DNA of 35,042 nucleotides from Clostridia bacterium (GTDB lineage: Bacteria; Bacillota; Clostridia; Oscillospirales; CAG-272), in assembly GCA_017411605.1 (NCBI GenBank), contig JAFQPR010000100.1, positions 1 through 35,042 on the forward strand. The letters are read 5' to 3'. Position numbers and translations under genes: made by a program. Numbering within the stretch: the stretch's first letter is position 1; each line of letters begins with the position of its first letter. Shown here in pieces: positions 1 to 35,042 of the stretch. A model generated the notes under the pieces. That model did no database searches. It saw only the letters and a program-made list of their open reading frames with translations, and was not told the origin of the DNA.

Positions 1-104
1 CATTTTCTATCTCCGTTTTCTCCCTCTCGACGTACGTTTGTACGCCTTCGGGTCGAAGAACGAAGATTTTCGCTCCAAATTCACCTATCCCCTTAACGCG
101 CGAA
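1..104. repeat. Intergenic repeat element, copy A (partial at window edge)
   Basis: This stretch has no convincing gene. It aligns by eye with 31883-31979. Shared blocks are a CTCGACGTAC start, a small hairpin (CGTAC at 31-35 and GTACG at 40-44, loop GTTT), a GAAGAACGAAGATT-like segment and a CTATCCCC-like segment. Both copies are followed by a long hairpin whose stem starts GGCT and contains CTCAA. On the minus strand one frame of copy A is open through this part, but the matching frame of copy B has stops, so conservation appears to be at the DNA or RNA level. The function is unknown. Confidence 0.6.
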
Positions 105-148
105 AGGCTAGCTCAAGTTTTTGAACTTGAGCTAGCCTCTTACATTTT
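105..148. terminator. Long perfect hairpin, terminator-like
   Basis: A perfect 15-bp inverted repeat (105-119 and 124-138, loop TTTG) is followed on the plus strand by TTACATTTTTA. The stem resembles the hairpin at 31980-32011, so it is probably part of the same repeat unit. Which transcript it ends cannot be told, because the gene to the left is outside the window. Confidence 0.6.
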
Positions 149-179
149 TAGAAAAAACTCAGTTTTAAAAAGTACCGAA

Positions 180-213
180 ACGGGTTATTGACGTGACCCG
201 TGCGCAATTTTTT
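180..213 (+). promoter_or_regulatory. Inverted repeat upstream of the GH43 gene
   Basis: ACGGGT at 180-185 and ACCCGT at 196-201 form a 6-bp inverted repeat with a 10-nt spacer that contains TTGACG. A run of T follows at 207-213. It could be an operator over a -35 region or a weak terminator. I could not place a well-spaced -10 box for the TTGACG, so the promoter of the glycosidase gene stays undefined. Confidence 0.35.
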
Positions 214-242
214 TGTAAAAATACTATAAAAAGAGGACTGAA

Positions 243-1178
243 ATGAAGCTTATAAACTACAAAGACGGGCAGCCTAATTCGCACGCCGATCCGTTTATCC
301 TTGAAGCTGAGGGAAAGTTTTACGTATACGCAACGGGAGCTGACGGTATCAGAGCATATGTTGCAGACACACTCACGGGGGACTATAAATATATAGGACT
401 TGTTTTTAAAAACGAGGGATCGAAAGAGTATTGGGCACCCTCCGTGTTAAATTATAACGGTAAATACTATATGTACGTATCCTTTGTTGATGAGAATGAG
501 GAAGACGTTCATCAGCAGACTATGCACGTTGCCGTATCTGATAGCCCAAGCGGACCTTTCGTTGATGCAAAACCTATTATAGCGCCCTTTTCAATTGATT
601 CTCACGTAGTTCAAAACGAAAATGGTTTATTTATATTCTACTCGGTAAACGATTACGAGGCAGCGCGCGCGGGTACTTATATTGTCGTTGATAAAATGAA
701 GAGCCCAACAGAGGTTATGGGCGCACCCGTGGCAGTTGTAAGACCGACTATTGACGAGGAAATCTTTATGCGTGACAGATTCCGTAAGGGACAGCACTGG
801 CATACGCTTGAGGGCGCATTTTACTTCTCCGAGGGGGATTATCACTACGTTATTTATTCGGGAAATTGCTATCAGAACGAGTATTATTTCCTCGGATATG
901 CCGCGGCTAAAACTGCCGAGCGCGATCTTACCAAAATCAAATTTGAAAAGATGCCCGATTCCAATACATATGCTCCGCTTATTTCGAAAAATGAGTTTGA
1001 AGCAGGAACGGGACATAACAGCGTAATAAAGTATAACGGAGAATACTACTGTATCTATCACGGAAGAGATATTCCGCCCGATCCAAGACTTGACGGAGAT
1101 ACCAGAACAGCAAGAATATGCAAGTTAAAGCTCGACGGACTTAAAATAACCGCAGAAAGGTACGAAGATAAGCTTTAA
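243..1178 (+). CDS. Glycoside hydrolase family 43 protein (beta-xylosidase or arabinosidase type)
   Basis: The protein has 311 residues and is predicted to be a five-bladed beta-propeller glycosidase acting on arabinan or xylan side chains or on derived oligosaccharides. Family landmarks appear in order: HADPFI near residue 15 (general base Asp), YWAPSV near 64, IDSHVV near 119 (Asp that tunes the acid), LEGAFYF near 188 (proton-donor Glu) and GTGHNSV then YHGR near 258-275. The start follows an AGAGGA ribosome binding site. There is no signal peptide, so action on imported oligosaccharides in the cytoplasm is likely. It stands alone: the left side carries the repeat element and the right side a terminator. 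Substrate specificity within GH43 cannot be read from sequence alone. Confidence 0.85.
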   Translation: MKLINYKDGQPNSHADPFILEAEGKFYVYATGADGIRAYVADTLTGDYKYIGLVFKNEGSKEYWAPSVLNYNGKYYMYVSFVDENEEDVHQQTMHVAVSDSPSGPFVDAKPIIAPFSIDSHVVQNENGLFIFYSVNDYEAARAGTYIVVDKMKSPTEVMGAPVAVVRPTIDEEIFMRDRFRKGQHWHTLEGAFYFSEGDYHYVIYSGNCYQNEYYFLGYAAAKTAERDLTKIKFEKMPDSNTYAPLISKNEFEAGTGHNSVIKYNGEYYCIYHGRDIPPDPRLDGDTRTARICKLKLDGLKITAERYEDKL

Positions 1179-1190
1179 TAGAAGTAAAAA

Positions 1191-1229
1191 ACATGAGCCA
1201 ACCAATAAAGGTTTGGCTCATGTTTTTTT
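1191..1229. terminator. Bidirectional rho-independent terminator
   Basis: ACATGAGCCAA pairs with TTGGCTCATGT (plus a bulged CC/GG extension) and is followed by a T run on the plus strand and by TTTTTT on the minus strand. It lies between the convergent GH43 gene and the M56 peptidase gene and can serve both. Confidence 0.85.
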
Positions 1230-1257
1230 GTTATATGCTAACAATAGTTGTCAAAAA

Positions 1258-3234
1258 CTATTCTATTGGAGTTATAACAACACTTTCACCGGCGAAAACA
1301 ACACTGTATCTATCCTTTTTTGTTATCAGGTCTTTGTTATAACACGAAAGAATAAGGTCGGATGTGTTTTTGTTTACCGAAAGCGTCACGTAGTCGTATT
1401 TTTTAAACAGAACAGAGAACGTAGGGAATTTTTCACCTCTTGCGAAAACCGAGAAATTTAGTTTGAACTCTCCGCCGGTCTCGGATTTTGAGAGGTGGAC
1501 CAACTCGTATCTTCCGTCGCCGCCAACGTCATAGAAGATAGATGCGGGAACGTTATATATCTCATAATAACGTTTAAATTCCGTACCGTCTTTAATTCTT
1601 TTGGTAGTTGATTCTTTTGCAACGAACGTTGGATTTTTCTTCGATATATCAAAAACATATTTTTCACTGTAGCTATCTGATGAAGTAAATATCAGTCTGT
1701 TTCCGATTATTTCATAATTTCCAAAAGCTATATAGCTTGAGAGTAAGCCGAAGTTTATGCTCATAGTGTTATTCGTCGGGTTGATCGAAAATTCTTTTAT
1801 CCAACCGTACTCGCGGTCATTGACGGTCGCATCACTGACTTCGCGGTAAGATGCTATCATATAATTCGTTGGAAGAGTTTCGTTCATTTTTAACGAGAAA
1901 AGCTTGTCGATTTTTGCTCCGTCCTTCACCCGATACGCGTAACCTAAAAGCACCTCGCCCGTATCCTGAACGAAGAAATAAAGCTCGTCGCAATCGATGT
2001 CCGTAATCTCTTTTGGCGGAGCGGTACGGTATACCGCTTTGTTGTGTTTTTTTACGTGGTCAACACCGATATCGGCTCCGTCGAACAGCTCGAGATAATC
2101 CTTCTTGCTGAGAAAGCATTTGTTCACCGCACCTATTTCGCCAAACGTACTGCTTGCGAGATTTTGGCTTTCAACCATAATGCGTCCGTCGGTGAAGAAT
2201 ATAAACAAAGGCACGTCATCTGTTGTTATTTCGCTCATATCACTGCTATATAAAGCACCGTGAGCAAAGTATATTCCTTCCGTAATTTTCTCATCCTCGA
2301 TTTTCTTATCGGTTAGGAAGCACGCGCCGAGAATAACGGTAGTAATAACAGATAGAGCGACGAGAAGCGCTGCAGGCTTTGTATAGTCTGCAATTCTTCT
2401 TATCCTTGACTTGACTCCAACTTCACCAAAAGCGAGCGGACACGCGCCGAGAGAGCTCTTTTCCGTGCTCATCTTGAGGAGAGCCTCGGAATACTCCGCC
2501 TTTTTTTCGTCATTGTAATTCTTCATAACCTTTTCGTCGCACGCAAGCTCAATATCACGGCAAAGAAAATAATACGCAAGCCAAAAAAGCGGATTAAACC
2601 AATATACCGAGAGAATAACAAAGGCGAGTGGTTTCCAGACATGGTCGCCCCTTTCGATATGCGCTCGCTCGTGCGCTATGACTATCGAAAGATCACTTTC
2701 GGAAATGTCCGAGGGAACGTATATCTTCGGTTTTATTATTCCGAGAATAAATGGCGTTTTTACACGATCCGAGAAACGTACACCTTCGTTGTATGCAACC
2801 GATTCGCGAAGCTTCAGTTTTAGAAGTGTAAAGCTCAGAACAAGATAAAGCAGCATAAGCGCTGCAACAAGCAGCCAAATGTTAGCCAGAATCGCGAATA
2901 CTATCTGAAGTGGGTTTGCGCTTGCTTCAGGCATAGGCGCAAAGGAATTCTCAAAGTAAGGATTAACAATCTCATCCACCGCAGGAATACCGCTTTCTAT
3001 CATCGGGTATTTTTCAAGCTCGACACCGTCAGGCAACGTGCTTTTGCTTGGCACAAGGCTGATAGAGCTTTCTATACTGAAGGGCAGTATCAGTCGAATC
3101 CCCACAAGACCGAAAAGCAAAACAGAGATAAATTTAGGTGCTTTTTTGAATATAAGTCTGAAAAGAATGATAGCCAGCACGAAAAAGCTTGCGCTGACAC
3201 TGATGTTAAAAAGTCGGATGAATAAATCTGTCAT
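1258..3234 (-). CDS. BlaR1/MecR1-family M56 sensor metallopeptidase with unidentified C-terminal domain
   Basis: The protein has 658 residues. Membrane segments are visible around residues 7-30, 35-52, 110-138 and 288-308. The zinc-protease motif HERAH is at 188-192, with a downstream Glu in ELACDE near 229, as in M56 peptidases. In this family the extracellular domain senses a signal, the cytosolic zinc protease is activated, and the partner BlaI-type repressor is inactivated. The roughly 350-residue C-terminal part is beta-rich in appearance, and I do not find an obvious SxxK plus KTG penicillin-binding signature, so the ligand need not be a beta-lactam. The gene starts 3 bp after the stop of the BlaI-like gene and is co-transcribed with it. 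Confidence 0.85.
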   Translation of the reverse strand: MTDLFIRLFNISVSASFFVLAIILFRLIFKKAPKFISVLLFGLVGIRLILPFSIESSISLVPSKSTLPDGVELEKYPMIESGIPAVDEIVNPYFENSFAPMPEASANPLQIVFAILANIWLLVAALMLLYLVLSFTLLKLKLRESVAYNEGVRFSDRVKTPFILGIIKPKIYVPSDISESDLSIVIAHERAHIERGDHVWKPLAFVILSVYWFNPLFWLAYYFLCRDIELACDEKVMKNYNDEKKAEYSEALLKMSTEKSSLGACPLAFGEVGVKSRIRRIADYTKPAALLVALSVITTVILGACFLTDKKIEDEKITEGIYFAHGALYSSDMSEITTDDVPLFIFFTDGRIMVESQNLASSTFGEIGAVNKCFLSKKDYLELFDGADIGVDHVKKHNKAVYRTAPPKEITDIDCDELYFFVQDTGEVLLGYAYRVKDGAKIDKLFSLKMNETLPTNYMIASYREVSDATVNDREYGWIKEFSINPTNNTMSINFGLLSSYIAFGNYEIIGNRLIFTSSDSYSEKYVFDISKKNPTFVAKESTTKRIKDGTEFKRYYEIYNVPASIFYDVGGDGRYELVHLSKSETGGEFKLNFSVFARGEKFPTFSVLFKKYDYVTLSVNKNTSDLILSCYNKDLITKKDRYSVVFAGESVVITPIE

Positions 3235-3237
3235 AAA

Positions 3238-3603
3238 TTATTCTCCCTTCATTTTATTGATCATCTTTTGAATTTCTTCAATTTCTTCCTTTGTCAAGCT
3301 TTTTCTCGAAGTGAATGCGGCAATAAATGCGGGTAGCGAGCCGCCGAAGCTCTCCGCAACGACCTCGTGGCTCTTTTTTGAAAAGAACTCTTCCTTTGAT
3401 ATAATAATGGATACGGTACCGTCCAAAACCGAAAAAATTCCGCGCTCGGTGAGTCTTTTTAATACCGTATATGTAGTTGTTCGCTTCCAGCCGAGCTCTG
3501 CTTCAGCGAGTTTAATAAGCTCGGTGGTTTTTAGCGGCGCGTTTCGCCATATTATATCAGCGAATTTTGTTTCTATTACGCCAAGTCTGCTTTCGTTCAT
3601 CAT
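3238..3603 (-). CDS. BlaI/MecI/CopY-family transcriptional repressor
   Basis: This is a 121-residue winged-helix repressor. Residues 1-70 carry the DNA-binding part, with LGWKRTTTYTVLKRL as the recognition-helix region and a FSVLDGTVSIII wing. The helical tail with KSLTKEEIEEIQKMI is the dimerisation part. The start is placed at 3603 because an AAGGAAG ribosome binding site lies 5 nt upstream. A longer reading from 3663 would begin inside the operator region and is unlikely; the adjacent ATG at 3600 is an alternative. It precedes the M56 peptidase gene by 3 bp, the standard repressor-sensor pair. Operators upstream indicate autoregulation. Confidence 0.9.
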   Translation of the reverse strand: MMNESRLGVIETKFADIIWRNAPLKTTELIKLAEAELGWKRTTTYTVLKRLTERGIFSVLDGTVSIIISKEEFFSKKSHEVVAESFGGSLPAFIAAFTSRKSLTKEEIEEIQKMINKMKGE

Positions 3604-3643
3604 TGAATCTTCCTTTATACGTTGATTAAATGGATAATACAAT

Positions 3644-3696
3644 TGTCTACAGCTTATAGACATTTATAGTCTACCATATGTAGACAGAAAAGTCAA
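3644..3696 (-). promoter_or_regulatory. Promoter and paired BlaI-type operators
   Basis: On the minus strand, TTGACT (3691-3696) and TAGACT (3668-3673) are 17 bp apart. A perfect inverted repeat GTCTAC-N5-GTAGAC at 3669-3685 fills the spacer and -10, and a second one, TGTCTA-N7-TAGACA, lies at 3644-3662 over the start point. Both contain the TACA/TGTA-like core known for BlaI and MecI operators. A dimer bound here would block RNA polymerase. Confidence 0.85.
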
Positions 3697-3742
3697 GCGT
3701 TTTGTAAAGAAAAAAGCAGATTTTTTATAAAGTGTCGGAAAA

Positions 3743-3916
3743 ATGGTAAAAATCAAAGATTATTACCGTGATGGTATGCGACGTTTTTGTATTATTTCGT
3801 TTACTCTATTGCTCATTGCTATCTATGCAGTAGTAACAATTTCGGCCTTGAAAGACAAAAAAGAAGCAAAAATAGTTGACAAAATCAAAGTTTTGTGCTA
3901 TAATGCGGTTTGTTGA
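3743..3916 (+). CDS. Possible small single-span membrane peptide (57 aa)
   Basis: An ATG-started frame of 57 codons has a basic N-terminus (MVKIKDYYRDGMRR), one hydrophobic segment around residues 15-33, and a lysine-rich end. The composition suits a small membrane protein. Against it: the ribosome binding site is poor (CGGAAAA), and the frame runs through the promoter of the next gene. It may be an unrecognised small gene, a decayed remnant, or chance. Confidence 0.25.
   Translation: MVKIKDYYRDGMRRFCIISFTLLLIAIYAVVTISALKDKKEAKIVDKIKVLCYNAVC
3876..3904 (+). promoter_or_regulatory. Sigma-A-type promoter of the ligase gene
   Basis: TTGACA at 3876-3881 and TATAAT at 3899-3904 are separated by 17 bp, a consensus match. 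The leader to the chosen start codon at 3967 is about 55 nt, which rules out the in-frame ATG at 3910 as the start. Confidence 0.9.
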
Positions 3917-3966
3917 CAAGTCAACGATTTGAACTGAAATTTGTGAAAATCCAAGGAGATATTATT

Positions 3967-5667
3967 ATGCGTTCAGAACATCAGCTCCACGAGCAGGTCA
4001 ATTTTAGTGATTATAGAGCCCTCGTTGAATGGGCTGCAAATACTCATAAAGATAAATATGCATATTCGTATAAATCGGATTTGAAGAAAAATGAAGTAAC
4101 CAGGATAAGCTTTACCACACTTCGGGATGACGTAAGAGCGCTTACGTCGAAGCTTATTGAGATGGGGTGTGAGGGGAAGCATTGCGTAGTCATCGGCAAG
4201 CTTTCTTACGAATGGGCGGTTTTATACTATTCTATTATTATCGCGGGCGGTGTTATCGTGCCGCTTGACAGAGATTGGCACGCTGAGGAACTTGCGAAAA
4301 CAGCAAAAAAAGCGGATGCATCACTTCTATTTATTGAAAGCGAGCTTTCGGATAAATCTGAGATCATAGCGGCAGAAAACGAGCTTCTTTTTCCGCCCGT
4401 ACTTATGGGCGGTAAAGGCTCAGGGATTGGTGTTGATTCTCTAATTCTTGATGGCAAGGATATTTTCAAAAATAAACCCGAAAGGTATTTTCAGAAAAAT
4501 ATTGATCCATATAAGCTAGCGCTTCTTGTATTCACCTCGGGAACAACGGGCGAGGGAAAGGGCGTTATGCTTACCCAAAATGCAGTTCTTGAGGATGTTT
4601 CAAATATTGCTCCTTACATTGACTATTCGGATAAAACGCTAGGCGTTCTCCCTCCTCATCACACCTACGGCTCGTCGGTAACCTTCGTTGCTCATACTAT
4701 GATAGGCTCTGAGGTGTATATATCGGCAGGAATTCGATATATACAAAAGGAGCTTCGCGACGAGAAGCCCGGGCACCTTGCTTTAGTCCCGCTTTATCTT
4801 GAAACCTTCTATAGAAAGATAATGGCAAACGTTAAAGAGCAGAAGAAGGAATTCCTTCTTGCTGTTATGTTAAGAGTGAGTAACTTACTTCGTAAGTTGG
4901 GCATTGACGTGAGGAAGAAGCTCTTCTCTTCCGTTCGTGCCGCATTTGGCGGTGAAGTCAAAATGATAATTTCGGGCGGCGCACCTATCAACGCGAAGAT
5001 TCTTAAGTTCTTTGAAGGAATAGGCATATCAACTCTCAACGGATACGGAATTACCGAGTGCGCACCGATCATCGCAGTGAACAGAAGTAAGAACGTAGTC
5101 CACGGAAGTGTTGGAAACGTTATTGACGTTGATACTGTAGTGATCGATTCGCCGAACGAGGCGGGCGAAGGTGAGATATGGGTAAAGGGTCCTAACGTTA
5201 TGCTCGGTTACTACAAAAACGAAGAAGCAACGCGTGATGCTATTACCGAGGACGGCTATTTTAAAACGGGAGATTATGGCAAGCTTGATAAAAACAACAT
5301 ACTTTATATAACGGGCAGAAAGAAAAATCTTATTATCCTATCAAACGGAAAGAACGTATATCCCGAGGAAATAGAGAATGATCTTGTTGCGACGCCGGGT
5401 GTGCTTGATATTATCGTATACGAGGGTCAGAGCAAAAGGGGACTCGAATATAATGCGATAGTTGCGGAGATATATCCCGATAAAGACTACGTCGAAAAAA
5501 ATAATATTACCGATATAAAACGCCACTTATGGAGCTATATCGAAGAATATAACAAAACTGCTGTTCCTTATAAAAAGATAGGAATTCTCAAGGTAAGAGA
5601 AGAGGAATTTCCAAAGAATACGCTTCGCAAGATAATGAGATTCAAGCTTGATATATCGATAGACTGA
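3967..5667 (+). CDS. AMP-dependent acyl-CoA synthetase/ligase
   Basis: The protein has 566 residues and belongs to the ANL superfamily, which activates a carboxylic acid to an acyl-adenylate and usually passes it to CoA. Motifs in order: FTSGTTGEGKG at about 189-199 (phosphate-binding loop), NGYGITECAP (adenine/acyl site), GYFKTGDYG, GRKKNLIILSNGKN with NVYPEEIE (hinge and long-chain FACS-like signature), and FPKNTLRKIMR near the end with the catalytic lysine. The start follows AAGGAGA with 6-7 nt spacing. The substrate is unknown; the NVYPEEIE form suggests a medium- or long-chain fatty acid. No lipid genes are adjacent, and it is monocistronic. Confidence 0.85.
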   Translation: MRSEHQLHEQVNFSDYRALVEWAANTHKDKYAYSYKSDLKKNEVTRISFTTLRDDVRALTSKLIEMGCEGKHCVVIGKLSYEWAVLYYSIIIAGGVIVPLDRDWHAEELAKTAKKADASLLFIESELSDKSEIIAAENELLFPPVLMGGKGSGIGVDSLILDGKDIFKNKPERYFQKNIDPYKLALLVFTSGTTGEGKGVMLTQNAVLEDVSNIAPYIDYSDKTLGVLPPHHTYGSSVTFVAHTMIGSEVYISAGIRYIQKELRDEKPGHLALVPLYLETFYRKIMANVKEQKKEFLLAVMLRVSNLLRKLGIDVRKKLFSSVRAAFGGEVKMIISGGAPINAKILKFFEGIGISTLNGYGITECAPIIAVNRSKNVVHGSVGNVIDVDTVVIDSPNEAGEGEIWVKGPNVMLGYYKNEEATRDAITEDGYFKTGDYGKLDKNNILYITGRKKNLIILSNGKNVYPEEIENDLVATPGVLDIIVYEGQSKRGLEYNAIVAEIYPDKDYVEKNNITDIKRHLWSYIEEYNKTAVPYKKIGILKVREEEFPKNTLRKIMRFKLDISID

Positions 5668-5748
5668 TATTTTAACAAATAGCCACCCGTATTACGCTTT
5701 TTGATACAAAACGGAAGTTTTAGTAAATAAGAGTTTACAAAATACGAA

Positions 5749-5790
5749 ACCGGGATAACAAGCCGCGAAACTTGATTTTCTCGGTTTTTA
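5749..5790 (+). terminator. Terminator after the ligase gene
   Basis: ACCGGGATAACAAG (5749-5762) pairs imperfectly with CTTGATTTTCTCGGT (5771-5785) and is followed by TTTTA. The remaining 100 bp up to the next promoter holds only a weak CTTTTAC/GTAAAAG hairpin near 5850-5875. Confidence 0.6.
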
Positions 5791-5898
5791 TCATTCTTTT
5801 AAAAAGGCGAATCAGAGTTCTGAAAAGTATAACGCATAGCTTCACAAAGGACTTTTACAAAAGGTAGTAAAAGAGTTTTTCGTATCCTTATAATAGTG

Positions 5899-5927
5899 TT
5901 GACAACAAGCTTCATATTTGCTAAAAT
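5899..5927 (+). promoter_or_regulatory. Promoter of the GNAT gene
   Basis: TTGACA (5899-5904) and TAAAAT (5922-5927) are 17 bp apart, 29 bp before the chosen start codon. Confidence 0.8.
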
Positions 5928-5955
5928 AGGTTATAAAATTTTTTCGGAGAATGTT

Positions 5956-6444
5956 ATGGAAATAAGAATGGCAAGACTGTCAGACCTTGACGTAATTGAA
6001 GAAATTTATTCGAAAGCTCGTTCTTTTATGAGAAAAACGGGAAATACAGCTCAATGGGCGGGTGGCTATCCGTCTCGTAATCTTATCATTTCCGATATTG
6101 AAAAAGAGCAGCTCTACGTCGTTACCGACTCGGAGCAAATACTTGCCTCGTTCGTGTATTTTTACGGTGTGGATAAGACTTATGCCAAGATTTACGACGG
6201 AGAGTGGAAAAACGATTTGCCGTACGGCGTTATTCATAGGATTGCCGTTGCTGAAAATGCGCACGGTCGAGGGGTTGCGCGTTTTTGCTTTGATTTTGCG
6301 TTTGAAAAATGCGGTAATCTCAAAATAGATACTCATAAGGACAATCTCCCGATGCAAAAAGCGCTTACTAAAGCAGAATTTGAATATTGCGGTATAATTT
6401 GTCTCGAGAGTGGTGACGAAAGACTCGCATATCAAAAGGTGTAA
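5956..6444 (+). CDS. GNAT-family N-acetyltransferase
   Basis: This is a 162-residue acetyl-CoA-dependent acyltransferase. The core GNAT motif A is seen as IHRIAVAENAHGRGVARF (beta4, then the R/Q-x-x-G-x-A pyrophosphate loop), followed by DTHKDNLPMQKALTKAEF, typical of motif B. The N-terminal QWAGGYPS occurs in small stand-alone Firmicute GNATs. The start is set at 5956 because CGGAGA lies 5 nt upstream; the earlier in-frame ATG at 5896 lies upstream of the -35 box. The substrate cannot be inferred. It is a single gene ended by a bidirectional terminator. Confidence 0.85.
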   Translation: MEIRMARLSDLDVIEEIYSKARSFMRKTGNTAQWAGGYPSRNLIISDIEKEQLYVVTDSEQILASFVYFYGVDKTYAKIYDGEWKNDLPYGVIHRIAVAENAHGRGVARFCFDFAFEKCGNLKIDTHKDNLPMQKALTKAEFEYCGIICLESGDERLAYQKV

Positions 6445-6518
6445 TTATACAGTGTGTTCTTCGAATTAGTTTTATAACGTGAAAATGTAAACAATTGTTT
6501 TTAGATTTAAATAAAAAA

Positions 6519-6558
6519 CTCCCGATAGACGCCTTTGGTAGCATCTATCGGGAGCTTT
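6519..6558. terminator. Bidirectional terminator
   Basis: CTCCCGATAGA (6519-6529) and TCTATCGGGAG (6544-6554) form a perfect 11-bp stem, with a T run on each strand. It separates the convergent GNAT and EEP genes. Confidence 0.9.
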
Positions 6559-6560
6559 TG

Positions 6561-7328
6561 CTATGCTTCTAAAATTGCTTCTATAATATCGTGGTCGGAA
6601 AGAAATCTTCCGTCATCTGCGTTTCGGTATGGTCCTACCGATATAACGTTGAATTCATTGGATACGAAAATATAGTCGATTTTATAGGGGTTTTCAATTT
6701 TACCGAAGCCGTGAAAGCTCTCGGGAATATCCCTCGTCACGTCTCTGAAAAACTCACTATCCGCCAAAAACTTTATTTCAGGATCATTTGGACGAGCGTT
6801 AAAGTCACCTGTTAAAACTGTCGGCATGGGGCGAAGCTTTTGCCTTTCAAGATACGAATTGTAAAGCTGCTTTACTTCGAGTACTCTTGCATCCTTACCC
6901 ATATGATCTGTATGGATATTCATAACACGGATAGGGGTATCACCGTCAATCGGCATGAAATCGCATGATGAGAATATTCTCGGGCAGTTGCTTTGGTCAC
7001 CGCCATATGTGCTGCCGGGTATATAGGGTGTAGGTGAGAGAATATCGCTTGAGAGTCTTTCGGGCATCAGCCTATCCTGTCTGTATGCGATAGCGCTCGA
7101 CTCTCCGAGTCTGTTCTTTTCGCGTCCCGCTCCGAGAAATGCGTATCCCGGCATAAGAGCGATAAGCTCCATTCTCATTTTGTGGCTTACTTCCTGAAAA
7201 CCGATAACGTCGGGAGATAGCTCTGTAAGCTTCCTTGCAAGAGCCTCTTTTCTCAGTTCAAATTCGTTTTCGCCGTCAACGCCGAAAGCGCCTCTTACAT
7301 TGCAGGTGATAATCTTATACCGTGTCAT
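6561..7328 (-). CDS. Endonuclease/exonuclease/phosphatase (EEP) family protein
   Basis: The protein has 255 residues and a DNase I-like fold that hydrolyses phosphodiesters or phosphomonoesters using Mg2+. Signature pieces in order: ITCNVRG (Asn), GFQEVS (metal-binding Glu), NIHTDH (His), TGDFNARP (Asp/Asn), KIDYIFVS, and FLSDHDI (catalytic Asp-His). There is no signal peptide. The gene begins 1 bp after the stop of the sugar isomerase/epimerase gene, so translation is probably coupled. That pairing suggests a small-molecule substrate such as a sugar or inositol phosphate rather than DNA, but this is inference. Confidence 0.85.
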   Translation of the reverse strand: MTRYKIITCNVRGAFGVDGENEFELRKEALARKLTELSPDVIGFQEVSHKMRMELIALMPGYAFLGAGREKNRLGESSAIAYRQDRLMPERLSSDILSPTPYIPGSTYGGDQSNCPRIFSSCDFMPIDGDTPIRVMNIHTDHMGKDARVLEVKQLYNSYLERQKLRPMPTVLTGDFNARPNDPEIKFLADSEFFRDVTRDIPESFHGFGKIENPYKIDYIFVSNEFNVISVGPYRNADDGRFLSDHDIIEAILEA

Positions 7329-7329
7329 A

Positions 7330-8298
7330 TTATGCCCAACTCATCTTTCCCGGTTTTGGAGCCTTTATCATTGATTCTTTGAGAAACTCAACTGCGTGAG
7401 CAAGACCCTCCTCGGGAGTCATAAGGCTGTCCTCGTGCTCGATGGACATAACCTTGTCGTAGCCTACGAGGCGGAGATTTGATATCATATCTCTCCAATA
7501 ATCAAGTCCGTTTCCGTAACCTACGCTGCGGAATATCCAGGAGCGGTGGATCTCATCGCTGTAATGCTTTGTATCAAGTACGCCGAACTTTGCGGTGTTG
7601 TATTTATCGATCTTGGTATCCTTTGCGTGGAAGTGGTAGATAGCGCCCTCAAGCTCTCTGATAGCCGCAACGGGATCGATACCTTGCCAGATTAGATGAG
7701 AAGGGTCGAAGTTTGCTCCGATAATGTCACCGACGGCTGCTCTGAGCTTAAGGAGAGTTTCGGGATTATAAACGCAGAATCCGGGGTGCATTTCAAACGC
7801 GATTTTTGTCACGCCGTGGGACTTAGCGAATTCCGCGGTCTTTTTCCAATAGGGAATAAGAACCTCGTTCCACTGGTAGTCGAGAACTGCAAGGAAATCA
7901 TCGGGCCAAGCGCAGGTTGCCCAGTTGGGAGTTTTATCCTCTTTAGATCCGCCGGGGCAGCCTGAGAAGGTTATAACCGTGTCAATTCCAAGCTTCTCGG
8001 CAAGGAGAACGGCATCGATGAAATCGTTATGGAAGGAAGCGGCAATTTCTTTGTTGGGATGGACGGGATTTCCGTGAACGGAAAGCGCGCATACCTCCAT
8101 ACCGTGGCGAGCCAGAGTAGCCTTCCAATCCTCAAGAGCCTTATCGTCGGCAAGAAGTATCTTTGGGTTGCAATGCGCTTTACCCGGGTATCCGCCGCAT
8201 CCGATTTCAACGGCTTCGATGCCGAGCTTTTCAAATTTTACAAGAGCCTCTTCAAGAGAAATATCTCCGAAGAGATTGGTAAGAACGGAAAGTTTCAT
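7330..8298 (-). CDS. Sugar phosphate isomerase/epimerase (xylose isomerase-like TIM barrel)
   Basis: The protein has 322 residues and is related to AP-endonuclease-2-type TIM barrels that isomerise or epimerise sugars, inosose or keto acids. Probable metal ligands lie in AFEMHPGF (Glu), ANFDPSHL (Asp, His), YHFHAKD (His) and SIEHED (Glu). The N-terminal VEIGCGGYPG is the usual first barrel strand. The start is supported by AAAGGAATC upstream and by a promoter at 8340-8368. It is the first gene of a two-gene operon with the EEP gene. The exact substrate is unknown; a polyol or sugar acid route is plausible given the nearby carbohydrate genes. Confidence 0.85.
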   Translation of the reverse strand: MKLSVLTNLFGDISLEEALVKFEKLGIEAVEIGCGGYPGKAHCNPKILLADDKALEDWKATLARHGMEVCALSVHGNPVHPNKEIAASFHNDFIDAVLLAEKLGIDTVITFSGCPGGSKEDKTPNWATCAWPDDFLAVLDYQWNEVLIPYWKKTAEFAKSHGVTKIAFEMHPGFCVYNPETLLKLRAAVGDIIGANFDPSHLIWQGIDPVAAIRELEGAIYHFHAKDTKIDKYNTAKFGVLDTKHYSDEIHRSWIFRSVGYGNGLDYWRDMISNLRLVGYDKVMSIEHEDSLMTPEEGLAHAVEFLKESMIKAPKPGKMSWA

Positions 8299-8339
8299 TT
8301 TTTGATTCCTTTCAAAAGCGTTTTTGATTAACTAACTGT

Positions 8340-8368
8340 ATTTTAGCATACAATGCGCATCAATTCAA
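8340..8368 (-). promoter_or_regulatory. Promoter of the isomerase-EEP operon
   Basis: On the minus strand TTGAAT (8363-8368) and TAAAAT (8340-8345) are 17 bp apart. It is divergent from the Nudix promoter; the roughly 125 bp between them are very AT-rich and contain only the inverted repeat at 8460-8479. Confidence 0.65.
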
Positions 8369-8459
8369 GATATAATTTTGACATAAAATATAATTTTTTT
8401 GACGTATTCCGCTTTTTCCCCGAGCAGAAAAAAGACATATTTTATGTAAGCTCGTTTTC

Positions 8460-8479
8460 AAATGCAAAAAAACGCATTT
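8460..8479. promoter_or_regulatory. Inverted repeat between divergent promoters
   Basis: AAATGC and GCATTT with an 8-nt A-rich spacer form a perfect 6-bp inverted repeat, ending 14 bp before the -35 box of the Nudix promoter. The size and place suit an operator, but no cognate regulator is identified. Confidence 0.35.
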
Positions 8480-8493
8480 AATATATTTTACTA

Positions 8494-8522
8494 TTGACAT
8501 TAGTTAAAATTAATGTTAAAAT
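8494..8522 (+). promoter_or_regulatory. Promoter of the Nudix gene
   Basis: TTGACA (8494-8499) and TAAAAT (8517-8522) are 17 bp apart, 28 bp before the start codon at 8551. Confidence 0.8.
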
Positions 8523-8550
8523 ATATAAAGAAAATTTGTTGGAGAAAGAA

Positions 8551-9105
8551 ATGTACGAAGAGCTGATTGAGCGCAAGGTGGCGCGCAAGGAAATTTTCGA
8601 CGGCAATGTTCTGCACGTCGTATGCGATGATGTTATGCTTCCAAACGGCGATAAGGCTGTACGAGAATTTTGCATTCATGTGGGCGCGGTATGCATTATA
8701 CCTATTCTTCCCGACGGAAGAGTGATAATGGAGCGTCAGTTCAGATATCCGCACGGAAGGGTATTTTATGAGATACCGGCGGGTAAGCTCGATTATCCGG
8801 ACGAGGACCCGCTTTCGGCAGCAAAACGCGAGCTTAGAGAAGAAACGGGTGCCGTTGCCGGTAAGATGACCTTCCTTGGTGCGCTTGATACCTCTCCCGC
8901 TCTTATCAGCGAGAGGATTTATATGTATCTTGCCGAGGATCTCAGCTTTACCGAGCGCGAGCTTGATGACGACGAATTTCTTTCGGTTGAGTATGCGCAT
9001 TTGTCCGATTTGTACCGTATGGTGCTTGACGGAGAAATAGCGGATGCCAAAACTCAGGTTGCCGTTCTGAAAGCGGTTGCCAAAAGACCCGAGTTTTTAA
9101 ATTAA
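8551..9105 (+). CDS. Nudix hydrolase, ADP-ribose pyrophosphatase type
   Basis: The protein has 184 residues. It is predicted to cleave ADP-ribose (or a related nucleoside diphosphate sugar) to AMP and ribose 5-phosphate. The Nudix box runs from the G of PAGKLDYPDE to RELREETGA near residues 88-112. It has one residue more than usual between the first Gly and the first Glu, but the REx2EExG core is intact. The flanking RQFRYPHGRVFYEIPAG is typical of the ADP-ribose subgroup. The start at 8551 follows GGAG; the ORF could be read upstream but would begin in the promoter. The next gene is 37 bp downstream and is probably co-transcribed. Confidence 0.88.
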   Translation: MYEELIERKVARKEIFDGNVLHVVCDDVMLPNGDKAVREFCIHVGAVCIIPILPDGRVIMERQFRYPHGRVFYEIPAGKLDYPDEDPLSAAKRELREETGAVAGKMTFLGALDTSPALISERIYMYLAEDLSFTERELDDDEFLSVEYAHLSDLYRMVLDGEIADAKTQVAVLKAVAKRPEFLN

Positions 9106-9142
9106 CTTTTCATACGGCAATGCCGATTCGAAAGGAGATAAA

Positions 9143-10756
9143 ATGACATTACCAACTTTAATAAATTACGGTCTGTATGCTATTGTAGGTGTATTTGCCC
9201 TTGTGTGCTTCCTCTTAGGTTTTAAAAGAGGATTCAGCCGTCAGACTGTTAAATTTATCTTCGTGGGTGCATCGTTTGCGCTTTCTTTTGTAGCGTTTGG
9301 TGCTATATATCCCGCGCTTTATTCTTTGGTAGAGGGAAAATCCGTGGCTGACGTTGCCTCAACCCTCAATATCGGCTTAAGTGAAGAAATTTATAAGTTC
9401 GCGGTATGCATAAAGGGAGATACCGCAGTGTACCTCGCATCGGTACCGCTTGCTATCGTAGTTTTCCCGTTTGGGTTCCTTGCGATGTTCTTTGCGGTTA
9501 ACGGACTTCTTGTTTTCCCTTATATAGTAATATGCGGAGCTCTTGGATTCGGATCTCAGTATAATACTACTTTGACAAGAATCCTTGGCGGAGTGGTAGG
9601 TATTGTTCAGGGTGTTCTCATGGCTCTTCTTGTAATAATGCCCGTTGAAGGTATTGTGGATATTGCCGGGGAAGCAATAACCGTGTCAGAAGAAAAGCAT
9701 CCCGATTCTCAAAACGCTATCACGATAGGAAACATATATCACCAGAACGTTGACGGTGTTATAGATAATCCCGTTCTTAAATATTCCGATGACGCTTTTG
9801 GCTTTGTTTACGATAAGTTCTCTACTATTAAGGTAGAAGGTGAGGACGTCAGTGTTCACGAGCTCGCCGATGACCTCTTTGAGCTCTTCGTTCTTTACGG
9901 AGATCTCGGCGCAGATTTTAATTTCAAAGCGTTGACTGAAGATAATAAAGCTACAATAGATAAAATGTTAGACTGCTTCGGAAACGACCATATTATGACC
10001 GCTATAGTATCGGGAGCACTGAGCTCTGTTGGTAAAGCTGCGAATAGCGGCGCCTTCACGTTTGATGCAGGGGAGCCGATGCAATCATTGTATATGGCGT
10101 TCCTTGACGTTTGCTCAACCTGTGACAGTACGACGGTTGAGGGTGACCTGTATACGCTTACGAGAGTATACTATCTCTTCTCCGATGAGGGAATGCTTCA
10201 AGCGGAGACGGTTAGCTCAATGTTCGCTTCATTCCTTGTTTTTGATGCTGAGGGAAGCTCCGCATTCAAGCGAATGGTTGCGATACTTGATGAAAATCCG
10301 AGATTTAACGCTATGTCTGAGACTTGCTCCAGAGTTGCTATGGACCTTCTTATTCGGAATACGGGTGTTGATCAGGATGTTATGGAAACCGTTACGAACG
10401 TTAAAGCGGGTATTAACAGCGTTGTAGGTCTTAACAAAGAAGATTATGCGACCGAAGAAGAATATAAGGCTGATGTCAATAAAGGAATTTCCGAAACTCT
10501 TGCCGAAAACAATATTTCGATGAGTGACGAAAAGCTCGATGAGCTTACCGATTTCGTAATCGAGAATTACGGCGATAAGGATGAAATAACCGATGACGAG
10601 TTCCTTGACTTCATGTCCAAGTACTACGATACTTATGCTAAGAGCAGCGGAGCAGGCAGCAGCACCGAAGGCACCGAGGGCACAGAAGGCACAGAAGGCA
10701 CAGAAGGCATCGAGGGCGCAGAAGGTACCGAGGGTACGGAAGGCACCGAGCCTTAA
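9143..10756 (+). CDS. CvpA-like membrane protein with long acidic C-terminal domain and TEG repeat tail
   Basis: The protein has 537 residues. The N-terminal 170 residues hold about four hydrophobic segments (near 8-28, 36-58, 92-130, 141-165), with GFKRGFSRQTVKF after the first, as in CvpA-family proteins (colicin V production/peptidoglycan-linked membrane proteins). About 330 polar, acidic residues follow with no domain I can name. The end is nine repeats of Thr-Glu-Gly-like triplets closing with TEP. It starts after AAAGGAGAT. The topology suggests a membrane anchor with a large soluble part. Assignment to CvpA rests on the N-terminal pattern only. Confidence 0.55.
   Translation: MTLPTLINYGLYAIVGVFALVCFLLGFKRGFSRQTVKFIFVGASFALSFVAFGAIYPALYSLVEGKSVADVASTLNIGLSEEIYKFAVCIKGDTAVYLASVPLAIVVFPFGFLAMFFAVNGLLVFPYIVICGALGFGSQYNTTLTRILGGVVGIVQGVLMALLVIMPVEGIVDIAGEAITVSEEKHPDSQNAITIGNIYHQNVDGVIDNPVLKYSDDAFGFVYDKFSTIKVEGEDVSVHELADDLFELFVLYGDLGADFNFKALTEDNKATIDKMLDCFGNDHIMTAIVSGALSSVGKAANSGAFTFDAGEPMQSLYMAFLDVCSTCDSTTVEGDLYTLTRVYYLFSDEGMLQAETVSSMFASFLVFDAEGSSAFKRMVAILDENPRFNAMSETCSRVAMDLLIRNTGVDQDVMETVTNVKAGINSVVGLNKEDYATEEEYKADVNKGISETLAENNISMSDEKLDELTDFVIENYGDKDEITDDEFLDFMSKYYDTYAKSSGAGSSTEGTEGTEGTEGTEGIEGAEGTEGTEGTEP
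10664..10753 (+). repeat. 9-bp coding minisatellite (TEG repeats)
   Basis: Nine tandem 9-bp units of the form ACN-GAR-GGY, with two variants (ATC and GCA in the first codon), plus a final ACCGAGCCT. Three consecutive units are identical, a sign of recent slippage or unequal exchange. It encodes the extreme C-terminus of the CvpA-like protein. Confidence 0.95.
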
Positions 10757-10774
10757 TAACACAAGCAATAAATT

Positions 10775-10805
10775 CGGGTGGCTGAAAGGCCGCCCGAGAG
10801 TTTTG
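10775..10805 (+). terminator. Terminator-like hairpin before ackA
   Basis: CGGGTGGC and GCCGCCCG (one G-U pair on the plus strand) enclose the loop TGAAAG and are followed by AGAGTTTTG. The T run is short, so some readthrough into ackA is likely; I see no strong separate ackA promoter. Confidence 0.55.
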
Positions 10806-10833
10806 AATAATATATTATGAAAGGAAAAAGACA

Positions 10834-12027
10834 ATGAAAATACTGGTAATAAACGCAGGCAGTTCATCTCTTAAATTCCAGCTTATCGATATGGAAAACG
10901 AGTCTGTTATCGCAAAGGGTATTTGCGAGGAGATTGGCGGTAAATCGGGATTTAAATATAAGGTACCCGGCAGAGAGGATTATAAGATATCTATATCCTT
11001 GCCCACTCACGCAGAGGCTTTGAAGCTCGTTCTCGACACTCTTGTAGACGAGAAGCTCGGCGTTATTTCTTCTGCAAAGGAGATCAGCGCTGTCGGACAC
11101 AGAGTTCTTCACGGCGGTGAGAAGCTTTCGGGCTCTGTTCTTGTAACAGAGGAAGTTAAGAAGACTATTGAGGAGTGCATAGACCTTGGACCTCTCCACA
11201 ATCCCGCAAACCTTAAGGGAATTATCGAGTGCGAGAAGATAATGGACGTTCCTCAGGTTGCCGTATTTGATACGGGCTTCCATCAAACAATGCCTGACTA
11301 TGCATATATGTATGCGCTTCCTTACGAGTATTATGAGAAATACAAGATTCGCCGCTACGGATTCCACGGCACGTCGCACAGATTTGTAAGCGCAAGAGCG
11401 GGCGAGCTTCTCGGCAATCCCGAGCTTAACGTAGTTACCTGCCACCTTGGAAACGGTGCGTCTGTTTCCGCCGTAAAGGACGGAAAATGCTTTGATACCT
11501 CAATGGGTGTTACTCCTCTTGAGGGCATCATGATGGGTACGAGATGCGGTAACATTGACTCTGCTATAATTCCTTACCTTATGAAGAAGGGCGAGGTCAG
11601 CACTGCTGATGAGATCGACAAGATGATGAATAAAAAGTCCGGTATGCTCGGCGTATCAGGCGTTACCTCGGATAATCAGGAAATCTGCAAGATGGCAGCG
11701 GAAGGCAACGAAAGATGCATTCTGATCAAGAAGATGTATTGCCATCAGCTTACCAAGCTTGTCGGCGGATATATCGCGGCAATGGGCGGCACCGATGCGC
11801 TTGTGTTTACAGGTGGAATAGGTGAAAACACTCCCGAATACCGCAGCTACGTTTGCGAAAAGCTTGCGTTCCTTGGCGTTAAGATTGACGAGGCTAAGAA
11901 TGCAACGCGCGGTGAGGAGATCGAAATATCCACGCCCGAGTCAACCGTAAGAGTTTACGTCATTCCCACTAACGAAGAGCTCGTTATCGCGAGAGATACT
12001 CTTGAGATCGTCAATAGCTTAAAATAA
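10834..12027 (+). CDS. ackA: Acetate kinase
   Basis: The protein has 397 residues, the full family length. It converts acetyl phosphate and ADP to acetate and ATP, the energy-yielding last step of acetate fermentation. Signature blocks are complete: VINAGSSSLKFQL at the start, GHRVLHGGE, FDTGFHQTMP, YGFHGTSHRFV, HLGNGASVSAV, GVTPLEGIMMGTRCG and FTGGIGENTPEYR. The start follows AAAGGAAAAAG. A phosphotransacetylase gene is not in the window. The GreA-like gene begins 1 bp after its stop, so the two are co-transcribed. Confidence 0.97.
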   Translation: MKILVINAGSSSLKFQLIDMENESVIAKGICEEIGGKSGFKYKVPGREDYKISISLPTHAEALKLVLDTLVDEKLGVISSAKEISAVGHRVLHGGEKLSGSVLVTEEVKKTIEECIDLGPLHNPANLKGIIECEKIMDVPQVAVFDTGFHQTMPDYAYMYALPYEYYEKYKIRRYGFHGTSHRFVSARAGELLGNPELNVVTCHLGNGASVSAVKDGKCFDTSMGVTPLEGIMMGTRCGNIDSAIIPYLMKKGEVSTADEIDKMMNKKSGMLGVSGVTSDNQEICKMAAEGNERCILIKKMYCHQLTKLVGGYIAAMGGTDALVFTGGIGENTPEYRSYVCEKLAFLGVKIDEAKNATRGEEIEISTPESTVRVYVIPTNEELVIARDTLEIVNSLK

Positions 12028-12028
12028 A

Positions 12029-12532
12029 ATGTACGACGAGCTTACAAAGGTTGATATTCAAAAAATGGAAGAGGAGATAAAGTATAGAAGAAGCGTACTT
12101 GCTCCAAAGCTTGGCGCAGAGCTTAAGCGTACACGTGAGTTCGGAGATCTTTCCGAGAACGCGGAATACAAGGAGGCTAAGCGCGAAAAACGTAAAAACG
12201 AGGGAAGAATCCGTTATCTTGAGGCTATGATAAGAACCGCTACGGTTATTGAGATAGAGGAAACGGCAGACTCCGTAGCCCTTTTCGACATAGTTACGAT
12301 TTTTAACGAAAAAATGAATGCCGAAAAAAAGATACAGATAGTTACGACGTTACGTCAGAACGCATTGCTCGGATTTGTCAGTAAGGAGTCACCCCTTGGC
12401 TCTGCTCTTATGGGAAAATCGGTCGGCGACAGAGTTCTTGTGACCGTAAACGAGAGTATGAGCTATTACGTAAAAATAATTGCAATTGAGAAAGGCGAGG
12501 ATAATTCAGACCTTCCGATAAGCAGTTATTAA
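12029..12532 (+). CDS. GreA/GreB-family transcription elongation factor
   Basis: The protein has 167 residues. Gre factors enter the RNA polymerase secondary channel and stimulate cleavage of backtracked transcripts. The N-terminal coiled coil (about 5-75) carries REFGDLSENAEYKEAK, with the acidic tip Asp and Glu that bind the catalytic Mg2+. The C-terminal FKBP-like part has KESPLGSALMGKSVGDRV. It starts just after the ackA stop with no clear ribosome binding site of its own, suggesting translational coupling. The family call is firm; whether it is the main GreA or a secondary paralogue cannot be decided here. Confidence 0.88.
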   Translation: MYDELTKVDIQKMEEEIKYRRSVLAPKLGAELKRTREFGDLSENAEYKEAKREKRKNEGRIRYLEAMIRTATVIEIEETADSVALFDIVTIFNEKMNAEKKIQIVTTLRQNALLGFVSKESPLGSALMGKSVGDRVLVTVNESMSYYVKIIAIEKGEDNSDLPISSY

Positions 12533-12573
12533 TAAAAATTTCAAAAAAAATAAAAAAACTCAAATGGATATTG

Positions 12574-12602
12574 TTGACATTTTATTTTTCTTGTGATATA
12601 CT
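12574..12602 (+). promoter_or_regulatory. Extended -10 promoter of the PH-domain gene
   Basis: TTGACA (12574-12579) and TGTGATATACT (hexamer 12597-12602) have 17-bp spacing and a TG-extended -10. Confidence 0.85.
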
Positions 12603-12640
12603 TAAAATGTTAAATTTTATGCTAATAAGGAGAGTTTGAG

Positions 12641-13324
12641 ATGGCTCGTTACAGACAAAGTCCAAACTATATAGCAAAAAAGAGCCTTTGGCCCGCATTT
12701 GATTGGTGGAATATTTTGTTCTATATGCTCGTTATTCCCGCTTTAATAATCATTATGCAGATAAAGTTCCCCGAGCTTTGCTCCTGGTATATCGCTCTTG
12801 CGCTTTATGCTTTGGTTCCTATTACAATCATTTGTATGGAGAAAAAATTATCCTGGTGGAACGTTCTCTTCATGATCATACTGATTCCCGCTACGGTTGC
12901 GGTGCTTTACTTCTTAGTTCCCGCTCTCGGTGAAAAGATAGTAAATGAATGGCTTGCAAATTGGTGGATAGTTCTTGGTCTTTGGTGCGTATTCCCGATT
13001 ATGATCTGCTTGGTTCAGATAATCATTCTCAGACACAAGTATATCGAGTTCTATGATAACTGCGTTATTGAGAGATGGGGCGTATTCAATAAGCGCACTA
13101 AAAAGACTGTGTTCCCTGAAGTAACTGCTGTTACCACTCAGAAGAACATTCTTGGATATGGTGACGTTTATATCGACGTTGTCGGTCCTTGGGACGTTAA
13201 GTTTGACGATATGTCAAGACCTGATGATCTCCGCGATTATCTCGTTTATCATATGCTTAATTCCGCTGCTGTTGAAAATATCAGCAACAACCCCTATATT
13301 GCCGCAACAGACGGTATATTCTAA
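12641..13324 (+). CDS. Membrane protein with duplicated two-helix unit and C-terminal PH-like domain
   Basis: The protein has 227 residues. Four membrane segments lie near 23-43, 48-66, 73-95 and 108-130. The two halves look duplicated: WWNILFYMLVIPA at 22-34 matches WWNVLFMIILIPA at 72-84, and each half ends in a second helix with VP or FP (LVPITIICM, VFPIMICL). Residues 132-205 (KYIEFYDNCVIERWGVF through DVYIDVVGPWDVKFDDM) resemble the bacterial PH domain (bPH2/YdbT type). The function is unknown; such proteins may act in envelope or lipid processes. It is a single gene between its own promoter and terminator. Confidence 0.6.
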   Translation: MARYRQSPNYIAKKSLWPAFDWWNILFYMLVIPALIIIMQIKFPELCSWYIALALYALVPITIICMEKKLSWWNVLFMIILIPATVAVLYFLVPALGEKIVNEWLANWWIVLGLWCVFPIMICLVQIIILRHKYIEFYDNCVIERWGVFNKRTKKTVFPEVTAVTTQKNILGYGDVYIDVVGPWDVKFDDMSRPDDLRDYLVYHMLNSAAVENISNNPYIAATDGIF

Positions 13325-13340
13325 TAACCGTTTACATAAA

Positions 13341-13376
13341 AACGGAGAAGCAAGTAGCATTGTTTCTCCGTTTTTT
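13341..13376 (+). terminator. Rho-independent terminator
   Basis: AACGGAGAA (13341-13349) pairs with TTCTCCGTT (13364-13372), followed by a T run, just after the PH-domain gene. Confidence 0.9.
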
Positions 13377-13419
13377 ATTCTTCAATTGAAGATTTTGTCA
13401 ATTTTTATACAAAAAACTA

Positions 13420-13477
13420 TTGCATAAATGATATAAAAATGCTATACTTTTAATATATTTTAAGTGACGTCAATTAA
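13420..13477 (+). promoter_or_regulatory. Promoter and near-palindromic site upstream of the kinase gene
   Basis: TTGCAT (13420-13425) and TATACT (13443-13448) have 17-bp spacing. Just downstream, an 18-bp near-palindrome at 13460-13477 has TTAA arms around TGACGTCA with a single mismatch. Its place at about +6 to +23 fits a repressor operator. No regulator is assigned. Confidence 0.6.
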
Positions 13478-13500
13478 GTTTAAAGAAAAAAGGAGAGCAT

Positions 13501-14433
13501 ATGGCAGAGCTCGCTTTAAAAGAACTACTTTATGAATTGAAAAATCCCGAAGCGCTTGTTGCCGAGGATGAGTTGGAATACTCTAAAAAAATAGAAGATG
13601 TTGCAAAGAAGGTCTGCGAGGCGGAAAATATACGCGTCGTACTTCTTGCGGGACCGTCAGCCTCGGGAAAAACAACGACAGCTAATCTTATCTCCGATAA
13701 AATAAAGAGCCTTGGTGAAAAATCCATCGTCGTATCGCTTGATAATTTTTATCGCGATGCGGATGATAAGAAGTATCCGCGTCTTGAAGACGGTACGCGT
13801 GATTTCGAGAGTCCTTATGCACTTGATATTGATGATCTGATAAAAACTCTTGGATGCATTATTGAAGGTAAAGAATTCGACGTGCCGACGTATGATTTCA
13901 AGCAGGGACGTCGTGTTGATGTAACGCACTACCCGAGCTATGCCGACGGTTGCGTTATTATTGAAGGCATTCACGGCCTTAATCCTATTCTTTCGGATCC
14001 GTTCCCGAAGGAAAACGTACTTAAGCTCTTTGTCAGTGTTTCAACTAATATAAACGATGACGGAAAACGTATGCTTTCGGGAAGAAAGATTCGTTTCCTC
14101 AGACGTATGGTAAGAGATAATCTTTACAGAGCTGCCGATGCATACACAACAATAGCAATGTGGCAAAACGTTCTTCTCGGAGAGGATAAATACCTGTATC
14201 CCTATAAAAAGCTTGCAGATCTCAGCTTTGACACCTTCCATAATTTTGAGCTCGCGGTTCTTAAGCCCTATGCAGAAATGCTTTTGACCGGGGAGGTTTG
14301 CGAGCATAGCGGTTATGCTCATACCGTAGCGAGCGCTCTTGCAAAAATACCTTCGCTTGAGAGCAAAATAGTACCTGAGACATCTCTTATAAGAGAGTTT
14401 ATTCCGGGTGGAATTTACGAGGATCTTTATTAA
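13501..14433 (+). CDS. Uridine kinase/phosphoribulokinase-family nucleoside kinase
   Basis: The protein has 310 residues. P-loop LLAGPSASGKTTTAN is at about 48-62 (Walker A GPSASGKTT), then VSLDNFYRD (acceptor-site Asp), DFESPYALD, and VIIEGIHGLNP (Walker B-like). It ends with SLIREFIPGG. It shares its whole kinase core with the C-terminal half of the protein at 14592-16295, including DNFYRD/DDYYID, EGIHGLNP and IREFIGG-type ends. It presumably phosphorylates a nucleoside or similar small hydroxyl compound; the substrate is unproven. It starts after AAAGGAGAGC. It converges on its paralogue with a shared terminator. Confidence 0.85.
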   Translation: MAELALKELLYELKNPEALVAEDELEYSKKIEDVAKKVCEAENIRVVLLAGPSASGKTTTANLISDKIKSLGEKSIVVSLDNFYRDADDKKYPRLEDGTRDFESPYALDIDDLIKTLGCIIEGKEFDVPTYDFKQGRRVDVTHYPSYADGCVIIEGIHGLNPILSDPFPKENVLKLFVSVSTNINDDGKRMLSGRKIRFLRRMVRDNLYRAADAYTTIAMWQNVLLGEDKYLYPYKKLADLSFDTFHNFELAVLKPYAEMLLTGEVCEHSGYAHTVASALAKIPSLESKIVPETSLIREFIPGGIYEDLY

Positions 14434-14450
14434 CTCATCACAAAAAATAT

Positions 14451-14501
14451 AAAAGGAACAAGAGCTTGAAAGTTTTTTATTCAAGCTTTTGTTCCTTTTT
14501 T
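14451..14501. terminator. Bidirectional terminator between the two kinase genes
   Basis: A 20-nt arm (14451-14470) pairs almost perfectly with 14480-14499 (loop AGTTTTTTA) and has T runs on both strands. It serves both convergent kinase genes. Confidence 0.9.
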
Positions 14502-14591
14502 GTAAACTATTGTTTTAAATTTGCTGTTGTCTGTGCGTTATTGCTGTGTAAATTAACATAATTAAGGTCTGCTAAAATATTCTTTTGAAAC

Positions 14592-16295
14592 TTATTTTCT
14601 GTAAAAACTGTTTCCGCCGATAAACTCTCTGACGATGCTTGTGGGCGGGATTTCGTCATCCACGTCAGCCTCGTGAACGTAGTTTAGTATCTTTACAATT
14701 GCACGTACTTGGTCATAGCATTCGTCGGAGGCTTCTATGACTGTCAGGAGCGGGAAGATATGCTTTTTGAGGACCGCAAGCTCATAAAGTGTTGAGCTGT
14801 TGAAGATAACGTCTGCGTTTTCCTGATACGGGAATATCCACTTTTCCTCACCTCGTCTGACCGAGTCCCACATTGAAAGGGTCCTTTGCACCGAAGCGCC
14901 CCGAGTTTCAAAGTCACGTACAGTTCTGCGTAAGAGCCTCAAGTAGCTTGTCGGGATACGGTTGTGATAGTCGAGTGAAAGCGGTAGCAGGGGACTGACG
15001 TACATTTTGAATATGAGATTGGAAGGAAGCTCTTTTGGTAGAAGGATAGGATTCAATCCGTGTATACCTTCAACTATAATTACAGAGTTGTCCTTGAGAC
15101 GCAGCTTATGACCGAGATATATCCTTCGTCCAAGCTTGAAATCAAAGCTCGGGAGCTCGACCTCTTCGCCTCTGAGTAATTCCGAGAGCTGCTTACCGAA
15201 AAGCTCCGTGTCGATGGTGTTTATATGCTCAAGGTCAATTTTACCGTCGGGACCCGGGATTATTTTATCTCTGTCTATATAATAATCGTCAAGGCTTATG
15301 AGAATCGGGCTTTTTCCGTGCACTCTGAGCTGAGTTGCAAGTCGGTTTGCGGACGTTGTTTTTCCCGATGAGCTGGGGCCTGCCAGCATAACTGCCTTCG
15401 CGCCTCTTTCGCATATCATATCCGCTATTTTGGAAAATTTCTTCTCGTGGAGAGCCTCGTTGACTCTGATAAGCTCTCTTATTTTTCCGCTTTCAACAAG
15501 GCGGTTGAGGTCCGATACCGTTTCGCATTCCATAAGCTCGCACCAACGCTTGCTCTCGCTTGACATACTGAAGAAATTGGGACTGCCCACATAATCGGAG
15601 ACCCTGTCGGGGTCTTTCGCATCGGGGTAGATAAATATAAAGCCTTCGGGCGCGGATATTATATCCCAGGAGCGAAGAAAACCTGTTGACGGAGCCATTT
15701 CACCGTAGAAATAGTCAAGAAATCCGTTGTTTTCGTATACGTCGATGCGTTCCTTTTTTCTATACGAAAGAAGTTCTGCCTTGTCGGTCTGTCCTATACT
15801 TTTATAGTATTCAATAAGATCCTTAGTCTGCATTCTGCGCCTGTAGAGTGGAAAATTCTCATCCGTTATACGTTTTACTTCTTCTTCAAGCCGTTTGGCT
15901 GAAAAATCGGCAGCGCCCGTGACCTTGAAATAAAGTCCTTGGCCGATAGTGCAGTTCATACTGCCCTGCGCGTCGGGCCAAAGCCGCTTCAAGGCCAGAA
16001 AAATTATGAACTGCGCCGTTCTCGTGTATGCATCTCGTCCGATAGGGTCTGTGTATTTTATGAGATTGATTACACCGCCCGATGCCGCCATTGCTGTACG
16101 TATCGATTTTCTATCAGGTGTTTGATCTTTTTTACGCACGGGTATGTAGTTAAGCGTGAAAACTCTTCCTGCTATTTTTGCAACGATAGGATCGGTTGAA
16201 AGCCGTCCTTTTATGAGGTCGAGTCTTTTTGCAAGATCGAGTAAGGATTCCTCGGCTTCCGCTACTATTTTCTTTCCATCTATATAAAGTTCCAT
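14592..16295 (-). CDS. Nucleoside kinase with N-terminal TGS/ThrRS-like region
   Basis: The protein has 567 residues. Residues 1-60 look like a ubiquitin-fold TGS-type domain (MELYIDGKKIVAEAEES). Residues 60-280 resemble the second additional domain of threonyl-tRNA synthetase, but its metal-binding His-x3-His is not evident. The kinase part begins near 295 with MLAGPSSSGKTTSANRL (Walker A 306-314), then LISLDDYYIDRD, IDLEHINTIDTELF and VIIVEGIHGLNP, and ends SIVREFIGGN. The fusion is a known but uncharacterised Firmicute/Bacteroidetes architecture annotated as uridine kinase or nucleoside kinase. It starts after AAAAGGAGAGC, 26 bp behind the small membrane-protein gene, and so lies under the purine riboswitch. 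Confidence 0.85.
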   Translation of the reverse strand: MELYIDGKKIVAEAEESLLDLAKRLDLIKGRLSTDPIVAKIAGRVFTLNYIPVRKKDQTPDRKSIRTAMAASGGVINLIKYTDPIGRDAYTRTAQFIIFLALKRLWPDAQGSMNCTIGQGLYFKVTGAADFSAKRLEEEVKRITDENFPLYRRRMQTKDLIEYYKSIGQTDKAELLSYRKKERIDVYENNGFLDYFYGEMAPSTGFLRSWDIISAPEGFIFIYPDAKDPDRVSDYVGSPNFFSMSSESKRWCELMECETVSDLNRLVESGKIRELIRVNEALHEKKFSKIADMICERGAKAVMLAGPSSSGKTTSANRLATQLRVHGKSPILISLDDYYIDRDKIIPGPDGKIDLEHINTIDTELFGKQLSELLRGEEVELPSFDFKLGRRIYLGHKLRLKDNSVIIVEGIHGLNPILLPKELPSNLIFKMYVSPLLPLSLDYHNRIPTSYLRLLRRTVRDFETRGASVQRTLSMWDSVRRGEEKWIFPYQENADVIFNSSTLYELAVLKKHIFPLLTVIEASDECYDQVRAIVKILNYVHEADVDDEIPPTSIVREFIGGNSFYRK

Positions 16296-16321
16296 ATTGC
16301 TCTCCTTTTATCAGTCAGTAT

Positions 16322-16591
16322 TTATTCCACCTCTCCGATGGCGGAATTATTTATATTACGGTATATCTTTCTTATCTTGCTTCGGATAAGATGAAAAAGA
16401 TTTATAAATACAAGGCAAACGTTCATTAAGACTATCGGCCACGTTCCGTAAACAGCCGCATATATCGCGCTGATAACAGAGCCGCATATATTAAAGAAAC
16501 GGAGCTTGTTAACGTTCGTCATGGTCATTGAAAAAATAACTAAAAACGTTCCTGCGTATCCAAATAATTCAAAAGCGATTTTGGGATTCAA
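16322..16591 (-). CDS. Small three-helix membrane protein (YgjV/SemiSWEET-like), TTG start
   Basis: The protein has 89 residues and begins with TTG. A perfect AGGAGG (16599-16604) lies 7 nt upstream, and no in-frame ATG suits better. Hydrophobic segments lie near 8-26, 30-48 and 50-68, followed by a basic cytosolic tail (HLIRSKIRKIYRN). The pattern FGYAGTFLVIFSMTMTN plus a helix with LMN recalls small YgjV-type or SemiSWEET-type (PQ-loop) proteins. The family call is tentative. It is the first gene behind the purine riboswitch, so it is a candidate transporter of a purine-related compound. This is inference. Confidence 0.6.
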   Translation of the reverse strand: MNPKIAFELFGYAGTFLVIFSMTMTNVNKLRFFNICGSVISAIYAAVYGTWPIVLMNVCLVFINLFHLIRSKIRKIYRNINNSAIGEVE

Positions 16592-16681
16592 AAAAGCACC
16601 TCCTGTGTTTTTATTACAGTTTTATTAATTATATTACGTCACCGAGAAAATGTATACCGAAATATACGGTACCGTTCGGCA

Positions 16682-16723
16682 AAAAAATAAAAATGACTAC
16701 TCTTGATGATCATCAAGGTAGTC
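16682..16723 (-). terminator. Riboswitch expression-platform terminator
   Basis: On the minus strand GACUAC (16718-16723) pairs with GUAGUC (16695-16700) around an inner UUGAU/AUCAA stem with loop GAUC, then AUUUUUAUUUUUUU. The outer 5' arm is the aptamer's own J3/1 and P1 3' strand. Without those bases only a weak AU-rich 5-bp hairpin is left, so aptamer folding and termination exclude each other. Confidence 0.85.
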
Positions 16724-16775
16724 AACCATTATCGGTGGTCAGTAGAAACGCCTGCCCCTATCGCAGGCTTATACC
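16717..16775 (-). ncRNA. Purine riboswitch aptamer (guanine-type core)
   Basis: Read on the minus strand, all conserved parts of the purine aptamer are present. P1 is GGUA/UACC, and J1/2 is UAA. P2 is GCCUGC/GCAGGC with loop GAUAGGG. J2/3 is GUUUCUAC. P3 is UGACCA/UGGUUG with loop CCGAUAA, and J3/1 is AC, followed by UACC. The loops keep the GG and CC that form the kissing pairs. The base equivalent to position 74 is C, which in this class reads guanine or hypoxanthine. P1 is only 4 bp. A strong promoter lies upstream and a terminator overlaps the 3' end. Confidence 0.92.
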
Positions 16776-16793
16776 AAGCATTAAAGCACTGTT

Positions 16794-16864
16794 AATCCGA
16801 AGCAGCTTAAATGATTTTGCAAAAAAATAAAGGCGCAAGTGCATATTTAAAGCAGCTTTGGATT
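16794..16864 (-). ncRNA. 5'-terminal leader hairpin before the riboswitch
   Basis: The leader RNA starts with AAUCC, which pairs with GGAUU about 65 nt later. Between them AAGC/GCUU, GC/GC, UUAAAU/AUUUAA and UGCA/UGCA also pair, about 21 bp with small mismatches and a 19-nt U-rich loop. The predicted transcription start falls at or next to the first stem base. It could protect the 5' end or be a second regulatory element; it matches no family I recognise. Confidence 0.6.
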
Positions 16865-16867
16865 GTT

Positions 16868-16896
16868 AGTATATCACATATTGCACCAATTGTCAA
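16868..16896 (-). promoter_or_regulatory. Promoter of the riboswitch transcript
   Basis: On the minus strand TTGACA (16891-16896) and TATACT (16868-16873) are 17 bp apart, with a TG extension (TGATATACT). Confidence 0.92.
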
Positions 16897-16942
16897 GTGA
16901 TTTTTTAAAATATTTGTTCAAGATGGCTATATCGGAATGCGA

Positions 16943-16983
16943 TAATAAAATAATCCCCGAACGATGCTTATGACCGCTCGGGG
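16943..16983 (-). terminator. Terminator of the cysteine desulfidase gene
   Basis: On the minus strand CCCCGAGCG pairs with CGTTCGGGG (16955-16983), one G-U pair included, followed by ATTATTTTATT. Of the 16592-16991 gap, the rest is the riboswitch leader. Confidence 0.8.
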
Positions 16984-16991
16984 TATTATAA

Positions 16992-18275
16992 CTATTTACA
17001 TTCGGTATTCATCATTATATTTAAAATCTCTCGGTCTGTATCCTTCATACCGTCCCTTGCGAGGCGGCAGACGTTTTCAATGGTGTTTTCAACGCCTTTT
17101 TTAACGATACCGTCTCCTCCGAAGAACTGATTTCCCGAGCGAAAAAGATTAAAGCCGAGAATTCCGTTTTCAACCGCTGTTGCAATTTTTGCAGCGCAGC
17201 TCGCTTTAGCTCCGTCGCAGATAAGTCCCGAGTCAATAGCAAGGGCGTTGACTAGGGTATGCGCGACCTCGCGGAATCCTCCGCCGTGAAGGTATGCGAT
17301 TCCCGCGCCCGCTGAAGCGCCGGCGGCTACAGCTCCGCAGTATGCGGAAAGCGTGCCTATACCGTGCTTGATATGTAGAGTCAGAAGGTTAGATAACGCT
17401 AAGGCTCTGTAGAGCTTCTCCTCGGGAAGCTTCATATCTTCCCAGTATATGTACACGGGAATAGATGCGGTCATACCTTGGTTACCGCTGCCCGAGTTGA
17501 TTATAACGGGGAGCTCGCAGCCGTTCATTCTCGCATCACTGCCTGCTGCAGCATAAGCCTTTGCCTTGACGCTTATATCGTTTGCGTACGAGGATAGATA
17601 TACCTTACCGATATTGGCGCCCCAATTGCCCGAAAGTCCCTCTCTTGCTATTGCCATATTGTACTCTATTTGCCTTGCAAGAGCGGGTTTTACGTCATCA
17701 ATATTGCACTCCTCGGCAAACTTCACAATTTCCTCAACGGAAAGACCTTCCTTCTTTTTTTCCTTTGGAGGATCTATTTTGCCTTCGAATATAACGTTTC
17801 CGTTTTTCTTTATAAGAACGATATTTGTATGCTTAGAGGCTATTCGTACGAATGAGCTTTCATCTTTATTGTAAAGTGAAAGGCAGATATCAAACGCAAG
17901 CTCTGAGTCGGACATAGTAAGCAGGACGGGAAGAGTTTCTGATACTTCTTTCATTCTTTTTATATCGCCCTCTGTAACACCCGATAGAACCTCAAGCGAT
18001 GCGTCCGCATTTCCCCCTACGAGTCCTGCGATTACAGCAGCCTCAATACCTCTCATTCCATCGGTGTGAGGAACAACAACGCTCTTTGCATTTTTTATGA
18101 TATTTCCGCTGACCTCTATTTCGCACCTGTCGGGAAATGCGCCGAGAACAGCCTTTGCTTTTGCCGCAGCGTATGCTATCGCGATAGGCTCGGTGCAGCC
18201 CATAGCGGGCACAAGCTCCTCCTCAAGAACCTTGCAGAAATATTCATATTTTTCGTTTGTAAGACAACACGCCAT
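16992..18275 (-). CDS. L-cysteine desulfidase / UPF0597 (YhaM-CyuA) family protein
   Basis: The protein has 427 residues. Related enzymes (archaeal CdsB, enterobacterial CyuA) use an oxygen-sensitive [4Fe-4S] cluster to split L-cysteine into pyruvate, ammonia and sulfide. They share the fold of iron-sulfur serine dehydratase alpha chains. Markers: VPAMGCTEPIAIAYA near residues 22-36 (key Cys in GCTEP), NSGSGNQGMTASIPVY near 260, and LICDGAKASCAAKI near 345 with two more Cys. It starts after AAGGAAAC and is led by a consensus promoter; its own terminator lies downstream. Serine or another beta-substituted amino acid remains possible as substrate. Confidence 0.85.
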   Translation of the reverse strand: MACCLTNEKYEYFCKVLEEELVPAMGCTEPIAIAYAAAKAKAVLGAFPDRCEIEVSGNIIKNAKSVVVPHTDGMRGIEAAVIAGLVGGNADASLEVLSGVTEGDIKRMKEVSETLPVLLTMSDSELAFDICLSLYNKDESSFVRIASKHTNIVLIKKNGNVIFEGKIDPPKEKKKEGLSVEEIVKFAEECNIDDVKPALARQIEYNMAIAREGLSGNWGANIGKVYLSSYANDISVKAKAYAAAGSDARMNGCELPVIINSGSGNQGMTASIPVYIYWEDMKLPEEKLYRALALSNLLTLHIKHGIGTLSAYCGAVAAGASAGAGIAYLHGGGFREVAHTLVNALAIDSGLICDGAKASCAAKIATAVENGILGFNLFRSGNQFFGGDGIVKKGVENTIENVCRLARDGMKDTDREILNIMMNTECK

Positions 18276-18327
18276 AGTGTATGTTTCCTTGCTTTAACTT
18301 CTTTCGGCAGCGGTAACTGCCAAGTTT

Positions 18328-18356
18328 ATTATATAATAGATGTTGATTTTTGTCAA
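18328..18356 (-). promoter_or_regulatory. Promoter of the cysteine desulfidase gene
   Basis: On the minus strand TTGACA (18351-18356) and TATAAT (18328-18333) are 17 bp apart, a full consensus. The leader has a GGCAG/CTGCC hairpin flanked by AACTT/AAGTT (about 18298-18328). Confidence 0.92.
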
Positions 18357-18386
18357 TATAACGCCGAATTATAAAAGCTTGTCTAG

Positions 18387-19796
18387 TTATGTTATATCCG
18401 CTGATTCAGTTTTTGTAACTATAGTTTTTAGCCAGGTTTTCCGTTTCAGCAGTATTGAGCCGAATATCATTTTGAAGATATCGACGCCTTGTCCTATAGC
18501 GAAAAGCACATATATACTGACGTCCGTGAGATAAGCAAATATAGCGCAGGCAGGCACTACCACCGTCCACATATAAAAGCTGTCAAAGAGAATGGTTACC
18601 ATAACCTTTCCACCCGAGCGAAGCGTAAAGTAAGCAGCGTTTGCAAATGCGCAGAATGGCATAGTCAATGCCGAAACTACCATCATATACGACGCAAGCG
18701 AGCGTACCTCGTCCGTAGTGTTGTAGAAGCTCGGGAAGAAGATTGAAGAGAGGGAAAGCAGCGCGCATACTCCGACACCGCACATTATCGAGAAGCCGAT
18801 AAGCTTCTTATCGGTATCTTCAGCCTCATCCAGCCTACCCGCGCCAAGAAGCGAGCCTATAATTATTGCAATGCCGCTTCCAAGCGATATATATACGACG
18901 CTGAAGAGGTTGAATATCGTCGAAGAGATATTTTGCGCAGCAACTACGTCGAGCCCCCTTGTCGAGTAGCATTGATTACGCATAGTCATAGCTATCGCCC
19001 AGAAAAATTCGTTAAGCATAAGGGGAATACCCTTGACTGTTATCGTTGCAAAGAGTCCCGCGGGGATTCTGAATGATCGGTAGGCTCCCGTAAGATACGG
19101 GAACTTGTCCTTTTTTATATGAGCGTAAGCAACTAATACGATAAGCTCTGCAAATCGTGAGATGACCGTTGCAAGTGCGGCTCCGCGCACCCCCATTGCG
19201 GGAGCGCCGAGATAACCGAATATCAAAATGAGGTTAAGAACGAAGTTTGTTACGACGGCAACTATTCCCGCAAGCATAGGCATTACCGTCTCGCCTGTTT
19301 CTCTCATAGTCGATGCATATACCTGAGATATAGCATACGGAATAAGGCCAAAAAGCATAACGTTAAGATATTTATGTCCTAACTCGCGTGTGAGCTCGAG
19401 ATTGCCGACGTTTCCCGCATCGTGCAAAAACAGACTGATAAGCCCGTCACTGAATAATATAAATACCGCAACACCGATGATTCCCGCAAGCAGATTGATG
19501 AGGAATTTGAAGCGGAACGTATGGCGTACGCCCTCATTATCCTTAAGACCGTAATATTGAGCCGTGAATATTCCCGCTGCGGATATTGCGCCGAAAATCA
19601 GGAGATTGAAAATAAATATAAATTGATTGACGATAGAAACGCCGGACATAGCCTCGGTTCCAAGCCTGCCGACCATAACGTTATCGAGCAGATTGACGAG
19701 GTTAGTGATGCCGTTCTGTATCATTATCGGAACGGTTACTGTCAATACCTTTTTATAAAAGGCTCTGTCGCCTATGTACTGTTTAATTGAAATCAT
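18387..19796 (-). CDS. MATE-family efflux transporter
   Basis: The protein has 469 residues with about twelve membrane helices in two related halves, the MATE layout. It probably exports cationic drugs or metabolites using Na+ or H+. Family features: VPIMIQNGITNLVNLLDNVMVG in the first helix (shown here across two short motifs, VPIMIQNG and LLDNVMVGRLG), AAGIFTAQYYG, and VPLMLNEFFWA-type text opening the second half (KGIPLMLNEFFW). The gene is 57 bp downstream of the CofE-like gene, but a hairpin lies between them. The ribosome binding site is weak (ACAGGATATA). The substrate is unknown. Confidence 0.9.
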   Translation of the reverse strand: MISIKQYIGDRAFYKKVLTVTVPIMIQNGITNLVNLLDNVMVGRLGTEAMSGVSIVNQFIFIFNLLIFGAISAAGIFTAQYYGLKDNEGVRHTFRFKFLINLLAGIIGVAVFILFSDGLISLFLHDAGNVGNLELTRELGHKYLNVMLFGLIPYAISQVYASTMRETGETVMPMLAGIVAVVTNFVLNLILIFGYLGAPAMGVRGAALATVISRFAELIVLVAYAHIKKDKFPYLTGAYRSFRIPAGLFATITVKGIPLMLNEFFWAIAMTMRNQCYSTRGLDVVAAQNISSTIFNLFSVVYISLGSGIAIIIGSLLGAGRLDEAEDTDKKLIGFSIMCGVGVCALLSLSSIFFPSFYNTTDEVRSLASYMMVVSALTMPFCAFANAAYFTLRSGGKVMVTILFDSFYMWTVVVPACAIFAYLTDVSIYVLFAIGQGVDIFKMIFGSILLKRKTWLKTIVTKTESADIT

Positions 19797-19806
19797 TATA
19801 TCCTGT

Positions 19807-19839
19807 TAAAAGGGCTCACCGTTAATCGAACAGCGAGCC
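19807..19839 (-). terminator. Hairpin between the CofE-like and MATE genes
   Basis: Read on the minus strand, GGCTCGCTGTT and AACGGTGAGCC pair over 11 bp including two G-U pairs (loop CGATT), followed by CTTTTAAC. The same stem has two mismatches if read on the plus strand, so the structure is kept for minus-strand RNA. The T run is short; a partial terminator or attenuator before the MATE gene is likely. Confidence 0.65.
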
Positions 19840-19853
19840 TCTTTGTTTTTTTA

Positions 19854-21053
19854 TCAGTTAGTGTAGTTATCGAAATATCCCTGAACGAGAACAACGGGAG
19901 TACCTTTATCTCCGGAGCCCGAAGTAAGGTCGCATAGCGAGCCGATAAGGTCGGTAAGCTGTCTCGGAGTAGTACCCTGAGATGCCATATTACCAACGAG
20001 ATTGCTGTCCTTTTCCTTAATGCTCTTTGAAATAGCAGCGCGAAGCTCATCTCCCGAAAGATCTTTGTAATCGTTATCTGCAAGATACTTGAGCTTAAGC
20101 TCGTTAGGCGTTCCTACAAGACCGTCGGTGAATGCGGGGGATACGACCGGGTCTGCAAGCTCCCATATTTTACCCTGGGGATCCTTAAAGGCTCCGTCAC
20201 CGTAAACCATTACCTCAACCTTTTTGCCGGTCGCGTCGAATATTCTTTTCTGAATATCGTAAACGAGATCGGTGCATTCGTGGGGGAAGAGCTTGATTTT
20301 ATCCTCGGTGGATTTGTTCGAGCCGAGAAGACCGTATTTTTTGTTATATCCGGAGCCGTTTATCGATTCGGTCATTATATCGTCAATGCCGAGAACAACG
20401 TCAGCTCCTGCCGCCTTGAGTATGCGCTTTGTGCGTGCGCGGCTGTGTATATCGCAGGTAAGCACCTTGTCAGTGTAGTTAAGAATAGTTTGAGCTCTGT
20501 TAGCAAAGATTATCTCTACATCAGCCCCTGCTTCGCGGATAATATTGCCGTAATATTCAACATAGTCAACACCGGTGAACTCATGCTTGTTTTCACCGAA
20601 GAGCTCACGGTATTTTTCAAGAGAAAGAACGTCACTGTAAGGATTTATGCCTGCGGCATCTATTTTATCAAGGCTTACGAGCTCGTTACCAACCTCGTCG
20701 GAAGGATAGGAAAGCATCAAAACAATTTTTTTAGCTCCCATAGCGATACCCTTAAGGCATATAGCAAAACGGTTGCGCGAGAGAATAGGGAAGATAACTC
20801 CTATTGTTTCGCCGCCAAGCTTGTTTTTAACATCTGTTGCAATATCGTTTACGGAAGCGTAGTTTCCTTGTGCTCTTGCAACTATTGATTCGGTGAGTGA
20901 TATAACGTCCTTATCACGTAAAGAAAAGCCCTCGCACTCTGCAGCCTTAAGCACGCTTTCGGTTACTATTGTTGCAAGGTCATCGCCTTCGCGGATGATG
21001 GGACAACGGATACCTCTTGATACCGTTCCGACTCTGCGTTCTTTTGTTTCCAT
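19854..21053 (-). CDS. CofE-like protein (coenzyme F420-0:L-glutamate ligase fold)
   Basis: The protein has 399 residues. CofE enzymes add glutamate to F420-0 with GTP. The N-terminal pattern (GTVSRGIRCPIIREGDDLA, DVISLTESIVARAQGN), VYGDGAFKDP near residue 290 and SGSGDKGTPVVLVQGY at the end match the long CofE-like form found in many fermentative gut bacteria. I see no other F420 genes here, and such bacteria usually do not make F420, so another gamma-glutamyl or amide ligation is more probable. It starts after GAAAGGAAATC and has a good promoter with a structured leader. Confidence 0.75.
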   Translation of the reverse strand: METKERRVGTVSRGIRCPIIREGDDLATIVTESVLKAAECEGFSLRDKDVISLTESIVARAQGNYASVNDIATDVKNKLGGETIGVIFPILSRNRFAICLKGIAMGAKKIVLMLSYPSDEVGNELVSLDKIDAAGINPYSDVLSLEKYRELFGENKHEFTGVDYVEYYGNIIREAGADVEIIFANRAQTILNYTDKVLTCDIHSRARTKRILKAAGADVVLGIDDIMTESINGSGYNKKYGLLGSNKSTEDKIKLFPHECTDLVYDIQKRIFDATGKKVEVMVYGDGAFKDPQGKIWELADPVVSPAFTDGLVGTPNELKLKYLADNDYKDLSGDELRAAISKSIKEKDSNLVGNMASQGTTPRQLTDLIGSLCDLTSGSGDKGTPVVLVQGYFDNYTN

Positions 21054-21072
21054 CTTGATTTCCTTTCATATA

Positions 21073-21110
21073 CCGCACAAACTATATGTGGAAGCTTGTT
21101 TGGATTGCGG
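21073..21110 (-). promoter_or_regulatory. Leader hairpin of the CofE-like gene
   Basis: In the minus-strand leader CCGCA pairs with TGCGG and AAAC with GTTT around a 15-nt loop. It ends about 10 nt before the AAAGGAAA ribosome binding site. No known riboswitch family was recognised. Confidence 0.4.
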
Positions 21111-21141
21111 CGGACTAGTGACCACCATTTTTTGACATATC

Positions 21142-21170
21142 ATTATATCACATAAATTGTCCAATTGCAA
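21142..21170 (-). promoter_or_regulatory. Promoter of the CofE-like gene
   Basis: On the minus strand TTGCAA (21165-21170) and TGTGATATAAT (hexamer 21142-21147) have 17-bp spacing and a TG-extended -10. Confidence 0.8.
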
Positions 21171-21253
21171 TAGATGATATGCAAAAAATATAAAATAAAG
21201 AAAAAAATTCAAAGATAAAATCAAAGAGTAGGCATCTTTCAATACGAAAGTCA

Positions 21254-22288
21254 TTATTGCCATTCGTCACGGAAAAATCCGCGTGAATTGGCAACGTTAC
21301 CGTCCTCATCGTAAACGGATATGCGGAAATACTTCGCGTCCTTATGGAGAGGGAAGTCGAATGAGGTTACGCACTCTCCTTTAGGTAAGCGTACGTGCTT
21401 CGGGGCTTTTGAGCCAAAGTACATAAAGAATTTTGACACGGGAGAGCATTCAACGTGTACTGTGACAGTACCTTCGGAGTCCTCGGTAAGACTTATTTCG
21501 TTAATGCGCGGGCCGCTTGACGCATAAAAATTCTTTTCCTCAAGCGCGTTGATAACGGATGAATATTCAAGCTTATCGGCAAGTATCATAGTGTAAAACA
21601 TAAAACTGTCGATGTACGGGCTGTCAAGTGGCTTTGAGTTGTGGTTATCGTCACCCGCATGGCAGCCAAGTCTTATTCCGTGCTGAAGCATTTTATCGTA
21701 GAGCATCTCTGCGTTTTCAAGATTGTTTGCCAAATATGATCCGGTGTTATAAAGCTCAAGTGTTAAAAGATTTTTGTACGAGAGTATACGTTCTTCGCTA
21801 TCCATTGACCAATAGGGGTGATTATAGGATACAAGATAACCGTTTTTGATAGCGGTGTCAATAAACTCGTTGATATATTCAACGGTAAATTCACGCGTGC
21901 GCTCGTCACCTGCTCGGCAAAGCTCGCCGTGTTTATCCGCGGGAATATACTTGGTATAACCCTTGTTGTAGCAGATAAGAGTTTCGTTCTTTGGGGCTTT
22001 AGCAAAAAGGTTTAAATGCACCTCCGGAGCAAAAGCGTTATAGTTGCCGTTCTTATCGGGACGGATATATGCTTCGTAGCCCGTGAGAAGAAGGAAGTCG
22101 CTCTCGGAAAGCTCGGTATGACTCTTCGGCACACAGTGGTCTGTTATAGCGAGAATATCGTAGCCTTTTTCTTTATATATCCTTTTCAGTTCCTCGGGAG
22201 CAAGCTTTCCGTCAGAATATGTACTGTGGCAGTGCATATTTGCTTTATACTGATTCTTTGATGCGGATAAAAGTATTTTTTTGCTCAT
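21254..22288 (-). CDS. PHP-domain metal-dependent phosphoesterase family protein
   Basis: The protein has 344 residues. The N-terminal HCHSTYSDGKLAPEEL (H-x-H metal pair), LAITDHCV (Asp-His), HPYWSMDSE and CHAGDDNHN motifs place it in the PHP superfamily, metal-dependent hydrolases of phosphoesters. The last 90 residues (SVINALEEKNFYASSGPRI onward, then beta strands) are like the C-terminal module seen in PHP proteins near sugar genes. No signal peptide is visible. It starts after AAAGGAGC, 29 bp behind the L-fucose isomerase gene, so it is the second gene of that operon. The substrate is likely a phosphorylated sugar or nucleotide, but this is open. Confidence 0.82.
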   Translation of the reverse strand: MSKKILLSASKNQYKANMHCHSTYSDGKLAPEELKRIYKEKGYDILAITDHCVPKSHTELSESDFLLLTGYEAYIRPDKNGNYNAFAPEVHLNLFAKAPKNETLICYNKGYTKYIPADKHGELCRAGDERTREFTVEYINEFIDTAIKNGYLVSYNHPYWSMDSEERILSYKNLLTLELYNTGSYLANNLENAEMLYDKMLQHGIRLGCHAGDDNHNSKPLDSPYIDSFMFYTMILADKLEYSSVINALEEKNFYASSGPRINEISLTEDSEGTVTVHVECSPVSKFFMYFGSKAPKHVRLPKGECVTSFDFPLHKDAKYFRISVYDEDGNVANSRGFFRDEWQ

Positions 22289-22317
22289 TTATGATGCTCC
22301 TTTCTGTGATAACCGAG

Positions 22318-24120
22318 TTATTTTACCGTTTTATAGAGAGGACCGTATGCCGCGCAAGCTCTGTAATCCTGTCCTTCTTTGTCCATACCGAATGCGTTCC
22401 AGGCTGCGGGTCTGAATATCTTTTCCTCGGGAACGTTGTGCATGCAAACGGGAATTCTGAGCATTGAGCAGAGTGTTATAAGGTCCGCGCCGATATGTCC
22501 GTAGCTGATAGCTCCGTGATTTGCGCCCCAGTTGTTCATAACGTCGTATGCGCTCTTGAATGCGCCCTTGCCCGTAAGCCTCGGAGCAAACCAAGTGCAG
22601 GGCCAGGTATAGTCGGTTCTTTTCCAGAGAATATCGGATACCTCGTCGGGAAGGTTAACGGTATAGCCCTCTGCTATCTGAAGCACCGGGCCAAGTCCCT
22701 TGACGAGATTGAGTCTTATCATAGTAACGGGCATTTCGCTTCTGGTAAGGAATCTTGAGGAGTATCCGCCGCCTCTGAAGTATCCGAGGTCAGCCATATT
22801 CCAGGTTGTGGACTTCATAACCGTGTCGCAATCAGCCTCGGTCATCTCATACCAGGGCTTCATAACTCCGTTTCCGTTCTCGTCCTTTACCTCACCGCAA
22901 GCATCAAGACAGCACGCGCCCGAGTTGATGAGGTGAATAAAACCGTCCGATTCTTTAGCCTTGCCTTCAAGCTCATATCCTGTCGCGCGACGAACTGCGT
23001 CGGGGCTCCAATAGGTACGAACGTCGGCAAACATCTGCGCGCGGCCCGTAAGGAGCTTACCGAAGAGCATTCCGATACCGTTGAGAACGTCGTTTTCGGT
23101 CGCGAGAATGTAAGGCTCTCTTGCCCCGTTCCAGTCGAAAGAGGTGTTGAGCATTGCCTCGGGGAAGTCGCAGTTAGGGTAGAAATCTGTCCACTGCCTT
23201 TGTCCCTGGAAGCCTGCGGCGATAGCATTGTGTCCAACCTTTTCTTCCTCGGCGTAGTCGGGAAGATTCTGATTTCCGTTCATCAGGTCCTTGATGATAC
23301 ACATCATCTTAACCACGAATTCGAACTGCTCTTCCTTTTCTTTGTCGGATTTTCGGAGCTCGACGGGATTTTTATCAAAGCCGATATTGCATTTTTCTTT
23401 TGCCCACGCGAGAGCTTTCTGATACTCTGCTTCGTCGTATATACCCTCGGTCATTCGTCTGATTATCTCTACCTCGTCAACCGATTCAACGCGAAGACCG
23501 AGGTACTCTTCCATAAAGGCAGGGTCAATGATTGAGCCGCCGATACCCATACAAATAGAGCCTATCTGGAGATAGGACTTACCTTTCATTGTAGCTGCCG
23601 CAACGGCTGCTCTTGCAAATCTGAGTATCTTTTCCGCGACGTCATCCGGGATATCGGTAGCATCCGCATCCTGCACGTCCTTGCCGTAGATACCGAATGC
23701 AGGGAGCCCCTTCTGGGCGTGGCTGGCAAGCACCGCTGCAAGATATACCGCGCCGGGACGTTCCGTTCCGTTGAAGCCCCACACGCCTTTTATGGTCGTA
23801 GGGTCCATATCCATAGTTTCCGAGCCATAGCACCAGCAGGGAGTAACGGTAAGGGTTATATCAACGCCTGTCTTCTTGAATTTTTCGGCGCAAGCTGCCG
23901 CCTCGGCAACCCTACCGATGGTAGTATCTGCAATAATAACTTTAACGGGCTCTCCGTTTGAATATCTTACGTTAGAGGAGATAAGCTCAGCCGCTGCGCG
24001 AGCCATATTCATAGTTTGCTCTTCGAGTGACTCTCTTACTTTGAGCGCGCCTCGTCTGCCGTCTATAGTAGGTCTGATACCAATAACTGGGTAATCTCCG
24101 ATAAGTCTTGATTTTGCCAT
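22318..24120 (-). CDS. fucI: L-fucose isomerase
   Basis: The protein has 600 residues, close to the 591 of the E. coli enzyme. It converts L-fucose to L-fuculose (often also D-arabinose to D-ribulose) using Mn2+. Match to the family is very strong: [15 protein letters not shown] and VRESLEEQT at the start, [13 protein letters not shown] (metal Glu), [11 protein letters not shown] (metal Asp), [13 protein letters not shown] (metal His), and [15 protein letters not shown] at the end. It starts after GGAGGATAAG. The AraC-type regulator is divergent from it, which suggests fucose-responsive control. Fuculokinase and aldolase genes are absent from the window, so downstream steps lie elsewhere. Confidence 0.95.
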
Positions 24121-24166
24121 AATAATTCTTATCCTCCATAAATTATTTTATAATACAATTATATAC

Positions 24167-24196
24167 TTGATTTTTGTGTCTTACTAGTGATATAAT
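24167..24196 (+). promoter_or_regulatory. Promoter of the AraC-family gene
   Basis: TTGATT (24167-24172) and TATAAT (24191-24196) are 18 bp apart. It overlaps the AT-rich region from which the divergent fucI gene must also be read; the fucI promoter itself I could not fix. Confidence 0.6.
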
Positions 24197-24248
24197 GGTA
24201 AAAAACATAATTATTTTCAGTTTTATTTTAAAATAGGAGCGTAAAGAG

Positions 24249-25121
24249 ATGAGTTACAGAGAGTTGAAACAGCACGGAACAGAAGATTTTCCTATCGCAT
24301 TTTATCATATCGATAAAAATCATACGCGGTTTGAAATGGCATCTCACTGGCATTCACATATAGAGATAATTCGCATAATAAGCGGGGAATTGAACATAAA
24401 GCTTTACAATAATGAGTATATCGCCACGGCGGGTGACGTTGTTTTTGTAAATTCCGAGACGGTACACGGAGCAACCCCGACATACGATTGTATATACGAA
24501 TGTGTCGTTCTTCATACGGAAATGCTTGAAATAAGGGATAACGGATGCAAATTCTTTATTGACGGCATGCTTAACGGTGAATATGCGGTAAAGGAATTTC
24601 ACAAAGCCGAGAACAGTCCGTTTATAAATTCGGTTAACGCAATCTTTGATGCGATGATAAAGCTGGAAAATATCGACGGAGAGTCGAGATTTGCCATGAC
24701 GGCCAGTAAGTTTTTTATAATCGGTGCGATTTATTCTCTTTTTGCAGCTATCATTGACGGCAAGCTTTATTCTGCCGTATCAATAGGTGAGCTTCCCGAG
24801 GATAAAAATTTAGAAAAGCTCAAGTGCGTGTTAAGTTATATACGCTCGAACTATGATAAACAGATTAGTCTTTCGGATATGGCGAAGGTTGCTTCTATGT
24901 CGCCGAAATACTTTTGTCATTTTTTCAAAAGCATGACGAGAAAGACTCCTGTTGACTATCTTGTAGCATACCGTGTTGAAAAAGCATCAAGAAAATTGCT
25001 TTCAACCGATATGAGCGTTACCGATATCGCGTTTGCTACAGGATTTAACGATTTGAGCTATTTTATCAAGACCTTCAAGCGCATCAACGGTAGAACGCCT
25101 GCGAGCTTCAGAAAAAACTGA
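24249..25121 (+). CDS. AraC-family transcriptional regulator
   Basis: The protein has 290 residues. The N-terminal cupin-like sensing part contains SHWHSHIEIIRIISGELNI, AGDVVFVN and ETVHG. The C-terminal 100 residues carry the two helix-turn-helix motifs: QISLSDMAKVASMSPKYFCH and MSVTDIAFATGFNDLSYF, then FKRINGRTPASFRK. Such proteins bind a sugar and activate nearby operons. The position between divergent fucI-PHP and the beta-helix gene makes both likely targets. It starts after AGGAGCG. Confidence 0.92.
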   Translation: MSYRELKQHGTEDFPIAFYHIDKNHTRFEMASHWHSHIEIIRIISGELNIKLYNNEYIATAGDVVFVNSETVHGATPTYDCIYECVVLHTEMLEIRDNGCKFFIDGMLNGEYAVKEFHKAENSPFINSVNAIFDAMIKLENIDGESRFAMTASKFFIIGAIYSLFAAIIDGKLYSAVSIGELPEDKNLEKLKCVLSYIRSNYDKQISLSDMAKVASMSPKYFCHFFKSMTRKTPVDYLVAYRVEKASRKLLSTDMSVTDIAFATGFNDLSYFIKTFKRINGRTPASFRKN

Positions 25122-25183
25122 TAAAGCGGATGCTTGATATTTTTCAGTCGAAAAATAATAGTATTTTTTTATTTAAGGTTGCA

Positions 25184-25212
25184 TTTACCGTTTTTATGTG
25201 GTAGAGTATACT
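25184..25212 (+). promoter_or_regulatory. Promoter of the first beta-helix gene
   Basis: TTTACC (25184-25189) and TATACT (25207-25212) are 17 bp apart; the -35 is weak, as expected for an activator-dependent promoter. The 110-nt leader contains a GGATATT/AATATCC hairpin at 25264-25292. Confidence 0.55.
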
Positions 25213-25324
25213 TGAGCGTAAAAATAATAATAATCTATTCGCTCTCTGCGTTTTGCAGATTATGGATATTTTGGTAGTTGTCTATAATATCCACTTTTGC
25301 CGAATGGCAGTAAAGGAGGACAAA

Positions 25325-26968
25325 ATGTCAGAAAAGAAGTATGTAACTTATGAAGAGTTCGGCGCGGTTGGCGACGGAGTAACCGATGATTTTGATGCGA
25401 TTGAGGCGGCTCACCTTTATGCGAATGAAAATGCATTGATTGTAAAAACAAAGAGTGATGCTACTTACTACGTTGGCGAAAAGCTGACGCGTGAAATTCC
25501 AATAGAATACGACGTGGATTGGAACGGCTCGCACTTCATAATTAACGATAACGTAGCTAACGCATATCAATACAGAGGCGTATATCTCTTTGCGTTAAGA
25601 CGTAAGTCAAGACGCTTGCTTAAGGGTGAGGAGCTTATCGCCGCTATAGGCGAGGGAAGAACTATCAAGAGAGGTGATACTAAGCTTGAATGGCTCGCGC
25701 CTGTTCTTAACGAGGACGCGTTTATCAGAGTAACGAATGAGAACCACCGAGACTTCGTTCGCTTTGGCTCAAACGAAAACCGCGGTGTTCCGCGCCACGA
25801 TATGTTTGAGGTTGCAAAGGATGGAACGTTGGCTCCCGACTCGGATGTTGCTTACGAGTTTGACGAGATAACGTCGATAGAAATATTTCCTCAGCGCGAA
25901 GCACCGATAACCGTCAAAAACGGTAACTTCGCTTCTATATGCTGCAGAACCGTAAAAGAAACCGGATTTCTCGGCAGATGGCACGGATATTTAAGAGGCT
26001 TCCTTGTTGAGCGCGCGGACGTCACTATCGAGAATATATCTCATAGGATGATAGATGAGCCCGAGCTTGATAAAACTCGTGACGAGCTTGCAAAAAGGTA
26101 CGGTAACCGAGGCGAGAGCTATCCATACGCAGGATTTATCGTAGGAAGGAACGCAAATAATATAACGGTAAAGAATTGCCTTCTCACCACCCATACGACA
26201 TATTATGAGGATAAGCCCGCAACGGTATCTACGGGCGGTGTAGTTCCCGCGCCGGTACCGCTCGGAAGCTACGATATGTATTTCCACTCCTGCAATCATC
26301 TTTCACTTATAGGCATAAAGCAGCTTCGCCCCGAAACCTTGGGCGATAGACGCTATTGGGGCATTATGGCGAGCAACAACTGTAAGAACATACTTCTCAA
26401 GGATTGCTATATGAACCGCTTTGATGCGCATCAGGGATTCTGGAATGCTTCTATTATAGACTGTACCTTGGGACACTCTATCAACATCACGGGTGGAGGT
26501 AAGCTCTACTGCGAGAACGTAACAAAGACGGTTACAGGATATTTCCTTGCAATAAGAGGTGACTACGGTGGAAGCTTTGAAGGCGACGTTGTCCTGAAGA
26601 ATTGCAGACTTGAAGGTGTTTGCGATTACAACTCCGTAATTGGCGGAAGCTATGATGCGGAAAAGAAAGTACCCGAGACGTTCATATTCTCACCCGGCGG
26701 AAGCTCTAATCACGAGCTCTTCTATAACTGGGATTTCGGTTATGAATTGTATCTTCCCAAGACTCTGACCCTCGACGGATTTACCCACGGAGCAGCAGGT
26801 AATCTTTATATCTATCCCGAGCTTGGAAATACACGTTTTGTAAACAATTATAAGCATCATCACCACGTTACTGAGAAAATAATATACAAGAATATGGATG
26901 TTCTACCGATAACTACTAAGGGTGAGGAATCAACGGTTCTGAAAGCAATTCCGATAGAAGTGGAATAA
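25325..26968 (+). CDS. Right-handed parallel beta-helix protein (pectate lyase superfamily-like)
   Basis: The protein has 547 residues. YVTYEEFGAVGDGVTDDFDA at the N-terminus is the usual opening of Pectate_lyase_3-type or GH28-like beta-helix proteins, which bind or cut polysaccharides. The middle and C-terminal parts show helix-coil repeats (NITVKNCLLTTHTTYYED, KNILLKDCYMNRFDAH, GFWNASIIDCTLGHSIN). The start at 25325 follows AAAGGAGGAC; in-frame extension upstream is possible but lacks such a site. No signal peptide is seen, so a cytoplasmic role is likely. It is paralogous to 28817-30427. Conserved acids suitable for catalysis include RFDAH and RGDYG. The exact activity is unknown. Confidence 0.75.
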   Translation: MSEKKYVTYEEFGAVGDGVTDDFDAIEAAHLYANENALIVKTKSDATYYVGEKLTREIPIEYDVDWNGSHFIINDNVANAYQYRGVYLFALRRKSRRLLKGEELIAAIGEGRTIKRGDTKLEWLAPVLNEDAFIRVTNENHRDFVRFGSNENRGVPRHDMFEVAKDGTLAPDSDVAYEFDEITSIEIFPQREAPITVKNGNFASICCRTVKETGFLGRWHGYLRGFLVERADVTIENISHRMIDEPELDKTRDELAKRYGNRGESYPYAGFIVGRNANNITVKNCLLTTHTTYYEDKPATVSTGGVVPAPVPLGSYDMYFHSCNHLSLIGIKQLRPETLGDRRYWGIMASNNCKNILLKDCYMNRFDAHQGFWNASIIDCTLGHSINITGGGKLYCENVTKTVTGYFLAIRGDYGGSFEGDVVLKNCRLEGVCDYNSVIGGSYDAEKKVPETFIFSPGGSSNHELFYNWDFGYELYLPKTLTLDGFTHGAAGNLYIYPELGNTRFVNNYKHHHHVTEKIIYKNMDVLPITTKGEESTVLKAIPIEVE

Positions 26969-27004
26969 TCTTTTCTTAAGAACGTAGATTTGATTTTCGC
27001 CTTA

Positions 27005-27052
27005 CATAAAAAATATGCGCCCCAAAAGCCAGATGCTTTTTGGGGCGCATAT
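27005..27052 (-). terminator. Terminator of the sigma/anti-sigma operon
   Basis: An arm at 27013-27029 pairs with 27035-27052 with one bulge. The T run (ATATTTTTTATG) is on the minus strand, so it ends the operon coming from 28616; on the plus strand no T run follows the stem, though it may still slow transcripts from the beta-helix gene. Confidence 0.8.
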
Positions 27053-27099
27053 CATTCGAAGCTGAACTTACTTGGCTTCATTTTTTGTATACTATATAA

Positions 27100-28062
27100 T
27101 CAACTCTCGATTATTTCCTTCAGCATTTCAGCTTCGGATTCTGTCAACTCATAGCTTTTTGTCATAAAGTTGAAATAACCGAATTTTGAATTGTAATATA
27201 GCGCGAGATTTTTAAATCCTTTGTCTGTATTCATCCAGATAAGTCGGTTTCCTTCGGTCATAAATGCAGTGAATTCTGCGTGTATTTCTGCGGAGTCATA
27301 GTTTAATTCTTCACCGTCAAAAGATACTCCGACGTCACCTCTTTCCGCATACCATTCGTTAAATACTTTTTCTTCGATTTTCTTGTAGTCGGTCAGCTCT
27401 TTTCCCGAAAGCAACGACATAATCGTATTTAACTCTTCTCCCGTAATTGTTTTATAGCTTTCATCAGGATAGAAGAAGACAAACGACGTAGGCTGACCGT
27501 AATAATATAGCGTCGTCGTTGAGTCGGTTGGAGATCCTTCGGGAAGTATGCCGCCGTCGGCAACGTAGAAAGAGTATTCACCTTCGCGCTCAACTATGAT
27601 TATTGAATCGTAGTCGGGATAGAGGGAGAACCTATATGCTTTTCCCTCGGGGTGAACGTCCTTGAGGGCGGGGAAAACACCGAGGTATTCACCGATATGT
27701 TCTTCTTTTATATTGTACTTGTATCCTGTTACTATCTTTTCGTATATATCCGAAAGTTCGGGATAAACCTCATGATAATGATGGCTGATCGGCTCGTATA
27801 AATAGCCGTTGAACCATACCGCGTAAGATTGGTCAGGCGTCTGACCGCTGTCCTTACCGTCGAATATTTCATCGCCGAATGCGAAGAAAAGACCGCCGAC
27901 AATAAGGCAGAAGCAGGCTGCTAATGCTAAAAATTTCGTCATAGTATTTCTCCTTTTCAAAGTATTTGGAATTGTTACTTCCTTTGCCCCGGAAGGAGAA
28001 GCTTCTTCTATTATTCTGTCATCAATTTCTCCGATAGCTGCGAGTAATTCATTTTTTGTCAT
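27100..28062 (-). CDS. Anti-sigma-like single-span membrane protein
   Basis: The protein has 320 residues. A short cytosolic N-terminus (LLAAIGEIDDRIIEEA) is followed by one membrane segment near 42-62 (FLALAACFCLIVGGLFFAF) and a 255-residue exterior domain with no family I can name. Its start overlaps the stop of the ECF sigma gene by 4 bp (ATGA), the usual sign of a sigma factor and its membrane regulator. It lacks the zinc-binding ZAS motif. Role as anti-sigma is inferred from order and topology. Confidence 0.6.
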   Translation of the reverse strand: MTKNELLAAIGEIDDRIIEEASPSGAKEVTIPNTLKRRNTMTKFLALAACFCLIVGGLFFAFGDEIFDGKDSGQTPDQSYAVWFNGYLYEPISHHYHEVYPELSDIYEKIVTGYKYNIKEEHIGEYLGVFPALKDVHPEGKAYRFSLYPDYDSIIIVEREGEYSFYVADGGILPEGSPTDSTTTLYYYGQPTSFVFFYPDESYKTITGEELNTIMSLLSGKELTDYKKIEEKVFNEWYAERGDVGVSFDGEELNYDSAEIHAEFTAFMTEGNRLIWMNTDKGFKNLALYYNSKFGYFNFMTKSYELTESEAEMLKEIIES

Positions 28063-28616
28063 AACTCGAATCCCTCCTTCATTAAGGCTGCTTTAAGCTT
28101 TTCTCTCGTTCGCATAAGCATGGATTTCGTTTTGCTCTCGCCTATGCGCAGCGCAGATGATATTTCCTTTACGGAATTCATATACCAATAGCGTCTGACG
28201 AAAACGATTCTTTCGGTTGCTTTCAGCGAAGTGAGAAAGAGGTTAAGAGTATCACGGAGCGCGATCTCGCTTTCGGGATCGGATGCAGTATTATCCGAGA
28301 TAACGTCGGACAGTTCGTCAAGAATCAAGTCGTACTCACCGCCCCCGCGTTTTTGCGCGAGTCTTTTTTCGAGCTTGTTGATAGAAATGCGGCGTGTAAT
28401 TTTCCCGAGGAAAATCTTGAAAGGATTGGGCCTTTTCGGTGGAATAACAGACCAAGCCTTCATATAAGTATCATTCACCGTTTCCTCGGCATCTGTATCG
28501 GAGCCCAGAACCGAGAACGCTATGTAATGAAAATAGCGCCCGTATTTTTTATCGGTTTCTTTAATTGCATCTTCATCTCGCTCAAAGAAAAGATCTATTA
28601 TTTTTTCATCCGTCAT
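28059..28616 (-). CDS. ECF-family RNA polymerase sigma factor
   Basis: The protein has 185 residues. Region 2 is seen as DAEETVNDTYMKAWSVIPP (residues about 42-60) and region 4 as LKATERIVFVRRYWYMNSVK followed by EISSALRIGESKTKSMLMR, a helix-turn-helix. The linker between them is about 50 residues. Such factors answer envelope or substrate signals released by a partner membrane protein, here the overlapping downstream gene. The pair sits between two beta-helix paralogues, so control of one or both is possible. The start follows TGGTGAGAAT. Confidence 0.9.
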   Translation of the reverse strand: MTDEKIIDLFFERDEDAIKETDKKYGRYFHYIAFSVLGSDTDAEETVNDTYMKAWSVIPPKRPNPFKIFLGKITRRISINKLEKRLAQKRGGGEYDLILDELSDVISDNTASDPESEIALRDTLNLFLTSLKATERIVFVRRYWYMNSVKEISSALRIGESKTKSMLMRTREKLKAALMKEGFEL

Positions 28617-28651
28617 ATTCTCACCACCATGTTTTGAAGGTCCTTCATCCT

Positions 28652-28682
28652 ACTATACAGAAAAAAGATGCGGTCGGTTGCA
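28652..28682 (-). promoter_or_regulatory. Possible promoter of the sigma operon
   Basis: On the minus strand TATAGT (28652-28657) is preceded by TGCAACC about 18-19 bp upstream. The AACC resembles the -35 of many ECF promoters, so autoregulation is possible. A GAAGG/CCTTC inverted repeat follows at 28637-28647. Evidence is weak. Confidence 0.3.
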
Positions 28683-28730
28683 TTTAACAAAAATATTTTA
28701 TCATAAAATTTTACCTATGTAAAGCAGTGC

Positions 28731-28794
28731 TTAAATAAAAAACAATCCCCTTGGAGTTTCCGCAGATGAGTAAAGAAATTCCGGGGGGATCGTT
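28731..28794 (-). terminator. Terminator of the second beta-helix gene
   Basis: On the minus strand AACGATCCCC pairs with GGGGATTGTT and GGAATTTC with GAAACTCC, followed by TTTTTATTTA. It ends the gene at 28817-30427 before the sigma-factor promoter. Confidence 0.88.
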
Positions 28795-28816
28795 ATATAA
28801 AACAAAATAAAAGCTA

Positions 28817-30427
28817 TTATTCGACATTAACGGGTATCTTAAGCAGCTCCGTGCATTCCTCGTCGCGGCAAACCTTAATAGGCTTCATACCCCTGAAGGT
28901 GATACTCTCGGTTTTCGCATATGGGTGAGGAATATCCTTCGAGAAGCATACGTCGGCAAGCGGACTGTATACGTAGGTTACGTCGGGGAAGGGAAGCTCG
29001 AGGTTTTCCACGTAAAGATTCTCTGGCATATAGCAGGGATATCCAAAGTCCCAATTCAGCGCTGCCTCGTTGTGATGTGGAAAGCCCGAATAAATAAGTA
29101 CCATATAATTATCGTGCTTCTTTTCCGTATAATTTCCGCGATAGGTCTTATATCCGAGGTATTTGCAGTTCTTGATGATTATGTCACCCTTGAAGGTTGC
29201 GCCGTAGTCACCTCTCAAACGGATAAAGTATGAGCCGCCCTCACGTACTGTGTCTGTAATTTCCAACCTTCCGCCGCCGATAAGATTTATGCTCTGACCA
29301 AACTCGCAGCCAACGAGCTTTGCATTCCAAAATCCGCAGTGAGCATCGAAACGGGAGAGGGAGCAGTTTATGAATTCAAGATTTTTTACTCCGTTTGAGG
29401 ACATGATACCCCAATAACGTGTATCTCGAATCGGTACTCCGTTTGTCAATCCCTCGCATCTAACGTGGCTTGAATATTCGATAACGAGGTCATAGCTTCC
29501 CATCGCGACGGGGTTTTCAGCTGTCGGCTTATCTTCAAAATAAGTCGTGTGTCCGTTTAGTCCTACGTTGATAGCTTGTGAACTAAAGGTGTTGTAGAAG
29601 AATAGGAAGCCGTAATAAGGGTAGCTTTGGCGAAGCTTTCCGTCTTCGCTTCTTCCGTATCCATCGTTGGGAATATCAGGCTCGCCTATGATTTTATGCG
29701 TCATATCACGTATTGTCGTGTTTGGTCTGCTAATTTTAAACTTTCGCAAGTAGCCGCACCATTTGTTTTCAAAATTCGTATCAGCTACAACGTGGCAAGC
29801 AATCGTTTCAAAATAACCGCCCTTTACCGTGATAGGCTTATCGTCGATGCTGAATATCTCCATTCTCGTGATCTTGTCAAAATCAAAATTAACGGGAGTG
29901 GACTCATCTATGCTGCCGTCTGCATTAACTAGAAGGCAGTCAGTTCGTATGCTCGTATTAACGTTTCCGCCGAATCTGATAAAATCGAGCCGCTCGTCAT
30001 TATAGAAGATAATAAGCTTTTTGCCGTCAAGCCTACCGTCAAGCCAGGGGATGTAAGCTGCCCCCTCGCTGAGACTTGCAGAAGGAAATAGCAAGTCGAT
30101 TTCTTCTTTGTCATACTTCGTAGGTTCGGTATCTCTTTCTATAAGGAATAAAGGTATATTGTGATGCTCAAAAACCTCAGAGCCTCTGTCATCTAAAATG
30201 AACTTTGAGCCTGTAAAGTCGGTGTTGGTTTTGATAAAGACAGGCTTGTCGAAAACGTGAATATAATATGTAGCCCCCTCGTCGGCAAAAACGTCAAGAC
30301 CGTGCGCGTTTGCAAATTCGTGAGTAGCGAAGATAGCGCCAAAGTCATCCGTTGCGCCATCTCCGATAGCTCCGAAATCCGAGTATTTTACGTAACCTTG
30401 TGTAAGTAATTCATTCAAGCTTTTCAT
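28817..30427 (-). CDS. Right-handed parallel beta-helix protein, paralogue of 25325-26968
   Basis: The protein has 536 residues and opens with YVKYSDFGAIGDGATDDFGA, as in pectate-lyase-superfamily proteins. It shares with the first paralogue YFEDKP, RFDAHCGFWNAKLVGC, GQSINLIGGGRL, RLRGDYGATFKGD and LNWDFGYP. No signal peptide is visible. It starts after GAGGTCAAG and has its own promoter and terminator. Conserved His/Asp in RFDAH and Arg/Asp in RGDYG are the best candidates for active-site residues. Whether it is a lyase, hydrolase or epimerase is not known. Confidence 0.75.
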   Translation of the reverse strand: MKSLNELLTQGYVKYSDFGAIGDGATDDFGAIFATHEFANAHGLDVFADEGATYYIHVFDKPVFIKTNTDFTGSKFILDDRGSEVFEHHNIPLFLIERDTEPTKYDKEEIDLLFPSASLSEGAAYIPWLDGRLDGKKLIIFYNDERLDFIRFGGNVNTSIRTDCLLVNADGSIDESTPVNFDFDKITRMEIFSIDDKPITVKGGYFETIACHVVADTNFENKWCGYLRKFKISRPNTTIRDMTHKIIGEPDIPNDGYGRSEDGKLRQSYPYYGFLFFYNTFSSQAINVGLNGHTTYFEDKPTAENPVAMGSYDLVIEYSSHVRCEGLTNGVPIRDTRYWGIMSSNGVKNLEFINCSLSRFDAHCGFWNAKLVGCEFGQSINLIGGGRLEITDTVREGGSYFIRLRGDYGATFKGDIIIKNCKYLGYKTYRGNYTEKKHDNYMVLIYSGFPHHNEAALNWDFGYPCYMPENLYVENLELPFPDVTYVYSPLADVCFSKDIPHPYAKTESITFRGMKPIKVCRDEECTELLKIPVNVE

Positions 30428-30474
30428 TTTCTTGACCTCGCAAACTGCTGATTAAAAACAAACGTATTAATTTA

Positions 30475-30503
30475 AGTATACATTAATAAAGATAAAATCA
30501 CAA
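30475..30503 (-). promoter_or_regulatory. Promoter of the second beta-helix gene
   Basis: On the minus strand TTGTGA (30498-30503) and TATACT (30475-30480) are 17 bp apart. Confidence 0.65.
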
Positions 30504-30566
30504 GTATATTTTCTTTATGTTTTTTGTATTATATTCTACTTTTGAAAACATTCGTTTGCTTTGTGA

Positions 30567-31103
30567 TTACTTTCTTCTGCGTTTTCTTCTTTTTCTTTCT
30601 AACTTTTTCTGTTCTTTTTTTAGCTTTTTCTCTTTGCGCTCTGTGATAGAATTTTTGATATCATCAAAGAAAAAGCCTTCAATTTTGTCTTTACTGTAAT
30701 GCTCTATAAGCTTTCTTGCGCGCCACGATCTTGCAATCTGTCCGGTCATAAAAAAGCGATGCTTATTTTCCGACGTGCCGTGTATTTTAAAGCTATCGAG
30801 CAAAATCGGAATTCTTTTTCTTGCGGGATATTCTACCGTCAGAGCGTAAACGTTTTCCCAAAGGTACTTATCTCTCATAAAGATAAGATAATAGAACGAT
30901 ATACCGCGTCTGCCGATAATTGCAAAGACGGGGAAGACGAACAAAACGCAAAGAGTCAGTACTATTCCGAGAATAATAAAGAATACGCCAAAACCAATGT
31001 CACTGCCTTCGGGCTCGATAAATAGATTTATTCCTATATAATAGCAAATAAAATCACTTATCAGAGAAAGTAGCCAATGCCTGTTAATAATGATATGATT
31101 CAT
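30567..31103 (-). CDS. Hypothetical membrane protein with strongly basic tail
   Basis: The protein has 178 residues. Two hydrophobic segments lie near 10-28 and 36-66. A short beta-rich region follows (IPILLDSFKIHGTSENKHRF, MTGQIARSWRARKLI), a little like the PH-type modules of small Firmicute membrane proteins. The last 25 residues are nearly all Lys, Arg, Glu (ITERKEKKLKKEQKKLERK and on), a charged helix that could bind RNA, DNA or acidic lipids. It is 17 bp after the HAD gene, and its ribosome binding site is weak (AGAATAAG). I do not recognise the family. Confidence 0.55.
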   Translation of the reverse strand: MNHIIINRHWLLSLISDFICYYIGINLFIEPEGSDIGFGVFFIILGIVLTLCVLFVFPVFAIIGRRGISFYYLIFMRDKYLWENVYALTVEYPARKRIPILLDSFKIHGTSENKHRFFMTGQIARSWRARKLIEHYSKDKIEGFFFDDIKNSITERKEKKLKKEQKKLERKRRKRRRK

Positions 31104-31120
31104 TTTTTTCTTATTCTGTA

Positions 31121-31795
31121 TTAAAGTGACTTGTCATACTGTTCTTTTATAGCCGAATAAAGCTCGCGCGGCTCGCTAACGATCGTATCCGCGCCGCCAA
31201 GACGAAGCTCTTCTTCGCCCCTGAAACCCCAAAGAACGCCGACCGTGTAAATATTTGCGGCTTTGCCCGTATGCATATCTGTCGCTGTATCGCCAACGTA
31301 AACGCATTCATCAGCATTCACTCCAAAACGCTTCATTACGTCGAAAACCACGGTTGGATCCGGCTTTAGGGGCATACCGTCGCGTTTTCCGGTAACGAAG
31401 TCGAAATAATTCTCGCCGTAAAGCTTGTTAACTACTAACCGTGTCGGATAATCGGGCTTATTTGATACTATCGCGAGCTTTAGTCCAAGTGCCTTGAAGG
31501 CGTCAAGTACCTCGTGCAGGCCGTCAAATATCTCGGTCTTGTAGGAGACGTCGGCGTTATATGCGGTGTCATAATCGTGAAGCACCTTATCGAAAAGCTC
31601 CTCGGTGTAGCACTCGCGGAAAGCAAGCATCTTTTTTATAAGATTTACCATACCCGTGCCGACGAGGTATTTATATTCGTTTGTTTCAATAGGCTCAATA
31701 CCGTGTCGGATAAGAGCGTTGTTGGCATAGTAAGCAATAGTGTGTATCGTGTCAAGCACGGTACCGTCGAGATCAAAAATACAAAGCTTGATCAT
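31121..31795 (-). CDS. HAD-family hydrolase, phosphoglycolate phosphatase-like
   Basis: The protein has 224 residues. HAD motifs: I FDLDGTVLDT (nucleophile Asp8, Asp10), II LAIVSNKP, III KPDPTVVFD (Lys), IV VYVGDTATDMHTGKAA. A helical cap of subclass I lies between motifs I and II. It dephosphorylates a small metabolite such as 2-phosphoglycolate or a sugar phosphate; the substrate is not resolved. It starts after AGAGGACT and is the first gene of a short operon with the basic-tailed protein. Confidence 0.9.
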   Translation of the reverse strand: MIKLCIFDLDGTVLDTIHTIAYYANNALIRHGIEPIETNEYKYLVGTGMVNLIKKMLAFRECYTEELFDKVLHDYDTAYNADVSYKTEIFDGLHEVLDAFKALGLKLAIVSNKPDYPTRLVVNKLYGENYFDFVTGKRDGMPLKPDPTVVFDVMKRFGVNADECVYVGDTATDMHTGKAANIYTVGVLWGFRGEEELRLGGADTIVSEPRELYSAIKEQYDKSL

Positions 31796-31827
31796 TTTTT
31801 AGTCCTCTTTGTTTTTTCTTTGGCTTG

Positions 31828-31856
31828 ATTATATCACAAAACGACTGATAATACAA
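31828..31856 (-). promoter_or_regulatory. Promoter of the HAD gene
   Basis: On the minus strand TTGTAT (31851-31856) and TGTGATATAAT (hexamer 31828-31833) have 17-bp spacing and a TG-extended -10. Confidence 0.8.
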
Positions 31857-31882
31857 TAGCTTCATTAATAAAACGTTATCAT

Positions 31883-31979
31883 GATTTTTCTACCGCCGTT
31901 CTCAAGACTCGACGTACATTCGTACGTCTCACGCCCAGAGAAACAACGATTCTCACTTAAATATGACTATACCCAAAAG
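31883..31979. repeat. Intergenic repeat element, copy B
   Basis: It matches 1-104 in the same orientation: CCGTTCTC, CTCGACGTAC, the hairpin GACGTAC/GTACGTC at 31911-31928 (loop ATTC), then AGAAACAACGATTCTC and CTATACCC. Compared with copy A, the hairpin stem is two base pairs longer. It lies between the HAD promoter and the hairpin at 31980-32011, as copy A lies next to 105-138. Confidence 0.6.
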
Positions 31980-32011
31980 TGGCTGCCTCAAAATCGCATT
32001 TGAGACAGCCA
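31975..32011 (-). terminator. Terminator hairpin after the DUF4097 gene
   Basis: TGGCTGCCTCAAA (31980-31992) and TTTGAGACAGCCA (31999-32011) form a 13-bp stem with one G-U pair on the minus strand, where CTTTTGGG follows. On the plus strand it has a mismatch, although a T run (TGTTTTTTAG) follows on that side. It probably ends the PadR operon and is also the hairpin part of repeat copy B. Confidence 0.7.
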
Positions 32012-32023
32012 CTGCTGTGTTTT

Positions 32024-33040
32024 TTAGTCTATAGTTATTTTAATATCGCCCGTATCGGTTGTGATCTTGCACTTTCCGCCCGAGGTGGTTTCGGGGACGT
32101 CTATCTTACCTGTATCGGTTCTCACTATAAATATTTTCTCTGTAAGCAGACTGCCACGGACCTTACCCGTGTCTGTTTTAACGGTAATTTCCGTTGCATC
32201 GGACCTTTCGAAATCAACGTCACCCGTATCTGTTGTTACGTTGAGTATGCCCGCTGTGGTGTCTTTGAGTTCGACATCCCCCGTGCTGCGTTCAATGGTA
32301 CAATTATTAACTATTTCAACCTTGTCAAAAATAAAGTCACCCGTGCTTGCCTTTGACGCAAAGCTCTCGCACGTAACGTTTGTGATGACAGTCTTACCCG
32401 TGCTGAGATTTGCGGTGAAGCTACCGCAGCTTACGTCTGATACTTTTATATTTCCCGTGCTGACGGAAATCTCGAGTGAAGTCGCGCTTGCGTTTTCTAT
32501 AGAAACGTTACCCGTGCTTGCATCGATCTTCATTGCATCGGCAGCAGAAGCGGAGCATTTAACGTCACCCGTGCTGAGTTTAAGTTCGATGCTTTCGAAT
32601 ATGAAATCGGTTGGTATAGTGATGTCCCCGGTGCTTTCCGTTATCTTAAGTGCGCTGTAGTTTTCTTCGGGTAAATAAAGCGAAATTTTTGTTTCATTAA
32701 AGCCAAAGCTGATATGGTCGTACCACTTACGTGTGTCAACCTCTGTTACCGTAAGAGTGCCGTCAGTAACTTTTACCTCGTGCTTTATTTTTGAATGCTC
32801 GTGGCAGACTATTCGGCAAGAGGACTCTTCCGAGGGGAGAAGCTCTATATTTGCGGTACCGGTGTCAATTGATATATTATCAAAATTCTCGGTAATTTCG
32901 TGAGTGTTTGTTTCATACCTCGCACCAAAGAGATTATTTAAACTCGAGTCCGAGGAGCAAGCGGTAAGGGCTAATATCATACCGCCGAGCAATATAAGCA
33001 CCGCTCCCGTGAGTAGTAGGCTTTTTGATACTTTATTCAT
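32024..33040 (-). CDS. DUF4097-type beta-repeat lipoprotein
   Basis: The protein has 338 residues. The signal peptide ends in LALTAC, a lipobox with Cys28, so it is lipid-anchored outside the membrane. Twelve repeats follow with a STG or DTG turn every 18-25 residues (STGDITI, STGDVKC, STGNVSI, then DTGDVDF, DTGKIDV, DTGDIKI), a beta-solenoid typical of DUF4097. The start at 33040 has AAGGAG upstream and overlaps the previous stop by 8 bp. The function of the family is not known; its constant link to PadR and DUF1700 genes suggests envelope homeostasis. Confidence 0.88.
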   Translation of the reverse strand: MNKVSKSLLLTGAVLILLGGMILALTACSSDSSLNNLFGARYETNTHEITENFDNISIDTGTANIELLPSEESSCRIVCHEHSKIKHEVKVTDGTLTVTEVDTRKWYDHISFGFNETKISLYLPEENYSALKITESTGDITIPTDFIFESIELKLSTGDVKCSASAADAMKIDASTGNVSIENASATSLEISVSTGNIKVSDVSCGSFTANLSTGKTVITNVTCESFASKASTGDFIFDKVEIVNNCTIERSTGDVELKDTTAGILNVTTDTGDVDFERSDATEITVKTDTGKVRGSLLTEKIFIVRTDTGKIDVPETTSGGKCKITTDTGDIKITID

Positions 33041-33638
33041 AATATTTCTCCTTTTTTGCAATGCAATTCTTTATTGCTACACCGATCTTTAAAGTAAGCT
33101 TCAACGCCCCCTTTGTTGCCGCTATACAGCCGAGCAGCATAAAGAGCGCAAGCCCTGCGCAAATGAAAGCTACGCCTAATATCGCGAAGCCCGTAAGAGC
33201 GTTTCCGCTTATCGCCAAAACAGCACCGAAAACAAATCCGCAGGCGGCGCTTGCCGCAAGGGATACGAAAACTGCCCATAAGGATACGATAAGCGACCAA
33301 AGCACGGCATAGATAGAAATAATTACCGCAAACGCAGCGATGAGAAGGGAAATCCAGAGAGGAGAGCCGAGAATTATGAAAAGAATCTCCCAGAGCTTAA
33401 GGGAATTATTTTTCTCAGGCTCTGCGTTTTGCGTTCTTGTGAGAGCGATTCCTTTGATAATTTGCGTTGCAATCTTTTCAACCGTACCGATATCGGCAAC
33501 CGCTTCTTCCTCGGATAGACCGTCTTCCATTCTGTCATCTATCATCTCGGAGTAAAAGCTCATTTGGTCTTCAACGTCACGAATTGGTAAGCCTCGAAGC
33601 CTTTTTTTGAGCTTGTTCTCAAATTCTTGCTTTGTCAT
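33033..33638 (-). CDS. DUF1700-family membrane protein (second paralogue)
   Basis: The protein has 201 residues. The N-terminal helical unit (KQEFENKLKKRLRGLPIRD, EDGLSEEEAVADIGT) is the DUF1700/HAAS-like module found with PadR regulators. Hydrophobic helices follow near 82-105, 108-135 and 140-178. The start at 33638 overlaps the upstream stop as ATGA, which is better than the longer reading from 33680. It shares FYSEMIDDR and LGSPLWI with the upstream paralogue. Confidence 0.85.
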   Translation of the reverse strand: MTKQEFENKLKKRLRGLPIRDVEDQMSFYSEMIDDRMEDGLSEEEAVADIGTVEKIATQIIKGIALTRTQNAEPEKNNSLKLWEILFIILGSPLWISLLIAAFAVIISIYAVLWSLIVSLWAVFVSLAASAACGFVFGAVLAISGNALTGFAILGVAFICAGLALFMLLGCIAATKGALKLTLKIGVAIKNCIAKKEKYYE

Positions 33639-34147
33639 CTGCGTGATTTCTCCTTCCCGATGAAGAAAGCTTTTATCCATGACACAACCTTTTTAAAAAG
33701 CAAAATAGAAACTTTAGTTGTCATTTTGCAGGCTGCAAGCAAATAATGAGAGAGCAGAGAGAAAAGAAAGAAGGGAAGTTCTAATGCCCAAAGTGTGAGA
33801 TTGACTGTTAAAACAACGGCAAAAATTGTTATAACAACGGCTGCGCCAACGGCGATGAACGCTATCCAAAGAGGTGAGCCTAAAACTAATAGCACAACCT
33901 CGACAGGCTTTAACTTTCTGCCGTTTTGAGTCTTCTCTTTTTTCTTTTGCGATCTTCTTTCGCTGATTATTTGCGCGGCAATATCGCGCGGCGTGCCAAC
34001 CGAAGCTACTGCGACTTCCTCGGAAACGCCGTCCTCGATTCTGTCATCGATCATCTCGCTGTAAAAGGTAAGACGCTCGTCAGCCTCGCGCGATGGAAGC
34101 TTAGAGAGCTTTTTTCTGAGCTCGGTAATAAACTCTTTCTTTTTCAT
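33635..34147 (-). CDS. DUF1700-family membrane protein (first paralogue)
   Basis: The protein has 170 residues. The N-terminal helices contain FITELRKKLSKLPSREADER and DRIEDGVSEEVAVASVGTP, and about two to three membrane helices follow near 82-145. It is paralogous to the next gene, probably by tandem duplication, with a different C-terminal end. Its ATG overlaps the PadR stop by one base (TAATG), so translation is coupled. In PadR systems such proteins are thought to pass a membrane or protein signal to the regulator; this is inference. Confidence 0.85.
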   Translation of the reverse strand: MKKKEFITELRKKLSKLPSREADERLTFYSEMIDDRIEDGVSEEVAVASVGTPRDIAAQIISERRSQKKKEKTQNGRKLKPVEVVLLVLGSPLWIAFIAVGAAVVITIFAVVLTVNLTLWALELPFFLFSLLSHYLLAACKMTTKVSILLFKKVVSWIKAFFIGKEKSRR

Positions 34148-34461
34148 TATGTCTTATCCTCCTTGGTTACAAATTGATAGATTAGCATAACCTCGCGCCA
34201 CTCGTCCTTGAAGTCTTCGATTCGCCCGAGTCCCGCTTTTGTTATATGATAATACTTCCGAAGTCTTCCGCCGTGCTCAGACGTATGCACAGTGAGCAGT
34301 CCCGATAGCTCAAGCCGCTTGAGTATAGTGTATAAAGTAGATTCCGACAGCTCAACGTACGGTTTTAAATCCTTTATGATCTTGTAACCGTAAGAATCTT
34401 GGCTTTTGATAGTGGAAAGCACGCATATATCTAAAAGTCCGCGTTTTAACTGAATATCCAT
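34147..34461 (-). CDS. PadR-family transcriptional regulator
   Basis: The protein has 104 residues. The winged helix has LLDICVLSTIKSQDSYGYKI, then ESTLYTILKRLELSGLL as recognition helix and EHGGRLRKYYHITKAG as wing, all hallmarks of the short PadR-s2 group. It heads a four-gene operon with overlapping frames (PadR, DUF1700, DUF1700, DUF4097) and probably represses it. The start follows AAGGAGAGG. Confidence 0.93.
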   Translation of the reverse strand: MDIQLKRGLLDICVLSTIKSQDSYGYKIIKDLKPYVELSESTLYTILKRLELSGLLTVHTSEHGGRLRKYYHITKAGLGRIEDFKDEWREVMLIYQFVTKEDKT

Positions 34462-34480
34462 ACAATACCTCTCCTTACGT

Positions 34481-34514
34481 AATACATCATATCACGAAGT
34501 ATTGCTCTTGTCAA
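34481..34514 (-). promoter_or_regulatory. Promoter and possible PadR operator
   Basis: On the minus strand TTGACA (34509-34514) and TATGAT (34486-34491) are 17 bp apart. An inverted repeat AATAC-N13-GTATT at 34481-34503 covers the -10, a fit for autorepression by PadR. Confidence 0.75.
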
Positions 34515-34604
34515 TAGGAGAAATAAAAAAAGAGATAATTTTTTTGTCTTCGACGTTTTGTCATATAATATATTATATCAATCTATATCGGGAGGTAGAA
34601 GAGA

Positions 34605-35042
34605 ATGACGTACAAGGAATGGCTCTCGGAGTGGTTGGAGCTATATATTAAGCCGCTCAAGCAGCGCACGTATGAGCGTTACAAGAATATTTGCAACCTA
34701 CACATTATAGGTGGACTTGGAAATTACGAGCTTGATGAGCTGACGCCAATTGTTCTGCAAAGGCACGTTAATGAAATCAAGGCAAATGGGAACAGAAAAA
34801 ACGGAGGTGAGCTTTCCGCAAACTCGGTAAACGGTATTATAACGGTTATACAAAGCTCCCTTAAACGTGCCAACGAGCTTGGTGTCGCAAAAAACTATCA
34901 CGCAGGGACGGTACAACGCCCGAGGGTAGCGGAAGCTGATGTGAAATGCTTCACTGCCGGTGAGCAAAGGTTAATCGAAAAAGCTGTACTTTCAGCGCCG
35001 AAGCGTAAATGGCTCGGGGTTATAATTGCTCTTTATACGGGG
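34605..35042 (+). CDS. Tyrosine recombinase/integrase, N-terminal part (cut by window edge)
   Basis: An open frame of 146 codons has no stop before the edge. It starts after GGAGGT with 8 nt spacing. The N-terminus (YKEWLSEWLELYIKPLKQRT, YERYKNICNLHII) is the SAM-like core-binding domain of phage and ICE integrases, and the ending IIALYTG is the beginning of the catalytic domain, just before the first catalytic Arg. It could be the end gene of an integrated element extending to the right. No tRNA or attachment site is visible on this side. Confidence 0.85.
   Translation, partial: MTYKEWLSEWLELYIKPLKQRTYERYKNICNLHIIGGLGNYELDELTPIVLQRHVNEIKANGNRKNGGELSANSVNGIITVIQSSLKRANELGVAKNYHAGTVQRPRVAEADVKCFTAGEQRLIEKAVLSAPKRKWLGVIIALYTG

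Follow-up and report, generated by a model that had tools for sequence, protein, structure and literature searches.

A guanine-type aptamer ahead of a YgjV-like gene in a Clostridia bacterium is probably a transcriptional ON switch that works by the mechanism of pbuE, the adenine riboswitch of Bacillus subtilis. We assign this reading a probability of about 0.78, with guanine as the predicted ligand and with ON direction and kinetic control likewise predicted. Ligand-induced ON control as such is well supported by the anatomy of the RNA and by its evolution. The window, i.e. the whole stretch of DNA that was analysed, comprises positions 1-35,042 of contig JAFQPR010000100.1 (GCA_017411605.1; Oscillospirales; CAG-272), and the relatives of the host suggest that it is a gut dweller. 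The elements of the switch and its genes are as follows.

16868..16896, minus strand: promoter, TTGACA (16896-16891), 17 nt, TATACT (16873-16868), with TG before the -10 box; 11 of 12 consensus matches
16776..16867, minus strand: 5' leader from -10 to P1, 92 nt, with a U-run and a single copy of a 13-nt repeat (sequence)
16699..16796, minus strand: purine riboswitch aptamer (RF00167, 52.4 bits)
16772..16775, minus strand: P1 5' strand GGUA, pairing with UACC 16720-16717 (sequence)
16750..16768, minus strand: P2 hairpin GCCUGC-GAUAGGG-GCAGGC (RF00167 match and folding)
16742..16749, minus strand: J2/3 GUUUCUAC, including U47 (16748) and U51 (16744) (sequence, alignment)
16724..16740, minus strand: P3 hairpin GACCA-CCGAUAA-UGGUU (RF00167 match and folding)
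16721, minus strand: C74, the ligand-reading base (sequence; C in 34 of 34 loci)
16694..16724, minus strand: terminator hairpin, its 5' arm made of the P3 end, J3/1 including C74, and the P1 3' strand, 16720-16717 (folds, shuffles)
16681..16693, minus strand: terminator U-run UUUUUAUUUUUUU, U5-A-U7 (sequence)
16599..16604, minus strand: ribosome binding site AGGAGG (sequence)
16322..16591, minus strand: YgjV-like small membrane protein, 89 aa, TTG start (PF10688, E 1e-6, 29.1 bits against 23.5)
14592..16295, minus strand: uridine-kinase-like protein, 567 aa, PRK domain, next gene downstream (profiles)

The covariance model RF00167 matches over its full length at 16796-16699 (minus strand), well above the cut-off of 37 bits (E 2.7e-6). 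It is the sole match in the window that attains the gathering score, and no other purine match was found in the genome, which is 82% complete. An earlier sequence-only reading had described a complete minus-strand purine aptamer with a ligand-reading C and had proposed to score it with this model; the whole-model match and C74 at 16721 bear it out. In the Rfam version P3 is longer and has G72 (16723) as its last base. Related loci, 34 including the window, are described below, and 31 of them were aligned, leaving out L136 (long L3), L109 and L118. Invariant in 31 of 31 are the pocket bases U20, A21, U22, A23, G46, U47, U49, C50 and U51, and also A52, C53, C74, U75 and A76. Variable are position 48 (U or C), position 73 (A in 22, U in 9) and position 72 (G in 30, A in 1). 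Insertions into J2/3 or J3/1 were not found among the 31 aligned sequences. The GG of L2 and the CC of L3, which form the kissing-loop contacts of the purine aptamer, are equally invariant, window included. Judged by its bases, the pocket is a canonical guanine-I core in all 31 (C74, U22, U47, U51; junctions without insertions). An adenine riboswitch is ruled out by C74 in place of U74, the mark of the adenine class (PMC11477304), and guanine-II by a J2/3 without insertion, that insertion being its defining feature (PMC9295807).

The terminator makes use of the 3' side of this aptamer. Along the RNA it consists of U (16724), the outer 5' arm GACUAC (16723-16718), CUUGAU-GAUC-AUCAAG (16717-16702), a bulged A (16701), the outer 3' arm GUAGUC (16700-16695) and A (16694). 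That GACUAC is J3/1 plus the P1 3' strand including C74 had been claimed from the sequence, and the letters confirm it. Because the 5' arm is J3/1, C74 and the P1 3' strand, aptamer and terminator are mutually exclusive, as in pbuE; the inner hairpin UUGAU-GAUC-AUCAA (16716-16703) is compatible with both states. The MFE fold of the leader contains the terminator and lacks P1 (z -2.33; 5 of 200 shuffles fold equally well). Folding with and without a constrained aptamer, likewise proposed beforehand, favours the terminator state by about 12.6 kcal/mol (ensemble energies of -51.5 kcal/mol for the terminator and -38.9 kcal/mol for the aptamer).

When the middle was shuffled and the J3/1 arm kept fixed, an equally stable hairpin arose in 0 of 200 and 0 of 300 shuffles (two runs). 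Geometry alone, at any energy, is easily reached (211 of 300 shuffles for the window; across loci, 11.6 passes expected from middle-shuffling against 32 observed), so energy and conservation carry the weight. A chance hairpin is ruled out by the equal-energy shuffles and by conservation. A simple terminator scan did not include the main hairpin among those listed for 16550-17000, probably because of the bulged A. The same scan listed three other hairpins in this interval, including a weak terminator-like one at 16672-16654, downstream of the U-run, which lies between switch and gene and is clear of the aptamer.

Conservation was followed through the YgjV-like protein, scanned in one genome per species with a pattern biased to close relatives. 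Among 39 such loci, 33 carry Oscillospiraceae, Ruminococcaceae or Clostridia in their titles and 22 name a ruminant gut sample. An Rfam purine aptamer lies upstream in 21 of the 39 (14 of 20 plus 7 of 19), and a pattern for an aptamer with GGUA in P1 is present in 27 of the 39; in one of the 12 pattern-negative loci (L108) an insert breaks up the aptamer. The proteins of 8 of the 27 aptamer-bearing loci measure 179-214 aa. These 27 loci, the window and six further ones make up the set of 34. The overlapping terminator was found in 32 of the 34 (25 of the 27, the window and the six), and at most 5 of 300 shuffles match each in energy; the U-runs of L111 (four U only) and L138 were set by hand. 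A kinase of at least 250 aa follows downstream in 26 of the 34. In the genus of the window, 13 of 69 genomes have the YgjV gene and 12 of these 13 have an upstream purine match at E <=0.001, the thirteenth being G061, whose contig equals in length that of L136, a locus where the aptamer pattern is present with a long L3; the matches of G006, G013 and G018 lie under the Rfam cut-off, and that of G013 is interrupted.

Several loci depart from the common layout. L109 and L118, left out of the terminator count, have no terminator. There the ribosome binding site has a possible pairing partner in J3/1 and the P1 3' strand, in the stretches from 2919 (L109) and 2908 (L118) up to the YgjV start, at weak duplex energies (-6.8 and -4.5 kcal/mol); both loci are candidate translational ON switches. 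Inserts in P3/L3 with the terminator retained occur in L108 (about 100 nt) and L136 (a hairpin). Between switch and YgjV gene, L111, L116 and L124 show, by eye, a rubredoxin-like reading frame.

Evolutionary evidence for the terminator comes from position 73, next to the ligand-reading C. This position is unpaired in the Rfam aptamer structure, so covariation there speaks for the terminator helix itself. It is A or U and its partner in the terminator changes with it: the two pair in 14 of 16 distinct arms against a permuted mean of 7.3, and 0 of 10,000 permutations reach as high (31 rows, 16 distinct arm pairs), with partners picked through MFE folds, which is biased towards pairing. Positions 72 and 71 show no significant covariation (2482 and 6993 of 10,000 permutations). 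L113, whose C74 is unpaired in its MFE fold, was left out, and covariation was counted by script because MAFFT left the terminator 3' arms out of register. In a tree of 26 kinase proteins (8 of the 34 loci were left out, the kinase being absent, cut off or not found) the A/U label at position 73 takes three changes, all three forced by starred branches. The base beside the ligand-reading C is thus rewritten together with the terminator, which, if the ON reading is true, offers a direct way to study how sensing is traded against switching.

The pbuE-like ON mechanism might here serve 8-oxoguanine, 2'-deoxyguanosine or xanthine instead of guanine, which would explain the unusual genes. The class of 8-oxoguanine riboswitches is an ON class. 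Guanine-type aptamers have changed ligand repeatedly (PMC9295807), the YgjV/kinase operon was not met among published guanine-switch targets, and the U at position 73 in 9 of the 34 loci is a non-usual J3/1 base. We nevertheless consider another ligand unlikely, given pocket bases and junctions that are canonical throughout the alignment and a window that is not among the nine and has A73.

Upstream of the aptamer, the near-consensus promoter which the sequence-only reading had noticed stands (11 of 12 matches, TG before -10). Within 160 nt upstream of P1, the top-scoring sigma-70-like pair has at least 10 of 12 matches in 30 of the 34 loci, window included, counted without a shuffle control. 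The leader of 92 nt compares with 7-43 nt in the 33 other loci. A 13-nt direct repeat, TTTATTTTTTTGC (minus strand), occurs at 16831-16819 and at 16691-16679 and brackets aptamer and terminator; the long leader with its repeat may have arisen by insertion or be left over from a terminator duplication. Terminator and gene are separated by a spacer of about 80 nt with a promoter-like site, TATACA-17-TATAAT (16656-16628, 10 of 12), of a kind that occurs at chance rate. Transcription from this site could bypass the switch. Long leader and spacer would suit a switch that has decayed or is bypassed in this genome and has little regulatory effect, a reading that overlaps with that of an ON design. 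It is very unlikely, since the switch is intact in all its parts (aptamer, terminator, promoter and ribosome binding site), as are the two reading frames.

To place the switch among its neighbours, RF00167 was searched in 147 relatives, 69 genus genomes and 394 order genomes (overlapping sets, strict filters), which gave 91 distinct hits. Their targets are xpt (19), BMP (16), FAD-dependent dehydrogenase (15), YgjV (13), guanine deaminase (9), NCS2 permease (7), kinase (4), MATE (2) and others (6); in one of the four kinase switches (G055) the YgjV gene comes first. One representative each was profile-checked for xpt, BMP, FAD-dehydrogenase, guanine deaminase, MATE, NCS2 and purE, and that of guanine deaminase scored 364 bits, under its curated cut-off of 375. 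The position of C74 was set by hand in 8 of the 91 hits, of which G013 is doubtful. A first automatic ON/OFF classing had mixed P3-containing hairpins with true terminators and was replaced by the question whether a compact terminator contains C74. Such terminators were found in 11 of 13 YgjV, 4 of 4 kinase, 8 of 15 FAD-dehydrogenase, 1 of 2 MATE and 2 of 9 guanine-deaminase switches, and in 5 of 19 xpt, 3 of 16 BMP, 0 of 7 NCS2 and 2 of 6 other switches.

The YgjV operon (15 of 17) is thereby set apart from xpt, BMP and NCS2 taken together (8 of 42; Fisher p 1e-6, kinship ignored), also when at most 5 of 200 shuffles are allowed to match (15 of 17 against 3 of 42, p 2e-9, kinship ignored). 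Two switches first filed under others belong to these classes: G106 precedes an xpt gene and has C74 in its terminator (1 of 200 shuffles), and G420 precedes a BMP gene and lacks this feature. Adding G106 gives 9 of 43 (p 2e-6), or 4 of 43 with the shuffle limit (p 8e-9), kinship again ignored. One of the five xpt and two of the three BMP switches with such a terminator keep within 5 of 200 equal-energy shuffles. The sole purE switch also has C74 in a terminator (U-run at +65, 3 of 200) yet was left unclassed because a separate hairpin sits at its first U-run. The xpt switch G106 (entry L027) and likewise G010 contain C74 in the terminator, and some xpt switches may be of ON or mixed design.

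Most guanine-deaminase switches lack a compact C74-containing terminator, as the strand taken up by theirs seems to be the 5' strand of P3 or the 3' strand of P1. L019, L072, L080 and L011 are guanine-deaminase switches with C74 whose terminators are seemingly built on the P3 5' strand and J3/1. Judged by eye, the guanine-deaminase switches of this order look ON, which is metabolically sensible; judged by the C74-containing terminator, 8 of 15 FAD-dehydrogenase switches also look ON. The FAD-dehydrogenase switches L010 and L015 have UUC as J3/1 and L018 has GUC, not GAC, and an altered pocket is possible in all three. A further C74 switch with overlapping terminator (L106, 4924-2912, minus strand) precedes a MATE protein with a cytidylate-kinase-like C-terminal domain.

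The sequence-only reading had deduced that ligand binding blocks the terminator and turns expression on, which it held to be unusual for a guanine reader. The deduction is supported by the guanine pocket, by the strand shared in 32 of 34 loci and by the covariation at position 73. As to its unusualness, guanine riboswitches commonly reduce expression when guanine is plentiful (PMC9295807), and four OFF guanine switches are described in C. difficile (PMC11477304). That it is strongly unusual is only partly supported: ON control by a guanine reader is in itself no novelty, as guanine-II is already predicted to be ON according to PMC9295807, and the guanine-deaminase and part of the FAD-dehydrogenase switches of this order look ON as well.

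Least probable is an ordinary OFF switch, in which the ligand would favour the terminator as in xpt, a reading in line with that common behaviour of guanine-I, with aptamer-free terminators of the order's xpt (11 of 19), BMP (11 of 16) and NCS2 (4 of 7) switches by rough first classing, and with the weak hairpin at 16672-16654, but at odds with a strong leader terminator that requires C74 and the P1 3' strand, both withheld by the bound aptamer, and with a leftover inner hairpin that, with P1 held, stops 9 nt short of the U-run.

The anatomy thus points to ligand-dependent anti-termination: the pocket is of guanine type, and J3/1 and the P1 3' strand serve both aptamer and terminator. RNA polymerase would make the aptamer before the terminator, and binding of guanine or hypoxanthine would lock C74, J2/3 and the short P1 (GGUA/UACC). 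The invading strand GUAGUC would emerge some 21-26 nt past C74. With ligand absent it would displace P1 and J3/1 and complete the terminator; with ligand present the invasion would stall, the polymerase would clear the U-run and the YgjV-like and uridine-kinase-like proteins would be made. In folds of the growing transcript, which include neither ligand nor tertiary contacts, the probability of P1 before invasion rises to about 0.3 at most; P1 is possible until 17 nt past C74, and by 26 nt the terminator has formed completely. The wide equilibrium margin in favour of the terminator implies that function would depend on kinetics, and it fits the kinetic control described for pbuE (PMC7707468).

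By its Pfam family, the first protein of the operon is a predicted small membrane protein. The YgjV profile matched a SemiSWEET structure at a non-significant E of 0.72; the best of the three matches (E 0.49) was an unrelated protein. The 567-aa protein scores 85 bits against the NCBIfam uridine kinase, under the cut-off of 180. A second uridine-kinase-like gene at 13501-14433 (plus strand) lies tail to tail with the one at 14592-16295 (minus strand). The most likely role of the operon would be purine overflow: to move, dispose of or re-phosphorylate purines when guanine is plentiful.

More tentatively, and with the odds somewhat against it, we propose that canonical guanine aptamers of gut Oscillospiraceae and allied Clostridia fall into two sets. 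Genes for uptake and salvage (xpt, BMP, NCS2) would carry mainly OFF switches, and genes for disposal (guanine deaminase, FAD-dependent dehydrogenase, MATE, YgjV with its nucleoside-kinase-like partner) would carry ON switches of the pbuE kind. A division into disposal and acquisition would fit the ON-like and the mainly OFF-like targets. The possibly SemiSWEET-like YgjV would then be an unrecognised guanine-induced purine exporter or transporter. Should the main reading of a guanine-responsive ON switch be true, it would hint at what the uncharacterised YgjV-like membrane protein and its kinase partner do. It would also provide a conserved guanine-I aptamer that is naturally joined to an ON platform, so that one pocket could be compared in OFF and ON devices.

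In open-access papers we found no literature that links YgjV with a riboswitch or a purine riboswitch, and within the papers searched the combination of a conserved guanine-I aptamer, an ON platform like that of pbuE and a YgjV/kinase operon appears to be undescribed. The closest known system is pbuE, with which the window has in common the aptamer fold, a terminator whose formation disrupts P1 and P3, ON direction (predicted for the window), a small hairpin present in both states (P4 in pbuE) and a terminator as the most stable state (PMC7707468). In pbuE, the terminator is most stable irrespective of ligand and the hairpin common to both states leads strand exchange (PMC7707468). The window differs by C74 instead of U74, by other genes, by a P1 of 4 bp and by a terminator that extends only to the end of P3. 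With guanine-I switches of the xpt type it shares the aptamer and the pocket contacts U22, U51 and C74 (PMC9295807), whereas xpt is OFF and the terminator of the window overlaps the 3' side of the aptamer. The xanthine-II and 8-oxoguanine variants have the same guanine-like scaffold and differ by an altered pocket, with U51G in xanthine-II; some xanthine-II architectures are consistent with ON control (PMC9295807). Guanine-II of Paenibacillus, finally, is likewise a guanine reader predicted to be ON, but is distinguished by a single-nucleotide J2/3 insertion, by most other xanthine-II-like changes and by its location mainly before phosphoribosyltransferase genes (PMC9295807), whereas the switch in the window combines a canonical guanine-I core with a YgjV/kinase operon.
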